From assembly GCF_014699135.1 (NCBI RefSeq), contig NZ_JACOFT010000005.1, forward strand, positions 124,288-188,287: a stretch of 64,000 nucleotides of DNA, written 5' to 3'. The notes beneath the pieces were generated by a model. It was not told the DNA's origin. It searched no databases and saw only the letters and a list, made by a program, of their open reading frames with translations. The DNA is from Cognatundibacterium aquatile. Its GTDB lineage: Bacteria; Pseudomonadota; Gammaproteobacteria; Burkholderiales; Burkholderiaceae_D. Shown here one piece after another: positions 1-64,000 of the stretch; the first letter of the stretch is position 1; each line of letters begins with the position of its first letter. The position numbers and the translations under genes are program-made.

Positions 1-223
1 GTTCAGCGAGCAACATCATCAACGCGGCCGTTTCTATATATGGCTTACCATCGCACACCAACGTCGGCACGACCCCGTTCGGATTCAGGCGCAGGTAAGC
101 GGGATCTTTTTGCTGATTTTTTTCAAAATCGACCAGTTGCAGTTCGTAGGGCGCACCTGTTTCCAGTAAGGCCAGATGCACCGCCATGCTGGCGGTCGCC
201 GGAGCGTAATAAAGTGTGTACAT
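1..223 (-). CDS. Glutathione S-transferase family protein (partial, N-terminal part only)
   Basis: The gene starts at 223 and runs off the left edge, so only about 74 residues are visible. They read as a thioredoxin-fold N-terminal GST domain: a start MYTLYYAPATASMAVH, the acidic pair seen in E-T-G-A-P-Y, and the NPNGVVPTLV segment with the cis-proline that contacts glutathione, then an IETAALM helix in the place of the usual E-S glutathione-binding pair. The family conjugates glutathione to electrophiles or acts as a thiol reductase in the cytoplasm. No strong Shine-Dalgarno sequence is visible. The substrate cannot be told, and the C-terminal helical domain lies outside the window. Confidence 0.8.
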   Translation of the reverse strand, partial: MYTLYYAPATASMAVHLALLETGAPYELQLVDFEKNQQKDPAYLRLNPNGVVPTLVCDGKPYIETAALMMLLAE

Positions 224-292
224 GATTTGTCTGGAAAATCGGGCAGAGCCGGAAACATTCGCCGGCAAACATGATTGAAATGAAGGAAGCAC

Positions 293-1045
293 TTAGTGTT
301 GCTCACCGCAAACCGGGCAGCGCGGATTTTTTTTCATTCCTATCGTCGTCCATTCCATGCTCATCGCATCCAGCAGCAGTAAGCGGCCTTGCAGAGATTT
401 ACCCGTTTGCATGATCAGCTTCAATGCTTCGGCTGCCTGCATGGTGCCGATGATCCCGACCAGTGGCGCAAAGACACCCATGCTGGAACACAGGACTTCC
501 TCGAATTTCTGATCCGGTGGAAACAGACATGCATAGCAAGGCGATTCCGTATTACGCGTATCGAAGACGCTGATCTGGCCATCAAATGCAATGGCCGCAC
601 CGGAGACCAGCGGTCGTTGATATTTGACACAGGCAGCGTTCACCGCATGACGCGTGCTGAAATTGTCACAGCAATCAAGCACAATGTCCGCTTGCTGTAT
701 CAGCTCTTCGAGCCGCTCACCTTGAGCCCGTTCTTGCAGGGCGATGACATGAACATCAGGATTGATCTGTTGCAGCGCTGTCCGGCCGGATAAGACTTTC
801 GCCATGCCGACCCGCTCAGTGGTATGCAGAATTTGTCTTTGCAGATTTGTCAGATCGACGAAGTCATTATCAACCAGGGTAAGGCTGCCGACACCGGCGC
901 TGGCAAGATACAGAGCGGCAGGCGAGCCAAGGCCACCGGCACCGATGATCAGAACTTTGGCTTCAGTAATTTTTTTCTGGCCTTCTATGCCTATCTGTTC
1001 AAGCAGAATATGGCGCGAATAGCGCAGGAGTTGATTGTCGTTCAT
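293..1045 (-). CDS. moeB: Molybdopterin-synthase adenylyltransferase MoeB (HesA/MoeB/ThiF family)
   Basis: 250 residues. This E1-like enzyme adenylates the C-terminus of MoaD (or ThiS) so that sulfur can be added for molybdopterin or thiamine synthesis in the cytoplasm. Visible: the nucleotide-binding loop GAGGLGSP (35-42), the R-Q-I segment near residue 70, the D-C-C-D-N motif (124-128), and two zinc-binding C-x2-C pairs (C170/C173 and C243/C246). The length is usual for MoeB without a rhodanese tail. A ThiF role is possible because the two are hard to separate by sequence. It lies downstream of ctpA, but a strong terminator ends only about 6 bases before its start codon and no Shine-Dalgarno sequence is seen. 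Confidence 0.88.
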   Translation of the reverse strand: MNDNQLLRYSRHILLEQIGIEGQKKITEAKVLIIGAGGLGSPAALYLASAGVGSLTLVDNDFVDLTNLQRQILHTTERVGMAKVLSGRTALQQINPDVHVIALQERAQGERLEELIQQADIVLDCCDNFSTRHAVNAACVKYQRPLVSGAAIAFDGQISVFDTRNTESPCYACLFPPDQKFEEVLCSSMGVFAPLVGIIGTMQAAEALKLIMQTGKSLQGRLLLLDAMSMEWTTIGMKKNPRCPVCGEQH

Positions 1046-1050
1046 GAGAT

Positions 1051-1077
1051 AAAAAAGGCCGCTGTGCAGCGGCCTTG
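1051..1077 (-). terminator. Rho-independent terminator between ctpA and moeB
   Basis: Read on the minus strand, AAGGCCGCTG and CAGCGGCCTT pair around a two-base loop and are followed by a run of T. This should end the gpmA-EnvC-like-ctpA message just before the moeB start codon at 1045. Confidence 0.85.
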
Positions 1078-1086
1078 AAGGTCTGA

Positions 1087-2568
1087 TTATTTTTTCTTGT
1101 GATCAGATTTGCCGTCTTTGTCGGTTTTCTCTGATTTTTCCGCACCGTCTTTTGCTGCGTCTTTTGTTTCTTTCACTTCTTTTGGCTCAGTCACTTTGAC
1201 CGGCAAGCCTTTCAGATGATTCAGGGCCTGTGCTAACTGGAAATCTTCTTTGCTGCCGTATTCCAGTGGTTTGCTTTTCTTGGCCAATGCCAGCAGGCGT
1301 TGCTCTTCCTCCAGCTCGTCCACTTTCGGGCGGACAACTTCTTTTTCTTTGTCGTTCGTCAGATGCTTTTGCAAATCTGCTTCACGTGCGCGGAAACTGT
1401 TGAAACCATCACCTTCGGCTGTTTCTTCTACATTCAGATCCGGCACGATGCCTTTTGCCTGTATCGAGCGGCCATTCGGTGTGTAGTAGCGCGCAGTCGT
1501 CAGTTTGACTGCTGTATCAGCAGAAATCTGGCGTATGGTCTGCACAGAACCTTTACCGAAACTCTGAGTACCGATCACCGTTGCGCGTTTGTAATCCTGC
1601 AAAGCACCGGCAACGATTTCAGATGCAGAAGCAGAACCGGTATTGATCAGCACAACCATAGGCACATTTTTAATGGCTTCCGGTAATTTGGCCAGCGGGT
1701 CACCCATCGCGCGGCCTGCATAATATTCACGTTTGGCGTAGAAGGTTGCTTTCGAGTCTGCCAACTGTCCATTGGTGGAGACCACCGGCACGTCCTTAGG
1801 CAAAAACGCAGCGGAAACACCGACGGCGCCTGGCAGTACGCCGCCCGGATCATTGCGTAAATCCAGCACCAGACCTTTGATTGCAGGGTCTTGCGCATAC
1901 AAAATCTGGATTTTCTTGGCCATATCTTCAACGGTTGGCTCCTGGAATTGCGAGATGCGCAGCCATGCATAACCAGGTTCAACGATCTTGGCCTTCACAC
2001 TTTGCTGTTTGATCAGTTCACGTGTGATGGTGACGATAATTGGTTTGTCTTCCGTTTTGCGGGCGATCGTCAGCGTGATTTTGGTATTCGGTTCACCACG
2101 CATTTTTTTGACGGCTTCATCGAGCGTCATGCCTTTGACTGGCAGCGAATCGAGGCGTGTGATCAGATCGCCGGGTTTTAAGCCAGCACGGTAGGCAGGG
2201 GAATCTTCAATCGGTGAAACGATTTTGACATAGCCGTCTTCCATCCCGACTTCAATGCCGAGGCCGACGAATTTACCTTGTGTGCCTTCCTTTAATTCTT
2301 TAAAGGATTTCTTATCCAGATAGGCGGAGTGCGGGTCCAGCGATGCCACCATGCCAGAGATTGCTTCTGTCAGCAGTTTATTATCATCGACAGGTTCGAC
2401 ATAATCTGACTTGATCAGACCGAAGACATCAGCCAACTGGCGCAATTCTTCCACTGGCAGGGGGCTGCCGGCATTTTTTTGCGCAAGAGCAGAAAACTGC
2501 ATGGAAACCGCCACGCCAGCGACCATGCCCAGGCCGATTAAACCGAAATTCTTAAATTTACTGCCCAT
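1087..2568 (-). CDS. ctpA: C-terminal processing peptidase (S41 family, CtpA type)
   Basis: 493 residues. This periplasmic serine protease trims or degrades proteins from their C-termini and often controls cell-wall hydrolases. Visible: an N-terminal hydrophobic signal or anchor (about 8-30), a PDZ domain (about 95-180, with GLGIEV and GLKPGDLI), then the peptidase core with the Ser/Lys dyad. By alignment with CtpB the residues are Ser314 (in G-S-A-S-A-S-E), Lys339 (in SFGKGSVQ) and Gln343, with the same spacing. The C-terminal 70 residues are low-complexity Lys/Asp/Glu. It follows the EnvC-like gene by 14 bases, so the two are probably co-transcribed. That pairing is common in proteobacteria and suggests control of peptidoglycan hydrolysis. 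Confidence 0.93.
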   Translation of the reverse strand: MGSKFKNFGLIGLGMVAGVAVSMQFSALAQKNAGSPLPVEELRQLADVFGLIKSDYVEPVDDNKLLTEAISGMVASLDPHSAYLDKKSFKELKEGTQGKFVGLGIEVGMEDGYVKIVSPIEDSPAYRAGLKPGDLITRLDSLPVKGMTLDEAVKKMRGEPNTKITLTIARKTEDKPIIVTITRELIKQQSVKAKIVEPGYAWLRISQFQEPTVEDMAKKIQILYAQDPAIKGLVLDLRNDPGGVLPGAVGVSAAFLPKDVPVVSTNGQLADSKATFYAKREYYAGRAMGDPLAKLPEAIKNVPMVVLINTGSASASEIVAGALQDYKRATVIGTQSFGKGSVQTIRQISADTAVKLTTARYYTPNGRSIQAKGIVPDLNVEETAEGDGFNSFRAREADLQKHLTNDKEKEVVRPKVDELEEEQRLLALAKKSKPLEYGSKEDFQLAQALNHLKGLPVKVTEPKEVKETKDAAKDGAEKSEKTDKDGKSDHKKK

Positions 2569-2582
2569 GATTCACCTAATGC

Positions 2583-3920
2583 CTATTTAACGACGATCCA
2601 GTTAAGTGGATCAAATGCCCGTCCCTGATGACGGATTTCAAAGTATAAACCTGATTCTTCATTGCCGCCGCTGTTACCGGCACTGGCAATAATGTCGCCC
2701 GCTTTGACGCTGTCGCCGACATGTTTCAATACTGCCTGATTATTGCCATAGATGCTCATGTATTGGTCGCCATGACCAACAATAATCATATTTCCGTAAC
2801 CTTTATACCAATCTGCAAAAATGACTTTGCCCGCTGCGATGGCTTTAATTTCACTGCCTTCACCGGCTTTGATGAATAAACCTTTCCAGCTTGGTCCATC
2901 GCCGCGCTTGCTGCCAAACTTCGCCAGAATTTCGCCTTTGACTGGTAATCTTAATTGCCCTTTCAGTCGATCAAATTCACCCGCTGGTGGTGCTTCTGAC
3001 TTCACCTGTTTCGGTGGCGGCTCGTCTGCATCAATCGCATTCGGATTCGGCTTCTTACCGGCTTTCTTGTCCAGCGCCGCTTGCTTCGCTCTTTCTTTTT
3101 GCGCCGCAATTCTTTCCTGGCGCTGTTTCTCTTCCTGTTCCGCGCGCAGTTTATCGGCTTTCAACTGCTCTTCTATCAGTTGATTCAGACGTGAGACAAG
3201 ATTACTCAGTCTTTGTTCATCTTTTTGCAGATTATCTGCCTGTTTTTTTTGTGCGTAGAGTTTGTTTGATAACTGTCCGACCAGCGTCGCATGTTTTTTC
3301 TTTTCTTTTTCTAACGCGATCTTGTGGTCTTTTTCTTCTTCGGCGATTTCATCGAGTTCGGCTTTGGCCTCTTGCGCATCCTGGGTATTTTTTTCTGCCG
3401 CTTTCAGACTGCTGCGCAGGCTTTCTATCATTTTTGCCTGCGTTTGCGAGACATAGCCCATGTATTGCAGATCGCGGTTAATCCGGTTCGGATTGTCACC
3501 GGACAGCAGCAGCTTGATACGATCGCTGTCGCCATGCATGTACTGCCGGCGCAGGAACGTCGACAGTTGTTTTTTTTGCTTTTCTATCTGTGCGCTTAAG
3601 GCTTGTTGTTGCTCGGTCAGTTGCCGGAGTTTTTCTTCGGTCTGCGCTTGTTCGTTCTGCAAATCGCGTAAAGACCGGTTCGCTTCCGAGATGGCTTTTT
3701 CAGACTCGGCGAGTGCATCGCTGGCCTGATCTTTGGCGCTCTCGGTCTTATTGATGTCTGTTTTTAATGCTTTCAGTTTTTGCTGCAACTCTGCACGTTC
3801 AGCTTCTGCTTTATTTTTTTGCAGGGCGCGCGAGTTACTGGCGGCAAAGCCTGATGCTGCTGTACCTGTGATCGACAGGCACAGCAGACTGGAAAGCAAA
3901 AAGCGTGTGTGTTTTTGCAT
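2583..3920 (-). CDS. EnvC-like murein hydrolase activator (degenerate M23/LytM protein)
   Basis: 445 residues. A signal peptide (about 1-27) is followed by a long coiled coil (about 30-270) rich in Lys/Gln/Glu, a Pro/Lys linker, and a C-terminal LytM fold (about 345-445). Active M23 enzymes keep an H-x(n)-D pair and an H-x-H motif. Here the first position reads W-K-G-L-F-I-K, and the H-x-H region ends S-I-Y-G-N, so the zinc ligands are incomplete. This is the pattern of EnvC, which does not cut peptidoglycan itself but activates amidases at the septum. It sits 6 bases from gpmA and 14 from ctpA in one minus-strand unit. Confidence 0.87.
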   Translation of the reverse strand: MQKHTRFLLSSLLCLSITGTAASGFAASNSRALQKNKAEAERAELQQKLKALKTDINKTESAKDQASDALAESEKAISEANRSLRDLQNEQAQTEEKLRQLTEQQQALSAQIEKQKKQLSTFLRRQYMHGDSDRIKLLLSGDNPNRINRDLQYMGYVSQTQAKMIESLRSSLKAAEKNTQDAQEAKAELDEIAEEEKDHKIALEKEKKKHATLVGQLSNKLYAQKKQADNLQKDEQRLSNLVSRLNQLIEEQLKADKLRAEQEEKQRQERIAAQKERAKQAALDKKAGKKPNPNAIDADEPPPKQVKSEAPPAGEFDRLKGQLRLPVKGEILAKFGSKRGDGPSWKGLFIKAGEGSEIKAIAAGKVIFADWYKGYGNMIIVGHGDQYMSIYGNNQAVLKHVGDSVKAGDIIASAGNSGGNEESGLYFEIRHQGRAFDPLNWIVVK

Positions 3921-3926
3921 CTAGGA

Positions 3927-4673
3927 TTACTTGGATTTACCCTGGCTGGCAACGGCTTTCAGTGCGGCTTCAATCGCCGACTGGTCACCGAGGTAATAAT
4001 GTCTGATTGGTTTCAGATCAGCATCCAGTTCATACACCAAAGGCTGACCATTAGGAATATTCAGATTGACGATATCGTCGTCGCTGATGCCATCGAGCAT
4101 TTTGATCAGGGCGCGCAGGCTGTTGCCGTGTGCTGAGATCAGGATACGTTTGCCAGAGCGGATCGCAGGTGCAATGCTGTCTTCCCATGCCGGTACGACG
4201 CGTGCCACTGTGTCTTTCAAACATTCTGTCAATGGGATTTGTTTGCGATCCAGACCGGCATAACGCGGATCATTAAACGACGTGCGGTCATCGTCTTCTG
4301 CCAGCGGATTTGGCGGTGTGTCATAGCTGCGGCGCCATACCAATACTTGGTCATCACCGTACTTGGCGGCAGTTTCTGCTTTGTTCAGGCCTTGCAGCGC
4401 GCCATAGTGGCGCTCATTCAGACGCCAGTCGTGCACGACTGGCAGCCACATCAGATCCATTTCATCGAGCGTGCCCCACAGCGTGCGGATTGCACGTTTG
4501 AGGACGGAAGTGTAGGCCAGGTCAAATGTCAGCCCGGCTTCTTTGAGTAATTTCCCCGCTTGTGTCGCCTCGGCGACGCCTTTCGGGGTCAGGTCAACGT
4601 CGGTCCAGCCGGTGAAACGGTTGTCAAGATTCCAGGTGGATTCACCGTGTCGCATTAATACGATTTTGTACAT
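3927..4673 (-). CDS. gpmA: 2,3-bisphosphoglycerate-dependent phosphoglycerate mutase
   Basis: 248 residues, the usual length. It interconverts 3- and 2-phosphoglycerate in glycolysis and gluconeogenesis in the cytoplasm. Visible: the phospho-histidine motif L-M-R-H-G-E-S (His9), Glu87 in R-L-N-E-R-H-Y-G, and the second active-site His182 in S-A-H-G-N-S. The C-terminal tail closes the active site in this family. It is the first gene of the minus-strand run toward ctpA and diverges from the rhodanese gene across a gap of about 100 bases. Confidence 0.96.
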
Positions 4674-4730
4674 AGTGGTCAGTTTAAGTCGTGGTTAGTA
4701 TGCATTTAAATATGTTCGCTGCATCTATTT

Positions 4731-4736
4731 TATAAT
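4731..4736 (+). promoter_or_regulatory. Candidate -10 box for the rhodanese-grxC unit
   Basis: A perfect TATAAT lies 38 bases before the GTG start of the rhodanese gene in the divergent gap with gpmA. No good -35 box is seen 17 bases upstream, so this is a candidate only. Confidence 0.4.
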
Positions 4737-4774
4737 GACGGGCTTCTGATAACCATTTTTACTACTGGAAACCT

Positions 4775-5176
4775 GTGAAATTCATTCTTGATAATATTTT
4801 TCTGATCGGTATTGCGTTGATTTCTGGTGGTGCTTTATTGCTGCCTTTGTTGCAACGCCGTGGTGCCAAAGTGTCGCAATTACAGGCGACACAATACATC
4901 AATCAGGGCAAAACGCTGGTGCTGGATGTGCGTAGCGCAGACGAATTTGCGACGGGCCATCTGCCGAATGCAAAAAATATCCCGCTGGCAGAAATCAATA
5001 ATCGCTTGAAAGAAATCGAAAAGTCCAAAAATGCAGTGGTGATCACTGTCTGCGCGACGGGCGTGCGTTCTTCGAATGCCGTTTCTGTGTTGAATAAAGC
5101 CGGATTTGCGCAGGTATTCAGTCTCGATGGTGGCACCGAAGCCTGGAAAACCCAGGGTATGCCGATTGTTAAGTAA
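4775..5176 (+). CDS. Membrane-anchored rhodanese-like sulfurtransferase
   Basis: 133 residues starting at GTG, with a modest GGAA ribosome site just upstream. An N-terminal membrane helix (about 5-26) is followed by a single rhodanese domain with the catalytic loop C-A-T-G-V-R-S-S (Cys93) and the usual D-V-R-S-A-D-E-F and G-H-L-P-N-A motifs. The family transfers sulfane sulfur. The anchored single-domain form is the YibN type, found beside grxC and secB in many gamma- and betaproteobacteria. That same order occurs here, with grxC 24 bases downstream. Confidence 0.9.
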   Translation: MKFILDNIFLIGIALISGGALLLPLLQRRGAKVSQLQATQYINQGKTLVLDVRSADEFATGHLPNAKNIPLAEINNRLKEIEKSKNAVVITVCATGVRSSNAVSVLNKAGFAQVFSLDGGTEAWKTQGMPIVK

Positions 5177-5200
5177 GCTGTAAAGTAGCTGGAGAAGTGT

Positions 5201-5461
5201 ATGAAACCGCAAGTTCGTATGTATAGCACGGGCGTTTGTCCGTATTGCACGATGGCTGAACGCTTGTTGAAATCCAAGGGCGTCGATGAAATCGACAAAG
5301 TGCGCATTGATCTTGATCCTGCCGAACGCGATGCGATGATGCAGAAAACCGGGCGCCGCACGGTGCCGCAGATTTACATCGGCGACACCCATGTTGGTGG
5401 TTTTGACGATTTATCGGCCCTTGATCGTGCCGGTAAGCTCGATGCTTTGCTGAATCCTTGA
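5201..5461 (+). CDS. grxC: Glutaredoxin 3
   Basis: 86 residues. It reduces disulfides and glutathionylated proteins with electrons from glutathione in the cytoplasm. The dithiol active site C-P-Y-C is at residues 13-16. The T-V-P-Q-I-Y-I-G segment carries the cis-proline, and G-G-F-D-D-L contacts glutathione. The rhodanese gene ends 24 bases upstream, so the two are likely one transcript, closed by a terminator right after the stop codon. Confidence 0.96.
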   Translation: MKPQVRMYSTGVCPYCTMAERLLKSKGVDEIDKVRIDLDPAERDAMMQKTGRRTVPQIYIGDTHVGGFDDLSALDRAGKLDALLNP

Positions 5462-5465
5462 GCAA

Positions 5466-5489
5466 AAAATCCGGCTTTGACCGGATTTT
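5466..5489 (+). terminator. Terminator after grxC
   Basis: AAAATCCGG and CCGGATTTT form a perfect stem around CTTTGA, five bases after the grxC stop codon. The T-run is short, so efficiency is uncertain. Confidence 0.7.
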
Positions 5490-5520
5490 CTACGGGCTTG
5501 CTGTTGAAGTGTCTGCGAAG

Positions 5521-5550
5521 TTGTGATTTTTGCAGTCTCCTTGCTACAAT
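5521..5550 (+). promoter_or_regulatory. Candidate sigma-70 promoter for secB
   Basis: TTGTGA, 18 bases, then TACAAT. It lies after the grxC terminator and about 90 bases before the secB start codon, so secB can be transcribed separately from the rhodanese-grxC unit. Confidence 0.55.
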
Positions 5551-5641
5551 AAGGCGGCGCGATCTTGAAATGGCCAGAATCGGCCCTATCTGCCCATCTC
5601 GCTGTTCATTATTAATCTTTTAGAATTTTAGAAAGTCTCAC

Positions 5642-6115
5642 ATGTCTGACGAAAATCTGCAGCCCGTATTCCAAATCCAACGCGTATATCTGAAAGATTT
5701 GTCGCTTGAACAGCCAAATTCTCCAGCGATTTTCCTGGAACAAGAAGCCCCTGGCATCGAAGTTTCTGTTGATGTCGGCAATGAAAAACTGGCGGATGGC
5801 ATTTTTGAATCGACAGTGACAGTGACTGTGACAGCTAAAATCGGCGACAAAGTAGCGTTCCTGGTTGAAGGCAAACAAGCCGGTATTTTCGAAGCGCGCA
5901 ATATCCCTGAAGATCAGCTCGATCCATTGCTGGGTATCGGTTGCCCGAACATCATCTATCCATACCTGCGTTCTAACGTAGCGGATGCGATCACCCGCGC
6001 TGGTTTCCCACCGATTCATCTGTCGGAAATCAACTTTGAAGCCTTCTATGCGCAACGTTTGCAAATCGCAGCAGATCAGGCTAACGCAGCTGAAGCACCT
6101 GCGACTATCCAGTAA
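5642..6115 (+). CDS. secB: Protein-export chaperone SecB
   Basis: 157 residues, typical of the family. SecB is a cytoplasmic homotetramer that keeps secretory precursors unfolded and hands them to SecA. The sequence matches along its whole length: Q-R-V-Y-L-K-D-L-S near the start, the central beta-strands (T-V-T-V-T-A-K), [13 protein letters not shown], and the G-F-P-P-I-H-L segment. It follows grxC after a terminator and its own candidate promoter. The SH3 protein and gpsA follow on the same strand. Confidence 0.96.
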
Positions 6116-6178
6116 TTTTCCTGATACCCGCCGGATCGCCATCTGATTGACGATCCGCGCGGGTGAAGAAAGAAGTTC

Positions 6179-6628
6179 ATGCGCGGCTTGATTTCCATTT
6201 CTACCCTGAGTCTGTTGGCGACGCTGGTGACAGCGCCGGTGCAGGCGATGGAGTTCCGTTCGGTTGGTGCGACGCCTGTGATTATGTACGACGCGCCTTC
6301 GGTCAAAGGTGGCAAAGTCTATGTGGCGCCACGCGGCATGCCGGTGGAAGTGATTTTTACCTCGGGTGCGTGGAGCAAAGTCAGGGATATGGCGGGCGAC
6401 CTGAGTTGGGTCGAATCCAAGGATCTGATTACCCGCCGCAATCTGATTGTGCGGGTTGCCAATGCGAAAATCCGCGCCAGTGCTGATGACAGTGCCGCAC
6501 TGGTATTCAGCGCTGAGAAAAACGTCTTGCTGGAAATGGCCGAGCCTGCTTCGGCCGGTTGGGTCAAAGTCCGGCATCGCGACGGGCAACTTGGTTACGT
6601 GAAAGTGAACGAGGTCTGGGGTTTATAA
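6179..6628 (+). CDS. Secreted SH3-domain protein
   Basis: 149 residues with a signal peptide (cleavage near A-Q-A-M, about residue 23). The mature part reads as two bacterial SH3-like repeats: one starting near V-I-M-Y-D-A-P-S with the signature W-S-K-V-R-D, and a second near K-I-R-A-S-A-D-D-S with W-V-K-V-R-H and G-Y-V-K-V. Such domains often bind peptidoglycan in the periplasm, though this protein has no catalytic domain. It sits between secB (63 bases upstream) and gpsA, an order found in related Burkholderiales. The exact role is unknown. Confidence 0.8.
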   Translation: MRGLISISTLSLLATLVTAPVQAMEFRSVGATPVIMYDAPSVKGGKVYVAPRGMPVEVIFTSGAWSKVRDMAGDLSWVESKDLITRRNLIVRVANAKIRASADDSAALVFSAEKNVLLEMAEPASAGWVKVRHRDGQLGYVKVNEVWGL

Positions 6629-6664
6629 TTCCGCCCTGATCGCTGGTTTGACGGCAGTAATTCA

Positions 6665-6692
6665 AAAGAGGACAGCGTGCTGTCCTTTTTTT
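6665..6692 (+). terminator. Terminator after the SH3-domain gene
   Basis: AGGACAGC and GCTGTCCT pair around a very short loop and are followed by seven T. It ends the secB/SH3 transcript before the repeat element and gpsA. Confidence 0.85.
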
Positions 6693-6782
6693 GTATGTGA
6701 TACGCAATGACGGATTGTATTTGCTGGCGTAAAGCTGGCGGAACCGATTACTGAAGACAGCCGGTATTTCAGGGCGAAATTC

Positions 6783-6871
6783 GCATACTCCCCCTGTTTT
6801 TATTAAAAACCCACCGATTGTCGGCATAGATAAAGGGCTTCAAAATATACTGGTGGGAGTATATTTGAGCC
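6783..6871 (-). repeat. Dispersed ~85-bp palindromic repeat, copy 1
   Basis: On the minus strand it begins with a palindrome (GGCTC, AAATATACT, CCCACC, AGTATATTT, then AAGCC) and ends 89 bases later in GGGGGAGTATGC. The same order of parts occurs at 20183-20268 and 24298-24382, and a variant lies at 45608-45689. It lies between the terminator of the SH3 gene and the gpsA start, so the gpsA promoter may lie inside or beside it. Confidence 0.7.
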
Positions 6872-6902
6872 GTTTCTGATGAATTCCATCGTAGGTAAGA
6901 GC

Positions 6903-7901
6903 ATGAATATCAGCGTATTAGGCGCAGGTGCCTGGGGCACAGCAGTGGCGATTGCCCTGACAGCAAAAAACAAAGTATTGATGTGGGGCCGGAATCAGGC
7001 CGCGATGCAGGAAATACAGGCGCAGTGTGAGAATGTCGTTTATCTGCCGGGGTTTCCGCTGCCAGACAATCTCGAAATCACTGCGGATTTTTCCGCTGCG
7101 ATGGCGCATGTTGCGGGGAATGACAGCCTGCTGGTGATTGCGACTTCGGTATCCGGTCTGCGCCCGACTTTAGAGGCTTGCCTGCCGTATGCGCCGCAAA
7201 ATGTGATCTGGCTGTGCAAAGGTTTCGAAGAGGCGACGCAGTTACTGCCGCATCAGATTGCCCGCGAAATACTGGGCGATGATGTGGCCATCGGTGCTTT
7301 GTCCGGCCCGTCGTTTGCGCAGGAAGTCGCGCAGGGATTACCTTGCGCGCTGACGATTGCTTCGACTTCTCCGGCACTCTGCCAACGTGTTGTGCAAGCC
7401 CTGCACGTCAATGCGATGCGGGTGTATTCCAGCGATGATCTGGTCGGTGTTGAAGTCGGCGGGGCAGTCAAAAATATTCTGGCGATTGCTACCGGTGTGG
7501 CTGACGGACTGGGTCTTGGCCTGAATGCGCGCGCAGCTTTGATGACGCGCGGTCTGGCAGAGATCAGCCGGCTTGGTGTTGCGCTCGGCGGTAAAGCGGA
7601 AACCCTGATGGGCCTGACTGGCGTTGGCGATTTAATTCTGACCTGCACAGGTGATTTGTCGCGTAACCGCAAAGTCGGCCTGGCGCTGGCACAAGGAAAG
7701 TCGCTCGCGGTGATTATCGAAGAGCTGGGTCATGTTGCCGAAGGCGTACGTTGCGCGCAGGCGGTGCGCAGTCTGGCAGCCCGACTGGGCGTCGATATGC
7801 CGATTACGAATGCGGTGGCGGGAGTCTTATTTGATGGCGTTTCTGCCAGAGAAATGAGTATGCGTTTGTTGGCTCGCGATTCTAAGCAGGAAGTCAGCTG
7901 A
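6903..7901 (+). CDS. gpsA: NAD(P)-dependent glycerol-3-phosphate dehydrogenase
   Basis: 332 residues from the ATG at 6903, chosen because it directly precedes the family N-terminus [14 protein letters not shown] and has AGG about eight bases upstream. An in-frame ATG at 6879 lacks a ribosome site. The enzyme reduces dihydroxyacetone phosphate to sn-glycerol-3-phosphate for phospholipid synthesis in the cytoplasm. Visible: the dinucleotide loop (7-14), the catalytic-lysine segment [13 protein letters not shown], and the C-terminal [12 protein letters not shown] segment. A dispersed repeat lies just upstream of the start. Confidence 0.95.
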
Positions 7902-7902
7902 A

Positions 7903-8115
7903 TCAATAACGGCGGCGTTGTGCCGGGTATTCCAGCACCCGCGTGATCACCGGTTCGGCAATTGCGTGGCGCTGCATCAGCTCTCGGGTTTTTGCGAATC
8001 CCAGTATGTCCAGATAGTGCAGCCCGATATCCACCAGTAAGCGTGAAATCACATCTTTGCGCCGCAATGGCTGACAATATTTGCGTAAAGCTTTACGGCG
8101 GCGGCTTCCTGGCAT
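7903..8115 (-). CDS. Small basic hypothetical protein
   Basis: 70 residues from the ATG at 8115, preferred over an in-frame ATG at 8160 because GGAG lies seven bases upstream. The N-terminus is strongly basic (R-R-R-K-A-L-R-K, then R-R-K), followed by an amphipathic region and a basic end (Q-R-R-R-Y). There is no signal peptide or membrane helix. I do not recognise the family. The stop codon is two bases from the gpsA stop (tail-to-tail). The reading frame is clean and the ribosome site good, but a chance frame cannot be excluded. Confidence 0.5.
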   Translation of the reverse strand: MPGSRRRKALRKYCQPLRRKDVISRLLVDIGLHYLDILGFAKTRELMQRHAIAEPVITRVLEYPAQRRRY

Positions 8116-8238
8116 GACGGGCTCCGGCTGGTAGTATGAGCCGAGTATAAAGCCAGCCATGCAGCTTTGCCACTATCGTGTTGTCAAATGTGCATAGATC
8201 ATCAATTTGCCCTGTGTCATTGCCGTTCTGAGCGACGA

Positions 8239-8754
8239 TCAGAGCGTGGGAAAATCGGTGGCGTTGATGAATTCAGCCAGCAGTGCTTCCAGTCCTTGCT
8301 GATCTTCTGCTGAAAAGCGGTTCAGATGCGGGCTGTCGATATCAAACACACCGGCGACCTGTCCATTCACGATCACCGGAATCACGATTTCAGAATTCGA
8401 TGCAGAATCACATGCGATATGTCCGGGAAACGCGTGTACATCGGCAACCAGCACTGTGCGTTTTTCCGCTGCTGCAGTACCGCAGACGCCACGTTTAAAC
8501 GGAATGCGCGCGCAGGCGACTTTGCCCTGAAATGGCCCGACCAGTAAATCATGTGGAAATTCTGTCGTGGGGTTTTTTGCCGGTGTACACAGATAAAACC
8601 CGGCCCAGTTCAGCCCCGTCAGGCTGTGATAAATAAAGGCAGAAAATTGCGACGCGTTGGTGCTCAGATTGCGTTCGCCTTCTAAAATGCTGCGGATCTG
8701 TTTTACCAGCAAGGCATAATCTGGTTTTTCACTCGCGGCCGAAGTTTCAAACAT
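8239..8754 (-). CDS. msrC: GAF-domain free-methionine-(R)-sulfoxide reductase
   Basis: 171 residues, a single GAF domain. The family reduces free (R)-methionine sulfoxide in the cytoplasm. The key evidence is three cysteines at 81, 91 and 115, with exactly the spacing of the catalytic and resolving cysteines of the E. coli enzyme (84, 94, 118). Other signature stretches are L-N-W-A-G-F-Y-L, L-L-V-G-P-F-Q-G and the E-I-V-I-P-V strand. It is separated by 75 bases from the small basic gene upstream, on the same strand as hslVU, and may serve the same oxidative or heat-stress response. Confidence 0.9.
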   Translation of the reverse strand: MFETSAASEKPDYALLVKQIRSILEGERNLSTNASQFSAFIYHSLTGLNWAGFYLCTPAKNPTTEFPHDLLVGPFQGKVACARIPFKRGVCGTAAAEKRTVLVADVHAFPGHIACDSASNSEIVIPVIVNGQVAGVFDIDSPHLNRFSAEDQQGLEALLAEFINATDFPTL

Positions 8755-8829
8755 GGTGTTTTCTCTTGAAATAAAATGTCGCGCTGACTTAAGTTGAGTA
8801 AGGCACGCGCGATAAAAAATGTTCAGGCT

Positions 8830-9021
8830 TTATTCAGCCTTCACCTTTAGCCTGGGATTCGCTTTTTTTTTCGTGTTTGCGGTGGCCGGTGCCGGATGCA
8901 CTTTTGGCTTTGTGCCGGATGCCAGCTTTGTCGCATGATGTTGTGCTAAGTGGCGACCCACCTGCGAAGGCTCAACACGGAATTGCATACGCTGCCGTGT
9001 TGCCAGTGCTTTGTTTGCCAT
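8830..9021 (-). CDS. Small Lys/Arg-rich hypothetical protein downstream of hslU
   Basis: 63 residues. A good ribosome site (GAGG, six bases before the ATG) supports translation. The protein is basic and low-complexity: it starts M-A-N-K-A-L-A-T-R-Q-R-M, has H-L-A-Q-H-H-A in the middle, and ends in a Pro/Ala/Lys tail. No catalytic motif, signal or membrane segment is visible. It lies 32 bases after hslU and may be the third gene of the hslVU transcript. A nucleic-acid-binding role would fit the charge, but that is only a guess. Confidence 0.55.
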   Translation of the reverse strand: MANKALATRQRMQFRVEPSQVGRHLAQHHATKLASGTKPKVHPAPATANTKKKANPRLKVKAE

Positions 9022-9053
9022 GTTGAACCTCGCAGAATGATCAGGTACGCCGC

Positions 9054-10394
9054 TTACAGCACGTAGCGCGACAAGTCTTCATTAACCGACAATGCGCCGA
9101 GTCGCTCTTCAACATAGGCCGCGTCTATCGTCACTACTTTTCCGGCGTTTTCGTGTGCTGCGTAAGAGATTTCCTCCAGCAGTTTTTCCATCACGGTGTA
9201 CAGCCGGCGCGCACCGATATTTTCGGTCGTTTCATTGACGGAATAAGCGATGCTGGCGAGTTTTTCCACGCCTTCCGGAGTGAAGTCCACCGCAACATCT
9301 TCGGTTGCCAGTAGAGCCTGATACTGACGTGTCAGGCAAGCGTCGGTGCTGGTCAATATGCGTTCAAAATCGGCAATCGATAAGGATTCAAGTTCGACGC
9401 GGATAGGGAAACGGCCTTGTAATTCCGGGATCAGATCCGACGGTTTGGCGAGATGGAAAGCGCCGGATGCAATGAACAGAATATGATCGGTTTTGATCAT
9501 GCCATATTTGGTATTGACTGTCGTGCCCTCAACCAGCGGCAGCAAATCACGCTGGACACCGGCGCGCGAAACTTCGGCACCGCCAGTTTCTGAGCGCGAT
9601 GCAATTTTATCGATTTCATCCAGAAAAACGATACCGTTCTGCTCTACGTTTCTGATCGCGTCTTGTTTCAATTCTTCTTCGTTGACCAGCTTTGCCGCTT
9701 CTTCTTCAATCAGCAATTTGAATGCTTCTTTGATTTTCAGTTTGCGGGTTTTTTTGCGGCCATTGCCCATGCCCGAGAACATGGTTTTAATCTGCTCGGT
9801 CATTTCTTCCATGCCCGGCGGCGCCATGATTTCCATGTGGGTTACGGCTTCAGCCACTTCCAGTTCAATTTCTTTGTCGTCCAGCGCGCCTTCACGCAGG
9901 CGTTTGCGGAAGGTCTGGCGCGTCGCATTGTCAGCGGCTGGCGCAGCTTCACTGCCTTCAGGATGAATGCCGAAATCGCGTGCCGGTGGCAATAAAATAT
10001 CGAGAATGCGGTCTTCTGCCGCATCTTCCGCGCGCAGCCGGACTTTGCGGGTCGCTGCTTCGCGCGTTTGCTTGATGCCGATATCGACCAGATCGCGGAT
10101 GATGGTATCGACGTCGCGCCCGACGTAACCGACTTCGGTAAATTTAGTCGCTTCAATTTTAATGAAAGGGGCATCCGCCAGTTTCGCGAGACGACGGGCG
10201 ATTTCTGTTTTACCGACGCCTGTCGGGCCTATCATCAAAATGTTTTTTGGCGTGATTTCATGGCGCAACGGTTCTTCGACCTGCTGGCGACGCCAGCGAT
10301 TGCGCAGGGCAATTGCGACTGCCCGCTTTGCTTTGGCCTGACCAACCACGTGTTTATCGAGTTCAGAGACGATCTCTTGCGGAGTCATATTCAT
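9054..10394 (-). CDS. hslU: ATP-dependent protease ATPase subunit HslU
   Basis: 446 residues from the ATG at 10394, which has AGGAAA six bases upstream. The open frame extends further upstream, but homologs begin at M-N-M-T-P-Q. HslU is the AAA+ unfoldase ring that feeds proteins to HslV in the cytoplasm. Visible: Walker A G-P-T-G-V-G-K-T (56-63), the pore motif G-Y-V-G-R-D, Walker [10 protein letters not shown], the variable intermediate domain between them, and the C-terminal E-D-L-S-R-Y-V-L tail that docks into HslV. hslV lies 69 bases upstream. Confidence 0.97.
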
Positions 10395-10463
10395 GCTGTT
10401 TCCTATCTGCTTCTTAAATCCATGCCGGCGCCGCAGGCGCTCATCAGGCATGGTGAATCAAAA

Positions 10464-11000
10464 TTATTCCAGGGTTTCTATGGTGTGCGACAAATTGGTA
10501 TAAATACATAGTTCCCCAGCAATCGTCAGCGACTTCTTGACGATCTCGACTGGTGACAAATCGGTATTTTCAAACAGGGCAATCGCGGCTGATTGTGCAA
10601 ACGTGCCGCCGGAGCCGATCGCTCCTATGCCCTGATTCGGTTCAAGCACATCACCATTGCCGGTGATGACCAGGGTCGTGTCTTTGTCTGCCACCAACAG
10701 CATTGCTTCCAGGCGGCGTAACATACGGTCGGTACGCCAGTCTTTGGCGAGCTCTACCGATGCGCGCATCAGATGCCCCTGATGTTTTTCCAGTTTGGAT
10801 TCAAAGCGTTCGATTAATGTGAATGCATCTGCGGTACCGCCAGCGAAACCCGCCAGTACTTTATTGTGATACAGCTTACGCACCTTGCGTGCTGTACCTT
10901 TCATAACGATATTGCCAAGGGTGACCTGACCATCGCCGCCGAGGGCGACAACATTGCCGCGCCGTACCGTCAGGATGGTGGTGCCGTGAAATTGTTCCAT
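10464..11000 (-). CDS. hslV: ATP-dependent protease peptidase subunit HslV
   Basis: 178 residues from the ATG at 11000, with GAGG six bases upstream. A longer upstream frame lacks family similarity and a ribosome site. HslV is the threonine protease of the HslUV (ClpQY) heat-shock complex. The mature N-terminal nucleophile is Thr7 in [10 protein letters not shown], after a six-residue propeptide. G-D-G-Q-V-T-L-G, the K-V-R-K-L segment and the G-I-G-S-G-G loop are also typical. A heat-shock promoter would be expected in 11001-11190, but I could not fit a convincing one. Confidence 0.97.
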
Positions 11001-11251
11001 AAGGACCTCATAAATGGTTGAAACTATGTCGCGAAGCTTCGCAGGCTCGCGCCGGCAGAGATTGAAGCAGAACGAGACTGCGTACTGAGCGGATCTTGTT
11101 ACGTGAGTGCTTGCTACCGCTATACTTATTTGAAAATCGTCTTTGTCAGACGGATGACAGATAGGCGCAAGAATAAAAAGCGACAACACACACGCGATGG
11201 CGCATCGGAACCAGAAAGAAAATGGGGTGTGTCGGCAGAATTACAAGAAGT

Positions 11252-12679
11252 CTAGTGCTTACGCAGTGAGATGCTGGCGATATTTTTTAAACCCATCGCG
11301 TTAAATAACATCATGACCAGATAATTCACTTCTTCAAACCGGATAGTCACGCCGGGTTTGCCGACGATGGGTGCAAGGCCGTTTAATAACTCAGCGGAGG
11401 CACTGAATTCCACGCGGTCAAGTTTCGAGCAATCGATGATCAAAGGCTGGTGCTGTGCAGCTTGTTCAGCAATTTTTTTCACCAGCGTGTCGACGCTGCC
11501 ATCCACCATTGCAGGCATGAAGAAACGATCAGAAGGCGCTTCTTCCTCTTCATGATTGAGCTCTGGGAAGGCATCTGTAACATTATTCTGAGGTGCTTCG
11601 AACGATGGCGGAGACACTTCAAACGTAATGCAGTAATCCATGCTGGCTTCTTCGAATGCTTTTTCAAAGTGCAGCAATTGCAGAATTTCTAATAACAGCA
11701 GCCATGGGGCTTCTGTCTCATCACGCCGCCCGACCTGCAAAATAGCGCGAATTTTATCTGTCAGGCTTTGTGCGCCGACCAGCATCAGATCATGCCCGCT
11801 CTTTTTCAGATTTTTGAGTGTCCGTAACAATAAGCCGCAGCCGACAGGATCAACTTCTTTAATTTTCGAGAAATCCAGACGCAGGCTAGGACTTTTTGCG
11901 CTCGCAATATTAATTTTTTCCAGTATTTTGACAATGGTAGCGTCAAGTTTTACCGGGAAAAGTATGCTTGGTCGGGACGCATCCTTAGGATGCGTGTCGG
12001 CTTCTGGCTGCGGTGTATTTTCAGGCCACAGCGGAGGCGAGGTTTCAAATTTGTTGGCGTAATCGAGCGAGAGGCTTTCAAATTTATGCTGATTATTCGT
12101 GATCCGGTATAAATCAAACAGCATCTGCCAGCCTATTTCGGTCGCCAGTCCAAGATGTTGGTGATGTACGGCGGCATCCAGCATTTGCTCTGCCACTTCA
12201 TTTTGTCCGCTTGCAAACAAAATAGCTGCTTCTTCGAGAACCGGTACGGATTCACTATAGGCGAGTGCTGACCCCGGAATTTCTGTATTGTGGCCGAGCA
12301 GATAATCTGACGGCATCGGCATCGGCAGCGTTGTTTGAAAATCTGCTACAGGGCCGCGATTTGTCAGAGGTTGTGTGTGTTCGGTAAGATCAAATTTACT
12401 GTTGCCGAGTTTTTTTGAAATATCGGTTTTGGTGATGACCGGCGGGCGCGTCTTGACGATGTCACGCGACATTTCAAATTCTATGGCATCAATTTTTCGT
12501 TCAGTAGCACGAGCGACGTGGCGCTGGGTAATGACAGAATTGCTGAAAACCTCGCTGTCATGGAAACCTGTAATAACAGTGTTACCAGATTTAGAGCGAG
12601 CTTTTCTTGAAGAAGATTTCTCGGTGGAGCGATCTTCTTTTTTGCCACCTTTTTTACCGAAAAGAGAAAAAATCCCCAC
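11252..12679 (-). CDS. Two-STAS-domain protein of unknown role
   Basis: 475 residues from a GTG at 12679, chosen because AGGA lies five bases before it and the protein then starts V-G-I-F-S-L-F-G-K-K. The first 100 residues are basic and Ser-rich. A helical middle part follows. Two segments then read as STAS folds: one near residues 240-320 (L-R-L-D-F-S-K-I, then V-D-P-V-G-C-G-L-L) and one at the C-terminus (I-I-D-C-S-K-L, then F-S-A-S-A-E-L-L). STAS domains act in anti-sigma-antagonist switches and transport control. No partner kinase or sigma gene is nearby, so the function is open. Confidence 0.72.
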   Translation of the reverse strand: MGIFSLFGKKGGKKEDRSTEKSSSRKARSKSGNTVITGFHDSEVFSNSVITQRHVARATERKIDAIEFEMSRDIVKTRPPVITKTDISKKLGNSKFDLTEHTQPLTNRGPVADFQTTLPMPMPSDYLLGHNTEIPGSALAYSESVPVLEEAAILFASGQNEVAEQMLDAAVHHQHLGLATEIGWQMLFDLYRITNNQHKFESLSLDYANKFETSPPLWPENTPQPEADTHPKDASRPSILFPVKLDATIVKILEKINIASAKSPSLRLDFSKIKEVDPVGCGLLLRTLKNLKKSGHDLMLVGAQSLTDKIRAILQVGRRDETEAPWLLLLEILQLLHFEKAFEEASMDYCITFEVSPPSFEAPQNNVTDAFPELNHEEEEAPSDRFFMPAMVDGSVDTLVKKIAEQAAQHQPLIIDCSKLDRVEFSASAELLNGLAPIVGKPGVTIRFEEVNYLVMMLFNAMGLKNIASISLRKH

Positions 12680-12855
12680 ACTATTCCTAAAAAAATACGT
12701 CTTAAACGAGTGAAATTTGTACTTGCTAAGTATATTCTTAATTGAGCGTAAATAGTAAGCTGCGCTTTTCTGACTTAACAATGTTTTATTTTTTACAAAA
12801 ATCAGTTTTTTAAAAATATCTTAGAGAAGTTAGCATATTAAGCTCATATACACAA

Positions 12856-12880
12856 AAATGGAGGCATTTAGCCTCCATTT
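12856..12880 (-). terminator. Terminator after the ZnuD-like receptor gene
   Basis: AAATGGAGGC and GCCTCCATTT form a ten-base-pair stem with a five-base loop. On the minus strand it is followed by more T. It separates the receptor gene from the STAS gene. Confidence 0.8.
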
Positions 12881-12938
12881 CGCATTTAACTACGCCATCT
12901 TTGTAAATTTAATTTTACATTTCGTAACAAGCCAGAAA

Positions 12939-14933
12939 TTAAAAACTGGTTCTGACTCCGGCGATAAAGCTTCTGCCCGGCTGCGGTACGCTTTCTCTCA
13001 ATATCGAGGTGGACAGGCGTATATCCTGATTCAGTAAATTTCTGGCCATCAGGAACCAGGTAATTTGTTGCCCTTGATACGGATGAGAGTAACTCAGATT
13101 GGCGTCTATTTTGGTATACGAAGGTGTGACGTAATTTTCAAAACTGGCCAGTCTGTCCTGACGCTGTGCATGCAGGATATTCAGCGAGGTGCGCCAAGCC
13201 CCTTGTTTGAATCCCAAATCGAAACCAACACGTGTGGCCGGTTGCAAAGGTAAGTTTCCGAGATCAGTCAGTGTACCGCGCGAGATATCAGCAAAGGCGC
13301 GCGCAGAAAATCCTTCTCCCAAGTGGTTATAACTGATTTCCGCTTCGCCACCGCGAATCTTCGCAGTCGCCTGTGACCAGTTGCGCAAAGTGAATTCAGC
13401 GTCCGCCTGAGCGATACCTTCTCCATCTACTTTGGTGCCATCCGTATGACCATAGATATAGTTGTCGACTTGATTAATAAAGGCATTCAACTTCCAGCGC
13501 AGCAATCCAGTGGATTTTTGCAGGGTGAATTCGAGATTATGCGAAATCTCTTTTTTCATGTTGATATTGCCGATATCGAACGTCGCGGTCGATTCGTGCG
13601 GACCTGCTGAATACAATTCTTCTGTTGCCGGAGCGCGTTGCGCGAGTGACAAACTCAGACCGGCACTGTAGCCCGGAGTAAATTGCCATAAACCACCGGC
13701 AGACGCGGAATACAGATTGAAGTTTCTGTGAGCGAGTGCACTGATTTCGTCTGGTTCACGGCTGACATTTTCAAGGCGTACACCTGCGCTGCCAAGAACA
13801 TCACCAAACTGACGTTGTTCCAGCGCGAATACCGCAACCGAGGTTGATTTGGTCGAAGGAACGGTATCAGCGCGGCCACTTGAAGCCGACAATGCTGAGA
13901 ATTTGGTCTGTTCCGTCTGCAGTCCCCAACTGCCTTGCCAGCCGGACCAGTTTGCGTGCGACAGGACGATGCGGCTTTCCAGCATTTTGTTTTTAAAGTT
14001 TGTGACCGGGGTACCGTCTTCAGCTTTTTCTGTGTGCTGATAATCAGTGCCGCTGAGTTTAAATTTCAGACTATCAAAACCTTTTAGTGGCGAGTTGAGC
14101 TGGCCTTCCAGATCAAGCCTGTTCTGCCGCAGATCGATAAAGGATTTTTCTGCAGTTGGTATGCCGTAATGGTCGTTCAGAGTTTGTACGGCTGCGCCCA
14201 GATAACCCCACGATTGAATCAGGGATGCACCGGCAGCAAGACTGTTTGAACGGGTGAAACTGGAAGGTAGTTTGCCATCTGCTGATGCCGGATCTGACAG
14301 GTTTGCTTTACCCGGGATATCATAATTTCCGGTTTCGCGGCTGTTGCCGTCTACATGTAATCCTATGTTGCCGCTGGAACCATCCACGGAGAATGAGCCA
14401 CTTTTTTCCTGATTCACCGTGCCGTATCTGAGCTCCGCTTCGCCAGTAATTTTTTTATTTAATACGGTGGGAATGCGATCGTCTATCACGTTGATCAGAC
14501 CACCGATGGCACCGCTGCCGTAGAGTAAAGCTGCTGGGCCGCGCAAAATTTCGATTTGTTGTGCGGTTGAGCTTTCACTGGCGACTGCGTGATCGTTTGA
14601 CAGGCTGGAGACGTCGGCAACACCCATGCCGTTTTGCAGAATTTTTACCCGTGGGCCTTCCAGACCGCGGATGATAGGTCGCGATGCGCCTGCACCAAAT
14701 CCTGAGGCGGATACACCGAGCTCGTTGCCCAGCGTTTCTCCGAGTGAGGTGCCAATTTTTGCGCGAAGCTCAGGGCCGGAAAGTATTTTTGCCGGCGTCA
14801 GTACTTGCATGTCTTCGCCATTTCCCAGTGGGTTGGAAGTGACCGTGACAGTATTGATCGCTTGTGCGTTGGCGTTGCAATGAGCAAGGGCGGAGAGGAC
14901 TGCGGCTGCGGCAATAGTGCGGTGAAATTGCAT
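12939..14933 (-). CDS. znuD: ZnuD-like TonB-dependent outer-membrane zinc receptor
   Basis: 664 residues. A signal peptide (about 1-24, ending N-A-N-A-Q-A) precedes a TonB box-like stretch (I-N-T-V-T-V-T), a plug domain and a beta-barrel ending in F. The plug segment R-P-I-I-R-G-L-E-G-P-R-V, followed by Q-N-G-M-G-V-A-D-V-S, is the signature of ZnuD-type receptors, which import zinc (or heme) across the outer membrane using TonB energy. Context supports zinc: a Zur-type repressor, a COG0523 GTPase and a DksA without zinc ligands are next in line. It is probably co-transcribed with the DUF2946-like gene upstream, 110 bases away. Confidence 0.85.
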   Translation of the reverse strand: MQFHRTIAAAAVLSALAHCNANAQAINTVTVTSNPLGNGEDMQVLTPAKILSGPELRAKIGTSLGETLGNELGVSASGFGAGASRPIIRGLEGPRVKILQNGMGVADVSSLSNDHAVASESSTAQQIEILRGPAALLYGSGAIGGLINVIDDRIPTVLNKKITGEAELRYGTVNQEKSGSFSVDGSSGNIGLHVDGNSRETGNYDIPGKANLSDPASADGKLPSSFTRSNSLAAGASLIQSWGYLGAAVQTLNDHYGIPTAEKSFIDLRQNRLDLEGQLNSPLKGFDSLKFKLSGTDYQHTEKAEDGTPVTNFKNKMLESRIVLSHANWSGWQGSWGLQTEQTKFSALSASSGRADTVPSTKSTSVAVFALEQRQFGDVLGSAGVRLENVSREPDEISALAHRNFNLYSASAGGLWQFTPGYSAGLSLSLAQRAPATEELYSAGPHESTATFDIGNINMKKEISHNLEFTLQKSTGLLRWKLNAFINQVDNYIYGHTDGTKVDGEGIAQADAEFTLRNWSQATAKIRGGEAEISYNHLGEGFSARAFADISRGTLTDLGNLPLQPATRVGFDLGFKQGAWRTSLNILHAQRQDRLASFENYVTPSYTKIDANLSYSHPYQGQQITWFLMARNLLNQDIRLSTSILRESVPQPGRSFIAGVRTSF

Positions 14934-15043
14934 GATTTTTCCTGAAACATGAAAATGAACAAAGCAGACCGCTCAGAAGAGCGATCTGAAAAAACGAACT
15001 GAGTGCCAGATGAAATTGAATTCCGGCTGAGATTTTCAATGCT

Positions 15044-15418
15044 TCAGAAAGGCGGGGCGCGTGAAGAGAACGAGAGCTGTATACTGGCCAGCCAGACGAT
15101 ATTGGCGGCAAAGGTGTTAATGAAGTCTGTTGTATCGATGGCCGAAAGTGTCTGCACTCTGGCATCGAGATAATCCGCAGCAACGGTCGCGTCAAATAAC
15201 GCGCAGGAGTGCAGTGCTCTTTCGTCGGAATCCGAAGTGACTTGCCAGAACGTGTAACTGTTGCTGAGCGCGGTGACTTGCGCTTTGCCACCGGGCCAGC
15301 CCGCGTGCGCGAGTTTATGAGAAAGACTGACCCATTGCGCCAGCAATAAAGCGGGCAGCAGCAGACACAACAGCCAGTGGCTGCTGCGTCTGTGTCTGAA
15401 TGGATAAGATGAGCTCAT
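15044..15418 (-). CDS. DUF2946-like secreted/membrane protein
   Basis: 124 residues. One hydrophobic helix (about 14-34) near the N-terminus is followed by H-K-L-A-H-A, a Cys in H-S-C-A-L-F-D, and an end in S-R-A-P-P. This arrangement (short protein, N-terminal helix, His-rich turn, H-x-C, terminal R-x-P-P) is what I recall of DUF2946 proteins, which accompany metal-related TonB receptors. It may bind a metal at the periplasmic face, but no activity is established. Two TGCAA/TTGCA-type boxes lie upstream at 15461-15476 and 15556-15570. Confidence 0.65.
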   Translation of the reverse strand: MSSSYPFRHRRSSHWLLCLLLPALLLAQWVSLSHKLAHAGWPGGKAQVTALSNSYTFWQVTSDSDERALHSCALFDATVAADYLDARVQTLSAIDTTDFINTFAANIVWLASIQLSFSSRAPPF

Positions 15419-15460
15419 TTGTATCGAAAACTTGACCGGATATTGCTATAGGCATTGCGT

Positions 15461-15476
15461 TGTAAGTTGTGTTGCA
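15461..15476 (-). promoter_or_regulatory. Weaker Zur-like box close to the DUF2946/znuD start
   Basis: TGTAA and TTGCA half-sites lie six bases apart, about 43 bases before the start of the DUF2946-like gene, where a promoter would be expected. It resembles the two better boxes but has one mismatch and a longer spacer. Confidence 0.3.
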
Positions 15477-15555
15477 AAAAGCCAACATTCTTTCCTTGAT
15501 TGGCTGGCGCAAGACGCGGCTTGGATAGCTGAATATCTACAAAGTTCCTTATTGG

Positions 15556-15570
15556 TGCAACACTGTTGCA
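15556..15570. promoter_or_regulatory. Candidate Zur box upstream of the DUF2946/znuD genes
   Basis: TGCAACACTGTTGCA is a perfect palindrome with a single central base. The same TGCAA-N5-TTGCA pattern appears before the zur-type gene at 17898-17912. Assignment to Zur is inference from position. Confidence 0.5.
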
Positions 15571-15583
15571 GTTCCTTGAGTAA

Positions 15584-15615
15584 AAAAAGCGTGTAACTGA
15601 TCACACGCTTTTTAC
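15584..15615. terminator. Bidirectional terminator after dksA
   Basis: AAAAAGCGTGT and ACACGCTTTTT pair around an eight-base loop. On the minus strand it ends dksA and is followed by seven T. Confidence 0.85.
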
Positions 15616-15641
15616 TTTAACGCTTTTTTGTGACAGTGGAA

Positions 15642-16097
15642 TTAATCACCGTACAGTTTTTGTTTCATTTCGCGTCGTTGCTGAGCTTCGAGTGACAGCG
15701 TTGCTGTCGGACGTGCCAATAAGCGTGGAACGCCGATAGGCTCGCCTGTTTCTTCGCACCAGCCGTAGTCACCTTCATCGATGCTGGCGATGGATTGCTG
15801 AACTTTTTTCAGCAATTTGCGTTCGCGGTCACGGGTACGTAACTCAAGCGCATGTTCTTCTTCGATCGTGGCACGGTCTGCCGGATCGGGAACTAATACG
15901 GTTTCGCGAAGATGCTCGGTAGTTTCGTCGGCATTCTTCAATAAATCCTTTTCAAGCTGTTGCAAACGGGCCTTGAAAAATGCCAGTTGTGCAGCGTTCA
16001 TATAGTCCTTCTCTCCCATCGCGAGGATTTGTTCCTCGGTGAGCAGGGCTTCGGGGGCGCTGACTGTAGCAGTCGATTTAGATGATTTAGTTGCCAC
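15642..16097 (-). CDS. dksA: DksA-type RNA polymerase-binding factor lacking the zinc-finger cysteines
   Basis: 151 residues. DksA binds the secondary channel of RNA polymerase and works with ppGpp in the stringent response. The coiled-coil tip acids D71 and D74 (in D-P-A-D-R-A) are kept. In classical DksA two C-x2-C pairs hold zinc. Here the first reads C-E-E-T (only C114 remains) and the second S-L-E-A, so no four-Cys site exists. Pseudomonas DksA2, which works without zinc, shows a similar loss. Its place beside a COG0523 GTPase and a Zur-type gene fits a zinc-sparing role, although this may simply be the main DksA form in this lineage. Confidence 0.9.
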   Translation of the reverse strand: MATKSSKSTATVSAPEALLTEEQILAMGEKDYMNAAQLAFFKARLQQLEKDLLKNADETTEHLRETVLVPDPADRATIEEEHALELRTRDRERKLLKKVQQSIASIDEGDYGWCEETGEPIGVPRLLARPTATLSLEAQQRREMKQKLYGD

Positions 16098-16253
16098 TTC
16101 GCTTACTTTCGATACAACGGGTTAACACATAGAAAAAGTCTGAAACGATGAAGTTTTCAGATAATTTATCCTCCCCTTACTGATATGAAAAGCAGCATTT
16201 TTACTCATGCCACTTGCACAACAGACAATGCCTGATATCAGTAGCCCGACAGT

Positions 16254-17327
16254 TTATACTAAACAATGCTCCAGACCTTGAATAAATATGTCTTTTGGTA
16301 GATTTTTGCCAATAAACACCATTTTGCTTTCTTTCGTTTCTTCATCCCCCCATTTCGCGCCGACATCGGTTCCCATAATCTGATGTACCCCCTGGAAGAT
16401 CACCTTACGGTCAGCACCTTGCATGTACAGCACGCCCTTATAACGCAGCATGCGCGGGCCGAACACCTGCACCAGTCCACCTAAAAATTCGTCAAGCTGC
16501 CCGGTGTTGAACGGGCGTGTGCTTTTAAATACAAATGCGGCGATATCGTCAGAATGATGGGCGTGATGATGATTATGCGCATGTTCGTGCCCGTGTTCAT
16601 GTGTGCAATGTTCATCACAGTGTTCGTCATCGTGCGCATGTTCAGCATGATGTTCGTGGGAATGTTCTTCTTCACTTAGAAATTCGGGATCGAGATCCAG
16701 TTTTGCGTTCAGGTTGAAGCCTTTCAGATCCAGCACTTCAGCGATGGCAATCTTGCCGAAATCGACAGTGCTGATTGGTGCACGTGGATTGATATGCGTC
16801 AGACGTGAACGCAGACTCGCCAGTTGTTTGGCATCAACCAGATCCGTTTTGGACAGCAAAATTTTGTCGGCAAAGCCCACCTGACGCTGCGCTTCTTCAT
16901 GTTCATCGAGTTGCTGCATACCGTGACGCGCATCAACCACGGTGACGACTGCATCAAGCATGTAGTAGGTGCCGACTTCTTCATCAACGAAGAAAGTTTG
17001 CGCAACCGGGCCGGGATTGGCCAGACCTGTGGTTTCGATAATCACGCGGTCGAAATCAATCTTGCCTTCGTTCTTTTGTTGTATCAGCTTACTGAGTGCG
17101 ATGATCAGATCGCCGCGCACAGTGCAACAGATACAACCATTGTTCATTTCGACGATTTGTTCATTGCTGTCCTGAACCAGAATTTCATTGTCGATATTTT
17201 CCTGGCCGAATTCATTTTCGATCACGGCGATTTTATAGCCGTGGTTTTCCTGCAGGATGCGATTGAGCAGGGTCGTTTTTCCCGCGCCCAGAAAGCCGGT
17301 AAGAATAGTGGTTGGAATCAGTGCCAT
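16254..17327 (-). CDS. COG0523 (CobW/ZigA-type) metal-chaperone GTPase with His-rich tract
   Basis: 357 residues. G3E-family GTPases insert metal into target proteins; the Zur-linked subgroup handles zinc. Visible: Walker A G-F-L-G-A-G-K-T-T (11-19), the metal motif C-I-C-C (65-68), E-T-T-G-L-A-N-P, the guanine-specificity S-K-T-D, and a His/Asp/Glu/Cys-rich stretch around residues 220-262, then the CobW C-terminal domain. The His tract likely stores or senses metal. The Zur-type gene ends 17 bases upstream, so the two form an operon, which argues for zinc rather than cobalt. Confidence 0.92.
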   Translation of the reverse strand: MALIPTTILTGFLGAGKTTLLNRILQENHGYKIAVIENEFGQENIDNEILVQDSNEQIVEMNNGCICCTVRGDLIIALSKLIQQKNEGKIDFDRVIIETTGLANPGPVAQTFFVDEEVGTYYMLDAVVTVVDARHGMQQLDEHEEAQRQVGFADKILLSKTDLVDAKQLASLRSRLTHINPRAPISTVDFGKIAIAEVLDLKGFNLNAKLDLDPEFLSEEEHSHEHHAEHAHDDEHCDEHCTHEHGHEHAHNHHHAHHSDDIAAFVFKSTRPFNTGQLDEFLGGLVQVFGPRMLRYKGVLYMQGADRKVIFQGVHQIMGTDVGAKWGDEETKESKMVFIGKNLPKDIFIQGLEHCLV

Positions 17328-17344
17328 AGCGTCAGAAGGAAAAG

Positions 17345-17836
17345 TTAATTGGAACAGTCAGCACACCAGCCCTTGATGGTCAGCTCGATGTCATGACTTT
17401 GAAAGCCGCGTCCCAGCGTTGCCTGCAGGGTCGCTTGCAATTGCTCGCGTAAAGACGCCGGTTGTTCTGCATCATCGAGACAAAACACGCGGGCGCAGCG
17501 GGTGCATTTGAAATGGCCGTGCTGGTGCTGCGTCACGCCGCTTTTCGAATCGCCTGACTGTTCACTGCCGGTGCTGTAGCGGAACACCCGGTCATCGCCC
17601 GGAATTTTATGCGTCAAGCCAGCTTCCGTCAGGCAATCCAGTGCACGGTACAAGGTGACTCTGTCCATCTCAGGCAGCGCATCTTGCACTTCCAGATGCG
17701 ACAACGCACGTTTGGTATCCAGCAATACAGACAACACGCCCAGTCTCGCATCGGTAACGCGGACGCCACTGGCCCGCAACAAGTCCGAGGCCTGTGCCTG
17801 ATCGCTGACGGTGTGGCTGTGATGCGCAGATTTCAT
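17345..17836 (-). CDS. zur: Fur-family repressor, probable zinc uptake regulator Zur
   Basis: 163 residues. The N-terminal winged helix includes R-V-T-D-A-R-L-G-V-L and D-R-V-T-L-Y-R-A-L-D. The C-terminal part has the H-x-H-x-H cluster (Q-H-Q-H-G-H) and two structural-zinc pairs, C-T-R-C (111-114) and C-A-D-C (158-161). The family represses metal uptake when metal is plentiful. Assignment to zinc rather than iron rests on co-transcription with a COG0523 GTPase and proximity to a ZnuD-like receptor. A palindrome about 62 bases before the start codon (17898-17912) may be its own operator. Confidence 0.83.
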   Translation of the reverse strand: MKSAHHSHTVSDQAQASDLLRASGVRVTDARLGVLSVLLDTKRALSHLEVQDALPEMDRVTLYRALDCLTEAGLTHKIPGDDRVFRYSTGSEQSGDSKSGVTQHQHGHFKCTRCARVFCLDDAEQPASLREQLQATLQATLGRGFQSHDIELTIKGWCADCSN

Positions 17837-17897
17837 ATTGAATGCAGAAAAGAGTAAGCAAAAATAAGTAAGAGTAAGCGAGCATTATGCCTGAAAA

Positions 17898-17912
17898 TGC
17901 AATTCAGTTGCA
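17898..17912. promoter_or_regulatory. Candidate Zur box upstream of zur
   Basis: TGCAATTCAGTTGCA: half-sites TGCAA and TTGCA five bases apart, in the divergent region between zur and phoX. It matches the pattern at 15556-15570. Autoregulation is inferred. Confidence 0.45.
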
Positions 17913-18119
17913 AAAGTGCGTCTGATCAAAACAACGTCAGGCAGACGTCGCATGAACACAGCAGTGTTTCTATTCATCGTCTTGTCATATTTACTTTTTA
18001 AACTGCGCACGGTGAATCCGCTGATGCGTCTCGTTCTGCGTCCCGGATTCTTACTAAATTTGTGCGCCGCGCATCGCTGATGCCCGCGTTTTGACGTCAA
18101 TTATTCTGGAATTCTACTC

Positions 18120-20087
18120 ATGTCAGATCAACCTCAATCAGGCCGCCGTAAGGCATTAAAATTCCTCGCTGGTGCACCGTTGCTGCCGCTCGGCGCAATG
18201 TCCACAGCATCGCTGCTGTCTGCCTGTGGTGGCAGCTCGGCGGTCGCTGCGGCTCCGGCTGCTCCGGTGGCGAATTTTGTTTCTGCAGATTTCACTGCAA
18301 TGGCTGCGCCAACGTTGACGAATGCCGCCGCGATGGCAACGACGACAGTGGCTTCCAGCCTGAATGTGACGTTTAGCGACAACTCCACACAAACCTACAA
18401 ACTGGCCTATCAGCCATTCTTCCTGACCGGTGACATGGTACCGAACGGTAACGGCGGCACAGTGTTGGCCGGTGGTTACTACGACATCAATAACAAGCCG
18501 ATTATTGATGCGACCGTTGCGGGCAAAGAACGTCAATATTTCTCAGATTCGCCGGATGGCACTTCCCTGTTATCGTTGCCGAATCCGACAGTGACAGGCA
18601 TCAAAGGCAAAGCAGTATTTGCGGTGGTGCAGTTCGAATACACAACCTGGGCGCAAGATGGCAAAACCGATATGTACGGTAAATTGCCTTCACCTATCGC
18701 TGTACTGACACTGGATCAGGATCAGACAACCGGTAAATTGAGCCTGGTGAAATACCATAACGTCGATACATCCAAAGCCAATGGTTTGTGGATTACCTGC
18801 GGTTCCAGCCTGTCGCCGTGGGACACACATCTGTCTAGCGAAGAGTATGAGCCAGATGCGTTCACGATTTCGTCGAATGCGATGTTCGCGGCATACAGCA
18901 CCAATTTGTTTGGTGACGCAACGAAAGCAAATCCGTACCACTATGGTCATTTGCCAGAAGTGACAGTCAATCCTGATGGCACTGGTTCGATCAAAAAACA
19001 TTATTGCCTGGGTCGTATTTCGCATGAACTGATACAGGTTTTCCCGGATAACCGCACGGCATTGATGGGTGACGATGCAACGAATGGCGGCTTGTTTATT
19101 TTCGTGGCGGACAAAGAAAAAGACCTGTCTTCCGGTTCTTTGTATGTGGCTAAAATTGGTGCGGGTTTCTCACTCGATACTGCAGCTGCCGGTGCGTCAC
19201 TGAGCTGGATTAAACTCGGCTCCGCGACCAGTGCAGAAATCGAAGCACTGGCAAACAAGCTGAAACCAACTGACATCATGGATGTGGCCAATACCGATCC
19301 AAAAGATGCGACTTACACCAAGATTTATATCAGTGGAAAAATCCAGTGGGTACGCGTCAAAGCCGGTATGGAAAAAGCAGCGGCGTTCCTCGAAACCCAT
19401 CGTTATGCGGCGTTGATGGGCGGCAGTATGGCCTTGACGAAGCTTGAAGGCACGACCGTCAATGCAAAAGACAAGATTGCTTATTCTGCTTTGCAAAACA
19501 TGCAAAGTTCCATGGTGCGCGGTAATGCGGCCTGGAACGAAGCATTCGGCGTGACCTTAGAAAAAGCCTTGAACGCAGGCGGTATTCTGGCGCATACGCT
19601 GGCGGGCGGTCAGAAAGATACTTCTGGTGCGGCCATCAACAGTGAATGGGTGCCGACTGTCACCAAGACTTTGCTGATCGGCGAAGATATTGCGGCGGAT
19701 GCTTTGGGCAATACAGCGAATCCGGAAAAAATCGGCGCGCCGGATAATCTGAAATTCTCCGAAAAACTGCGCACCTTGTTTATCGGCGAAGACAGCAGCT
19801 ATCACGTCAACAACTTCCTGTGGGCTTACAACGTCGACACCAAAAAACTGACCCGCGTTGCATCCATGCCTGCCGGTGCCGAGGCAACTGGTTTGTCGGT
19901 GGTGGATAATCTGAATGGCTGGACCTACATCACCAGCAATTTCCAGCACGCTGGCGATTGGGGCAGCATCCACAATATCGTTAAGCCTACGCTCGATCCG
20001 TTGGTGCGGGCGAACTACAAAGATCGTTTCGCTTCTGCGGTTGGCTATCTAACTGCTGATGTCAGCAGTGTCAAACTGGCGAAATAA
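18120..20087 (+). CDS. phoX: PhoX-family alkaline phosphatase (TAT-exported)
   Basis: 655 residues. The N-terminus holds a twin-arginine signal (G-R-R-K-A-L-K-F-L, Arg9-Arg10) and then a C-G-G stretch after the hydrophobic core. The rest matches the PhoX/DUF839 family, calcium-iron phosphatases that hydrolyse phosphomonoesters in the periplasm: acidic-aromatic blocks such as L-S-S-E-E-Y-E-P-D, Y-H-Y-G-H-L-P-E-V, L-G-R-I-S-H-E and F-I-G-E-D-S-S-Y-H-V-N-N-F. It diverges from zur and is followed by a secreted unknown protein and two PhoA-type enzymes. PhoB control is expected, but I found no convincing Pho box. Confidence 0.9.
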   Translation: MSDQPQSGRRKALKFLAGAPLLPLGAMSTASLLSACGGSSAVAAAPAAPVANFVSADFTAMAAPTLTNAAAMATTTVASSLNVTFSDNSTQTYKLAYQPFFLTGDMVPNGNGGTVLAGGYYDINNKPIIDATVAGKERQYFSDSPDGTSLLSLPNPTVTGIKGKAVFAVVQFEYTTWAQDGKTDMYGKLPSPIAVLTLDQDQTTGKLSLVKYHNVDTSKANGLWITCGSSLSPWDTHLSSEEYEPDAFTISSNAMFAAYSTNLFGDATKANPYHYGHLPEVTVNPDGTGSIKKHYCLGRISHELIQVFPDNRTALMGDDATNGGLFIFVADKEKDLSSGSLYVAKIGAGFSLDTAAAGASLSWIKLGSATSAEIEALANKLKPTDIMDVANTDPKDATYTKIYISGKIQWVRVKAGMEKAAAFLETHRYAALMGGSMALTKLEGTTVNAKDKIAYSALQNMQSSMVRGNAAWNEAFGVTLEKALNAGGILAHTLAGGQKDTSGAAINSEWVPTVTKTLLIGEDIAADALGNTANPEKIGAPDNLKFSEKLRTLFIGEDSSYHVNNFLWAYNVDTKKLTRVASMPAGAEATGLSVVDNLNGWTYITSNFQHAGDWGSIHNIVKPTLDPLVRANYKDRFASAVGYLTADVSSVKLAK

Positions 20088-20099
20088 TTTCTGATGAAT

Positions 20100-20130
20100 G
20101 CACTTCCGGCGCAGATCTGACCGGAAGTGC
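20100..20130. other. Perfect ten-base-pair hairpin after phoX
   Basis: GCACTTCCGG and CCGGAAGTGC are exact inverted copies with an 11-base loop. There is no T-run, and a proper terminator follows. It may stabilise the 3' end of the message. Confidence 0.5.
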
Positions 20131-20146
20131 GACGCAGGTTTGAATG

Positions 20147-20175
20147 AAAAAGGGCAGATGATTCTGCCCTTTTTT
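20147..20175 (+). terminator. Terminator after phoX
   Basis: AAAAAGGGCAGA and TCTGCCCTTTTT form a strong stem followed by six T. The repeat element starts eight bases later. Confidence 0.85.
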
Positions 20176-20182
20176 ACGTCTG

Positions 20183-20268
20183 AATATACTGGGGGGGAGT
20201 ATATTTGGATGCCCTTATTCTATAAGGACATCAGCGGTATTGATGGCTCAGTAACGGGGAGTATCTGC
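20183..20268 (+). repeat. Dispersed ~85-bp palindromic repeat, copy 2
   Basis: AATATACT, seven G, AGTATATTT, then CCTTAT-TCT-ATAAGG and GACATCA, ending in GGGGAGTATCTGC. The order and spacing match copy 3 at 24298-24382. It lies between the convergent phoX and 20334 genes. Confidence 0.75.
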
Positions 20269-20333
20269 TTTCTGTGTTTGAGCGCTCATCTAAAAGCGAA
20301 CGCTCATTGCAGCGCGGTTGATCTGCACACAAA

Positions 20334-21086
20334 TCAATCGAGAAAATCCGCATATTCTTTTTGCGCATAGCCTTTTAAATTTTGCCATGGCAGCTTAGTG
20401 CTGAGCGGAGCTTGCAGTTTGACGTCAACGCGGCGGAAGAATGTACCGGCTTTATCACCGCTTTCGATGATCAGCGGAATTTGTTTTTGCTCATCCCACA
20501 ATACTCTCTGGAAATTGCCATTCATTTCGCGTTCACGCCATTGCGCACCGCTGACGGTCGATGCCTTCTTTGATAGCGGCATGGCTTTGACGAGCTTAGG
20601 ATCAAGCAGATAAAACGCGTTTTCCCACGAGCCATCGAAATTCACATTGTCGTATTCGGAAACAGGAATAGCGATAATTTCTTTATCTTTCGTGTTCACG
20701 AATTCGATCTGGGTTTTATTATTTTCCTGGAACACATGGCGCGGAAGCACCACATGATTGAAGTGTTTGTGCTTGGCTTCTTTCGCGTTGCCAGCATTAT
20801 TTTTCTTGTTGGTCTTCTCGTCAGCATGATCGCCGTCTGCGTGGTCATGCATACCGGCTGGCAAAACGCGGGCGATCCAGACGTGTTTGGCGCGGCGTAA
20901 CAGGGTTTCTTCGTAGCGTGCTTCGCGTGTCACGCCTTCTGGCGTTAACACACGACTGTAATTTTGTATCCGGATATCCAGATCCGGCGCTGCTGTCTCA
21001 GGCGTCGCTGGCGCTGCCATCGCAAAATGGCTGACGGTCAGGGGCAGGGTCAGGCTCAGTGCGGCGATAAGGTGCTTGAATTTCAT
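20334..21086 (-). CDS. Secreted hypothetical protein in the phosphatase cluster
   Basis: 250 residues with a clear signal peptide (about 1-24, ending A-M-A-A). The mature part has a His/Asp/Lys-rich insert (H-D-H-A-D-G-D-H-A-D then Lys/Asn-rich, about residues 80-110), a possible metal-binding loop, and mixed alpha/beta sequence with Trp residues (F-D-G-S-W-E-N-A-F-Y, V-L-W-D-E-Q-K). I do not recognise the family. Its place between PhoX and two PhoA enzymes, all exported, suggests a periplasmic part in phosphate-ester use or in metal supply to these phosphatases. That is inference only. Confidence 0.7.
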   Translation of the reverse strand: MKFKHLIAALSLTLPLTVSHFAMAAPATPETAAPDLDIRIQNYSRVLTPEGVTREARYEETLLRRAKHVWIARVLPAGMHDHADGDHADEKTNKKNNAGNAKEAKHKHFNHVVLPRHVFQENNKTQIEFVNTKDKEIIAIPVSEYDNVNFDGSWENAFYLLDPKLVKAMPLSKKASTVSGAQWREREMNGNFQRVLWDEQKQIPLIIESGDKAGTFFRRVDVKLQAPLSTKLPWQNLKGYAQKEYADFLD

Positions 21087-21157
21087 TTTTAAATAAGACT
21101 TTCGTACTCGTGAATATTGCGATATCAGACGATATGCGCTGATAGCTGTAAAGATGA

Positions 21158-21188
21158 AAAAAACCAGAGGGCAACACCCTCTGGTTTT
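21158..21188 (-). terminator. Terminator after the first PhoA-type gene
   Basis: AAAACCAGAGGG and CCCTCTGGTTTT pair around CAACA, with extra T on the minus strand. It lies 24 bases after the stop codon of the phosphatase gene at 21212. Confidence 0.85.
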
Positions 21189-21211
21189 GTATACATTCAG
21201 CGATGGAGGAA

Positions 21212-22618
21212 TCAGAAACCGTAAGCTGATTTCAGCAGTGTGAATACTTTAGTGTTGTCCAGTGTGCCTTTAAACGATTTTGCGCCTGCGCCAGTGGCAA
21301 ACAATTTCACATCACCACCACCATGCGTTTCACTGGCCAGACGAACGCCGGTTTCTTGCAAATAGTTGTCCGCCAATACCGTTGCACTGTCTAAATTAGT
21401 ACGCAGGTTAGGGCGATTAGGACCGTTACCGAACACCAGTGTGGTGTAAGTATTGCCATCGGCATCGAGACTTGGCTTGCCGTCGCGGTAGCCACGGTTA
21501 ATGTCCAGAATCGGATTGCCGCGTTTGCCGTAGCCATTGAATGCCAGCGTGTGGTCATGATCTGCGGTGACTACGATCAGAGTATTGGCCAGCGTCGGAT
21601 CAGTCAGTTTTGCCTTGTCCAATGCTGCCTTCACAGCATCATCAAATGCGATGGTGTCTGTCAGTGCACGTTTCGCGTTGGTGCCGTGCAATGCATGGTC
21701 AATGCGGCCGCCTTCAACCATCAGGAAATAGCCGTTCGAATTTTGCGACAGAATATCCATGGCTTTTGTCGTCATCTCGGCCAGGCTAGGCTGGTTCGCG
21801 CCTTCGCCAACCGATGGTGTCGCAGTGCGGTCGAGTTCATATTCCAGATGACTTTTACTGCTGTACAAACCGATGAATTTTTTATTCGTCGGCGCTGCCA
21901 GCATGTCTGCTTTAGTCGCCGCAACGGTGTAGCCTTTGGCAGCAATTTCAGTCAGCAGATTGCGGCCATCGGCACGGCCGAGCTTACCGATGCTGGTGGT
22001 GGCATCGTAAGGCAGGAAGTGGTTGCGGCCGCCACCCATCAGCACGTCCACACCATCCAGCAAGGCGCTGTTGTAGCCTGCGCCACCTGGCACTGCCTGC
22101 GCAGCAATCGCGTATTGCGCATTGCGGTTACAGATATGCGAGAAAGTTGCGGCTGGTGTCGCATGGGTCAGCTCAGTCGTGGTAATCGAGCCGACTGCTT
22201 TCCCTTTAGATTTTGCCAGTTCCAGTATCGTTGGTACCGAAGTGCCGTTACCTGTCGCGGCGCAATTGTTGATACCAAGATTGCCATTCGCATCTTTGCC
22301 AGGATTCGTCGCAACGGTGTCGGCAGACATGGAGATGACTTCGTTGTTCATCTTCACGCCTGTCATGTAGGCTGCCATCGATGGTGCGCTGTCGGTCGTC
22401 TGCGCATCGTTAGAATAAGTCTTGATGCGTGCCGTGCGTTCCAGCTTGTCCATATTCAGGCTGCCGTCTTCACCGTATTTAAAAATACGGGATGCCGTGA
22501 TAGTCGATGGGCCCATGCCGTCGCCCAAAAAGAAAATAATATTTTTTGCTTCGCCTGCAGCGTTTGCAGCATTGGCAAAAGTCATCGCCAGTGTGGCGGC
22601 TAAAAGTGTGCGTTTCAT
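21212..22618 (-). CDS. Alkaline phosphatase, PhoA type (copy 1)
   Basis: 468 residues, with signal peptide (ending N-A-A-N-A-A). The enzyme releases phosphate from monoesters in the periplasm using two zinc and one magnesium ion. Visible: F-L-G-D-G-M-G (metal Asp), T-D-S-A-P-S-M-A-A-Y with the nucleophile Ser after Asp, E-G-G-R-I-D-H-A-L-H, T-A-D-H-D-H-T, and E-T-H-G-G-G-D with a late metal His. It is a close paralog of the next gene (similar throughout, including the active-site blocks), pointing to a tandem duplication. The gap between the two is only 33 bases. Confidence 0.93.
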   Translation of the reverse strand: MKRTLLAATLAMTFANAANAAGEAKNIIFFLGDGMGPSTITASRIFKYGEDGSLNMDKLERTARIKTYSNDAQTTDSAPSMAAYMTGVKMNNEVISMSADTVATNPGKDANGNLGINNCAATGNGTSVPTILELAKSKGKAVGSITTTELTHATPAATFSHICNRNAQYAIAAQAVPGGAGYNSALLDGVDVLMGGGRNHFLPYDATTSIGKLGRADGRNLLTEIAAKGYTVAATKADMLAAPTNKKFIGLYSSKSHLEYELDRTATPSVGEGANQPSLAEMTTKAMDILSQNSNGYFLMVEGGRIDHALHGTNAKRALTDTIAFDDAVKAALDKAKLTDPTLANTLIVVTADHDHTLAFNGYGKRGNPILDINRGYRDGKPSLDADGNTYTTLVFGNGPNRPNLRTNLDSATVLADNYLQETGVRLASETHGGGDVKLFATGAGAKSFKGTLDNTKVFTLLKSAYGF

Positions 22619-22651
22619 AATCAGTTATCCGTTCTCAACAATGTTGAATAA

Positions 22652-24100
22652 TCACAAGCCAGAGGCCGATTTCACCAGACCGAAGACTTTGGTGTTATCG
22701 ATCGTACCGAGGAAAGTATCGGCGCCTTTACCAATCGCACCGAGGAATACGTCAGTACCGCCATGTGTTTCGCTGCCGGCTGCCACGCGTACCACCGCTT
22801 CCTGATGGTAGGTATTGGCGCTGGTTGTGGTTTCATCGAGACTGATCATGCTGCTACGGCTGCCTTGCGTGCGGTTTTCACCATTACCGAAGCCGATGAT
22901 CGAATACGGTGCACCATCCAGATCTTTTTCGACTGCGCCGGTGACATAGTTTTTCACCACGCCGAGCACACCTGGATTACCGCTGGCTGTTTTACCGGTA
23001 CGTTTTGCGTAGCCGTTCAGTACCAGTGTATGGTCATGGTCAGCAGTAACGACGATGAGTGTGTTTTTCAGATCAGGATCGCTGATTTTCGCTTTAGCAA
23101 TCGCGGCTTTAATTGCGTTGTCGAAAGCCACTGTGTCTTGTAATGCTTTCTTGGCGGTTGTTTCATGCAGAGCGTGGTCAATCCGTCCGCCTTCCACCAT
23201 CAGGAAATAGCCTTTGGAATTTTTCGCTAACACGTCCATCGCTTTGGTGGTCATGTCCGCCAGACTTGGTTCTTTGGCCGGATCACGATCAAGGTCGTAG
23301 CTCATATGGCTGGAAGTGAACAGGCCGAGCAGGCGATCTGTTTTGGTGCCGTCAATCGCATTGAATTCGGTCGCGTTGCTGGCGTAGGCGTAGTTTTTCG
23401 CTTTCATTTCAGCGACTAAATCACGCCCATCGGCGCGTTTGCCACCATTTTTGGATGGCGTGAAAAATTGCAGACCGCCGCCCATTAATACGTCCAGACC
23501 TGTTGTGCCCAGCGCTGTGTTGTAGCCGACACCGCCTGGAACGGCTGCTGCTGCAATATCATTTTCCAGATCGCGATGGCAGATATGTGAGTAGGTTGCG
23601 GCAGGTGTCGCATGTGTAACGCGGGTTGTCGTGACAACGCCAGCGGATAAACCTTTGGCTTTGGCCAGTTCCAGTAATGTGGTGGCGCTGGTGCCATTTT
23701 TAGTGCCGCAATTATTTCCCAGTTTGTTGCCGTTCGCGTCCGCTACCGGATCAACTGCGACGGTGTCGGGTGACATGGAAATCACTTCATTATTCATCTT
23801 GACGCCGGTCATGTAAGCCGACATTGACGGTGCACTGTCCGTGACCTGTGCATCGTTAGAGAAGGTTTTAACGAACGCGGTTTCTGGCAAGGTATCCATG
23901 GTCAATTCGCCATCTTCACCGACAGAGTAAATACGCGCTGCTGTCATGGTCGTCATACCCATGCCGTCACCCAGGAAAAAGATCACGTTTTTCGGTGCTT
24001 CAGCGACTGGTGCCGGATCGTTTGAGCTGGTGCCGCAACCTGTGACCGAGAGAGTAAGTGCGGCGCCGAGAACAGCGACGTAAAGAGGCTTGAATTTCAT
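22652..24100 (-). CDS. Alkaline phosphatase, PhoA type (copy 2, lipoprotein)
   Basis: 482 residues from the ATG at 24100. An upstream in-frame ATG at 24148 would add 16 residues in front of the signal sequence. The N-terminus M-K-F-K-P-L-Y with L-S-V-T-G-C is a lipoprotein signal, so this copy is probably membrane-anchored, unlike copy 1. Active-site blocks are as in copy 1: F-L-G-D-G-M-G, T-D-S-A-P-S, E-G-G-R-I-D-H-A-L-H, T-A-D-H-D-H-T, E-T-H-G-G-T-D. It is likely co-transcribed with copy 1. The dispersed repeat at 24298-24382 lies upstream, near where its promoter should be. Confidence 0.92.
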   Translation of the reverse strand: MKFKPLYVAVLGAALTLSVTGCGTSSNDPAPVAEAPKNVIFFLGDGMGMTTMTAARIYSVGEDGELTMDTLPETAFVKTFSNDAQVTDSAPSMSAYMTGVKMNNEVISMSPDTVAVDPVADANGNKLGNNCGTKNGTSATTLLELAKAKGLSAGVVTTTRVTHATPAATYSHICHRDLENDIAAAAVPGGVGYNTALGTTGLDVLMGGGLQFFTPSKNGGKRADGRDLVAEMKAKNYAYASNATEFNAIDGTKTDRLLGLFTSSHMSYDLDRDPAKEPSLADMTTKAMDVLAKNSKGYFLMVEGGRIDHALHETTAKKALQDTVAFDNAIKAAIAKAKISDPDLKNTLIVVTADHDHTLVLNGYAKRTGKTASGNPGVLGVVKNYVTGAVEKDLDGAPYSIIGFGNGENRTQGSRSSMISLDETTTSANTYHQEAVVRVAAGSETHGGTDVFLGAIGKGADTFLGTIDNTKVFGLVKSASGL

Positions 24101-24297
24101 TTTCGTTCGTCCAGAGGGGGTTAAAAGTATCCCAATGTAACAAGGCATTATTACCTGTCAGTGACCCTGGCTGAGGATGAGGCGGACTGTTGTATTCAGC
24201 GTTGTTTTCCTGATTTTGCTGAAAAGATGAGGAAGCTGTATGCGTGCTGCTGAGCAGTGCAGACGCCAGCAATCAATTTTTTCGATGAAATAAGCGC

Positions 24298-24382
24298 TAA
24301 ATATACTGGGGGGAGTATATTTTGACACCCTTATTTTATAAGGACATCAAGGGTGAAATCATGAAAACGAGGGGGAGTATGC
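24298..24382 (+). repeat. Dispersed ~85-bp palindromic repeat, copy 3
   Basis: AAATATACT, six G, AGTATATTTT, then CACCCTTAT ... AAGGACATCAAGGGTG (nested inverted repeats), ending in GGGGGAGTATGC. The last base touches the xerC stop codon. It lies between xerC and the phosphatase pair, both on the minus strand. Confidence 0.78.
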
Positions 24383-25332
24383 TATTTTTTGGCGCGCGGA
24401 TGCGCCTGATCATAGACTTTTGCCAGATGCTGAAAGTCGAGCGAGGTATACACCTGCGTTGCGGCAATCGAGCTATGTCCCAGCATCTCCTGTACCGCGC
24501 GTAAATCGCCGGACGATTGCAATACATGCGATGCAAAGGAATGACGCAGCATGTGCGGATGGACGTTGGCAGGTATGTCCAGACTTTGTGCATGGGTTTT
24601 GATGCGCAACTGCACCAGACGTGCCGAAATCCGTGTGCCACGCTCGCTCAGAAACAGCGGATGCGGGTCGGCTTTGAGCAGACTCCCGCGGATGGCCAGC
24701 CAGTCGCGCAATGCTTCCAGCGCTGGCGCACCGACCGGCACGATGCGTGGCTTGTTGCCTTTACCGGTGACGTGCACTTCGCCTTGATCCAGATCGATCC
24801 AGCCCGCCGATGCATAGCCAGGCTCTTGTACGGCAGCGACATCCAGGCCGACCAGTTCGGAAACGCGCAAACCACTCGAATACAAGAGTTCAAACATGGC
24901 GCGATTTGCGCGCGGTGTTGCCTCGTCGCCACCGCGATGCGACACCAGACGCACAGCATCGTCGGCGCCAAGTGCTTTGGGCAAAGGCTTACTTTTTTTC
25001 GGGGCGCGTATGCCTTCGACCGGGTTGCTGCTCAGGTCATGCTGCTCCATCAGCCAACGGTAAAAGCCGCGCCAGCTCGACAGTTTGCGTGCGATGCTGC
25101 GGGCGTTCAGACCTTGGGCATGGAGTTGTGAGGTAAAGCGGCGGATTTGTGCAGCGCTCAGTTCGGCGATCGCCTGTGAGCCGGCGCATTGCTGCAATTC
25201 CCGCAGATCGAGTGCATAACTGCTGAGCGTATGCGGTGACAACTGGCGCTGACTGCGTAAGACTTCCAGATACTCATGCAGAAAATTGTCGCCAGCGGCA
25301 GTCGTTTCCGGTAGGTGATCTGGCGTTGCCAT
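24382..25332 (-). CDS. xerC: Tyrosine recombinase XerC
   Basis: 316 residues. With XerD it resolves chromosome dimers at dif. Visible: an N-terminal SAM-like DNA-binding domain (about 15-105), then the catalytic domain with Arg156 (G-L-R-V-S-E-L), Lys191 (T-G-K-G-N-K), His260 and Arg263 (H-M-L-R-H-S-F), His286 (L-G-H-S-S-I) and the nucleophile Tyr295 (Q-V-Y-T). All catalytic residues are present. The neighbours DUF484 and dapF form the dapF-DUF484-xerC order common in proteobacteria, which identifies it as the housekeeping XerC, not a phage or integron integrase. Confidence 0.95.
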   Translation of the reverse strand: MATPDHLPETTAAGDNFLHEYLEVLRSQRQLSPHTLSSYALDLRELQQCAGSQAIAELSAAQIRRFTSQLHAQGLNARSIARKLSSWRGFYRWLMEQHDLSSNPVEGIRAPKKSKPLPKALGADDAVRLVSHRGGDEATPRANRAMFELLYSSGLRVSELVGLDVAAVQEPGYASAGWIDLDQGEVHVTGKGNKPRIVPVGAPALEALRDWLAIRGSLLKADPHPLFLSERGTRISARLVQLRIKTHAQSLDIPANVHPHMLRHSFASHVLQSSGDLRAVQEMLGHSSIAATQVYTSLDFQHLAKVYDQAHPRAKK

Positions 25333-25358
25333 GGCGACTCCGGTCTGGCGTCAGTGAA

Positions 25359-26018
25359 TTAAATATCGATCAGACAGGTCAATGCCGCGCTGCTGGTATC
25401 GGCGATGTTGACCAGAAAATCGGTGGCCATGTTTTTTGTGTAACGCGCCGGATCGGGCGAACCCAGCACCAGCAAACCGAAGGCCGATGATGTTGGCGAC
25501 AGACGCAGCGGCAGCATGGCGATGGATTGTACCGGTGCGCTGGCTTCTATCCAACTGGCTGCTTCGAAATCCTGATTCGGGCCGCAAAACGGCGTTGTCA
25601 GGCCTTTTGCAAACAGAATAGCATCTTCGCTGGCGGGCGCAGCAAACCAGGTGTGAGAAAACTCAGGGGCGACATTCCACAGGCGCAAGGTGGCGTGCGG
25701 CAGCTGGAAAATATCCTGTAAACCCTGCGTCAGAACAAACGGCAGATCGACATCATTGCGCGCCAGCAGCAGGGCGCGCGTCCACGTCTGAAATTTTTTG
25801 CTGATGTCGTGATTTTCTTCCGCGATCCGCATTAATTCGGACAATCTGAGTTCCAGTGCGCGATACTTTTCACGCACGACTTCCATTTGTCGTTCTTGCA
25901 GAGAAATGGTACGACCCATGACCGGGCTCGTCAGTTTGACCGCACTCAGTAATTCTGCGTGCTCTTCAAAAAAATCCGGATTCTGGATCAGGTAGGTTGC
26001 GATGTCAGTTGAATTCAT
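25359..26018 (-). CDS. DUF484 family protein
   Basis: 219 residues. The N-terminus (I-A-T-Y-L-I-Q-N-P-D-F-F-E-E-H) and the following S-L-Q-E-R-Q coiled stretch are typical of DUF484. The rest is GAF-like, ending in a strand-rich G-L-L-V-L-G-S-P-D region. Its biochemical role is not known. It is regularly found between dapF and xerC, as here (8 bases after dapF, 26 before xerC), and is probably in the same operon. Confidence 0.9.
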   Translation of the reverse strand: MNSTDIATYLIQNPDFFEEHAELLSAVKLTSPVMGRTISLQERQMEVVREKYRALELRLSELMRIAEENHDISKKFQTWTRALLLARNDVDLPFVLTQGLQDIFQLPHATLRLWNVAPEFSHTWFAAPASEDAILFAKGLTTPFCGPNQDFEAASWIEASAPVQSIAMLPLRLSPTSSAFGLLVLGSPDPARYTKNMATDFLVNIADTSSAALTCLIDI

Positions 26019-26026
26019 TACATTGA

Positions 26027-26878
26027 TCAGAGATTAATTTCGCCTTCGAAGACCGTGACTGCCGGGCCGCTGAGCATAACAGAGCTACCTTCGCCTTGCC
26101 ACGCGATAGAGAGTTCGCCGCCATGAGTGGTGACGCGAACCGGGCTGTCGAGCAAGCCGCGCCGTATACCTGCAACAACTGCCGCGCAGGCACCGGTACC
26201 GCAGGCCAGCGTCTCACCCGCACCGCGTTCATACACGCGCAAGCGGATATGATGACGATCGTTAATTTGCATAAAACCAGCATTCACGCGCTTGGGAAAA
26301 CGCGGATGATGTTCGATCACAGGGCCATCGGCCGCGACCGGAAAAGTCTCCGCATTGTCAACCACCTGTACCGCGTGGGGATTGCCCATCGAGACCACAG
26401 AAACAGAGACGGTTTTGCCATTCACATCGAGTGGCCACAGCGTATCATCGGCCTGGGAAATCGCAGTCAACCCGGAATTGTCGAAAGGAACTTTTGCCGG
26501 TTCCAGTATCGGCGCACCCATATCAACGGTGATGCTGCCGTCGCTTTCCATGCGTGGGGCAATAATGCCGGACATGGTTTCAACACGGATGGTCGATTTG
26601 TCGGTGAGTTTTTTCTCAATGACGAAGCGCACGAAAGCGCGTGAGCCATTACCGCATTGCTCGACTTCGCCGCCGTCGGCGTTATAAATGCGGTAGCGGA
26701 AATCAACATCCGGCGTGTCGGATTTTTCGACGACCAGAATCTGATCTGCACCGATGCCAAAGCGGCGGTCAGCGATATGCTGCCACTGTTCGCGGGTGAA
26801 TTGTATCTGCTGATTAATCGCATCGATCACGACAAAATCATTGCCGGCGCCATGCATTTTGGTGAATTTGAGTTTCAT
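26027..26878 (-). CDS. dapF: Diaminopimelate epimerase
   Basis: 283 residues. It converts LL- to meso-diaminopimelate for lysine and peptidoglycan synthesis in the cytoplasm. The two catalytic cysteines are visible: Cys75 in E-Q-C-G-N-G-S-R and Cys226 in L-A-C-G-T-G-A-C. The start [15 protein letters not shown] is the family signature. It leads the dapF-DUF484-xerC run. Confidence 0.96.
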
Positions 26879-26928
26879 GGATGCATTATATCGCGGGATA
26901 AGCGCGATGATGCGCCCGATGCTGTGAT

Positions 26929-29265
26929 TTAGCTGCCGTCGGCTTTATATACGCCGCAACCCAAAACAATGTCACTCGTCACCGCTTCGATATACGAAGT
27001 TTTACCTTCGACTTTATTCGAGACAGGATTCAGGATGGTGTAATCGACCCAGCCACCCGATGCCGGCAGGCTGAACGCATCGGCCACCAGTTTGCGGCCA
27101 TCGAGGCCCGTCAGTTGGAACAGATTCAGTTTCAGTTTTTCTGCATTACCGCCGAATGCCAGATACTGGCCATCCCGGTTGAAGGCAAACACATACATGT
27201 CTTTGTGGCTGAAATAGTGGTCTTTATCGCCGGTGATTTCTGCTAATGCAGCCCTGCCTTTACGTTGGAACAGTTCGATCGCTTTCTTGACCATCAGATA
27301 GGCTTCGTCAGCCGTACCCTGTCTGAGGTGGAAGCTGGCGACGGCTTTGGTCAGATAGGCGGCACGCTGTTCGAGATGAATCGCGGTGCTGCGCGCTTGT
27401 TCTGCCATACCGCCGTTACTTTGTGTGATTTCATCGAGATGCTTCAGCGCTTCAGAAATTTGCGCCAGACCATTGCTTTGCTCCTCTGACGCGCTGGATA
27501 TTTCGTTAATATTGCCCGCCAGATCGCGTATGCCAGAGACGATGTTATTGAGTGTGGTGTTGACGTCGTTGATCTGACCGACGCCATGTTTGACCTGATG
27601 TACCGATTGATCGATCAGATCACGGATTTGTTTTGCCGCGTCAGCACTGCGCTGCGCCAGACTGCGGACTTCGGTTGCCACCACGGCAAAGCCGCGCCCT
27701 TGTTCACCGGCGCGCGCTGCTTCAACCGCTGCATTCAGCGCGAGTATATTGGTTTGAAAAGCGATGCCATCGATCATGCTGATGATTTCATGCATCTTCA
27801 GCGCACTTTGTTGTATGCCCTGCATAGACGTTACTGCGGCGTGCATCGCGTCACCGCTGGAAGCTGCAATCTGACTCAGATTCGAGGCCAGATGATCTAC
27901 TTCGCGGGCGCTTTCAGCATTTTTTTTTACTGTTACCGACAGGTCTTCGACACTCGCCGTTGTTTCTTCTAGGCTGGACGCTTGCTGTTCGGTTCTGACT
28001 GCCAGATCACCGATATCGCTGGCCAGATTCTGTCCAAGCTGTGACACCTTGCTCGCATTCGTGCGTACATTTGCTACCAGACCCGACAGGCTCAGATTCA
28101 TAGTTTCAAGGGTATTGCCGGTTTCCGCCAGTTCATCTGTGCCGTCGATATGTATTTGCTTGGTCAGGTCACCGGAAGACACCGACAACGCGGATTCACG
28201 CACGGCGTGCAGCGCTTGCATAAAGCCGCGATAAAATCCCACTAACAGGTAAGATACCGTCAAAAATAAAAACACCAGAACGGTAAAGATCAGATTTCTG
28301 CGGAAGCTTTGTTTTGCCACGCGTTCGCTGAGCAGGTCAGTCAGTCGCTGATGCAATTGCTGTTGCAGTCTGACGGTTTTTTCGATGGCCTGCGTCCCTT
28401 GTTCGAAATAGCTGCTGGCGTCACCGCTGACGTTCTCTCCCAGCAAATTCTGCTTTGCCAGTACGGCGAATTCCTCACTCGCTTTGATGCTTGCCTGCTG
28501 CTCAGTCGGGACGGTTTCGCCAGCCCGCTTCAGTTGTTGTTCCAGATCGTTGACCGCTTTGATTGCGGTCTGTAAAGCGCTCAGGCGCGAGACTATGGCC
28601 GCTTTACCGGAAAAATCGATCGTACCTGATTTGATATAACCGGCACCCAGGCCCCGCAGCAGAGCCACTTGTTCTATCCATGTGGGAATCTTGATGATGG
28701 CGGCATCCATCAGGAAATAAGTGGCCGCTTCGGGATCAAAAAATAAGCCACTACGTTCACTCGCATACAAAGAGAAATCCTGAATTTTGGCAATCAGACT
28801 GGTATGCTGAGCGAGGCTGGCGGCCGACGTTTCTGCGATCTGCCCCGCTGCCAACTGGCGTAATTCGGTTTCCAGCGGTTTCCAGTTATCGGCGAGCTTG
28901 AATTCGGGGTTGGTGACGATTTCCTGACTCAGTCGTGACAGGCTATCCGACAAGGCTTTTCTGGTTGTCGCCAGATCGGCATCAATATTCCCGCCAGATA
29001 ACTTCAGATTGACCTGACCGCGATGTTTTTGGGTCTGGATCATCACATCCATAACCTGACGGTTGATCTGTATGCCGCCCAGCTCATTTTGCGCGACTTC
29101 AACATCCGTCTGCATTTTCGACAACATGTACATGACCAGCAGCAGCGTCGGCAGCATCAAGACGATAAACATCGACAGCAGTTTGGTGCGCAAGCTGAGC
29201 TTGCTCATCATGGCGGCACTTGGCCGCATGAGCGTGGTCAGCAGTTTGTCTCTTGAGGCTGGCAT
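26929..29265 (-). CDS. Methyl-accepting chemotaxis protein with an extra C-terminal Cache-like domain
   Basis: 778 residues. Membrane helix 1 lies near 30-50. A periplasmic sensing region (about 55-320) follows, then helix 2 (about 325-345), HAMP, and the cytoplasmic signalling domain with the conserved tip [18 protein letters not shown]. Unusually, about 120 residues follow the signalling domain: [11 protein letters not shown], a Y-V-F-A-F-N-R-D-G strand, and a G-W-V-D-Y block, which reads as a small Cache fold placed in the cytoplasm. The start is uncertain (an ATG at about 29214 is an alternative). The ligand is unknown. Confidence 0.88.
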
Positions 29266-29608
29266 AGTTTTTTTTCGTTGGATTAAAAGCGCTCTTGCAT
29301 TTTCCCAGAAAAGAACCGGCAGAACATTGTCTTCAATGGAAAAACAACAATAACAGCCCGATTACAGCACGATACAGCTGTATAGATGATAGCTTAAAAA
29401 ACAGGCTATATTGTTTCTCTCAGGAACCAGTACACTTTATCTCACTGTCAGTCGTACTGTACTGGTATTTTTGTGCGTGACTGTGCATGGGGACGTACCA
29501 TGCTGCATGCTAATGTGCGACCAGAATTAAAAAGTATATGATTCACTCACAAGGTGATTCTGATTATTGGCAAATACCAATGCCATACAAAAAAAGCACG
29601 GAGACCCC
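29266..29608. other. Divergent intergenic region between the chemoreceptor and iorAB-type genes
   Basis: About 340 bases without a gene. It should hold both promoters. I saw no repeat, hairpin or clear -35/-10 pair that I could defend. Confidence 0.5.
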
Positions 29609-32600
29609 ATGAATGCACCTCTCAGACCCGAGCAGCAGGCGCTGATCGACAATTCTATTTCCCTCGACGATAAATTCACGCTGGAGCGCGGACGCGCTTT
29701 CATGACCGGCACCCAGGCCTTATTGCGCCTGATGATGTTACAACGGCAGGCGGATGAAAAAGCCGGACTCAATACGGCTGGTTTTATTACCGGCTATCGC
29801 GGTTCGCCTTTGGGCAACGTCGATCTGACTGCCAGTAAAGCGAAAAAATATCTGGAAAAAGCGCACGTCAAATTTCATCCCGGCGTGAATGAAGATCTGG
29901 CGGCAACCTCGGTATGGGGTACGCAGCAGGTGAATTTATTCCCGGGGGCGAAATACGATGGCGTCTTTGCGATGTGGTACGGCAAAGGTCCGGGTGTTGA
30001 TCGCTGCGGCGATGTGTTTAAACATGCGAATCTGGCGGGAACATCGAAACATGGTGGTGTACTGGTCATTGCCGGTGATGACCATGCTGCAAAATCGTCT
30101 ACCGCGGCACATCAGTCTGAACATATTCTGAAAGCCTGTGGCATTCCGGTGTTATATCCATCATCGGTACAAGAATATCTGGATTATGGCTTGCATGGTA
30201 TTGCCCTGTCGCGCTACACCGGCCTCTGGGTCTCGATGAAATGTGTGACCGAAGTAGTGGAATCCGGCGCTTCCGTCGATATCGATCCTGAACGTATCAA
30301 GCCAATTATCCCCGGCGATTTCCAGATGCCTGCTGATGGCATCAGCATACGCACGCCCGATCCTGTGCTCGCGCAAGAGTCGCGCATGATCAATTACAAA
30401 TGGTACGGCGCATTAGCCTATGCCCGCGCCAATAAACTGAATCAGATCATCTGGGATAGTCCGCGTGCCCGAGTCGGCATTATCACCGCAGGTAAATCGT
30501 ATCTCGACACCCGCCAGGCGCTGGCGGATCTGGGCATCGATGAGCAGGCGGCGGCCGACATCGGCATCCGTCTGTATAAAATCGGTATGACCTGGCCGCT
30601 GGAATCGCAGGGTGTGCGCGAATTTGCCAAAGGTCTGGACGAAATTCTGGTGGTCGAAGAGAAGCGTCAGATTCTCGAATATGCGCTCAAAGAAGAACTG
30701 TACAACTGGCAGGATGATGTGCGTCCACGCGTGGTCGGCAAGTTTGACGATACCGGTGAATGGAGCGATCTCGATCATACCGGTCATGGCGACTGGTTGT
30801 TGCCAGCGACTTATGAACTCAGCCCGGCGCAGATCGCCCGTGCGATTGCATCCCGTATCACCAAGTATTTTTCCGGCCATCCGGTCGAGCAACGCGTCAA
30901 ACAGCGTGTCGCTTATCTGGAAGCCAAAGAGGCAATGCTGAACGTTGCAGCAAAACCTGATCCAAACAAAGATCGTGTCCCGCATTTCTGTTCAGGTTGC
31001 CCGCACAATACCTCGACCAAGTTGCCAGAAGGCAGCCGTGCTCTGGCGGGTATCGGTTGCCATTACATGGTGACCTGGATGAATCGCGAATCGACGATCT
31101 TCAGTCACATGGGCGGTGAAGGCGTGACCTGGGTAGGTCAGGCACCGTTCACGAATGAAAAGCATGTGTTCAGCAATCTGGGTGACGGTACGTATTTCCA
31201 TTCTGGTTTGCTGGCGATACGTGCAGCGGTTGCCGGGCATGTGAATATCACCTACAAAATTTTATTTAACGACGCCGTTGCGATGACGGGTGGTCAGGAA
31301 TTTGACGGCCCGCTGGACCCCGGCATGATTTCACGCCAGATCGCGGCAGAAGGTGTCACACCGATTATCGTCGTGACCGATGAACCGGAAAAATATCCGG
31401 CCAATTACAACTGGGCTCCCGGCGTGACCGTGCGCCATCGTAGCGAACTCGATGCGGTACAGCGCGAGCTGCGCGAAATCGAAGGCGTGTCAGCGATGAT
31501 TTACGATCAGACCTGTGCGTCTGAAAAGCGTCGCCGCCGGAAAAAATTTGACAAGGATGGCAAGCCTGGCTTTCCTGATCCAGCCAAACGCGCTGTGATT
31601 AATGAAGCAGTCTGTGAAGGTTGCGGCGATTGTTCGGTGCAATCAAACTGCCTGTCGGTCGAACCGCTGGAAACCGAATTTGGGCGCAAGCGTCAGATCA
31701 ATCAATCGTCATGCAACAAGGATTATTCTTGTGTGAACGGCTTCTGTCCAAGTTTCGTCACCGTCGAAGGCGGCAAGCTGAAAAAGCCAGCGAAGGCCAA
31801 AGTAGAACAAGGGACTGCGCTCGATGTGGCCAGCTTGCCTGCACCGGCTTTACCTGCAACGAAAGAACCGCTGAACGTGCTGGTGACCGGTATCGGCGGC
31901 ACCGGCGTGATCACGATTGGTCAGATCATGGCGATGGCAGCGCATCTCGAAGGCAAGGCATGTTCCGTACTCGATATCACCGGTCTGGCGCAAAAAGGCG
32001 GTGCGGTCATGTCGCACGTGCGTCTTGCGGACAATGCTGCTGATTTGCATTCCACCCGCGTTGGTACCGGCATGGCGGATCTGGTGATCGGTTGCGATGA
32101 AGTCGTGACCGCCAGCCGTGATGCGCTGTCGCGTATGGGCGAAGGTCGTACCCGTGCGGTGGTCAACTCCTCCATTTCACCAACGTCAACGTTCATTAAA
32201 AATCCTGACTGGAGTTTCCCGGGCGAGAGCGCGGAAGCGGAAATCCGCCATTCCTGCGGCGAAGACCGCGTCGATATGGTTGACGCCACCCGCATGGCAA
32301 CGGCACTGATGGGTGACAACATTGCCTCGAATATGTTCATGCTGGGTTTTGCATGGCAAAAAGGCTGCGTGCCTCTGAGTGAAGCTGGGTTGATGCGCGC
32401 AATTGAACTCAATGGCGTCGCGATCGACTTTAATAAGCAGGCATTCAATTGGGGACGCGTCGCAGCGCATGATCTGGCGGCGGTGAAAAAGCTGGTGGCT
32501 CCGGCACAGGTGATTGAGCTGAAACGCGCACCGACACTGGATGACATCGTCACTAAACGGATTGCTTTCCTGACGGATTATCAGAATGCTGCTTATGCCT

Positions 32601-33190
32601 TGCAATACAGTGACTTCGTAAATAAGGTCAAAGTGGCGGAGGCTGCGATTGCCGATGGTAAGCCATTACGTCTGACTGAGGCAGTGGCAAAATATCTGTT
32701 CAAACTGATGGCGTATAAAGATGAGTACGAGGTCGCACGTTTGTACACCGATGGCAAGTTCCAGAAAAAAATTGCTGATATGTTTGAGGGCGATTACGCG
32801 GTTCACTTCCACCTCGCACCGCCGCTGTTTGCCAAACACGATGCACAGGGACACCTGATCAAGCAACATTATGGGCCGTGGATGATGAAAGTATTCGGTG
32901 TGCTGGCGAAGATGAAATCTTTGCGTGGCAGTATGTTCGATGTATTTGGATATACAGCAGAACGCAGAACCGAACGTGCGCTGGTGATGGAATACAAACA
33001 GACGATACTGCAACTGTTGCCGTTGCTGAATGCAGGCAATCTCGCCAGTGCGGTTGCAGTTGCCAGTGTGCCCGAAGATATTCGCGGTTACGGTCATGTC
33101 AAAGAACGTCATTTGCTTGCCGCTAAAAATAAACAAGCGACATTGCTGGCGGAATTTAATACGGTCGCAACGCCGCAAAAAGCAGCGTAG
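29609..33190 (+). CDS. Fused indolepyruvate ferredoxin oxidoreductase (IorA-IorB type)
   Basis: 1193 residues from the ATG at 29609, which has GGAG seven bases upstream. A TTG start further up is less likely. The enzyme oxidatively decarboxylates aryl-pyruvates from aromatic amino-acid breakdown to aryl-acetyl-CoA with ferredoxin. Visible: N-terminal T-G-Y-R-G-S-P-L-G, a thiamine-diphosphate domain with G-I-G-C-H-Y-M and C-S-G-C-P-H-N, an iron-sulfur region with C-E-G-C-G-D-C and S-S-C-N-K-D-Y-S-C (about 670-720), then the gamma-type domain G-I-G-G-T-G-V-I-T. The single-chain form is common in betaproteobacteria. Confidence 0.92.
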   Translation: MNAPLRPEQQALIDNSISLDDKFTLERGRAFMTGTQALLRLMMLQRQADEKAGLNTAGFITGYRGSPLGNVDLTASKAKKYLEKAHVKFHPGVNEDLAATSVWGTQQVNLFPGAKYDGVFAMWYGKGPGVDRCGDVFKHANLAGTSKHGGVLVIAGDDHAAKSSTAAHQSEHILKACGIPVLYPSSVQEYLDYGLHGIALSRYTGLWVSMKCVTEVVESGASVDIDPERIKPIIPGDFQMPADGISIRTPDPVLAQESRMINYKWYGALAYARANKLNQIIWDSPRARVGIITAGKSYLDTRQALADLGIDEQAAADIGIRLYKIGMTWPLESQGVREFAKGLDEILVVEEKRQILEYALKEELYNWQDDVRPRVVGKFDDTGEWSDLDHTGHGDWLLPATYELSPAQIARAIASRITKYFSGHPVEQRVKQRVAYLEAKEAMLNVAAKPDPNKDRVPHFCSGCPHNTSTKLPEGSRALAGIGCHYMVTWMNRESTIFSHMGGEGVTWVGQAPFTNEKHVFSNLGDGTYFHSGLLAIRAAVAGHVNITYKILFNDAVAMTGGQEFDGPLDPGMISRQIAAEGVTPIIVVTDEPEKYPANYNWAPGVTVRHRSELDAVQRELREIEGVSAMIYDQTCASEKRRRRKKFDKDGKPGFPDPAKRAVINEAVCEGCGDCSVQSNCLSVEPLETEFGRKRQINQSSCNKDYSCVNGFCPSFVTVEGGKLKKPAKAKVEQGTALDVASLPAPALPATKEPLNVLVTGIGGTGVITIGQIMAMAAHLEGKACSVLDITGLAQKGGAVMSHVRLADNAADLHSTRVGTGMADLVIGCDEVVTASRDALSRMGEGRTRAVVNSSISPTSTFIKNPDWSFPGESAEAEIRHSCGEDRVDMVDATRMATALMGDNIASNMFMLGFAWQKGCVPLSEAGLMRAIELNGVAIDFNKQAFNWGRVAAHDLAAVKKLVAPAQVIELKRAPTLDDIVTKRIAFLTDYQNAAYALQYSDFVNKVKVAEAAIADGKPLRLTEAVAKYLFKLMAYKDEYEVARLYTDGKFQKKIADMFEGDYAVHFHLAPPLFAKHDAQGHLIKQHYGPWMMKVFGVLAKMKSLRGSMFDVFGYTAERRTERALVMEYKQTILQLLPLLNAGNLASAVAVASVPEDIRGYGHVKERHLLAAKNKQATLLAEFNTVATPQKAA

Positions 33191-33207
33191 TTCTGACTAC
33201 TTAAAAG

Positions 33208-33235
33208 AATGGTCGACGCAAGTCGGCCATTTTTT
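33208..33235 (+). terminator. Terminator after the indolepyruvate oxidoreductase gene
   Basis: AATGGTCGAC and GTCGGCCATT pair (one G-T wobble) around GCAA, followed by a T-run. It lies 18 bases after the stop codon. Confidence 0.8.
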
Positions 33236-33309
33236 ATTTCCTGATCCGGAAAAGAGCAGGATGCCAGCGCTCTGCTTTACAATGCACCCGACATTCAAAG
33301 GAGTACATT

Positions 33310-34785
33310 TTGTCCACGATTAAACAAAAGCTTGCCACCATACCTGAGGGCTCGGCAGCCCTGTTTTTTATTCAGATATTTGCGACACTCGGTTTCGCTG
33401 TGTTGTATTCGACACTGGTGCTGTACGCAACCAAGAAACTGAATTTTTCCGTCAAAGAAGCCACGGCTATCATGGGTGTGTTTGGCGCGTTCAATTATGG
33501 TCTGCATTTATTCGGCGGCTATCTTGGCGGCCGCTTTATCAGCAACCGTAATCTGTTCGTCGGCGGCATGGTATTGCAGGTGTTGGGCTGCGGCTGTATT
33601 TCTTTAGGCAGTGCCGAGCAACTGTACTGGGGGCTGGGATTATTCCTGACCGGTAGTGGTCTGAATGTAACCTGCATCAACATGATGCTGACGCAGCGCT
33701 TCAAACCCGAAGACGACAGACGCGAGAGTGCATTTCTGTGGAATTACGCGGGGATGAATCTCGGCTTTTTTGTCGGCTTTAGTGCTGCCGGTCACTTTCA
33801 ATTGCTGGAAGATTATGCCGGTCTGTTTGTCTTTGCGACGATAGGCAATTTTATGGCGATTGTGCTGGCGCTGTTGAACTGGAAGCGACTGGTCGATCTG
33901 AATACGCCGTTATTGCAGGCAACGCCAACGGAATTCAAAAAGCGTCTGGCGGTCGGGCTGGTGATTTTGTTTGGCCTGGTACCGGTGATTTATATCATGC
34001 TGCATAAAGCCGAGCTAACCGGTAATCTGGTGCTGATCATCAGTGTCTGTATCGCGTTGGTCATCGCCTATCTGACATTCAGACATGAGGATCGGCGCGA
34101 ACAAAAAAACATGTCTGCTTACATTTTGCTGACCATAGGTTCACTGGTGTTCTGGACGCTGTATCAGATGGCGCCGATGGGCTTGCAACTGTTTGCGGTG
34201 AATAATGTGGACCGCATGGTCTGGGGCATAGAAATCGCGCCGCAATGGATACAAAACATCAATAGCTTCGTCATTATGGTCGGAGGCCCGCTGATGGCGA
34301 TGCTGTTTAAAAAACTGCGCGATCAAGGCTGGCAGATTGATGTGCCGATGCAGTTTTCTGCCGCATTATTACTGATTGGTATTGGCTTTCTGGTACTACC
34401 GTTGGGCATAGGTTTTGCTGCCAGCAACGGTCTGGTGGCATTCCGCTGGATATTCATCAGCTACCTGTTGCAAAGCGTTGCTGAGCTGCTGATTTCACCG
34501 GTTGGTTACGCCATGATAGGGCGCCTTGCACCAGCGAAGTATCAGGGTGTGATGATGGGCACCTGGATGCTGACGACGGGCACGGCATCGATACTCGCCA
34601 GCTATTTTTCCGGCATGATTCCTGAGGCCAGCGAAGGTATGGCAGCGTCAACGAATCCAACGTATCAGCATATTTTTTCTATGCTGGGCTGGGGCGCTGT
34701 CGGCGTTGGTGTTGTATTGATTTTGCTGATTCCTTTCTTGCGCAAACTGATTACTAAAGGCGCCGATCAAGAGGCGATAGCATGA
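33310..34785 (+). CDS. POT/PTR-family proton-coupled peptide transporter
   Basis: 491 residues starting at TTG, supported by AGGAG seven bases upstream. The ORF has no better ATG near the family N-terminus. About 12-14 membrane helices are visible. Family signs are the early F-F-I-Q-I-F-A-T-L-G-F-A-V-L-Y-S segment, G-G-Y-L-G-G-R-F and the helix-4/5 region F-L-W-N-Y-A-G-M-N-L-G, where the PTR2 signature lies. The family imports di- and tripeptides with protons across the inner membrane. The DUF423 gene overlaps its stop codon (ATGA), so the two are translated together. Confidence 0.88.
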   Translation: MSTIKQKLATIPEGSAALFFIQIFATLGFAVLYSTLVLYATKKLNFSVKEATAIMGVFGAFNYGLHLFGGYLGGRFISNRNLFVGGMVLQVLGCGCISLGSAEQLYWGLGLFLTGSGLNVTCINMMLTQRFKPEDDRRESAFLWNYAGMNLGFFVGFSAAGHFQLLEDYAGLFVFATIGNFMAIVLALLNWKRLVDLNTPLLQATPTEFKKRLAVGLVILFGLVPVIYIMLHKAELTGNLVLIISVCIALVIAYLTFRHEDRREQKNMSAYILLTIGSLVFWTLYQMAPMGLQLFAVNNVDRMVWGIEIAPQWIQNINSFVIMVGGPLMAMLFKKLRDQGWQIDVPMQFSAALLLIGIGFLVLPLGIGFAASNGLVAFRWIFISYLLQSVAELLISPVGYAMIGRLAPAKYQGVMMGTWMLTTGTASILASYFSGMIPEASEGMAASTNPTYQHIFSMLGWGAVGVGVVLILLIPFLRKLITKGADQEAIA

Positions 34786-35159
34786 AACCGCATCACTGGA
34801 TCAGTATTGCCGCAATCAATATGATCACCGCAGTTGGTGCCGGGGCATTTGGTGCGCACGGCCTGAAATCCGTGTTGAGTGCCGACATGCTGGCGATCTG
34901 GCAGACGGCGGTACAGTATCAGATGGTGCATGCACTGGGCTTGCTGGGATTAAGCCTGTTGCAGGCGCAGTGGAATGAGCGTTTGCTACGGTATGCGACG
35001 TGGACGATGTTGTCCGGCATCGTTATTTTCAGCGGCAGCCTGTATGCTCTGGCGTTGTCTGGTTTGCGCATCCTTGGTGCGATTACGCCGGTGGGTGGCG
35101 TCGCATTTTTGCTGAGTTGGGCAATGCTGGCGCGGTGCGCTTACCGCCGTCAGCATTGA
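34782..35159 (+). CDS. DUF423 family membrane protein
   Basis: 125 residues with four predicted membrane helices. The family pattern is clear: A-A-I-N-M-I-T-A-V-G-A-G-A-F-G-A-H-G-L near the start, W-Q-T-A-V-Q-Y-Q-M-V-H-A-L-G, G-I-V-I-F-S-G-S-L-Y, and I-T-P-V-G-G-V-A-F-L-L-S-W. The function is unknown (YgdD-like inner-membrane protein). Its ATG overlaps the TGA of the peptide transporter gene, which implies translational coupling. Confidence 0.92.
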   Translation: MKPHHWISIAAINMITAVGAGAFGAHGLKSVLSADMLAIWQTAVQYQMVHALGLLGLSLLQAQWNERLLRYATWTMLSGIVIFSGSLYALALSGLRILGAITPVGGVAFLLSWAMLARCAYRRQH

Positions 35160-35170
35160 TGTTCTGCGCA

Positions 35171-35209
35171 GTCACAATCTGGCCGCCGGATAGCGTGTCA
35201 GATTGTGAC
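35171..35209. other. Perfect 11-bp inverted repeat between convergent genes
   Basis: GTCACAATCTG and CAGATTGTGAC are exact inverted copies separated by 17 bases, between the DUF423 and GST stop codons. No T-run follows on either strand, so it is not a standard terminator. Confidence 0.55.
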
Positions 35210-35253
35210 CTGATGACAGTGCTTGCTAAGACTGGCGGGTGAAGCGGCAGAGC

Positions 35254-35865
35254 TTACTCGCCATTTTTTTCGACTGCGCGTTGGTAGGCTGGGCGTGCTT
35301 CTATCATATCGACAAAACGCGTCAGATTCGGAAACGCATCGCGTCCGGCACTTCTGACGCCGATTTGCACTACAAAAGATAGCTGGACATCTGCTCCGGT
35401 GAGTTCATTGCCGACGAAGAAATCGCGCCCTTCTAATTCCGCGTTCAAATAGCCAAGATGATTGGCGATTTCGCTGTTGATGCGTGGATGTAATGGAGCA
35501 CCTGCCTCGCCGAGCCGACCGACGTACAACTTCAGCAACAAAGGCAGCATGGCCGATCCTTCGGCATAGTGCATGAATTGCAGATAGCGGTAGTAATCAG
35601 TCGAGCCTTTTTCCGGTACGAATTTGCCGTTGCCATATTCAGCGATCAGGTATTCCAGAATCGCGCCGGATTCGATCAGAATTTCTTCTTTATCGCGCAG
35701 CACCGGTGCTTTTCCCAGTGGGTGAATTTTCTTGAGTTCTGGCGGTGCGAGTCGGGTTTGCGGATCGCGGTCATAGCTGATCACCGCATATTCCTGACCT
35801 AATTCTTCCAGCATCCAGGTGATACGACGTGAACGGGATTCTTTCAGGTGATGAACTTCAATCAT
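35254..35865 (-). CDS. Glutathione S-transferase family protein
   Basis: 203 residues from the ATG at 35865, supported by GAGG six bases upstream. The N-terminal thioredoxin-like domain starts I-E-V-H-H-L and has H-P-L-G-K-A-P-V-L (cis-Pro) and L-I-E-S-G-A-I-L-E-Y-L (the E-S pair that binds glutathione). The C-terminal domain is all-helical, with L-T-G-A-D-V-Q-L-S, the conserved N-capping Asp motif. The substrate is unknown. It is convergent with DUF423. Confidence 0.9.
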   Translation of the reverse strand: MIEVHHLKESRSRRITWMLEELGQEYAVISYDRDPQTRLAPPELKKIHPLGKAPVLRDKEEILIESGAILEYLIAEYGNGKFVPEKGSTDYYRYLQFMHYAEGSAMLPLLLKLYVGRLGEAGAPLHPRINSEIANHLGYLNAELEGRDFFVGNELTGADVQLSFVVQIGVRSAGRDAFPNLTRFVDMIEARPAYQRAVEKNGE

Positions 35866-35953
35866 AGTAATCCTCAGGGGTAAAAAAGAATGCTGATTAT
35901 GCCGATATTTCTGCATCCTCGTTGGCATCAGCGTGAAATGGCTGTTTCTCTGC

Positions 35954-37327
35954 TCATTTTTTTTCTGGCATAGGGTAGCTGGCGACGCTGATATTGCCGT
36001 CTTTATCGACTGCCTGTACGCCAAAGAAATAATTGTCTTTGGATTTCCCTTTGACGGTATAGGAGAGGACATTGCCCACCATCACACTGCCTTGCCAGAC
36101 GCTGCTGGTCGTATCTCGCCAGACAATGCGGTAGCCCGCAAGATCGGCTTCAGTATTGGCATTCCAGCGCATGCTGGTGTCATTTTCAAGTTGTGAGGTA
36201 TTCATCTGCACCTGTGCCGGTGCCGCAGGTGCGAGCGCCAAGCTGGCCAGTGCAGCCGCGTTAACGCGGGCTACATTTGCGGTGTAATCGGTATCGACAA
36301 ATTCCGGTAAGTCACCCAGCTGCACGCCGTTTTCTATACGGACATTCTGATGCTGATGATGGAAATCTTCATTTGGTTCAGTAAAGCGCAGCGCGGCGTA
36401 ACCCTGTTCGAGGAAAGGGATATGATCGCCACCACGCAGATAGCGATCACGCCGATGAATAATATTCACAGTGAAGCCAGGCACATAGCGTTCACCGGTT
36501 TCTTTGACGTGGCGCGCCAGCTGGCGGGAAATAGAATCGCTCTCACCACCCGTGGCAATCAGATTGCGGGTCGCGTCCGGTAATTCTTTGACGGCGGGTA
36601 TCCCTTCTGCAAACAGGCGCACTGACTTGTTATCGATCTCGCCGTGTTCCGAGCGCGAGCTGCCGATAATGTCATTCGTGAACATGCCAGCGATATTCAG
36701 ATTTTTTTCTCTAGCTTGTTTCGCCCAGTGTGTTGCGCCGTACAGCCCTTGCTCTTCCGCAGCGACCGCCATAAAAACGATGCTCGCATCAAAGCGATGT
36801 TGTGCCATCACACAGGCCATCTCCATGACAGCAGCAGTGCCTGACGCATCATCATTTGCGCCCGGGGCAAACGACGTGGCATCCATTACATCAGTGGCAC
36901 GCGAATCGTAGTGTCCGCTGACGACGTAATAACGGCCGGGGTCTGTTTTCCCCTTCAGGGTCGCGACCACATTCACAATCTCGGTCGGTTTGCTGATACG
37001 GCGTCCACCTGCTTCGACATAGCTGTCGAATTGCACGTCAAGCTGACCGGCACTGCAGCGTTCAAGTTCTGCTTTGATCCAGCGTCTTGCCGCGCCGATG
37101 CCGACAGTATCTGACTGTGTCTCTGACATGGTATGACGGGTATGAAAGCTGACCAGTTTGCGGACGTAACTGTCAATCCGTTGCGCCGAGATCTGTTGCA
37201 CTATCTTTGTTATTTGCGTTTTTTTTTCATTGATGTTTGGTTCGTCGATCTGGGCCGACGCTGGTAGTGCGCAGGCCAGTAATGTGATACTGAGCAGCAC
37301 GGAATGAGTCAACGGCGATTGTGGCAT
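35954..37327 (-). CDS. Secreted M28-family zinc aminopeptidase
   Basis: 457 residues from the ATG at 37327, which directly precedes a signal peptide (M-P-Q-S-P-L then a hydrophobic core ending A-S-A-Q). The M28 core has V-S-G-H-Y-D-S (first zinc His, Asp), G-A-N-D-D-A-S-G (bridging Asp), A-A-E-E-Q-G-L-Y-G (catalytic Glu and ligand Glu) and a later F-L-E-Q-G-Y-A-A-L-R-F-T-E. The last ~90 residues look like a fibronectin-III-like domain (W-N-A-N-T-E-A-D-L-A-G-Y-R-I). It probably degrades peptides outside the cytoplasm. An in-frame extension upstream to 37477 is not signal-like and was rejected. Confidence 0.88.
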   Translation of the reverse strand: MPQSPLTHSVLLSITLLACALPASAQIDEPNINEKKTQITKIVQQISAQRIDSYVRKLVSFHTRHTMSETQSDTVGIGAARRWIKAELERCSAGQLDVQFDSYVEAGGRRISKPTEIVNVVATLKGKTDPGRYYVVSGHYDSRATDVMDATSFAPGANDDASGTAAVMEMACVMAQHRFDASIVFMAVAAEEQGLYGATHWAKQAREKNLNIAGMFTNDIIGSSRSEHGEIDNKSVRLFAEGIPAVKELPDATRNLIATGGESDSISRQLARHVKETGERYVPGFTVNIIHRRDRYLRGGDHIPFLEQGYAALRFTEPNEDFHHQHQNVRIENGVQLGDLPEFVDTDYTANVARVNAAALASLALAPAAPAQVQMNTSQLENDTSMRWNANTEADLAGYRIVWRDTTSSVWQGSVMVGNVLSYTVKGKSKDNYFFGVQAVDKDGNISVASYPMPEKK

Positions 37328-37545
37328 GGTGCATATTCCCAAAAAAATAAGAGAAAAAATACGTGGATGGTGTTGAGCAGATATTACGCGAAACCACACT
37401 GGCAAGCAGAGACGACATATTTTTTGCGCCAGCACAAATCTGGTGCAAATGTCGTCTGCATGACTGCGCTGCAACATGCTTTAACGCTAACATAGACTTT
37501 CGCAGGAGACTGACTACTAATTAACACCAAAGAGAGTGCTACAAC

Positions 37546-38844
37546 ATGATGTCTGTACAGGAATTGTATCGTCAAAAACATCTTTCCCCGGAAGATGCCA
37601 TCAACCAAGTTAAGGATGGCGATTTCATCGTCGTACCAACAGGCGTTGGTGAGCCGCCCGCTTTATTGTCCGCCTTATCGGCACAACGCCGGCGCTTTCA
37701 CGATGTGAAGGTGGCGCAGATTTTACCAATCAGAAAATTCGACTATTTTGATCCTTCGACGGCAGAGCATGTCCGTCACGTTTCTTTCTTTTTTGGTGCG
37801 GCTTCCCGCGCTGGCGGGCAAGCAGGCGACATCGATTTTATTCCCAGCTATTTTTCAGAAATGCCGATGTTGATAGAGCGCGGCATGATCCCTTCCGATG
37901 TGGTGTTCACGCTGGCTTCTCCTATGGATGAGCATGGCTATTTTTCGCTGAGTCTGGCAGCCGATTACACGATGGCGGCGATCGCCAAAGCGCGTGCGGT
38001 GGTGCTGGAAGTAAATCCCAATGTGCCGTTTGCGAATGGTTCCTGCCACATCCATATTTCTCAGGTGGCAGCGCTGGTTGAAAGCAATCAAGCCGTCACC
38101 GAGGTCGGTCTGCCGGTAATCGGCCCTGTGCAGGAGGCTATCGGCAAATACGTTGCCGATATGATTGATGATGGTTCGACCTTGCAGATCGGTTACGGTG
38201 GTATTCCAGATGCGGTGGTGATGCAACTTACCAACAAGCACGATCTTGGCATTCATACAGAAATGATCGGTGACGGCATACTGACACTGGTGGAAAGTGG
38301 TGCCGTCACTAATCGCAAAAAGACGTTCATGCCGGGAAAAATGATTGCCACTTTTGTGCTTGGTTCAAAAAAATTGTATCAGTTCATCCACCGCAATCCG
38401 GCACTGGAAATGCATCCGGTGGACTTTACCAATGATCCGTATCTGGCGGCCAAAAATGACAAGCTGATCGCGATTAATGCGACCTTGCAAATTGACTTGC
38501 TGGGACAGTGCGGATCGGAAAGTCTGGGGCCAGTACCGTATTCGGGCACTGGCGGGCAGGTCGATTTTGTGCGGGCGGCGAATCGTTCCCGCGATGGTAA
38601 GGCGTTCATCGTCTTACCGGCAACGGCGAAAGACGACAGCATTACCCGTATCGTGCCGATGCTGACTCCGGGCACCCATGTCACGACTGGCAAAAACGAT
38701 ATTAACTACGTTGTCACCGAATTCGGCGTCGCCCAGTTACGCGGTAAATCGGCGAAGCAACGTGCGCAGGAAATGATCGCGATTGCTCACCCGGATTTCC
38801 GCGCGGAATTAACGCAGGAGGCCAGGCGCTTGCATCTGCTGTAA
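37546..38844 (+). CDS. Acetyl-CoA hydrolase/CoA-transferase family protein (4-hydroxybutyrate CoA-transferase type)
   Basis: 432 residues. Class I CoA-transferases move CoA between acyl groups through a glutamyl-CoA intermediate. Visible: V-P-T-G-V-G-E-P-P in the N-terminal domain, D-I-D-F-I-P-S-Y-F-S, L-Q-I-G-Y-G-G-I-P-D-A, the catalytic H-T-E-M-I-G-D-G (Glu), and the C-terminal G-T-G-G-Q-V-D-F-V-R and Y-V-V-T-E-F-G-V-A-Q-L. Substrate choice (acetate/succinate, 4-hydroxybutyrate or other) cannot be read from the sequence. The gene stands alone between divergent and same-strand neighbours, with its own hairpin terminator downstream. Confidence 0.88.
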   Translation: MMSVQELYRQKHLSPEDAINQVKDGDFIVVPTGVGEPPALLSALSAQRRRFHDVKVAQILPIRKFDYFDPSTAEHVRHVSFFFGAASRAGGQAGDIDFIPSYFSEMPMLIERGMIPSDVVFTLASPMDEHGYFSLSLAADYTMAAIAKARAVVLEVNPNVPFANGSCHIHISQVAALVESNQAVTEVGLPVIGPVQEAIGKYVADMIDDGSTLQIGYGGIPDAVVMQLTNKHDLGIHTEMIGDGILTLVESGAVTNRKKTFMPGKMIATFVLGSKKLYQFIHRNPALEMHPVDFTNDPYLAAKNDKLIAINATLQIDLLGQCGSESLGPVPYSGTGGQVDFVRAANRSRDGKAFIVLPATAKDDSITRIVPMLTPGTHVTTGKNDINYVVTEFGVAQLRGKSAKQRAQEMIAIAHPDFRAELTQEARRLHLL

Positions 38845-38896
38845 GCGCGATGATTGTCGCCAGCCTTTGCCTGAGTAAACGCCCCTGATTCGATGC

Positions 38897-38932
38897 GCCT
38901 GCTGGCATGAAAATGCCTTGCAGGCCTTATTT
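38897..38932 (+). terminator. Probable terminator after the CoA-transferase gene
   Basis: GCCTGC-T-GGCAT pairs with ATGCC-TT-GCAGGC around a GAAA tetraloop, followed by CTTATTTT. The stem has one small internal mismatch and the T-run is interrupted. Confidence 0.6.
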
Positions 38933-39027
38933 TATGCGGGGTTTTCTTTTAAGCGATGCGCGATAAAAAAACTGCTCCGATTGCCATGATTTATCGTGAT
39001 TTGAGCAAAGGAACAGAAAGCATAGCT

Positions 39028-39033
39028 TATAAT
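39028..39033 (+). promoter_or_regulatory. Candidate -10 box for the DUF4124 gene
   Basis: A perfect TATAAT lies 103 bases before the start codon at 39136. The -35 region is poor. Confidence 0.35.
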
Positions 39034-39135
39034 TGCTTAAATTTTAACAATAGAGACGTTCGACTGGCTTGCCAGCCTGCGTCAGTCACAGTGATGCGCG
39101 CATCCTGCAATCGATTAATTAATCAGGTAACGAGA

Positions 39136-39354
39136 ATGAATAAATTACTGAGTGTGCTGGTGTTGTCTCTGGCTCTTCCTATGATCAGCGCGGCGCAGAC
39201 GCCGGTGTTCAAATGTGAGGTCGATGGCCGCGTCGTCTGGTCGGACAGCCCATGCAAAGGTAAAGGCAAAGTAGTGCAGGTGAAATCCGTTGCCTCGTCC
39301 GAAAAGAAAAAGAATGGTGAAGCAGCCGTAGCCCCGCCGGACGCAAGAAAGTAA
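39136..39354 (+). CDS. Small secreted DUF4124-like protein
   Basis: 72 residues from the ATG at 39136. The frame stays open upstream, but the hydrophobic signal peptide (M-N-K-L-L-S-V then L-V-L-S-L-A-L, cleavage near S-A-A-Q) starts here. The mature part has F-K-C-E-V-D-G-R-V-V-W-S-D-S-P-C, the short two-cysteine motif of DUF4124, followed by a Lys-rich tail. The function is unknown. These proteins are common as single small exported genes in betaproteobacteria. Confidence 0.8.
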   Translation: MNKLLSVLVLSLALPMISAAQTPVFKCEVDGRVVWSDSPCKGKGKVVQVKSVASSEKKKNGEAAVAPPDARK

Positions 39355-39404
39355 ACTGATCTTGCTATGCGGTGTGCTAGTCGCATATTCATGAAAAAGT
39401 TTGA

Positions 39405-39431
39405 TGATGCTGATTAAATCAAATCAGCATC
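39405..39431. other. Ten-bp hairpin after the DUF4124 gene
   Basis: GATGCTGATT and AATCAGCATC are exact inverted copies with a seven-base loop, 50 bases after the stop codon. There is no T-run on the plus strand. Confidence 0.5.
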
Positions 39432-39579
39432 CTGCAAATTTGTTGTCTCGGGAATGACGCAATCTCGTCCCGGCACGGGCGAACGATGAATGATCTTTGA
39501 TCCAGAATCCGCTTTTCGCTGCTGTCACTTGCGGCTACACTGACGCTCTTTGTCCAGATCGTCTTGCCGGAGCCCATCT

Positions 39580-40341
39580 ATGAAAACCTCATCTTTACGT
39601 CGCACTGTTATTGCTGGTTTGTTGCTGGCGACGACGCTACCTGCGAGTGCCGGTTGGCTGGATATTTTCCGCAAAGGTAAAACAGTGGCTGGTTCCGGCA
39701 ATATCCAGAAACAAGTCAGAGTGGCCAGCGGATTTAACGAAATTGCGCTCGATCTTCCGGCGTATCTCGAATTGCGTCAGGGAGAAAAAGAAAGTGTCGA
39801 GATCGAGACCGATGATAATTTACAGAGCCTGGTTGAAGTCGTGGTGGAAAGCGGCGCGTTACAAATACGGCCGCAGCAGAAAAATGTTTACCCTGACAGT
39901 AAAGCGCTGAAGATTACGGTGTTTCTGAAAAATCTGGCGGAGCTGAAAATCAGCGGCTGGGGTAAGGTAAATGCAGAAAAATTACACATTCCCGGTCTGC
40001 ATATTGCGGTCAGTGGTTCCGGCGATGTGCGGATACAGGATTTGCGTACCGAGATACTGGAAATCGATATCAGCGGCAGCGGCAGCTTCAGTGCCGCCGG
40101 AACTTCAACGGAAATCAGCGGGAAAATCGGCGGCTCCGGCTCGTTGCTGATGGATACGCTGGAGGCCAACGATGTGCGTATCCGTATCGGCGGTTCCGGC
40201 CATGTCCGCACCTGGGTTCATAATAAGCTGGATGTGACTGTCGGCGGCTCCGGCGAAATCGAATATTACGGTGATCCCGCCGTTACCAAAACCATAGGCG
40301 GCTCCGGTCGTCTGATTCGACTGGGCAGCGCACCGCACTAA
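39580..40341 (+). CDS. Secreted head-GIN (DUF2807) domain protein
   Basis: 253 residues from the ATG at 39580, with GGAG seven bases before it. A signal peptide (about 1-24) is followed by F-R-K-G and a beta-helical domain with repeated short turns of the form S-G-S-G-D or G-G-S-G-x (S-G-S-G-D-V, S-G-S-G-S-F, G-G-S-G-S-L, G-G-S-G-H-V, G-G-S-G-E-I, G-G-S-G-R-L), typical of DUF2807. These proteins are thought to be envelope adhesin or auto-transporter-like modules. No catalytic site is known. The alpha/beta hydrolase gene lies 107 bases downstream. Confidence 0.87.
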   Translation: MKTSSLRRTVIAGLLLATTLPASAGWLDIFRKGKTVAGSGNIQKQVRVASGFNEIALDLPAYLELRQGEKESVEIETDDNLQSLVEVVVESGALQIRPQQKNVYPDSKALKITVFLKNLAELKISGWGKVNAEKLHIPGLHIAVSGSGDVRIQDLRTEILEIDISGSGSFSAAGTSTEISGKIGGSGSLLMDTLEANDVRIRIGGSGHVRTWVHNKLDVTVGGSGEIEYYGDPAVTKTIGGSGRLIRLGSAPH

Positions 40342-40448
40342 TCACCGCTGTCGGGCAATGTCATTCTTCCGGTAAGAAACTGCACAGGAAAAAGGCGATG
40401 CATCCTATAATCTCGCTCTCTTACTGAATTGTTTTTTTTCTGTCATCA

Positions 40449-41402
40449 ATGAGTGTCCGTCAACGCGTTTCTATGGCTGTCCTGAGTCTCTTTATCTTGT
40501 TAGCAGGTGCTTTGTTTCTGGGTTTAGCGATCGCCTGGGCACCTGACAAATCTGTCGATGACCTGAAACAAAAATGGGCACCTGCACCTTCAAAATTTAT
40601 TGATGTTCACGGTTTGCAGGTGCATGTGCGCGACGAAGGCCTGGCGGACGATCCCGTTCCGGTGATGCTGATCCATGGCACCTCATCCAGCCTGCATACC
40701 TGGGAACCGTGGGTGAAAGCCTTGAAGGCAGAACGCCGCGTGATCACCATGGATTTACCCGGTTTTGGTCTGACCGGGCCGAATCAGGAAAATGATTACA
40801 GCACGACGGCTTACGTGCGTTTCATTCTGGATCTGATGGATAGCTTGCATCTGTCTAAAGTCGTGTTGGGCGGTAACTCTCTTGGTGGCGAAATCGCCTG
40901 GGAAGTCGCTGCTGCTGCACCGGCGCGGGTAGACAAACTGATCCTGGTGGATGCAGCAGGTTATGCGTTCACACCAAAATCGATACCAGTTGGTTTTCAG
41001 ATTGCGCGCATGCCTATGATGTCGTGGGTGATGGATCACTGCCTGCCGCGCTCTATGGTTGAATCCAGCGTCAAGAATGTTTATGCCCGCCCGGAAAAAG
41101 TCACGCCAGCCTTAGTTGATCGCTATGAAGCGATGATGCTGCGCGAAGGAAATCGTCCCGCCCTGCGCCAGCGTATCAGCCAGCTCGCCATCGGCGATCA
41201 TGCTGAACTAATCAAAACGATACGTGTACCGACCCTGATACTCTGGGGTGGCAAAGATCAGTTGATACCGCCGGAAAACGCAGAGTGGTTTCAGCAAGAT
41301 ATTGCTAACAGCAAGCTGATTATGTTTGATGAACTCGGCCATGTTCCGCAGGAAGAAAATCCCGTAGTCACCGTCGCTGCGGTCCGCATATTTTTGCAGT
41401 AA
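40449..41402 (+). CDS. Membrane-anchored alpha/beta hydrolase
   Basis: 317 residues. An N-terminal hydrophobic helix (about 8-31) suggests anchoring in the inner membrane, facing the periplasm. The hydrolase fold has the oxyanion motif L-I-H-G-T, the nucleophile elbow G-N-S-L-G-G (Ser near 146), the acid in L-W-G-G-K-D and the late His in E-L-G-H-V-P-Q-E-E-N. Esterase, lipase or C-C hydrolase activity is possible. The gene is followed 15 bases later by a cytochrome c gene on the same strand, so they may be co-transcribed. Confidence 0.86.
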   Translation: MSVRQRVSMAVLSLFILLAGALFLGLAIAWAPDKSVDDLKQKWAPAPSKFIDVHGLQVHVRDEGLADDPVPVMLIHGTSSSLHTWEPWVKALKAERRVITMDLPGFGLTGPNQENDYSTTAYVRFILDLMDSLHLSKVVLGGNSLGGEIAWEVAAAAPARVDKLILVDAAGYAFTPKSIPVGFQIARMPMMSWVMDHCLPRSMVESSVKNVYARPEKVTPALVDRYEAMMLREGNRPALRQRISQLAIGDHAELIKTIRVPTLILWGGKDQLIPPENAEWFQQDIANSKLIMFDELGHVPQEENPVVTVAAVRIFLQ

Positions 41403-41417
41403 TCTGAGGAACCCGTC

Positions 41418-41747
41418 ATGTCCGCTTTTCGTCTGTGTATTTCTTACGGTCTTGTCGCGCTGAGTTTGCTTGGCACCGGTATTGCAGGGGCCGAAGATGT
41501 GATGGCCGAAGGCAAGAAAATCTTCAATCAGAAAGCCGAGCCGAAATGTGCGATGTGCCATAGCCTGAAACATGCGGATTCGTATGCAGAAGGCGGCCCC
41601 GACTTGGACGAGCTGAAGCCGGATGCGGCGCGGGTGGAAAAAGCGGTGCGTAACGGCATAGGTGAAATGCCGGTGATTACCGGATTGACTGATGCAGAAA
41701 TCAAACTGGTGGCGCGCTATCTGGCAGAAGTCGCCGGTAAGAAATAA
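41418..41747 (+). CDS. Small monohaem cytochrome c
   Basis: 109 residues. A signal peptide (about 1-25, ending I-A-G-A-E) directs it to the periplasm. The haem-binding C-A-M-C-H is at residues 44-48, and a Met ligand is likely in G-E-M-P-V-I-T-G-L. It is a class I electron carrier. It starts 15 bases after the alpha/beta hydrolase stop codon. The redox partner is not visible in the window. The downstream 640 bases hold no gene but carry the hairpin array. Confidence 0.88.
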   Translation: MSAFRLCISYGLVALSLLGTGIAGAEDVMAEGKKIFNQKAEPKCAMCHSLKHADSYAEGGPDLDELKPDAARVEKAVRNGIGEMPVITGLTDAEIKLVARYLAEVAGKK

Positions 41748-41830
41748 GCTGCTAAGAAATAATTCAGTGCAATCTGCACAAACCTTACATCTGCGCTCGT
41801 TCTGATCGGCCAAAACAAAAGCGGCAGACA

Positions 41831-41855
41831 ACAAAAAGCCCACCATACGGTGGGC
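41831..41855 (-). terminator. Minus-strand terminator at the left end of the hairpin array
   Basis: Read on the minus strand, GCCCACC and GGTGGGC pair around GTAT and are followed by five T. It would end a transcript coming from the csp side through the array. Confidence 0.8.
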
Positions 41856-41869
41856 GATCCATTCATTGC

Positions 41870-41967
41870 AGTGACTCGTCAGCAACCCATGCTATCTGCG
41901 TGGTGCCACTGACTGTAACAATGCCCGTGCTATCTGCGCGGTGCTTGTCGTGGTGAGTCACTTTTTT
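41870..41967 (+). ncRNA. Hairpin-array unit 1 (two TATCT hairpins inside an outer stem)
   Basis: Outer stem AGTGACTC (41870-41877) with GAGTCACT (41955-41962), then six T. Inside are hairpin CCATGC-TATCT-GCGTGG (41887-41903) and hairpin CCGTGC-TATCT-GCGCGG (41925-41941). The inner stems differ between copies but remain paired (with G-T wobbles), and the loop is identical. The strand is not certain, because a minus-strand terminator also bounds the unit. No RNA family was identified. Confidence 0.6.
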
Positions 41968-42117
41968 CTGCGTTGTCAGTCAATACTGGCAACCTCAGAG
42001 GGCAAAACGAATGCGTACCTTCGCAAGATCGACCAACGCATTTTTTCATGATGCACACGCATCAGTAAAAAAGAGATGGACGATTGCATAGCAAAAAGCA
42101 GATGCTTTCCAGTGAAA

Positions 42118-42183
42118 CTCACTGATCAACTACGCCATTTTCCGATAACCCATACTATCTGTATGGTGCCACCAGCCGGTGAG
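42118..42183 (+). ncRNA. Hairpin-array unit 2
   Basis: Outer stem CTCACTG (42118-42124) with CGGTGAG (42177-42183, one wobble). Inside, hairpin CCATAC-TATCT-GTATGG (42150-42166) is a fully compensated version of the unit 3 stem. Unlike units 1 and 3, no T-run follows on the plus strand. Confidence 0.55.
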
Positions 42184-42256
42184 AATTGATTGCCGCCAGA
42201 GTGCACTGCGTGAGAGCAGCGTACTGGTATGCGAAGGCTTGCTGTAACGGTCAGAC

Positions 42257-42321
42257 TTTGTTCATCAGCAACCCATGCTATCTGCATGGTGTCACTGGCC
42301 GGTATTGCAGAACAAATTTTT
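42257..42321 (+). ncRNA. Hairpin-array unit 3
   Basis: Outer stem TTTGTTC (42257-42263) with GAACAAA (42310-42316), then five T. Inside, CAGCAACCCATGC-TATCT-GCATGG (stem 42273-42289) is followed by TGTCACTGGCCGG. The flanks CAGCAACC and GGTG(C/T)CAC are shared with the first hairpin of unit 1. Confidence 0.6.
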
Positions 42322-42386
42322 CATCACAGCAAAAACGGTTGGCGCTGTTCTGGCAAGCATCGCCTGCCGGAATATGCCGGGAGACT

Positions 42387-42599
42387 TTAAGCCAGAATCT
42401 GGATATTGCCTGCTTTGTCGCCTTTAGGGCCTGTCGTGCGTTCAAAAGAAACGCGCTGATTTTCGCTCAGACTTTTGAAGCCGCTCGATTGAATGTCCTG
42501 AAAGTGGGCGAACAAATCTGCACCACCTGCATCAGGAGCGATGAAGCCGAAGCCCTTAGCGTCGTTGAACCATTTTACGATACCTGTTTGAGTACTCAT
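42387..42599 (-). CDS. Cold-shock protein (CspA family)
   Basis: 70 residues, one cold-shock domain. It binds single-stranded RNA and DNA and melts RNA structure. Both RNA-binding motifs are present: K-G-F-G-F-I (RNP1) and D-L-F-A-H-F (RNP2). The ribosome site AAAGGA lies eight bases before the ATG. The hairpin array lies directly downstream on the same transcript strand and ends in a minus-strand terminator, so the array could be the 3' part of this message. The upstream region probably carries a long cold-shock leader, as is usual in the family. Confidence 0.95.
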
Positions 42600-43135
42600 G
42601 TTTTTATTCCTTTACGTGAAACATAGGCGAAATTGCCTTGGAGGCACTTGAAACCAAGAAATAAAACCGGAGGAGAAAAAACAGAACAGCCAGAGGATAC
42701 AGCTATGCGGAATTGGGACCAACAATATAAGGACTTGATGCAAGTACGGAACGGAATATACACGGGAAAACAACAAACACCAAACTTTATTTTTAATCCG
42801 ATCTGGTATTGATCACACAAAAGAGCATTCTTCCACCACAAAAAAATGCCAGCTTTTCATAGACAAAAACAGGCTCCGCATCAGGTGTTTAAGTGCTTGT
42901 TTTTATTACGAAAATTAATTGAAAATATTTTTCATTGTTGGTGATTCATATGATTTTTCCGTGGTGTTTTTTATATTCCATATATCTTTTTCATCTTTTC
43001 TAAGTGAAAAAAGGTCGTTGGGCAGCCAGCCCTCAGCACGTAGCATGAATCTCCATCGCTGCAGTCATTTTCTGACTGCGTTATCAGGCGTTCGTTATCA
43101 GGCGTCCGTTTTGCCAATTACAAAGAGGTTTATTC
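42600..43135. other. Divergent 536-bp region between csp and the TonB receptor
   Basis: No gene. It holds the csp leader (minus) and the receptor leader (plus). Visible: an AT-rich palindrome TGAAAA-TAT-TTTTCA (42920-42934), a hairpin GCAGTCA-TTTTC-TGACTGC (43061-43079) and a direct repeat of CGTTATCAGGCGT (43079-43091 and 43093-43105) just before the receptor gene. No riboswitch consensus was recognised. Confidence 0.5.
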
Positions 43136-45535
43136 ATGCGTGCGTATCAAACTTTTTCTATTCCCGTTCCCCGCCGTTCCATCAGTCTGCTGATCGGCGC
43201 TTTATTCAGCAGTCTGGTGGCTCCGGCTTCGGCTGTGTATGCGCAACAAGCCGAGATCGCTGCAGCTGATACTGTGATTGTCACCGGCACGCGCAGCATC
43301 AAGCGCACTGTCTCTGATTCCGAAGCACCTATCGATATTCTGACCAGTAAAGATTTGCAGGCCAGCGGCACCGGTGAATTAGGTACTGCCTTAAGCCGCT
43401 TGCTGCCTTCCTTGAATTTCCCGCGTCCGGCTGTTGCTGACGGCACTTCTGCGAGTCGTCCGGCACAATTGCGCGGCTTGTCACCCGATCAGACGCTGGT
43501 GCTGGTGAATGGCAAGCGCTGGCACACGACGGCGATTGTCAACGTCAACGGCACGGCAGGGCGCGGATCTTCACCGGCTGATCTGAATACCATTCCTATT
43601 TCTGCGATTGAAAAAGTCGAAGTTCTGCGCGATGGTGCAGCGGCGCAATATGGTTCTGATGCGATTGCCGGCGTGATCAACATCATTCTCAAAAAAGGTG
43701 CGGCGGGCGGCGAGTTACAAGCAGGAGGCGGTCAATACAGCAAGGGTGACGGCACGCAAGGTGCGCTGAGCGCCAACTTTGGTAGCCAACTGGGCGACAA
43801 AGGCTGGGTGCGTTTTACCGCAGAACAAAAATATCAGGGCGAGACCAACCGCGCGGGTGCTGATTTGCGTAATCCGGCCGAGCCTTTGTATGGCAAGGTC
43901 ACGCAGAAACAAGGTGACCCGAAAGTTCAGCAAACCAATTTGGGACTGAATGGGTCTTTGCCGCTGAATAATGATCTTGAACTGTATGCGTTTGCGAATG
44001 TCAGCCAGCGTGATTCCGATGCGGCCGCAACCTGGCGCACGGCTTACACCAGCGGCACGACTTTGCGCACACCGCTGTATCCACAAGGCTTTTTGCCGAA
44101 TGAAGCGGCAAGAAATACCGATGTTTCCACCGTGGTCGGGATCAAAGGGCGGGCCGATGGCTGGCGCTGGGATGCGAGTGCCAATTACGGTTCGAATGAA
44201 TTCAGCCTCGATGTGAATAACAGCGTCAACCTCAGTTTAGGTGCTGCCAGCCCGACCAGTTTTTATGCTGGTAAATTAAAAAATTCGCAGACACTGGCGA
44301 ACTTTGATGCGGCCAAAGAATTTGAATTTGCCGGTCTGGCGAACCCGCTGACATTGGCGGTCGGTGCCGAATACCGGCGTGATCAATATGAGATCAGCGC
44401 CGGTGAGCCAAACTCGTATTTCGGCAGCGGTGCGCAGGGTTTCTCCGGCTTCCAGCCATCGAATGCAGGCAGCTTTAACCGTCACAGCACATCGGTGTAT
44501 GCGAACGTTGAAGCCGAGCTGACAAAACAACTCAGCGCCTCAGTCGCGGTGCGGCATGAAAATTACAGCGATTTTGGCAGCGTCACTTCCGGTAAATTAT
44601 CGGGCCGTTTTGCTGTGACACCGGAATTTGCGTTGCGTGGTGCGGCGTCCAATGGCTTCCGCGCACCATCGTTAGCGCAGCAAAATTACACGATCTCGAC
44701 CACCAATCTGATCACCATTAACGGCACCTCGCAACTGGTCGATACCGGCACCTTTGGCGTTGCTACTGCGGCGGCAAAAGCGTTGGGTGCGAAACCGCTG
44801 GAAGCTGAAAAATCGCGCAACTATAGTCTGGGTGCGGTGTTGCAGCCGAATAAAAATGTCTCGCTGAGCGTCGATGCGTATCAGATCGATATTGATAACC
44901 GCATTTTGTATTCCGGTAATCTGGTGTTGCCAGCGGCCTTGCAAAGCGTGCTGGCGAAACAGGGCGTGCTGGTCGGCGCCGCGCGTTATTTCACGAATGC
45001 GCTGGATTCACAAACACGCGGCGTGGATATCGTCGGCACTTATCAGCTGAGCCTGACTGGCAGCGATAAACTCGGGCTGACGCTGGGTTACAACCACAAC
45101 AAAACTACCGTCAGCCATGTGGCGGCGAATCCGGCGGTGCTGGCGCAAAATAATCTGTTGCTGATTGATCGGCAATCGCTGTTGCGCGCGACTGATTCTG
45201 CACCGAAAGACAAGCTGACACTGAGCGCTGATTACGCGCTCAATCAATGGACGGCGCGTGCGCAGGCAACCCGTTACGGCAGCTTCGTTTCGCCGCAAAA
45301 TAATGCAACGCTGGATCAGACTTATGGTGCGAATGTGGTGGTCGATATTTCTGCCAGCTATCGCATCGGCAAGTGGACGCTGACCGGTGGCATCGACAAT
45401 CTGGGCGACAAATATCCGGATCAGGTGACATCAACCGGGAACCTGAATACCGGCGGCACTTTGCCTTACAGCACCTTCTCGCCGTATGGTTTCAATGGTC
45501 GTTATTTCTATGCGAAGGCAGCTTACGCCTGGTAA
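43136..45535 (+). CDS. TonB-dependent outer-membrane receptor
   Basis: 799 residues. A signal peptide (about 1-36, ending A-V-Y-A-Q-Q) is followed by a TonB-box-like D-T-V-I-V-T-G-T, a plug domain (Q-L-R-G-L-S-P-D-Q-T-L-V-L-V-N-G-K-R, then V-E-V-L-R-D-G-A-A-A-Q-Y-G-S-D-A-I-A-G-V-I-N) and a 22-strand barrel ending Y-A-K-A-A-Y-A-W. The family imports scarce ligands such as iron chelates, vitamins or sugars. The ligand cannot be assigned. Neighbours on the far side (alpha/beta hydrolase, DUF1045, PhnM) do not decide it. Strong bidirectional terminator downstream. Confidence 0.92.
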   Translation: MRAYQTFSIPVPRRSISLLIGALFSSLVAPASAVYAQQAEIAAADTVIVTGTRSIKRTVSDSEAPIDILTSKDLQASGTGELGTALSRLLPSLNFPRPAVADGTSASRPAQLRGLSPDQTLVLVNGKRWHTTAIVNVNGTAGRGSSPADLNTIPISAIEKVEVLRDGAAAQYGSDAIAGVINIILKKGAAGGELQAGGGQYSKGDGTQGALSANFGSQLGDKGWVRFTAEQKYQGETNRAGADLRNPAEPLYGKVTQKQGDPKVQQTNLGLNGSLPLNNDLELYAFANVSQRDSDAAATWRTAYTSGTTLRTPLYPQGFLPNEAARNTDVSTVVGIKGRADGWRWDASANYGSNEFSLDVNNSVNLSLGAASPTSFYAGKLKNSQTLANFDAAKEFEFAGLANPLTLAVGAEYRRDQYEISAGEPNSYFGSGAQGFSGFQPSNAGSFNRHSTSVYANVEAELTKQLSASVAVRHENYSDFGSVTSGKLSGRFAVTPEFALRGAASNGFRAPSLAQQNYTISTTNLITINGTSQLVDTGTFGVATAAAKALGAKPLEAEKSRNYSLGAVLQPNKNVSLSVDAYQIDIDNRILYSGNLVLPAALQSVLAKQGVLVGAARYFTNALDSQTRGVDIVGTYQLSLTGSDKLGLTLGYNHNKTTVSHVAANPAVLAQNNLLLIDRQSLLRATDSAPKDKLTLSADYALNQWTARAQATRYGSFVSPQNNATLDQTYGANVVVDISASYRIGKWTLTGGIDNLGDKYPDQVTSTGNLNTGGTLPYSTFSPYGFNGRYFYAKAAYAW

Positions 45536-45558
45536 TTTTCAGGTCAGCAGCAAGTACG

Positions 45559-45590
45559 AAAAAAGCCGGGAAAATTTCCGGCTTTTTTTC
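45559..45590. terminator. Bidirectional terminator after the TonB receptor gene
   Basis: AAAAAAGCCGG and CCGGCTTTTTT pair around GAAAATTT. T-runs are present on both strands. It is 23 bases after the stop codon, and the repeat element follows. Confidence 0.85.
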
Positions 45591-45607
45591 TGCATTTTTA
45601 TACATTT

Positions 45608-45689
45608 AGGGGGAGTATATGGCGATTTGGCATTATTCTCAGCGTTAATGCTGGGCTTTAAAATATACTCCCCCCAGTATTTTTAAGCC
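45608..45689 (-). repeat. Dispersed palindromic repeat, copy 4 (variant)
   Basis: The main palindrome GGCTT-TAAAATATACT-CCCCCC-AGTATTTTTAAGCC (45654-45689) matches the other copies. A second box, AGGGGGAGTATAT (45608-45620), lies about 35 bases away, but inverted relative to the other three copies. It lies between convergent genes after a terminator. Confidence 0.65.
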
Positions 45690-45736
45690 AAAAATGCCGT
45701 TTTTGCGCCTGTTTTCAGCATATTTTTAGCCTGCGT

Positions 45737-46483
45737 TCAGTTTGTCTGCGACAAAAAATCGCGCAGATATTCCAGCAGTATCTGCGGCTGTTCGAGTGGC
45801 GACATGTGGCCGCAATCGTCGATGATGCGGAAAGTCGGATCCGGCAGCGCGGCGACGATATCTTCGGCTTCCTGCAAACGGCGCATCTGATCTTCGCGGC
45901 TGGCGACGACCAGCACCGGACAAAAAATCTGCGCGCAATCGGCGTGCCCGTCTTGCCGGATGATGCTTAACTGCTGCATGAAAATATCTGCCCCGAGCGT
46001 CAGCGACATCGCCTGCAGATGTTGCAGCAAGCCCTTGTTGTCGCTGCGTGCCGGATGCAGTGCGCGCTTGAGCGCAGTGACGGTCTGCCCTTTGTATGGA
46101 AATACTTTCAGCATCTTGATTTGCTGCTGATTGCGGGCGATTTCTTCGACGCTGGTGGCGCGTGCCGAGGTATTCAGTAACACCAGCTGACTGACGCGTT
46201 GCGGCGCTTTCGCGGCGATGCGGCGGGCGACATAACCACCGAGAGAAAAACCGATCAGCACACAGCTTTGCGGCAGGCTGGCAATGATGCGGTCTGCCAT
46301 CGCATCGATATCGGTGCCCTGATTCAGATCCGCAAACGAGACCGTGCCGAGTTGCTGCAAGCCGCCCAGTACATCTTGCCACAGGCTGGCATCGCACATG
46401 AAGCCGGGAATCAGCACGATATGGCGTTGTGTTGTAGCGGCGCTTTCTGAGCTGCGCGCGATATTCATTTCTGAGGCTGTCAT
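45737..46483 (-). CDS. Alpha/beta hydrolase
   Basis: 248 residues. Fold markers: L-I-P-G-F-M-C-D (oxyanion loop), G-F-S-L-G-G-Y-V (nucleophile Ser near 89), A-S-R-E-D in the acid position and D-D-C-G-H-M-S-P-L-E (late His). No signal peptide. It overlaps the DUF1045 gene upstream by four bases (ATGA-type), so the two are translationally coupled. That pairing hints at a common ester- or phosphonate-related pathway, but the substrate is unknown. Confidence 0.85.
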   Translation of the reverse strand: MTASEMNIARSSESAATTQRHIVLIPGFMCDASLWQDVLGGLQQLGTVSFADLNQGTDIDAMADRIIASLPQSCVLIGFSLGGYVARRIAAKAPQRVSQLVLLNTSARATSVEEIARNQQQIKMLKVFPYKGQTVTALKRALHPARSDNKGLLQHLQAMSLTLGADIFMQQLSIIRQDGHADCAQIFCPVLVVASREDQMRRLQEAEDIVAALPDPTFRIIDDCGHMSPLEQPQILLEYLRDFLSQTN

Positions 46484-47244
46484 GACTGCGATTTCATTTC
46501 ATTCACTGTGGCTGTGGTGCTGTCGTTTGCCGCACCGAATGCATAACGCTGCGCCAGTTGAAACGGCGTGCCCGGTGCGCTTTCTGTGAACAGCGCGAGG
46601 CCGTTCAACTGCAAAGGCGCATCGATCGTAAAGAAGTTTTGCGCTGCCTGACAGATCGCCTCTGCCTGAACTGGCTCATGCAATGCATCGGTCAACGTCA
46701 TATGAAAACGGAACTCTTCTTCTGTGTACGGATAACCCCAGCGCTGCAAGAGCTGCATTTGCCGGTCGCTGAGTGGATGCCGCTGGCGGCGCGCGATGTC
46801 GGTGGCACTCAGCGGTGCGCGGAAGCTGTCGAAGGTGCTGACGCAATCCATTGCTAACCGATTGATCGCGCTGACGTCACCATGCGGACGCAGCGCCAGA
46901 AAATTCCCCATCCATTCGACTCGCGGAGCCGGAATCGTCAGGCTGTGCTGTTGTTGGCAAAATGCGCGCAGGGCAGCATCGAGTTGCGCGGGTGTGCAGC
47001 CTTCAGCGAGCCTGAACGGTGCTTTCAGCGTCGCATGAAAACCGTAACGACGGGCGTCGCTGGTCAGTTGGTGAAATTCTGCGGCAGTCACGTTGCTTAA
47101 TGCCGGTTGCGGCAGAGCGGTTGCCGATGCCGGATCACGTCCCAGCCAATGGCAGCCAGCCTGCCACCAGGGGCTGTTTTGCTCCGGCGCAAAATACAGC
47201 GCATAACGTACTTCCGGAGCAGGAGTATTGCTGGTTTCGTTCAT
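46480..47244 (-). CDS. DUF1045 (2H-phosphoesterase-like) phosphonate-linked protein
   Basis: 254 residues. Two H-x-T/S-type motifs of the 2H phosphoesterase fold are present: Y-G-F-H-A-T-L-K-A-P-F and F-R-F-H-M-T-L-T-D. From memory, DUF1045 proteins sit in C-P lyase (phn) clusters. A phnM gene lies about 1.2 kb away on the other strand, which supports this. It overlaps the alpha/beta hydrolase gene. The chemical step is not established. It diverges from the VOC genes across about 220 bases. Confidence 0.82.
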   Translation of the reverse strand: MNETSNTPAPEVRYALYFAPEQNSPWWQAGCHWLGRDPASATALPQPALSNVTAAEFHQLTSDARRYGFHATLKAPFRLAEGCTPAQLDAALRAFCQQQHSLTIPAPRVEWMGNFLALRPHGDVSAINRLAMDCVSTFDSFRAPLSATDIARRQRHPLSDRQMQLLQRWGYPYTEEEFRFHMTLTDALHEPVQAEAICQAAQNFFTIDAPLQLNGLALFTESAPGTPFQLAQRYAFGAANDSTTATVNEMKSQS

Positions 47245-47465
47245 CAGTCGTTTTTCTCAGATTTTTTCATGTTCATTTTGTTCGCTATCCCGCATGGCGT
47301 AACGTTGTGGCGACATCGTGATTGCTCATGTAGCCGCCGTTCCTCAATACAGGAAACCAAAGTAAGCGCATTTTCAGAAGAATATTTTGTGTCTGATATG
47401 ACATAGTATGCGGCGAATGCGTTGTCATTCATCATTCTTATTCCATCTGAAAACCGGGAGAACTC

Positions 47466-47861
47466 ATGATAGATCACCTCAGCACTTATGCGACAGATTA
47501 TCCGGCCACAAAATTATTTTATGAAGCGGCTTTTGCGCCATTGGGATATACCGTGCAAATGGAATTTGTCGCTGAGTGGAATGCCGATTTTCCTACCCAG
47601 CGGATGTGCGCGTTTGGTGTGAATGGAAAGCCGACGTTCTGGATTATCGAAACCAAAGAAAAATCGACACCACGGCATGTCGCTTTCAGTGCTGCGTCCC
47701 GCGACGCTGTCGATCAATTCTATGCGCAGGCGATGACGCATGGCGGCAAAGACAATGGACAACCTGGCCTGCGCCCGCATTATCATGAAAATTACTACGG
47801 TGCTTTCACGATAGATCCTGATGGGAATAACGTCGAAGCCGTGTGCCATGCACCGGTGTGA
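47466..47861 (+). CDS. VOC (glyoxalase/bleomycin-resistance) family protein
   Basis: 131 residues, the usual two-module length. Fold markers: the N-terminal M-I-D-H-L-S-T-Y-A-T-D with a metal-ligand His, A-T-K-L-F-Y-E-A-A-F-A-P-L-G-Y, the T-P-R-H-V-A-F-S-A strand, and the C-terminal Y-G-A-F-T-I-D-P-D-G-N-N-V-E-A with the last metal Glu. The family includes lyases, isomerases and dioxygenases. The substrate is unknown. The next VOC gene follows 25 bases later, so a small operon running to phnM is likely. Confidence 0.85.
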   Translation: MIDHLSTYATDYPATKLFYEAAFAPLGYTVQMEFVAEWNADFPTQRMCAFGVNGKPTFWIIETKEKSTPRHVAFSAASRDAVDQFYAQAMTHGGKDNGQPGLRPHYHENYYGAFTIDPDGNNVEAVCHAPV

Positions 47862-47886
47862 ATCACACGTGAAGTAAAGGAAAAGC

Positions 47887-48297
47887 ATGATTTCAGAAAA
47901 AACGGTGATGCGGGTGGCTCGACCCACCGATCATCTCAGCGTGATCACCAGAATGTATATCGACGGGCTGGGGTTTGTTTTGCTGAGCCAATTTGCAGAT
48001 CACGATGGCATAGACGGTGCGATCATCGGACATCCGCAGCACAACTATCATCTGGAATTTACTCAGCATGCCGGTTCGCATGTCGACTCGTATGCATGTA
48101 AGGCACCGAGCCAGGATCATTTGCTGGTTTTTTATCTTCCCGACGAGGCAGAATGGCGGCGAGCCTGCGAGAACATGCAACAGGCGGGATTTTTGCCGGT
48201 GCGCTCCGCTAATCCTTTTTGGGATGTGGCCGGTAAAACGTTTGAAGATGCCGATGGGTACCGGGTGGTGTTACAAAATCGCGCATGGTCTTTGTAG
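47887..48297 (+). CDS. Second VOC-family protein
   Basis: 136 residues. It has R-V-A-R-P-T-D-H-L near the N-terminus with the metal His, a Y-I-D-G-L-G-F stretch, N-Y-H-L-E-F (second ligand region) and a C-terminal F-E-D-A-D-G-Y-R-V-V-L. Conservation to the upstream VOC gene is low, so this is not a recent duplicate. It is followed by phnM after 165 bases. Role unknown. Confidence 0.8.
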   Translation: MISEKTVMRVARPTDHLSVITRMYIDGLGFVLLSQFADHDGIDGAIIGHPQHNYHLEFTQHAGSHVDSYACKAPSQDHLLVFYLPDEAEWRRACENMQQAGFLPVRSANPFWDVAGKTFEDADGYRVVLQNRAWSL

Positions 48298-48462
48298 TGC
48301 ATTGCTGAGATCAGATCTTCATCACGCCGGAAAGTTTTGCGTAAATTCTATTCCTGTTCAACAATACCGGATCGCAGCAGTAAAAAGTCACAGGTACGAC
48401 CGGTAATTTTTTTCTCAGGTTCTTTTCGGCTTGTTCACCGCTTTTCAAGGATGTATTACTTC

Positions 48463-49617
48463 ATGAATTTTGCTTCGCATACAGCGTTCTCTATCCGCAA
48501 CGCACGCGTCGTCACAGCGGATCAGGTGCTGACTGGCGGTATCGCCGTTAGTCACGGGCATATTGATGATGTTAATTCAGGCGCGGCGACGCTGACCGGT
48601 ACTGACTGGCATGGCGATTATCTGTTACCGGGTCTGGTGGAATTACATACCGATAATTTAGAAAAGCATCTGATGCCGCGCCCGAAAGTGAGTTGGCCGG
48701 TGCTGCCCGCCATCATCGCGCATGACGCGCAGATCGCCTGTTCCGGTATCACCACGGTGCTGGACGCGATTGCCATCGGCGATATCGACCCCGACAGCGT
48801 GCGTACACAAATGATGCAGGCCTGCGTACAAGGGCTGGCCGGTGCCAGGCAGGCGGGGGTGCTGCGCACCGATCATTTTCTGCATCTGCGGCTGGAGTTG
48901 GCAGAGGCGCGTTTGCTGGAATTATTTACGCCATTTTTAAATGACGAGCGCTTGCGGCTGGTGTCGCTGATGGATCACACGCCGGGACAACGACAATGGA
49001 CAGACCTTGAACATTACCGCGTCTACGTCACTGGCAAGCGCGGCTGGACGCATCAAAAAGTCGATCAGATGCTGGAAGTGCTGAGTGATCGTCAGCAGCA
49101 GTATGCAGAACAGAACCGCGCGCAGATCGTCAAACTATGCCGTACACAGGCGCATGGTATTCCACTGGCGACCCATGACGACACCACCCATAATCACGTG
49201 CTTGAAGGCGTGCGCGATGGCGTGACGATTTCTGAATTTCCAACCACGCTGGCAGCAGCACAGTTTGCGCATCAGCACGGTTTATCCATCGTCATGGGCG
49301 CACCGAACCGGGTGCGTGGCGGCTCACATTCCGGCAACGTCTCTGCGAGTGAATTAGCGCGCCATGATTTGCTCGATATTTTTTCGTCGGATTATGTTCC
49401 GACCAGCTTGCTGCACGCCGCTTTTTTATTGCAGGAAGATGGTTACTCTTTGCCGAAAGCCGTGTCCACCGTCAGCCTGCAACCCGCGCGGCAGATAGGT
49501 TTGCAGGATCGCGGTCAGATCGCCCACGGCCTGCGTGCCGATTTTATCCGCGTCCGCATCATTGAAGGGATTCCTGTTGTGATGGGCGTCTGGAAACAAG
49601 GTCTGCAGATTGCGTGA
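48463..49617 (+). CDS. phnM: PhnM: alpha-D-ribose 1-methylphosphonate 5-triphosphate diphosphatase
   Basis: 384 residues from the ATG at 48463, where the family N-terminus begins. AAGGA is 11 bases upstream, a long spacing, and an alternative ATG at 48451 has none. It removes pyrophosphate from the ribose-phosphonate triphosphate intermediate of the C-P lyase pathway. Amidohydrolase motifs: L-V-E-L-H-T-D (metal site), D-H-T-P-G-Q, T-H-D-D-T-T, M-G-A-P-N-R-V-R-G-G-S-H-S-G-N and S-D-Y-V-P. No other phn core genes (phnG-L) are in the window, so the pathway is either incomplete or elsewhere. Confidence 0.92.
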   Translation: MNFASHTAFSIRNARVVTADQVLTGGIAVSHGHIDDVNSGAATLTGTDWHGDYLLPGLVELHTDNLEKHLMPRPKVSWPVLPAIIAHDAQIACSGITTVLDAIAIGDIDPDSVRTQMMQACVQGLAGARQAGVLRTDHFLHLRLELAEARLLELFTPFLNDERLRLVSLMDHTPGQRQWTDLEHYRVYVTGKRGWTHQKVDQMLEVLSDRQQQYAEQNRAQIVKLCRTQAHGIPLATHDDTTHNHVLEGVRDGVTISEFPTTLAAAQFAHQHGLSIVMGAPNRVRGGSHSGNVSASELARHDLLDIFSSDYVPTSLLHAAFLLQEDGYSLPKAVSTVSLQPARQIGLQDRGQIAHGLRADFIRVRIIEGIPVVMGVWKQGLQIA

Positions 49618-49668
49618 TGGGCTAAGTTCTGGAAAAGCTAGCCAGTTAAATAAGCTTGAACTGCCGCA

Positions 49669-49794
49669 ATGACCTTAGATGCACAATATCCTTCCGCCTA
49701 TGCAAGCGCAATAGTAACAGCGGATTTCTTTGAAGCTTTGGTGAGGTATCGAATGAGTAAGGGAACTCCAAAGTACGAACCGGTGGCGCGGTAA
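49669..49794 (+). other. Possible gene remnant or very small ORF
   Basis: A 41-codon frame (M-T-L-D-A-Q-Y-P-S-A, ending Y-E-P-V-A-R) reads like the tail of a larger globular protein. No ribosome site is seen, so it may be the leftover end of a lost gene. It marks the start of the AT-rich patch. Confidence 0.25.
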
Positions 49795-49881
49795 TTCTTC
49801 CAGGCCAGATATGGCATCCTTGATAATTTGCATGCGTCTGTGGCTCCACGTAATAAGTAGGTTAGATATTTAGGGAAGAAA

Positions 49882-50181
49882 ATGGATGCAATGTGTTATG
49901 AGCCATCTCATGCTAGTCCAACGGTTGTAATTGTCGATAAGGTTTCTAAAGAGCGGAAAACTGAACGCTTTGAAAGCCTGCCTGATGACGTTAGATACAA
50001 ACCTCAGCTGCGCACCTGCAAAGACGTGGAAAGAACAATTATGGTTCCCGTCGCGGAAATCAGGGTTTCTCAAGTTGATAATGCAGGCAAGCTAGTCCAG
50101 AAGGAGCTGGCGACAAGTTTGTTGATTGAATATTTCGACAAAGACGGCAAAGTCTTGGAAGTTGTGCGAATGGCGAAATAA
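49882..50181 (+). CDS. Hypothetical protein in the AT-rich patch
   Basis: 99 residues. An AGGGAAG ribosome site is just before the ATG. The protein is soluble and charged: T-V-V-I-V-D-K-V-S, Y-K-P-Q-L-R-T-C, and a strand-rich C-terminus (L-L-I-E-Y-F-D-K-D-G-K-V-L). No recognised family, signal or membrane segment. The toxin-like gene follows after 52 bases. It might be an immunity or accessory gene, but nothing in the sequence proves that. Confidence 0.55.
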   Translation: MDAMCYEPSHASPTVVIVDKVSKERKTERFESLPDDVRYKPQLRTCKDVERTIMVPVAEIRVSQVDNAGKLVQKELATSLLIEYFDKDGKVLEVVRMAK

Positions 50182-50233
50182 CGATTATCGAGCTCACAAC
50201 ACGGAAGCATGAGGATTAGAGAAAGGAGAATAG

Positions 50234-50488
50234 ATGTCTTTTCAGCTGCCTGTCAGCCCACAAAGTGTAATTCAAAATAATGCATTTCATCCAAACTGGG
50301 GTAATGAAGCTACTCAGTTGTATGAAGTGGTGATCACTCAGGGTTTTTATTTTAAAGGAACAACCGCTCCGCAAAAGGTATTCACGAAAACGGGAGGATA
50401 CGTTCTCCCCGGTGGAAATACGCAAATTTCTAAGTCGGTTATTGATAGAACGGCTCCTTGGGCTAAAGGATGGATATTGTTTTTATGA
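50234..50488 (+). CDS. Small toxin-domain-like protein (possible stand-alone polymorphic-toxin tip)
   Basis: 84 residues with a very strong ribosome site (AAGGAG, five bases before the ATG). The sequence reads Y-E-V-V-I-T-Q-G-F-Y-F-K-G-T-T-A-P-Q, then L-P-G-G-N-T-Q and W-A-K-G-W-I. The G-x-x-A-P-Q ... L-P-G-G-x-x-Q pattern is one I recall at the C-terminal tips of Rhs and other polymorphic toxins, but I cannot name the family. No N-terminal delivery domain is present. Its stop codon overlaps the next gene's ATG (ATGA), as in toxin-immunity pairs. Base composition is visibly lower in G+C than the neighbours. Confidence 0.5.
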   Translation: MSFQLPVSPQSVIQNNAFHPNWGNEATQLYEVVITQGFYFKGTTAPQKVFTKTGGYVLPGGNTQISKSVIDRTAPWAKGWILFL

Positions 50489-50841
50489 GCAATAATTCAC
50501 CATTAAGAATCCCTTCATCTATATGGAGTATCTTAAAAACGCGGCTATTTAAAGATGGGAAAAAGCGTACCCAATATCAGTTAGATCAATTTAAAAAAAA
50601 TGGTCAAGCAGTACAAATTCGCTTAAAAGATACCCGTATATTATTTATAAAAGTTGATAGTGAAGGTGTTGTAAAAGGTGAGGCTGCTGACATTGGTCAT
50701 GGTTACTGGATAGAGCCTACTTTTGCTAGTGAGGATATTGAGTCGTGGGGATATGATGAGTTGGTATGGTCCCCCACTTTTTTTAGTCCTTTAAAAAGAG
50801 TTTGCAAGTGGAGAGTCCTCGTAAAGGCCGGAGGAGCGTAA
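50485..50841 (+). CDS. Hypothetical protein, possible immunity partner
   Basis: 118 residues from the ATG at 50485, which overlaps the stop codon of the toxin-like gene by four bases. The start M-S-N-N-S-P-L is followed by a basic region (T-R-L-F-K-D-G-K-K-R-T), a strand-rich middle (R-I-L-F-I-K-V-D-S-E-G) and an acidic, Trp-containing end (E-D-I-E-S-W-G-Y-D-E-L-V-W). No known family. Small, soluble and coupled to a toxin-like gene is the usual picture of an immunity protein, so this is inferred from context. Confidence 0.5.
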   Translation: MSNNSPLRIPSSIWSILKTRLFKDGKKRTQYQLDQFKKNGQAVQIRLKDTRILFIKVDSEGVVKGEAADIGHGYWIEPTFASEDIESWGYDELVWSPTFFSPLKRVCKWRVLVKAGGA

Positions 50842-51044
50842 AACACAATAAATTGAGTCGCATGGAAACGGTACTTAGGGGGGCAGTTGAACACAAATCA
50901 TCCGTAAAGAAATCTCTGCGGTTCTCGCTTATTTTAAGAAAAAAAAAGCCACCCCCAACACCCATAGCAAATGCCGGGCTTTCGGTGATGCTTTTAGTTT
51001 TTAAGGTTCTTCTTTAGAGGCTAAAGAAGAAACGACAAGGTAGT

Positions 51045-51296
51045 TTAAAAGGATGTTAGCTTGTTCAACTTCAGTTCATCTCGCGGCTCCCGCTCCCCTT
51101 CCTCAAAAATCGACCAGTCAGTCGATAAGCTGAAGGCCACAATAATCTTCCTGAAGATATCCAATGACGGCTGCGCCTCATCCGCCTCATCCGCTTCATA
51201 GTGTTTGAATTGCGTAATGTGAGTGCCGAAATTTATATCCCCCCGAAAACACGAACCGCGCATAACCATAGTTCTTCTGCCAGGCTCATGTTCCAA
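51045..51296 (-). pseudogene. Degenerate XRE-type (HTH) transcriptional regulator
   Basis: The frame reads N-F-G-T-H-I-T-Q-F-K-H-Y-E, then Q-P-S-L-D-I-F-R-K-I and F-E-E-G-E-R-E-P-R-D-E-L-K-L, which matches the C-terminal two-thirds of a common XRE regulator family. The normal N-terminal helices are missing (the first ~19 codons do not fit), a tandem duplication gives E-A-D-E-A-D-E-A-Q, and the protein stops early after K-L-N-K. It is most likely a decayed remnant in the AT-rich patch. Confidence 0.6.
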
Positions 51297-51697
51297 AGAA
51301 GAACATACTGGTGGTAGAGCAGATATACCGAAATACCGTTCGCCAGAATATTAAAAGCCGCTAGTCCTATTGCCTGGTCGTAACGAGAATCAGGCGACAG
51401 TAGCGTGTGAAATTACAACACTTAAGTAATTATTTTGCACTGACAAAAATGCCTGTATCGCAAACTAATTCTGGGTAGTCTGCCAACCTTTACTCAGGCA
51501 TACGTATTGATACGTATTGCATTGCGGAAATTTTATGCGATTGATTTATGTTGGAAATCAAGAAGGCACTTTGTTTTTTAATTTATATTTCCAATTGACA
51601 ACTATATGGTGCACGGTTACGTTCTCAGCACGAGAAAATCTGCCCTGCTATTTGCGGTGTCAACATGCCGGGGTGTTTAATAAAATTGGAGATAAAA
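51297..51697. other. AT-rich 400-bp region before the solute-binding gene
   Basis: No gene. It contains a short direct repeat of TACGTATTG near 51502-51520 and a promoter-like TTGACA (51595-51600), 17 bases, TACGTT. Otherwise nothing recognised. Confidence 0.4.
51595..51623 (+). promoter_or_regulatory. Candidate promoter for the solute-binding gene at 51698
   Basis: Perfect -35 TTGACA, 17-base spacer, then TACGTT (weak -10). About 75 bases before the start codon. Confidence 0.45.
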
Positions 51698-52891
51698 ATG
51701 CGCATTCGTTCGCTACTGAGTAGTCTTGTATTGTGCCTGTGCGGCGCAGCATACGCGGAGGAGCCGCCGATCCGGATCGGGGTTATTGGCCCGTTCACCG
51801 GCAAATCATCAACCGATATGGGGGAAAGCATGCGCGGTGGCGCGCGTGTATTTCAGGCTGATCTGAATCAGATTGGCGGCGTACTCGGGCGCAAAATCGA
51901 ACTCGTTGAACGCGATGATCAGGCCAAGCCAGAGCTGGGTGTGGCGATGGCAAAAGAACTGATAGAAAAAGAAAAAGTCGTAGCGGTGGTTGGTTTTGCG
52001 AATACGGGTGTTGCGCTGCAGGCGGCGAAAGTATTTCAGGACGCGAAAATTCCTCTGATCGTCAGCGTTGCCACAGGAGCTGGCTTAAGCAAATTCATGC
52101 CGCCAGCGGTTCCGCACAGTTATGTGTTCCGTTTATCGGCCAGCGACAGTATTCAACCCGTTGCGATGCTGCATGATGTGGTCGACAAACGTAAGCTGAC
52201 GCAGATTGCGATTCTGCATGACGACACGCCTTACGGTCAGTTCGGTAAAGATAATCTGGTTGCTGAGCTGCAAAAACGTAAGCTGGCACCAGTCAGCGTG
52301 CAGAGTGTGAAAATCGGTGAACAGGATATGACCAGCCAGATGACGCAGGCGAAGCAGGCTGGCGCGCAGGTCATTATCTTGTATTGCCTGTCTTCGGAGG
52401 CCGCAGCAGCCGCGAACAGCATGAGCAAGGCAAAAGTGAATCTGCCATTGGTCGGCAGCTGGATTCTGTCGCAAAAGAGTTTTGCTGATACTGCCGGTGG
52501 CAATGCAGAAGGTGCGCGTATGCCAGTGACATTTATCGAGAGTGATTCCACCCGCAGCAGCAGTTTTTCTTTATCTTATCTGCGTTTAAATAATGCCAAA
52601 ATTATTCCTTCGGCGGTAGCAGCGGCGCAGACTTATGATGCCCTGCGTTTGTTGAGTCTGGCGATCATGCAGGCGAACTCGACCGAATCTGAAAAGATCA
52701 AAGATGCGTTGGAAGATATGAAATACGAAGCTACCTCGACGGTCGTGACACGCTATAAAAAGCCTTACACGAAAGCAGATCATGAAGCGATCACGCAATC
52801 GATGGTCGTCATGGGCGAGATTCGTAAGGGCAAAGTTTCCTACGCGTATAAAGAGGATGCCAGCAGCGGCCTGATTGTGCGTACTAAATAA
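51698..52891 (+). CDS. Periplasmic branched-chain amino-acid-type solute-binding protein (orphan)
   Basis: 397 residues from the ATG at 51698, supported by GGAG six bases upstream. A signal peptide (about 1-20, ending A-Y-A-E-E) is followed by the two-lobed type I periplasmic-binding fold: I-R-I-G-V-I-G-P-F-T-G, G-G-A-R-V-F-Q-A-D-L-N-Q-I-G-G, A-V-V-G-F-A-N-T-G-V. The LivK-type family binds amino acids, amides or aromatics. No permease or ATPase gene adjoins, so it is an orphan component. A second such gene lies at 59522. Confidence 0.9.
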   Translation: MRIRSLLSSLVLCLCGAAYAEEPPIRIGVIGPFTGKSSTDMGESMRGGARVFQADLNQIGGVLGRKIELVERDDQAKPELGVAMAKELIEKEKVVAVVGFANTGVALQAAKVFQDAKIPLIVSVATGAGLSKFMPPAVPHSYVFRLSASDSIQPVAMLHDVVDKRKLTQIAILHDDTPYGQFGKDNLVAELQKRKLAPVSVQSVKIGEQDMTSQMTQAKQAGAQVIILYCLSSEAAAAANSMSKAKVNLPLVGSWILSQKSFADTAGGNAEGARMPVTFIESDSTRSSSFSLSYLRLNNAKIIPSAVAAAQTYDALRLLSLAIMQANSTESEKIKDALEDMKYEATSTVVTRYKKPYTKADHEAITQSMVVMGEIRKGKVSYAYKEDASSGLIVRTK

Positions 52892-52932
52892 TTCAGAAAG
52901 CACCTGACTTTTCTGCAAAGGCAGCAGGCAGC

Positions 52933-54360
52933 TTATTTTTCGGTCGTTTTAACGACCGTTACAGTACAGGCTGCCTCTGCCACCACCTGCGCGGATACGC
53001 TGCCCAGATAGCGTCTTAACGCTGAAGTGCCGCGCGAGCCAATGATGATGTGATCGACATCGTTGTTGTGCGCATATTCGATAATCGCACCTGCCGGGTC
53101 CGGCGCTTCAATCACGTGAAACGTGATTTTGTCCGCGCTGATATTCAACGGTCTGGCCCAGTGTTTGAGATCGACCAGTTGTTTGACGTGGATGTTTTCG
53201 CCCTGTTTGATCAGGCTGTCGTCCATTCCTATGCGGCTGGTTTTGCGTATGGTCAGGCAGGCCAGCCTTGCACCGGGTTCGGTCTGCAGCATCCGCCGTG
53301 TGATATTTCTCAGGTTTTCTGCCAGTGCTTCAGAGCCGCGCGTCAGATCAAGTGCGGCGACAATGATCGGCGCCTTCGCTAATTGTTCCGAAATACTGTG
53401 TTGCAAGACTGGCTCTATGCCTGAGGCTTTCAGACGGCGTTTGATCACAGACAGATAGCCATCCTGTTGCGCTTTTTCTGCACGCCCGGTCAGCGTCAGT
53501 TGTTCCGGATACTGCAGCAAAAACGCTAACTGTGACGCCGTGTCAAAGCGCGCCGCCGGTTCTACTTCCAGGCAACGCAGAATAATTTCTTGCAGCCAGG
53601 CTGGGATATCCGGGCGATGGCTGCGTGGTGGAATCGGGTCGCGGTATAAGCGTTTCTTTAAACCTGAAACGGAGGTCGGATGACCGAAAGGCCGTTCGCC
53701 AGTCGCCAGATGGTAAAGTAAAACCCCGAGTGAAAATAAGTCGCTGCGGGGTTCATTGCGCACACCCAGCACTTGTTCCGGTGAGATATACGGCCCTGTG
53801 CCCATAGGCAGGCGAAACTCTTCATCCAGCAGATCAGGCAAGCGATCATGGCGTGATAAACCAAAATCGATCAGCACCGCGACCCCATCGCGGAACATGA
53901 TGTTGCTTGGTTTAATATCCAGATGAATCACATTCTGCCGGTGTAAATCCTGTAAAGCATTCGCGACTTTAATGCCGATAGTGACAACTTCGCTGATCGG
54001 TAACGGCGCTTGTGCGAAACGACTGCGTAAGGATTCTCCGGCTATCTGTTCCATCACGATATACGGCTGCGCATCAAAATCACCAGAGCCGAAAAAACGC
54101 GGCACGTGTACGCCTTTGAGCTTAGGCATGATCATCTGTTCGACTTCAAACGCGACAATGGCGGTCGGGTCGTCAGAGGAATACAGCAGTGGTACTTTCA
54201 TGATCAATGGCGGCACACCGTCTTCCAGCCCAGGTTTGCCGACATGACGCTGGCGTAAATCGGTGACGCGCCAGAGTGCGGCCATCCCGCCGGTATGTAA
54301 TTTTTCTTCTAAGCGGTAGCCATCAAATTCCATCCCGGCCTGCAGGCTGTGCGGGCTCAT
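52933..54360 (-). CDS. Ser/Thr protein kinase fused to a universal stress protein domain
   Basis: 475 residues. N-terminal Hanks-type kinase: Gly-rich loop L-H-T-G-G-M-A-A-L-W (21-30), Lys55, catalytic H-L-D-I-K-P-S-N (Asp148, Lys150), D-F-G (165-167), S-P-E-Q. After a linker from about 290, a UspA domain begins near 330 (P-I-I-V-A-A-L-D) and ends with G-S-R-G-T-S-A-L-R-R-Y-L-G-S (441-454), the nucleotide-binding signature (G-2x-G-8x-G-S, one residue shorter than usual). No membrane helix. The phosphoesterase gene starts one base upstream of this gene's start codon, forming a kinase-phosphatase pair. Substrates unknown. Confidence 0.93.
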   Translation of the reverse strand: MSPHSLQAGMEFDGYRLEEKLHTGGMAALWRVTDLRQRHVGKPGLEDGVPPLIMKVPLLYSSDDPTAIVAFEVEQMIMPKLKGVHVPRFFGSGDFDAQPYIVMEQIAGESLRSRFAQAPLPISEVVTIGIKVANALQDLHRQNVIHLDIKPSNIMFRDGVAVLIDFGLSRHDRLPDLLDEEFRLPMGTGPYISPEQVLGVRNEPRSDLFSLGVLLYHLATGERPFGHPTSVSGLKKRLYRDPIPPRSHRPDIPAWLQEIILRCLEVEPAARFDTASQLAFLLQYPEQLTLTGRAEKAQQDGYLSVIKRRLKASGIEPVLQHSISEQLAKAPIIVAALDLTRGSEALAENLRNITRRMLQTEPGARLACLTIRKTSRIGMDDSLIKQGENIHVKQLVDLKHWARPLNISADKITFHVIEAPDPAGAIIEYAHNNDVDHIIIGSRGTSALRRYLGSVSAQVVAEAACTVTVVKTTEK

Positions 54361-54361
54361 C

Positions 54362-55105
54362 TTAATTTCCCGTCAGAAGGCGGGATGCCAGTGCGGCTGG
54401 CAGACCCGCGCGCAGAATTTTTGCAGAAGCGGTTTCGTGATCGTAAGGAACGCGGTAATAGGTCAGCTCCAGCGTCTCGGTATCGAAGGTCGCGTAGCAC
54501 GCCGCAGGGTTGCCATCACGCGGCTGGCCGACAGAACCGGGAATGACCAGCCAGCGCCGCTGCTTGCTCAGCGGTATGCCATTTTCCGGCGTTGGCAGAA
54601 ACTCCCCGGTTTTTCCGGTCATCGTCATGTGATACAGCGTTGGCACATGCATGTGCCCGCAAAAGGTGATAGCTGCTTTCGAGGCATGCATGCTGCGCAT
54701 GGCTTCCATCACGCCGTCGATGTATTCCCATTTTTCCGGCGCCCAGGCATTGGCGTGGACTAACAGCAGATCCTGTAATTCAATCCGGTAGGGCAGCTTT
54801 GCAATAAAATCGATTTGTGCCGGATTCAACTGAGCACGCGTCCATTCAATCGCCTGACGCGCGGTCGGATTCATGCCTTGTTTATCTTCCTGCAGAATCG
54901 CGACGTCGTGGTTACCCATCAGAACGTAAGCGCCTTTGCCGACATACTCCATCACGGTTTGTACAACCCAGGCAGGATCAGCACCGTAGCCTATCAGGTC
55001 ACCAAGGAAAGCGTAGCGCGTTACGTTTTGTTGTTCTGCATGTGCCAGACATGCGGCAAATGCTTCGCGGTTCGCATGCAGGTCGGTCATCAGCGCGAGC
55101 AGCAT
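54362..55105 (-). CDS. Calcineurin-like metallophosphoesterase
   Basis: 247 residues. Metal-binding motifs in order: M-T-D-L-H-A-N (Asp8, His10), F-L-G-D-L-I-G-Y-G, M-G-N-H-D, L-L-V-H-A-N and F-C-G-H-M-H-V-P. The family cleaves phosphomonoesters, phosphodiesters or phosphoproteins with two metal ions. It is directly upstream of the kinase-USP gene in the same operon (1-base gap), so a role in reversing that kinase's phosphorylations is plausible but unproven. Confidence 0.9.
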   Translation of the reverse strand: MLLALMTDLHANREAFAACLAHAEQQNVTRYAFLGDLIGYGADPAWVVQTVMEYVGKGAYVLMGNHDVAILQEDKQGMNPTARQAIEWTRAQLNPAQIDFIAKLPYRIELQDLLLVHANAWAPEKWEYIDGVMEAMRSMHASKAAITFCGHMHVPTLYHMTMTGKTGEFLPTPENGIPLSKQRRWLVIPGSVGQPRDGNPAACYATFDTETLELTYYRVPYDHETASAKILRAGLPAALASRLLTGN

Positions 55106-55162
55106 AGGTCTCTTCCATTTATATAATTAGTTTTATCTGTCTTGCGGATATCATTTTAAGTT

Positions 55163-55181
55163 AGCTGGCTAACGGCCAGCT
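55163..55181 (-). terminator. Weak hairpin terminator after queC
   Basis: AGCTGGC and GGCCAGCT-type arms pair around TAAC, 20 bases after the queC stop codon, with only scattered T afterwards. A second small inverted repeat (AAGCTTA/TAAGCTT) lies next to the stop codon. Confidence 0.4.
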
Positions 55182-55200
55182 TACAAGCTTATTTTTAAGC

Positions 55201-55920
55201 TTATTTGGGTAATGATGCCTGATATTGATGATAGCCGCGTGCGCGCAATTCGCAGGCAGGGCAGGTACCGCAACCATGACCCCAGTCGTGCAATTGACCG
55301 CGTTCGCCGAGATAGCAGGTGTGGGTATCGGCACGGATCAGATCAATCAGGCTTGTACCGCCGAGCTGTCCCGCAAGTTCCCAGGTTTGCGCTTTATCTA
55401 TCCACATCAGTGGTGTTTCCAGTTTGAGGCGGGTTGCCATGCCCAGATTCAGCGCGACTTGCAAGGCTTTCATGGTGTCGTCGCGACAATCCGGATAACC
55501 GGAAAAATCGGTTTCACACATGCCCCCCACCAATACATTCAAATCGCGGCGATAGGCGAGCGTGGCAGCCACCATCATGAACATCAGATTGCGCCCCGGT
55601 ACGAAGGTATTCGGCAAGCCGTTAGCCTGCATTTCTATGGCAATATTTTCCGTCATTGCCGTATGGGATAATTGCGAAATCAGTGACAGATCTATCATGT
55701 GATCTTCGCCAAGCCGCGTTTGCCATTCTGGCGAGAAACTGCGGATTTTCTCCAATAAGGTCGGACGTACCGTTAACTCGATCGCATGGCGCTGGCCATA
55801 ATCGAAACCGATGGTTTCCACGTGGGCATAACGCGACAATGCCCATGCGAGACAAGTGGTAGAGTCCTGCCCGCCGCTGAACAACACCAGCGCACGGTCG
55901 CTATTACTAAATTTATTCAT
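55201..55920 (-). CDS. queC: 7-cyano-7-deazaguanine synthase QueC
   Basis: 239 residues. It converts carboxy-deazaguanine to preQ0 with ATP and ammonia on the queuosine pathway in the cytoplasm. Visible: the ATP-pyrophosphatase loop F-S-G-G-Q-D-S-T (about 14-21), F-D-Y-G-Q-R-H, F-V-P-G-R-N-L, and the zinc site near the C-terminus C-G-T-C-P-A-C with an earlier Cys in T-C-Y. No other queuosine gene adjoins. The region upstream has a hairpin but no preQ1 riboswitch consensus that I can defend. Confidence 0.95.
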
Positions 55921-56023
55921 TTTGCAAACTAAAAATAAGGATGGATGAAGTAGGGAGAAACCCTTTGTACTTCATTCTGTCATGATGGTAAGGTTCGTGT
56001 GAGATGAATGTTATCGCAAGCCC

Positions 56024-57322
56024 ATGAGTTTTCCTAAAAAATTTCTATCCTCCTCGTTTTTGTCCGTCATCGATCAGGGCATGCTGAGTGCCCTGAACTT
56101 CTGCATCGGCGCTTTGCTGATCCGCTTGGTAGATAAAGACGATTATGGTCTGTATGGTCAGTTATATGCTGGCGGGCTGCTGGCGGGCCTGATCGTTGAT
56201 TCATGGATAGCCGGGCCGCTGACAACGGTCGCCAGTGCGGTGCATGAAAATACTCGCAAGCTATTGTTGCGCCGTTACTGGCAGCGGCAGATCTTCTGGA
56301 CGGTGGCGATGGGCGTAGCGGCGTTTCTGATCGTCGAATTTGTCCCAGCCGCCACGCATCATAGTAATAAAAACTGGTTAATGGCGGCCGCGTTCGGCCT
56401 CTATGTGATCGGCAATGGCCTGCGCGAATACGGTCGCACTGTCGGCTTTATACAATCCGATATTCATAGCGTATTGCGGCAGGATCTGGTGTACGTCGCG
56501 GCGGTGTTAGCAGGGATGCTCAGTTTGTATTTATTTGAAGTGATCGATGTTGCCCATGTTTTCATCGTGCTGGCATCTGCTTCATTTCTGTGTGCGTTAT
56601 TTGGTCGTCATCGCATCATGGATCGCACGGCAACGCAGGTCCGTCAGGTTGATGCGGAAGACGCTGATATTCTGCATGAACATCAGGAAACCATACGCGG
56701 CCATGGTCGCTGGGCGGTGCTGGGGGTTATCGTTGGCTGGCTGTCAAATTACAGTTACGTCTATCTTTCCGGTGCATGGCTGGGGCTGGCGGCGATTGCC
56801 GACCTGAATGCGTCGCGTTTGCTGCTGATGCCAATTCCGCTGGCAGTGGCAGCCTGGTCCCGGGTCGCACGACCAGAAGCGAGTCGTCTGATGGCAGAAC
56901 ATAACTGGAGCGGTCTGCGCAAGCTGACCATCGTTTCTATCTTAGGCATTGAACTCGTTGTGTTTGCGTATGTGGGCGCGATGTTACTGACTTTGCCGTG
57001 GTTGGAAGCATATGTGATCGGCAGCAAATACAGCGGCCTCGGACCTTTGATTATGCTTTGGGGCGGCTATTTCGCAATCAATTCTGTACGCACGATAGGA
57101 ACGTCATGGCTGATGAGCGGCGGCGCTTTCCGCTCTATGTTTTTTCTTGGAACGGTCACCTTGATACTGGTGGTGCTGATTACCTATCAGGCGATTCCGT
57201 ATTGGGGCGCTGCCGGTGCAATCTTTGCGCTGATCGCTGTCGAAGTGTTCGAAACGGTGGTGGTCTGGAAATATATTTTGCCCGCTTTACAGAAACGCCC
57301 TCAACCGCAATCACCCGCCTGA
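56024..57322 (+). CDS. Polysaccharide flippase-type membrane protein (MVF/PST superfamily)
   Basis: 432 residues with about 12 membrane helices. The N-terminus (F-L-S-S-S-F-L-S-V-I-D-Q-G-M-L-S-A-L-N-F) and the alternation of short loops and helices fit the Wzx/oligosaccharide flippase group, which moves lipid-linked sugars across the inner membrane. No glycosyltransferase or polymerase gene is nearby, so it is isolated from a visible polysaccharide cluster. It diverges from queC. Confidence 0.78.
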   Translation: MSFPKKFLSSSFLSVIDQGMLSALNFCIGALLIRLVDKDDYGLYGQLYAGGLLAGLIVDSWIAGPLTTVASAVHENTRKLLLRRYWQRQIFWTVAMGVAAFLIVEFVPAATHHSNKNWLMAAAFGLYVIGNGLREYGRTVGFIQSDIHSVLRQDLVYVAAVLAGMLSLYLFEVIDVAHVFIVLASASFLCALFGRHRIMDRTATQVRQVDAEDADILHEHQETIRGHGRWAVLGVIVGWLSNYSYVYLSGAWLGLAAIADLNASRLLLMPIPLAVAAWSRVARPEASRLMAEHNWSGLRKLTIVSILGIELVVFAYVGAMLLTLPWLEAYVIGSKYSGLGPLIMLWGGYFAINSVRTIGTSWLMSGGAFRSMFFLGTVTLILVVLITYQAIPYWGAAGAIFALIAVEVFETVVVWKYILPALQKRPQPQSPA

Positions 57323-57482
57323 ACAGCGATGTTACGACTGCTTCATCGGTGTGGACTGCATTCTGAAGCATTTTTTGACCGGCTGGAGACTCAATAAATA
57401 CGCGGGGTTCCAGCGGTCATTCATTTTTCGGTATTGGTGCAGCGATGCGCGCCATATTCCATCATTCCGGCCACACTCATCG

Positions 57483-58238
57483 TTATTTCTTCACGCTTTC
57501 TATGATCTGATCAACATAGTCGCCATCCGCATCGCTGAATTTCAGACGTACCGGATACCAATCCAGGGCAGGTGCAAGCCAGATATCGAGCGCCTGATCT
57601 TTAGAATCCGGCGGCGGAGCTTTACTGATATGGATCGTCGCGAACTCACCCAGAGGCGTGCTGGTTTTTTCACTTGCCAGCACTTTGAAACTCCAGGGTT
57701 CGGCATCGCGCCGTCCGGCGACAAACATTTTCCATTCGCTGCCCGGTTTGAACTTATCACCAGCGGCACGCGCATACGCAATCAGTTGCCAGGTGGCGCT
57801 GGTTCTGTCTTGTTCGCCACCTTTCAGCGTGTAGGTTTCATCCGAGGCGGTAAAGCGCAGGGTTTTGCTATCGTGCTCGAAGCTGGTGACGGTCTCAGGT
57901 TTGCGAAAGCGTTTTTCGACAAATTTTTCCGGTGCCAGACCGTAATCACTGATATGACCCTGACTGCTGGCATCGAGGATTTTGCCGACCAGCATCGCGC
58001 GCGTTTCTGTCACGATGCTGTATTTTTTGTCGCTGACTTCCCATTTGACGGTCGCCGCACCACCCAGCGGAATGCCGCTTTGCTTTGCCTTGATGGTGTA
58101 TGAAAGCTCGGCCGCCGGCGGCAGATTAAAGGCCATTTTATTGAAATGTTCCGTTGTGCCTGCGTTTGCCAGCGTAGTGCTAAGAGCAGCGCTGGTAAGT
58201 ACAGCGGCGATCAGACGAAGAGAAAAAGGGTGGGACAT
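57483..58238 (-). CDS. DUF3108 periplasmic protein
   Basis: 251 residues from the ATG at 58238, preferred because GGA precedes it and the signal peptide (about 1-26, ending L-A-N-A-G) begins there. The mature domain shows the DUF3108 pattern: L-S-Y-T-I-K-A, G-H-I-S-D-Y-G-L-A-P-E-K-F, D-I-W-L-A-P-A-L-D-W-Y-P-V-R-L. The upstream DUF3108 paralog ends two bases before this start codon, so the two form a pair. The function is unknown. Confidence 0.85.
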   Translation of the reverse strand: MSHPFSLRLIAAVLTSAALSTTLANAGTTEHFNKMAFNLPPAAELSYTIKAKQSGIPLGGAATVKWEVSDKKYSIVTETRAMLVGKILDASSQGHISDYGLAPEKFVEKRFRKPETVTSFEHDSKTLRFTASDETYTLKGGEQDRTSATWQLIAYARAAGDKFKPGSEWKMFVAGRRDAEPWSFKVLASEKTSTPLGEFATIHISKAPPPDSKDQALDIWLAPALDWYPVRLKFSDADGDYVDQIIESVKK

Positions 58239-58239
58239 A

Positions 58240-59409
58240 TCATTTTCCAGAAGTGGATTGAAGCTGAATTTTACTGACCGTCTGCGTCGTGACGGCGCCG
58301 TTCGTTTCAGTATTACGAATTTGTACCGGATACCACTGATACGCAGGTGCGAACCAGAGTTCCAGCGTGGAGTTATACAGTCCTGTGCGCGGCGGACGCT
58401 TGACATGCCAGGTCATGATTTTGCCGAGCGCCGTATCGATTTCTTCCTGGCCGATGACGACAAAGATGAATTGGTTCGCGTCACGATCCTCGGCAACCTG
58501 CACCGAAATTTGTCTGCCGGGTTGAAACTGTTCCGGCGAGGCGATCCCTAATCCGGCCAGTTGCATAAAGATTGTCGCCCGGTCTTGCGCGCCTTTGCTC
58601 AGCTCGGTGTTTTTATTCGATGATGAAAAGCTCAGCTGGTTGGCATCGTAATCAAAATGCGTGGCCGTTTCGCTGCGCCCGCGCCGCGTTTCGCTCATAC
58701 GCTTAGGTTGTATTCCATTTGCGGACAGATTGCCTTCGCTTTGCAGTTTGTACAAATTCAGGCTGGTGAACAGCAAATCCAACGATGCCTGCACCTGCAT
58801 CTGATATTGCCCGTCCTGCGCTTGCCAGCTGATTTCACCGAGGCCATATACCGGGTTCATGTTCGGCGAAATACGCACGACTTTCATATGCATTTTGCCG
58901 GATGGCGGTGCGGTGATTTTCAGCCCAGCTAATTCGGTCACCGGATTATCCGCATTATTGGTGCTGGCTGCCGACGCTGCGGCTGTTGCCGGCACTGGTT
59001 CCGGCGCAGATATCTCTTGTGCCGGAGATGCAAGCTCCTGATTTGGCGCGGGTTCGGCTACGGGTGTTGTTGGTGGAGTTTCCGCATCGCTTGTGGCCGT
59101 GGGCGGCGTGTCGTTCAGTGTTTGATCCGACCTGGCTGCTGTGGTCGCCGGTGTTGCTGTCTTTCTGCGTGCCTGTGGTTTTGGCTTTACTTTTTGGGGA
59201 GCTTGAACAGCGTGCGCGATGGTAGCCGGGGCTTCTTTTAACTGAACTTCTATGCTGGTGGTTGCCGGTGTCGCCGCTGGCTTTTCGGTAACAAGGCTTC
59301 CCGACAGTAAATGCCATAAAAATAGGTGAAAAGCGATCGCCATGCCTATGAAGATCAGGGCGCGAGAGCGGAAGCGGGCAGGTAAAGTGGAAAGGGTAAT
59401 GCGATTCAT
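58240..59409 (-). CDS. DUF3108 protein with TonB-like N-terminal linker
   Basis: 389 residues. An N-terminal membrane helix (about 18-36) is followed by about 110 residues rich in Pro, Ala, Thr and Lys (K-V-K-P-K-P-Q-A-R-R-K), which resembles a TonB periplasm-spanning linker, and then a C-terminal DUF3108 domain (I-S-W-Q-A-Q-D-G-Q-Y, S-L-N-L-Y-K-L-Q-S-E-G, L-W-F-A-P-A-Y-Q-W-Y-P-V-Q-I). The linker could let the domain reach across the periplasm. The paralog 57483-58238 follows directly. Confidence 0.82.
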   Translation of the reverse strand: MNRITLSTLPARFRSRALIFIGMAIAFHLFLWHLLSGSLVTEKPAATPATTSIEVQLKEAPATIAHAVQAPQKVKPKPQARRKTATPATTAARSDQTLNDTPPTATSDAETPPTTPVAEPAPNQELASPAQEISAPEPVPATAAASAASTNNADNPVTELAGLKITAPPSGKMHMKVVRISPNMNPVYGLGEISWQAQDGQYQMQVQASLDLLFTSLNLYKLQSEGNLSANGIQPKRMSETRRGRSETATHFDYDANQLSFSSSNKNTELSKGAQDRATIFMQLAGLGIASPEQFQPGRQISVQVAEDRDANQFIFVVIGQEEIDTALGKIMTWHVKRPPRTGLYNSTLELWFAPAYQWYPVQIRNTETNGAVTTQTVSKIQLQSTSGK

Positions 59410-59521
59410 GGCGACAGTGTAAACGCTTGCAGGTTTAGCTGCGATGACATTGCAGGAATTTTATACGGCGTAGAATGCAGGTCTTTGCCTCAGTATCACT
59501 TTTGATTATTTATTTCTGGTT

Positions 59522-60793
59522 ATGACTTTTTTTCTGCGCATCACAATTGCAGCATTCCTGAGCCTGCCGTTTTCCACATCGTTTGCCGTAACGTCTAAAG
59601 AACCTTTGCCACCGATACGCATTGCGATGATCGATGGTATGAGCGCAGCGTTCACGAATGCCGGCGAAGCGGTGCAGCGTAATTTGCAAATTGCGATCGA
59701 CAACATCAATGCGCGCGGTGGTGTCCGTTTGCCGGATGGCCAGCATGCGCTGAGTCTGAGCGTGTTTGATAACAAGCAGGGTGTGGAAGAATCCCTGACC
59801 TTGTTACGGCAGGTGACTGACCAGAAAATTCCTTTCGTGGTGCAGGGCAACAGTTCTGCTGTCGCTGCGGCGCTGATCGATGCGATCAACAAACATAACC
59901 AGCGCATGCCTGATCACCGCGTATTGTTTCTGAATTATTCAGCGGTGGACCCGGTGCTGACGAATGAAAAGTGCAGTTTCTGGCATTTCCGTTTTGATGC
60001 GCATGCGGATATGCGTATGAACGTGCTGACCGAGGTCATTAAAGACGATAGCCGCGCCAAAAAAGTGTATCTGATCGGGCAGGATTATAGTTTTGGGCGT
60101 CAGGTCGGTAAGTCCGCACGCACGATGCTGGCGCGCAAACGACCGGATATCAGCATCGTCGGCGAAGATCTGCATCCGATAGGCAAGGTCAAGGATTTCG
60201 CGCCGTATGCCGCAAAAATCAAAGCCAGCGGCGCGGATACCGTGATCACTGGCAACTGGGGCAATGATCTGACTTTGCTGGTAAAAGCGGTCAAAGAAGC
60301 CGGGATGAACATCAAGTTTTACACTTTCTATGCGAATGGCTTGGGCGCGCCGGCCGCGATCGGTGATGCGGGTATCGGGCGGGTGCGTGCGGTCGCCGAA
60401 TGGCATCCGAATGTGGGCGGCAAAGCGAGCGACGATTTCTATCAGGCATTCCGTAAGCGCTATCCTTTGGCAAAGGATGATTATGTCCATCTGCGTATGC
60501 AACTGATGGTGGAAATGCTGGCCAGCGCGATAGAAAAGGCAAAAACTACCGAAGCAGCAGCGGTAGCACGGGCGCTGGAAAATGCGAGTTTCAGCAATGG
60601 TTTTCACCAGGCACTGATGCGCGCGGAAGATCATCAGTTATTGCAGCCTTTGTACGTATCCGTCATGCAGAAAAAAGGCGATGCCGGAACGCGTTTTGAC
60701 AATGAAGGCAGCGGTTACGGTTTTAAAACCGAGCGATTCTTTGAATCCGGATTGACTGCATTACCCAGCTCATGCAAGATGGAGAGACGTTAG
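59522..60793 (+). CDS. Periplasmic branched-chain amino-acid-type solute-binding protein (second orphan)
   Basis: 423 residues with a signal peptide (about 1-22, ending S-F-A-V-T-S). Type I binding-protein fold: P-P-I-R-I-A-M-I-D-G-M-S-A, N-L-Q-I-A-I-D-N-I-N-A-R-G-G-V, V-Y-L-I-G-Q-D-Y-S-F-G-R-Q-V and F-Y-T-F-Y-A-N-G-L-G-A-P. It is related in fold to the 51698 product but clearly different in sequence. No transporter genes adjoin. The ligand is unknown. It diverges from the DUF3108 pair across 112 bases. Confidence 0.9.
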   Translation: MTFFLRITIAAFLSLPFSTSFAVTSKEPLPPIRIAMIDGMSAAFTNAGEAVQRNLQIAIDNINARGGVRLPDGQHALSLSVFDNKQGVEESLTLLRQVTDQKIPFVVQGNSSAVAAALIDAINKHNQRMPDHRVLFLNYSAVDPVLTNEKCSFWHFRFDAHADMRMNVLTEVIKDDSRAKKVYLIGQDYSFGRQVGKSARTMLARKRPDISIVGEDLHPIGKVKDFAPYAAKIKASGADTVITGNWGNDLTLLVKAVKEAGMNIKFYTFYANGLGAPAAIGDAGIGRVRAVAEWHPNVGGKASDDFYQAFRKRYPLAKDDYVHLRMQLMVEMLASAIEKAKTTEAAAVARALENASFSNGFHQALMRAEDHQLLQPLYVSVMQKKGDAGTRFDNEGSGYGFKTERFFESGLTALPSSCKMERR

Positions 60794-60865
60794 CAGAACA
60801 CTATTCAGTCTTCACATGCAGTGTCATCATGGCGTGCAGACGGCGCCTACATAAGGAGTACACCG

Positions 60866-61732
60866 ATGAGCAATCCTTTTTCTGGTTCTGATATTCCCGG
60901 CATGAATTCTATGGGTGATCCGCTCGGATTTATCAAAAAACTCTGGGGCAGTATGAATGTTCCGGGCATGGTCGCACCGCCGATGTCGGTTGATGAACTG
61001 GATAAAAAAATTCAGGATCTGAAAACCGTAGAATCGTGGCTGAATGTGAATATGAACATGTTGCGCGGCACGATACAGGCGCTCGAAGTCCAGCGTGCAA
61101 CGATTGCGACATTGCAATCACTGGGTGAAAATTTTGCCCAGCACATGCAGCAGGCAAGTGCGCAAGCCAATGCACAAGCCAGTGCGGCGCAGACGGATAT
61201 TCCGAAACCCGGTTCGTCTAACGCGTCTGATCATACCAGCTGGCCTATGCCACCGGCATCGGCGCCTGCACCAGCGCCAGAGCAGGAGTCTGCACCTGCG
61301 CCAGCACCTGAGCCTGAGCCTGAGCCTGAGCCGGAAAGTATCCCGCAGCAAACAGCGGAGACTGCAGAGAAAACGGTAAATTCCTCCTCTGGCAATGATG
61401 CCAGCGCACCGTTTGCGAACCCGGCAGCCTGGTGGAATCTGCTGCAAAATCAATTCAAGCAAGCGGTCAGCCAGGCAATGGAAGGAGATGGTCTGGCAAA
61501 AGAAACACTGAGTAAAGCGGATGCGACAAAGCCAAAAACGAATGCCCGCCCAGGAAAATCTGCGACAGCTTCAGCAAAAACAGCGGCAAAATCAACAGCG
61601 AAAGCGAGTGCCTCTGCCGCTACCAAATCAAAAAATAAAACCGGAGTAAGCAGCAAGACCGCAAGCAAAAGTACGCCAAAAACGGCCACAAAAACAGCAG
61701 CCAAAACAACTACAAAAACGCCGCAAAAATAA
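60866..61732 (+). CDS. PhaM-like polyhydroxyalkanoate granule protein
   Basis: 288 residues from the ATG at 60866, supported by AAGGAG eight bases before it. The N-terminal ~110 residues match PhaM, which links PHB synthase and the nucleoid: F-I-K-K-L-W-G-S-M, a D-E-L-D-K-K-I-Q-D-L-K-T-V-E-S-W-L helix, M-N-M-L-R-G-T-I-Q-A-L-E-V-Q. A Pro/Glu stretch (repeated P-E-P-E) follows. The last ~60 residues are Lys/Ala/Thr-rich like histone H1, the DNA-binding tail of PhaM. Suggests the organism makes polyhydroxybutyrate. Confidence 0.85.
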   Translation: MSNPFSGSDIPGMNSMGDPLGFIKKLWGSMNVPGMVAPPMSVDELDKKIQDLKTVESWLNVNMNMLRGTIQALEVQRATIATLQSLGENFAQHMQQASAQANAQASAAQTDIPKPGSSNASDHTSWPMPPASAPAPAPEQESAPAPAPEPEPEPEPESIPQQTAETAEKTVNSSSGNDASAPFANPAAWWNLLQNQFKQAVSQAMEGDGLAKETLSKADATKPKTNARPGKSATASAKTAAKSTAKASASAATKSKNKTGVSSKTASKSTPKTATKTAAKTTTKTPQK

Positions 61733-61780
61733 TAAATCCTCTGTGTCTTTTGCCCCGAAAATTCAACGTAAAGTGACCTC

Positions 61781-62470
61781 ATGCGACATATAGAACGACA
61801 CAAAACGCACCGCATAGGCTGGCTGCGTGCCGCTGTGCTCGGGGCGAACGACGGTATTGTATCTACGGCCAGTCTGGTACTCGGTGTGGCAGCAGCCGGA
61901 GCGGCTTCCAAAGATATTCTGATTGCGGGAGTGGCTGCGCTGGTGGCAGGTGCAATGTCGATGGCAGCGGGGGAATACGTATCGGTCAGCTCGCAGGCGG
62001 ATACCGAAACGGCGGATCTTGAACGTGAGCGCAAAGAGCTGGCGGCAGATCCTGCGCATGAGCATGAAGAATTGCGGGATATTTACATTGCCCGTGGCCT
62101 CGATGCAGAACTGGCGGCTGCGGTGGCGACACAACTGATGACACACGATGCACTCGGTGCGCATGGACGCGATGAGCTTGGGATTTCCGATGCATTGGCG
62201 GCAAGGCCTGTGCAGGCGGCTCTGTCATCGGCAGCCACGTTTGCAATCGGTGCGGTTTTACCTTTGCTGGTGGTTTTCTTGTTTCCCGTCCATTGGCTGA
62301 TGTGGTCGGTCGCGATCAGTGCGCTGCTGTTTCTTGCTTTACTGGGGTCGGTTGCGGCGTATGCCGGTGGTGCCTCGGTGACGGTGGCGGCTGCCCGCGT
62401 TACCTTCTGGGGAGCGCTGGCGATGGCGCTGACGGCCGGCGTCGGTACCTTGTTTGGCGTTGCGGCCTGA
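61781..62470 (+). CDS. VIT1/CCC1-family membrane protein
   Basis: 229 residues. Family signature at the N-terminus: G-A-N-D-G-I-V-S-T-A-S-L-V-L-G-V, then M-S-M-A-A-G-E-Y-V-S-V-S-S-Q-A-D-T-E and a charged cytoplasmic helix (D-L-E-R-E-R-K-E-L), followed by three more membrane helices ending L-F-G-V-A. The eukaryotic relatives store iron or manganese in vacuoles. Bacterial ones are thought to move divalent metals across the inner membrane. Strong terminator downstream. Confidence 0.88.
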   Translation: MRHIERHKTHRIGWLRAAVLGANDGIVSTASLVLGVAAAGAASKDILIAGVAALVAGAMSMAAGEYVSVSSQADTETADLERERKELAADPAHEHEELRDIYIARGLDAELAAAVATQLMTHDALGAHGRDELGISDALAARPVQAALSSAATFAIGAVLPLLVVFLFPVHWLMWSVAISALLFLALLGSVAAYAGGASVTVAAARVTFWGALAMALTAGVGTLFGVAA

Positions 62471-62550
62471 GGCTGTCTGCCGTCTTTCCGTAGCTGTCTT
62501 GAATTCTTGTGACTGCGGATCAGTGTGTCAGTATGCAAAATGACATCCGC

Positions 62551-62580
62551 AAAAAGCCCGGTCACGCCGGGCTTTTTTTA
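62551..62580. terminator. Bidirectional terminator after the VIT-family gene
   Basis: AAAAAGCCCGG and CCGGGCTTTTT pair around TCACG, with T-runs on both strands. It serves the VIT gene (plus) and the lipoprotein gene (minus). Confidence 0.85.
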
Positions 62581-62595
62581 TACTGAAAAATCGTA

Positions 62596-63465
62596 TCAGC
62601 TAAGAGCCTGTGCCAGTGCTGTTTTCACATCTGTATCAGTCCAGTTAATCACACGGCTTTCCGACGTGTTACTGCAGGTGAGTTTGACCTGTGTGGTTGA
62701 AACGAATTGCACGCCAACATTGACGCATGTCGAACCTGCCGTACCGACAGCCACCGTGTATTGTCCGCTGGCAGGACGCTGACTCATATTGGTTGAGTCA
62801 GCATTGACGACGAGATTGCTGGATGTGACAACCCGATTGGCGTTGCCATGATTACGGGTATAAGTAAAGCCGCTGGTCGTACTCAGGCTGCTACCGCTAT
62901 TGGTGCTGATGCTGGAAACCGACCCCACGCTGAAGCTTGAGCCCGTTGTCAGGGAGATACCCAGGGTGCCATTCATCACCTGAGTCATTTCCTTGCCCGT
63001 AGTCGATGTGTCGTCGGTCGCGCTGAAATTGATGGTGTTAATCGTATAGCGTGTTGTGCCTATGCTGCTGCCATCTTTTACAGTGATATCACCATTATTT
63101 TGCAGTGTCGCTGATTTGATGCTGCCGACTTGAACCGGGATACCGGTTAGCCCACCCAGGTAGCCGTTGTCCGCCGGAAACCTGCGGATGCAGTTGTTCA
63201 TCGTTGTCAGACTGGTGAGATACGAAACACTACCGCCACCGCCGCAACTGCCGTTGTTGCCAGCGATGACAGCCATGTCGTGAAAGTTTGCCAGCATTTG
63301 CGTACCAGTCCAGCTTTCAGCGAATACCGTCAGTGCTTCGGTCAATCCAGCGCTCGTGGTTCCTGTTGTTGAGCCTGATGTCTTGCTGGTATCGTCGCCA
63401 CCACACGCGCTGAGAGCGGCGATCATAGTGATCATGAGCAGACTGTTTTTGCTAACTGGTTTCAT
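62596..63465 (-). CDS. Ser/Thr/Gly-rich lipoprotein of unknown function
   Basis: 289 residues from the ATG at 63465, with AAGGA five bases before it. A lipobox (A-L-S-A-C) follows the signal. The mature protein is rich in Ser, Thr, Gly and Asn with many short strands (G-S-S-F-S-V-G-S-V-S-S-I-S-T-N) and four spaced Cys outside the lipobox (G-S-C-G-G-G-G, N-N-C-I-R, S-T-C-V-N, L-T-C-S-N), suggesting two disulfides in a beta-rich envelope protein. No family recognised. Confidence 0.75.
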   Translation of the reverse strand: MKPVSKNSLLMITMIAALSACGGDDTSKTSGSTTGTTSAGLTEALTVFAESWTGTQMLANFHDMAVIAGNNGSCGGGGSVSYLTSLTTMNNCIRRFPADNGYLGGLTGIPVQVGSIKSATLQNNGDITVKDGSSIGTTRYTINTINFSATDDTSTTGKEMTQVMNGTLGISLTTGSSFSVGSVSSISTNSGSSLSTTSGFTYTRNHGNANRVVTSSNLVVNADSTNMSQRPASGQYTVAVGTAGSTCVNVGVQFVSTTQVKLTCSNTSESRVINWTDTDVKTALAQALS

Positions 63466-63592
63466 AGACGTCCTTGAAAAAATCGGCTGACATTTCATGA
63501 TGAGCAGGTCAGGTCTGCCCCATTGACAACATGGTAAGCCCGTATTGTAACGGGTAATATCCAAGATGGCAGGGCTATTCAAGCGGATTCGG

Positions 63593-64000
63593 TCATCGGG
63601 AGGATGTTTGTGAATTGTTATCTAGCTTGTGGATCACGGCCAATGCTTCTTTGGTCCATTGTATGCGCCCCTCTTCGTAGGCGATTCCGGCTTTCAGAAT
63701 CAGATAGTGAATTTCGTTTTCGCGCGACAGTGATGGCGCGTTAAAGTCACGCTCTTCGATTGTCCGATAATTGGCCAACTCCTGTTCATGCAGATGCAAG
63801 CGTTTTTCCAGTTCCTCGCTGATTCCCAGCGGACCAATGGCAGCTTCAGCCCGCAGTTTCAGCATCAATTCATCGCGCAGACGCAGTGGGGCGGCGCTTT
63901 CGGCGGCCCAGCGCTGCAATTCTGCACGTCCTGCTGGCAATACCTCGAATCGCTTTTTACCCGCGCGGCCACCTTCGACCTCACTCGAGCTGACCCAGCC
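63593..64000 (-). CDS. PadR-family transcriptional regulator (partial, 5' end missing)
   Basis: The frame is open to the right edge, so only the C-terminal ~135 residues are seen. G-W-V-S-S-S-E-V-E-G-G-R-A-G-K-K and V-L-P-A-G-R-A-E-L are the end of the winged helix of PadR regulators. The rest is the coiled helical PadR C-terminal (Vir_act_alpha_C) domain, with L-R-L-R-D-E-L, E-L-E-K-R-L-H-L-H-E-Q-E-L. The effector is unknown, and the start codon is outside the window. Confidence 0.88.
   Translation of the reverse strand, partial: GWVSSSEVEGGRAGKKRFEVLPAGRAELQRWAAESAAPLRLRDELMLKLRAEAAIGPLGISEELEKRLHLHEQELANYRTIEERDFNAPSLSRENEIHYLILKAGIAYEEGRIQWTKEALAVIHKLDNNSQTSSR

Follow-up and report, generated by a model that had tools for sequence, protein, structure and literature searches.

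The window, a stretch of 64,000 nucleotides, contains a gene-free region of 639 bp between a cytochrome c ORF, which ends at 41747, and the csp ORF (42387..42599, minus strand), which encodes a cold-shock protein of 70 amino acids (Pfam CSD PF00313, E 3.6e-26). A first-pass annotation had described this region as gene-free and as holding four hairpins that share one loop, and both descriptions were borne out, as four near-identical hairpin cores were found at 41886, 41924, 42149 and 42272. On the minus strand, csp lies upstream of the hairpins. The csp-proximal hairpin 4 (42266..42297; core 42272-42291), which has a lower stem, the bulged A and the AGAUA loop, is followed by hairpin 3 (42142..42175; core 42149-42168), hairpin 2 (41918..41948; core 41924-41943) and hairpin 1 (41878..41913; core 41886-41905), each with a lower stem, which in hairpin 1 is of 9 bp. 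An outer stem formed by 41870-41877 and 41955-41962 encloses hairpins 1 and 2 in a three-way junction (41870..41962, minus strand), which was assigned by covariation. Beyond it, a sequence scan revealed an intrinsic terminator, GCCCACC-GTAT-GGTGGGC-TTTTT (41833..41855, minus strand), as the predicted end of the RNA, and in a simple scan no minus-strand terminator was detected between the csp stop codon and 41857. The most economical reading of this arrangement, from the terminator scan and the fold, is a single predicted csp 3' UTR of about 550 nt (41833..42386, minus strand) that carries all four hairpins. No further copy was found in the genome of the window, even at E ≤ 3, so the array exceeds chance. 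A mobile or REP/BIME-type repeat was rejected, as the copies are not dispersed and all four lie in one place.

On the minus strand, the core is made of 20 nt that comprise a C, a bulged A, a 6-bp stem and a C-AGAUA-G loop; it usually sits atop a longer and more variable stem, and the third pair of the 6-bp stem, counted from the loop, is often a C-A mismatch. A scan for this geometry, in which the letters of loop and bulge were both left free and L054 and L098 were left out, yielded 94 hairpins with a 6-bp stem, a 5-nt loop and a 1-nt bulge in 117 loci, compared to 3 in one shuffle. The bulged A was found together with AGAUA in 85 of these 94 hairpins and with a one-base variant of the loop in 4 more, counts in which the conservation of loop and stem is inflated because the relatives' loci were fetched by exact motif. 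The copy number per genome ranged from 1 to 6 with a covariance model of the core (E ≤ 0.01). As some minus-strand copies read ATG CAG ATA GCA TGG, a short leader peptide within the hairpin was considered and rejected on inspection, since the core variants disrupt its codons.

The paired stem changes that the first-pass annotation had pointed to are real and supported by relatives. In 23 related units (26 minus the three with a third hairpin, L022, L025 and L027), the first of the outer stems it had proposed, AGTGACTC/GAGTCACT, covaries, with 6 of its 8 pairs changing on both sides and 75.5% of its cells paired. When this stem and the two hairpins within it were taken together (35 pairs), 85.2% of the cells were paired, compared to 30-41% when the structure was slid along the alignment, and 19 of the 35 pairs showed changes on both sides. 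The covariation score was 0.393 versus 0.223 for shuffled sequences and at most 0.144 when slid, in a test that favours the structure because this was hand-written from the window sequence, though the alignment was not fitted to it. Covariation in homologues thus upheld the proposal of a structured-RNA family. The outer stem proposed for the middle unit, CTCACTG/CGGTGAG, is absent from the consensus fold of 15 relatives, in which hairpin 3 is lengthened and closed by another stem. The third, TTTGTTC/GAACAAA around hairpin 4, is part of the window's best fold on the minus strand and is likewise missing from the 15-relative consensus.

The first-pass annotation had read the hairpins on the plus strand, with a TATCT loop. 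Judged from the sequences compared here, the RNA is the minus strand, and its loop is read as AGAUA, not UAUCU. Intrinsic terminators were sought by a criterion of our own in the 150 nt 3' to the hairpins. Of the 109 loci that could be tested, 93 had one on the minus strand, 3 had one on the plus strand and 16 had neither; L054 and L098 were left out of this test, and 8 further loci were too short for it. Among the loci without csp, a promoter-like site was present within 300 nt upstream in 50/76 on the minus strand, in 0/76 on the plus strand and in 7/76 after shuffling, and in 48 of the 76 the minus-strand site lay at about 60-165 nt. The corresponding numbers in csp loci were 9/42, 0/42 and 5/42, and few sites are expected there if the RNA is the csp mRNA. 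The consensus fold of the 23 related units was also better on the minus strand (-51.4 versus -44.0), with a ratio of G-U to A-C of 108:9 in the minus-strand fold and 35:22 in the plus-strand fold; for one fixed structure, the minus-strand ratio was 133:54. In sets of 15 sequences, hairpin 3 gave 69:12 on the minus strand and folds of -44.4 (minus) and -34.0 (plus), and hairpin 4 gave 46:2 and folds of -30.0 and -24.8, respectively. The terminator hairpin was compared across 31 stand-alone-type loci, and on the minus strand the changes listed for its six pairs comprise 11 G-U but no A-C. The fold z-scores are near-equal on both strands, both in the window (-5.9 minus, -6.3 plus) and as means over 14 loci (-1.75 minus, -2.10 plus), and so favour neither. 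The 20-nt core alone is strand-neutral as well, with 92.5% of cells paired on the plus strand and 92.1% on the minus. The core alignment holds 36 of the 39 core variants, chosen beforehand for having 5 or more of the 6 pairs.

Small RNAs with a UAUCU loop, transcribed from the plus strand, would account for the inner stems of the 23-sequence alignment, where A-C exceeds G-U on the minus strand (29:6). This excess comes mostly from one position, at which the pair is non-standard in 18/23 sequences in hairpin 2 and 11/23 in hairpin 1, and it is read as a recurrent C-A mismatch. Such RNAs would also gain from the 3/109 loci with plus-strand terminators and from T-runs (at least 5 T) after the first outer stem, which are present in just 3 of 26 units, namely the window, L010 (near-identical to it) and L014, and do not form a conserved plus-strand terminator. 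As the terminators and the G-U counts of the longer stems oppose it, and a promoter-like site was found on the plus strand in 0/118 loci with the single consensus tried, transcription from this strand is considered highly improbable. For the window, one predicted csp 3' UTR is thus more economical than the first-pass annotation's array of separate plus-strand small RNAs. In other genera, RNAs with the same hairpin look stand-alone from their predicted signals.

The distribution of the hairpins in the sequences searched indicates that they are an RNA family of one bacterial family, previously undescribed, and of some phages. With the covariance model at E ≤ 0.01, core matches were detected in 101 of 195 genomes and 18 of 40 genera of the window's family (taken as Oxalobacteraceae from what its relatives are named), and the other 94 genomes had none at this threshold. 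When 300 genomes of the order were searched, 35 had a match at E ≤ 0.1; all matches with E below 1e-5 fall within the window's family, and outside it 28 genomes had matches, roughly the number expected by chance at E ≤ 0.1. BLAST of the region revealed arrays of the same kind in many genomes of the same genus, with the hairpins read in 20 fetched loci. G028, of the same genus as the window's genome, carries the array, and a record of Undibacterium rivi has the same hairpins. A scan for exact 20-mers yielded at least 119 stretches; one of them, L054 from Micromonospora, was discarded as coincidental, leaving 118 loci. Among the matches listed, all except L054 are named after Oxalobacteraceae genera or unplaced Burkholderiales, Burkholderiaceae or Pseudomonadota bins. 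Host plasmids gave no match to the hairpin region.

The first-pass annotation could name no RNA family for the hairpins, and Rfam likewise had no match at the curated threshold in the hairpin region. A description of the motif was not found among the best matches of a literature search, and the listed matches of one search concern, by title, eukaryotes or their viruses. The Rfam model of the cspA thermoregulator, RF01766, scored 25.7 bits, compared to a gathering score of 78, and covered the coding region (42346-42750), not the hairpins. Membership in reported betaproteobacterial small-RNA arrays, which the first-pass annotation had considered, was not sustained for RF02278. This toxic small RNA was rejected as a candidate, as it was absent from the Rfam matches at E ≤ 1 in 41000-43500 and had no match at E ≤ 10 on the contig of the window (C13 of G000). 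Elsewhere in the same genome, RF02278 was found above its family cut-off on other contigs, at C14:126003-126061, C1:278702-278767 and C1:278931-278990. In the literature consulted, which included passages of PMC4603805, PMC5688073, PMC7011215 and PMC6337395, four such RNAs are described in B. cenocepacia J2315, and the RNAs of that species are reported to have CU-rich unpaired stretches. The RNA studied here is like them in being a short betaproteobacterial RNA built of hairpins with a terminator, but the RF02278 matches occupy separate loci in G000, and the loop here is AGAUA, compared to the CU-rich unpaired stretches in B. cenocepacia.

The gene neighbourhood was followed in the 118 loci. 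csp was upstream on the RNA strand in 42, brkB was upstream on the RNA strand in 22, and infA was within about 1.2 kb in 23, of which 5 also have csp; infA was downstream on the RNA strand in 17 loci, upstream on it in 4 and on the other strand in 2. None of the three genes was found in 36 loci, of which some are truncated where the locus or contig stops. Loci without csp often lie ahead of infA or behind brkB. The brkB gene, where present, shares the strand of the hairpins and stops about 200 nt short of them, which would allow the RNAs of these loci to be brkB 3' UTRs. In L064 and L136, csp, hairpins and infA follow in sequence, which is perhaps the older order.

In Massilia, Duganella, Pseudoduganella and Janthinobacterium, the hairpins are placed near the 3' end of an RNA with its own promoter-like site and terminator, and in stand-alone-type loci the predicted RNA extends for about 200-300 nt from the promoter-like site to a GC-rich terminator, which has a long tail of T. 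Thirty-one loci without csp share a conserved 3' linker before the terminator, with the consensus CGATTAAAGC...ATTGGTAATACATTGGAAC. These loci had been picked for a promoter-like site and an A-run (45/118), then made non-redundant and limited to under 420 nt, so the conserved promoter in their alignment is partly the result of selection, and the 50/76 above is the unselected count.

3' UTR-derived bacterial small RNAs come from between the stop codon of an mRNA and its terminator. The window RNA and those of csp-type relatives have the same placement by sequence, but differ in having a repeated recognition hairpin that is also present without csp, and their processing is putative. An element acting only in cis, which would have no function in trans and would protect the csp mRNA, process it or bring in Csp itself as feedback, fits the csp gene upstream in 42/118 loci and Massilia L056, L067 and L108, in which the hairpin starts 18-22 nt past the csp stop codon and is followed by the terminator. 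However, csp-less forms with a promoter-like site and virus copies exist, and protection from exonucleases would need no nearly invariant loop; a cis-only role is regarded as unlikely, though it is the strongest of the rivals.

Hairpin and terminator together could instead act as a regulated terminator, through antitermination. This would suit the 17/118 loci with infA downstream on the same strand, which in L055 comes immediately past the terminator, as well as the virus locus L029, where a weakly Q-like gene (E 0.005) and a terminase gene flank the RNA. Against this, the window and the brkB-type L048 have no likely downstream gene on the same strand, the neighbour being convergent, and the distance from hairpin to T-run varies across loci from 31 to 106 nt, which makes antitermination very unlikely.

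Using the same criteria as for the hosts, the hairpin was found in 23 of 61 virus contigs pre-selected by a looser pattern, with near-duplicates among these contigs (L030/L033, L034/L036, L172/L213). By eye, 17 of the 23 copies are followed by a GC-rich hairpin with a T-rich tail, 5 are not and 1 is cut by the contig end. In L029, the genes on either side are the weakly Q-antiterminator-like one and that for the terminase large subunit (1803-2608, 4261-5937), so the copy appears to be in a late-leader position. Phage late-leader (pR'-tR') RNAs include the one that gives rise to StxS. The L029 copy resembles such RNAs in its placement and in ending in a terminator, and differs in bearing the host-type AGAUA hairpin. 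The RNA of a first virus group had no relatives in phage records, and that of a second no credible ones in phage records, plasmids or 200 genomes of the order. In L035, the phage RNA is preceded by CTGTGTATACATCCAG, about 200 nt before the hairpin, a sequence that we take to be LexA-box-like.

From the computed conservation, strand, structure and gene context, we infer transcription, protein binding and titration as follows. The fixed geometry, the nearly invariant loop and the variable copy number suggest a protein-binding site. Transcription of the minus strand would yield copies of one recognition hairpin, carried in the csp mRNA tail or in a small RNA; a putative host protein would dock on the hairpin with its AGAUA loop and bulged A, and the RNA would most likely titrate or recruit this protein, as CsrB does for CsrA. 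CsrB, CsrC, RsmY and RsmZ are protein-titrating RNAs with a repeated hairpin. Like them, the RNAs studied here repeat a single hairpin several times while the rest of their sequence varies, and the copy number differs between species. In contrast, their loops show AGAUA with the bulged A (85/94 scan hairpins) and no GGA of the CsrA/RsmE type, the RNA can take the form of a csp 3' UTR, and the ligand is putative. In addition, the lack of dispersed copies in the window's own genome means that no candidate sites in target mRNAs were seen, which speaks against titration. On balance, a repeated recognition element through which the RNA titrates or recruits an RNA-binding protein is given a probability of about 0.5.

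A small RNA that pairs with other RNAs through the AGAUA loop or the conserved 3' linker, perhaps with Hfq, would draw on the long T tails and on the CGATTAAAGC...ATTGGTAATACATTGGAAC linker of the 31 loci without csp, but the AGAUA loop is not anti-Shine-Dalgarno, and pairing leaves the bulged A and the fixed 6-bp spacing unexplained. Base pairing is thus distinctly unlikely to be the role of this RNA. With the protein-binding element as the preferred reading, the finding is of a structured-RNA family absent from Rfam, which often adjoins genes of two nucleic-acid-binding proteins (csp and infA), of which viruses carry copies too, and whose sharply defined 20-nt core is small enough to serve as it stands as bait for its putative protein.

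In three of the five genomes searched for it (L219, L221 and L225), the palindrome TTGTGC-N3-GCACAA overlaps the -35 region of the promoter of the stand-alone RNA. Its sites number 0-3 per genome and are also present ahead of a phasin gene (L218 1501) and an isocitrate lyase gene (L222 1501); a regulator shared by these sites, perhaps PhaR, is offered as a lead. A broader scenario, tentative and rather less probable than the binding element itself, is an RNA-protein system of the Oxalobacteraceae in which the hairpin, bound by a previously undescribed protein and carried in csp tails, would have moved in certain genera to a stand-alone gene with the phasin-promoter palindrome and been copied by temperate phages as a competitor. 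In L144, where 8 kb contain no csp, infA or brkB pattern, five cores are gathered in one locus (6086-6295, as oriented in the hairpin scan).
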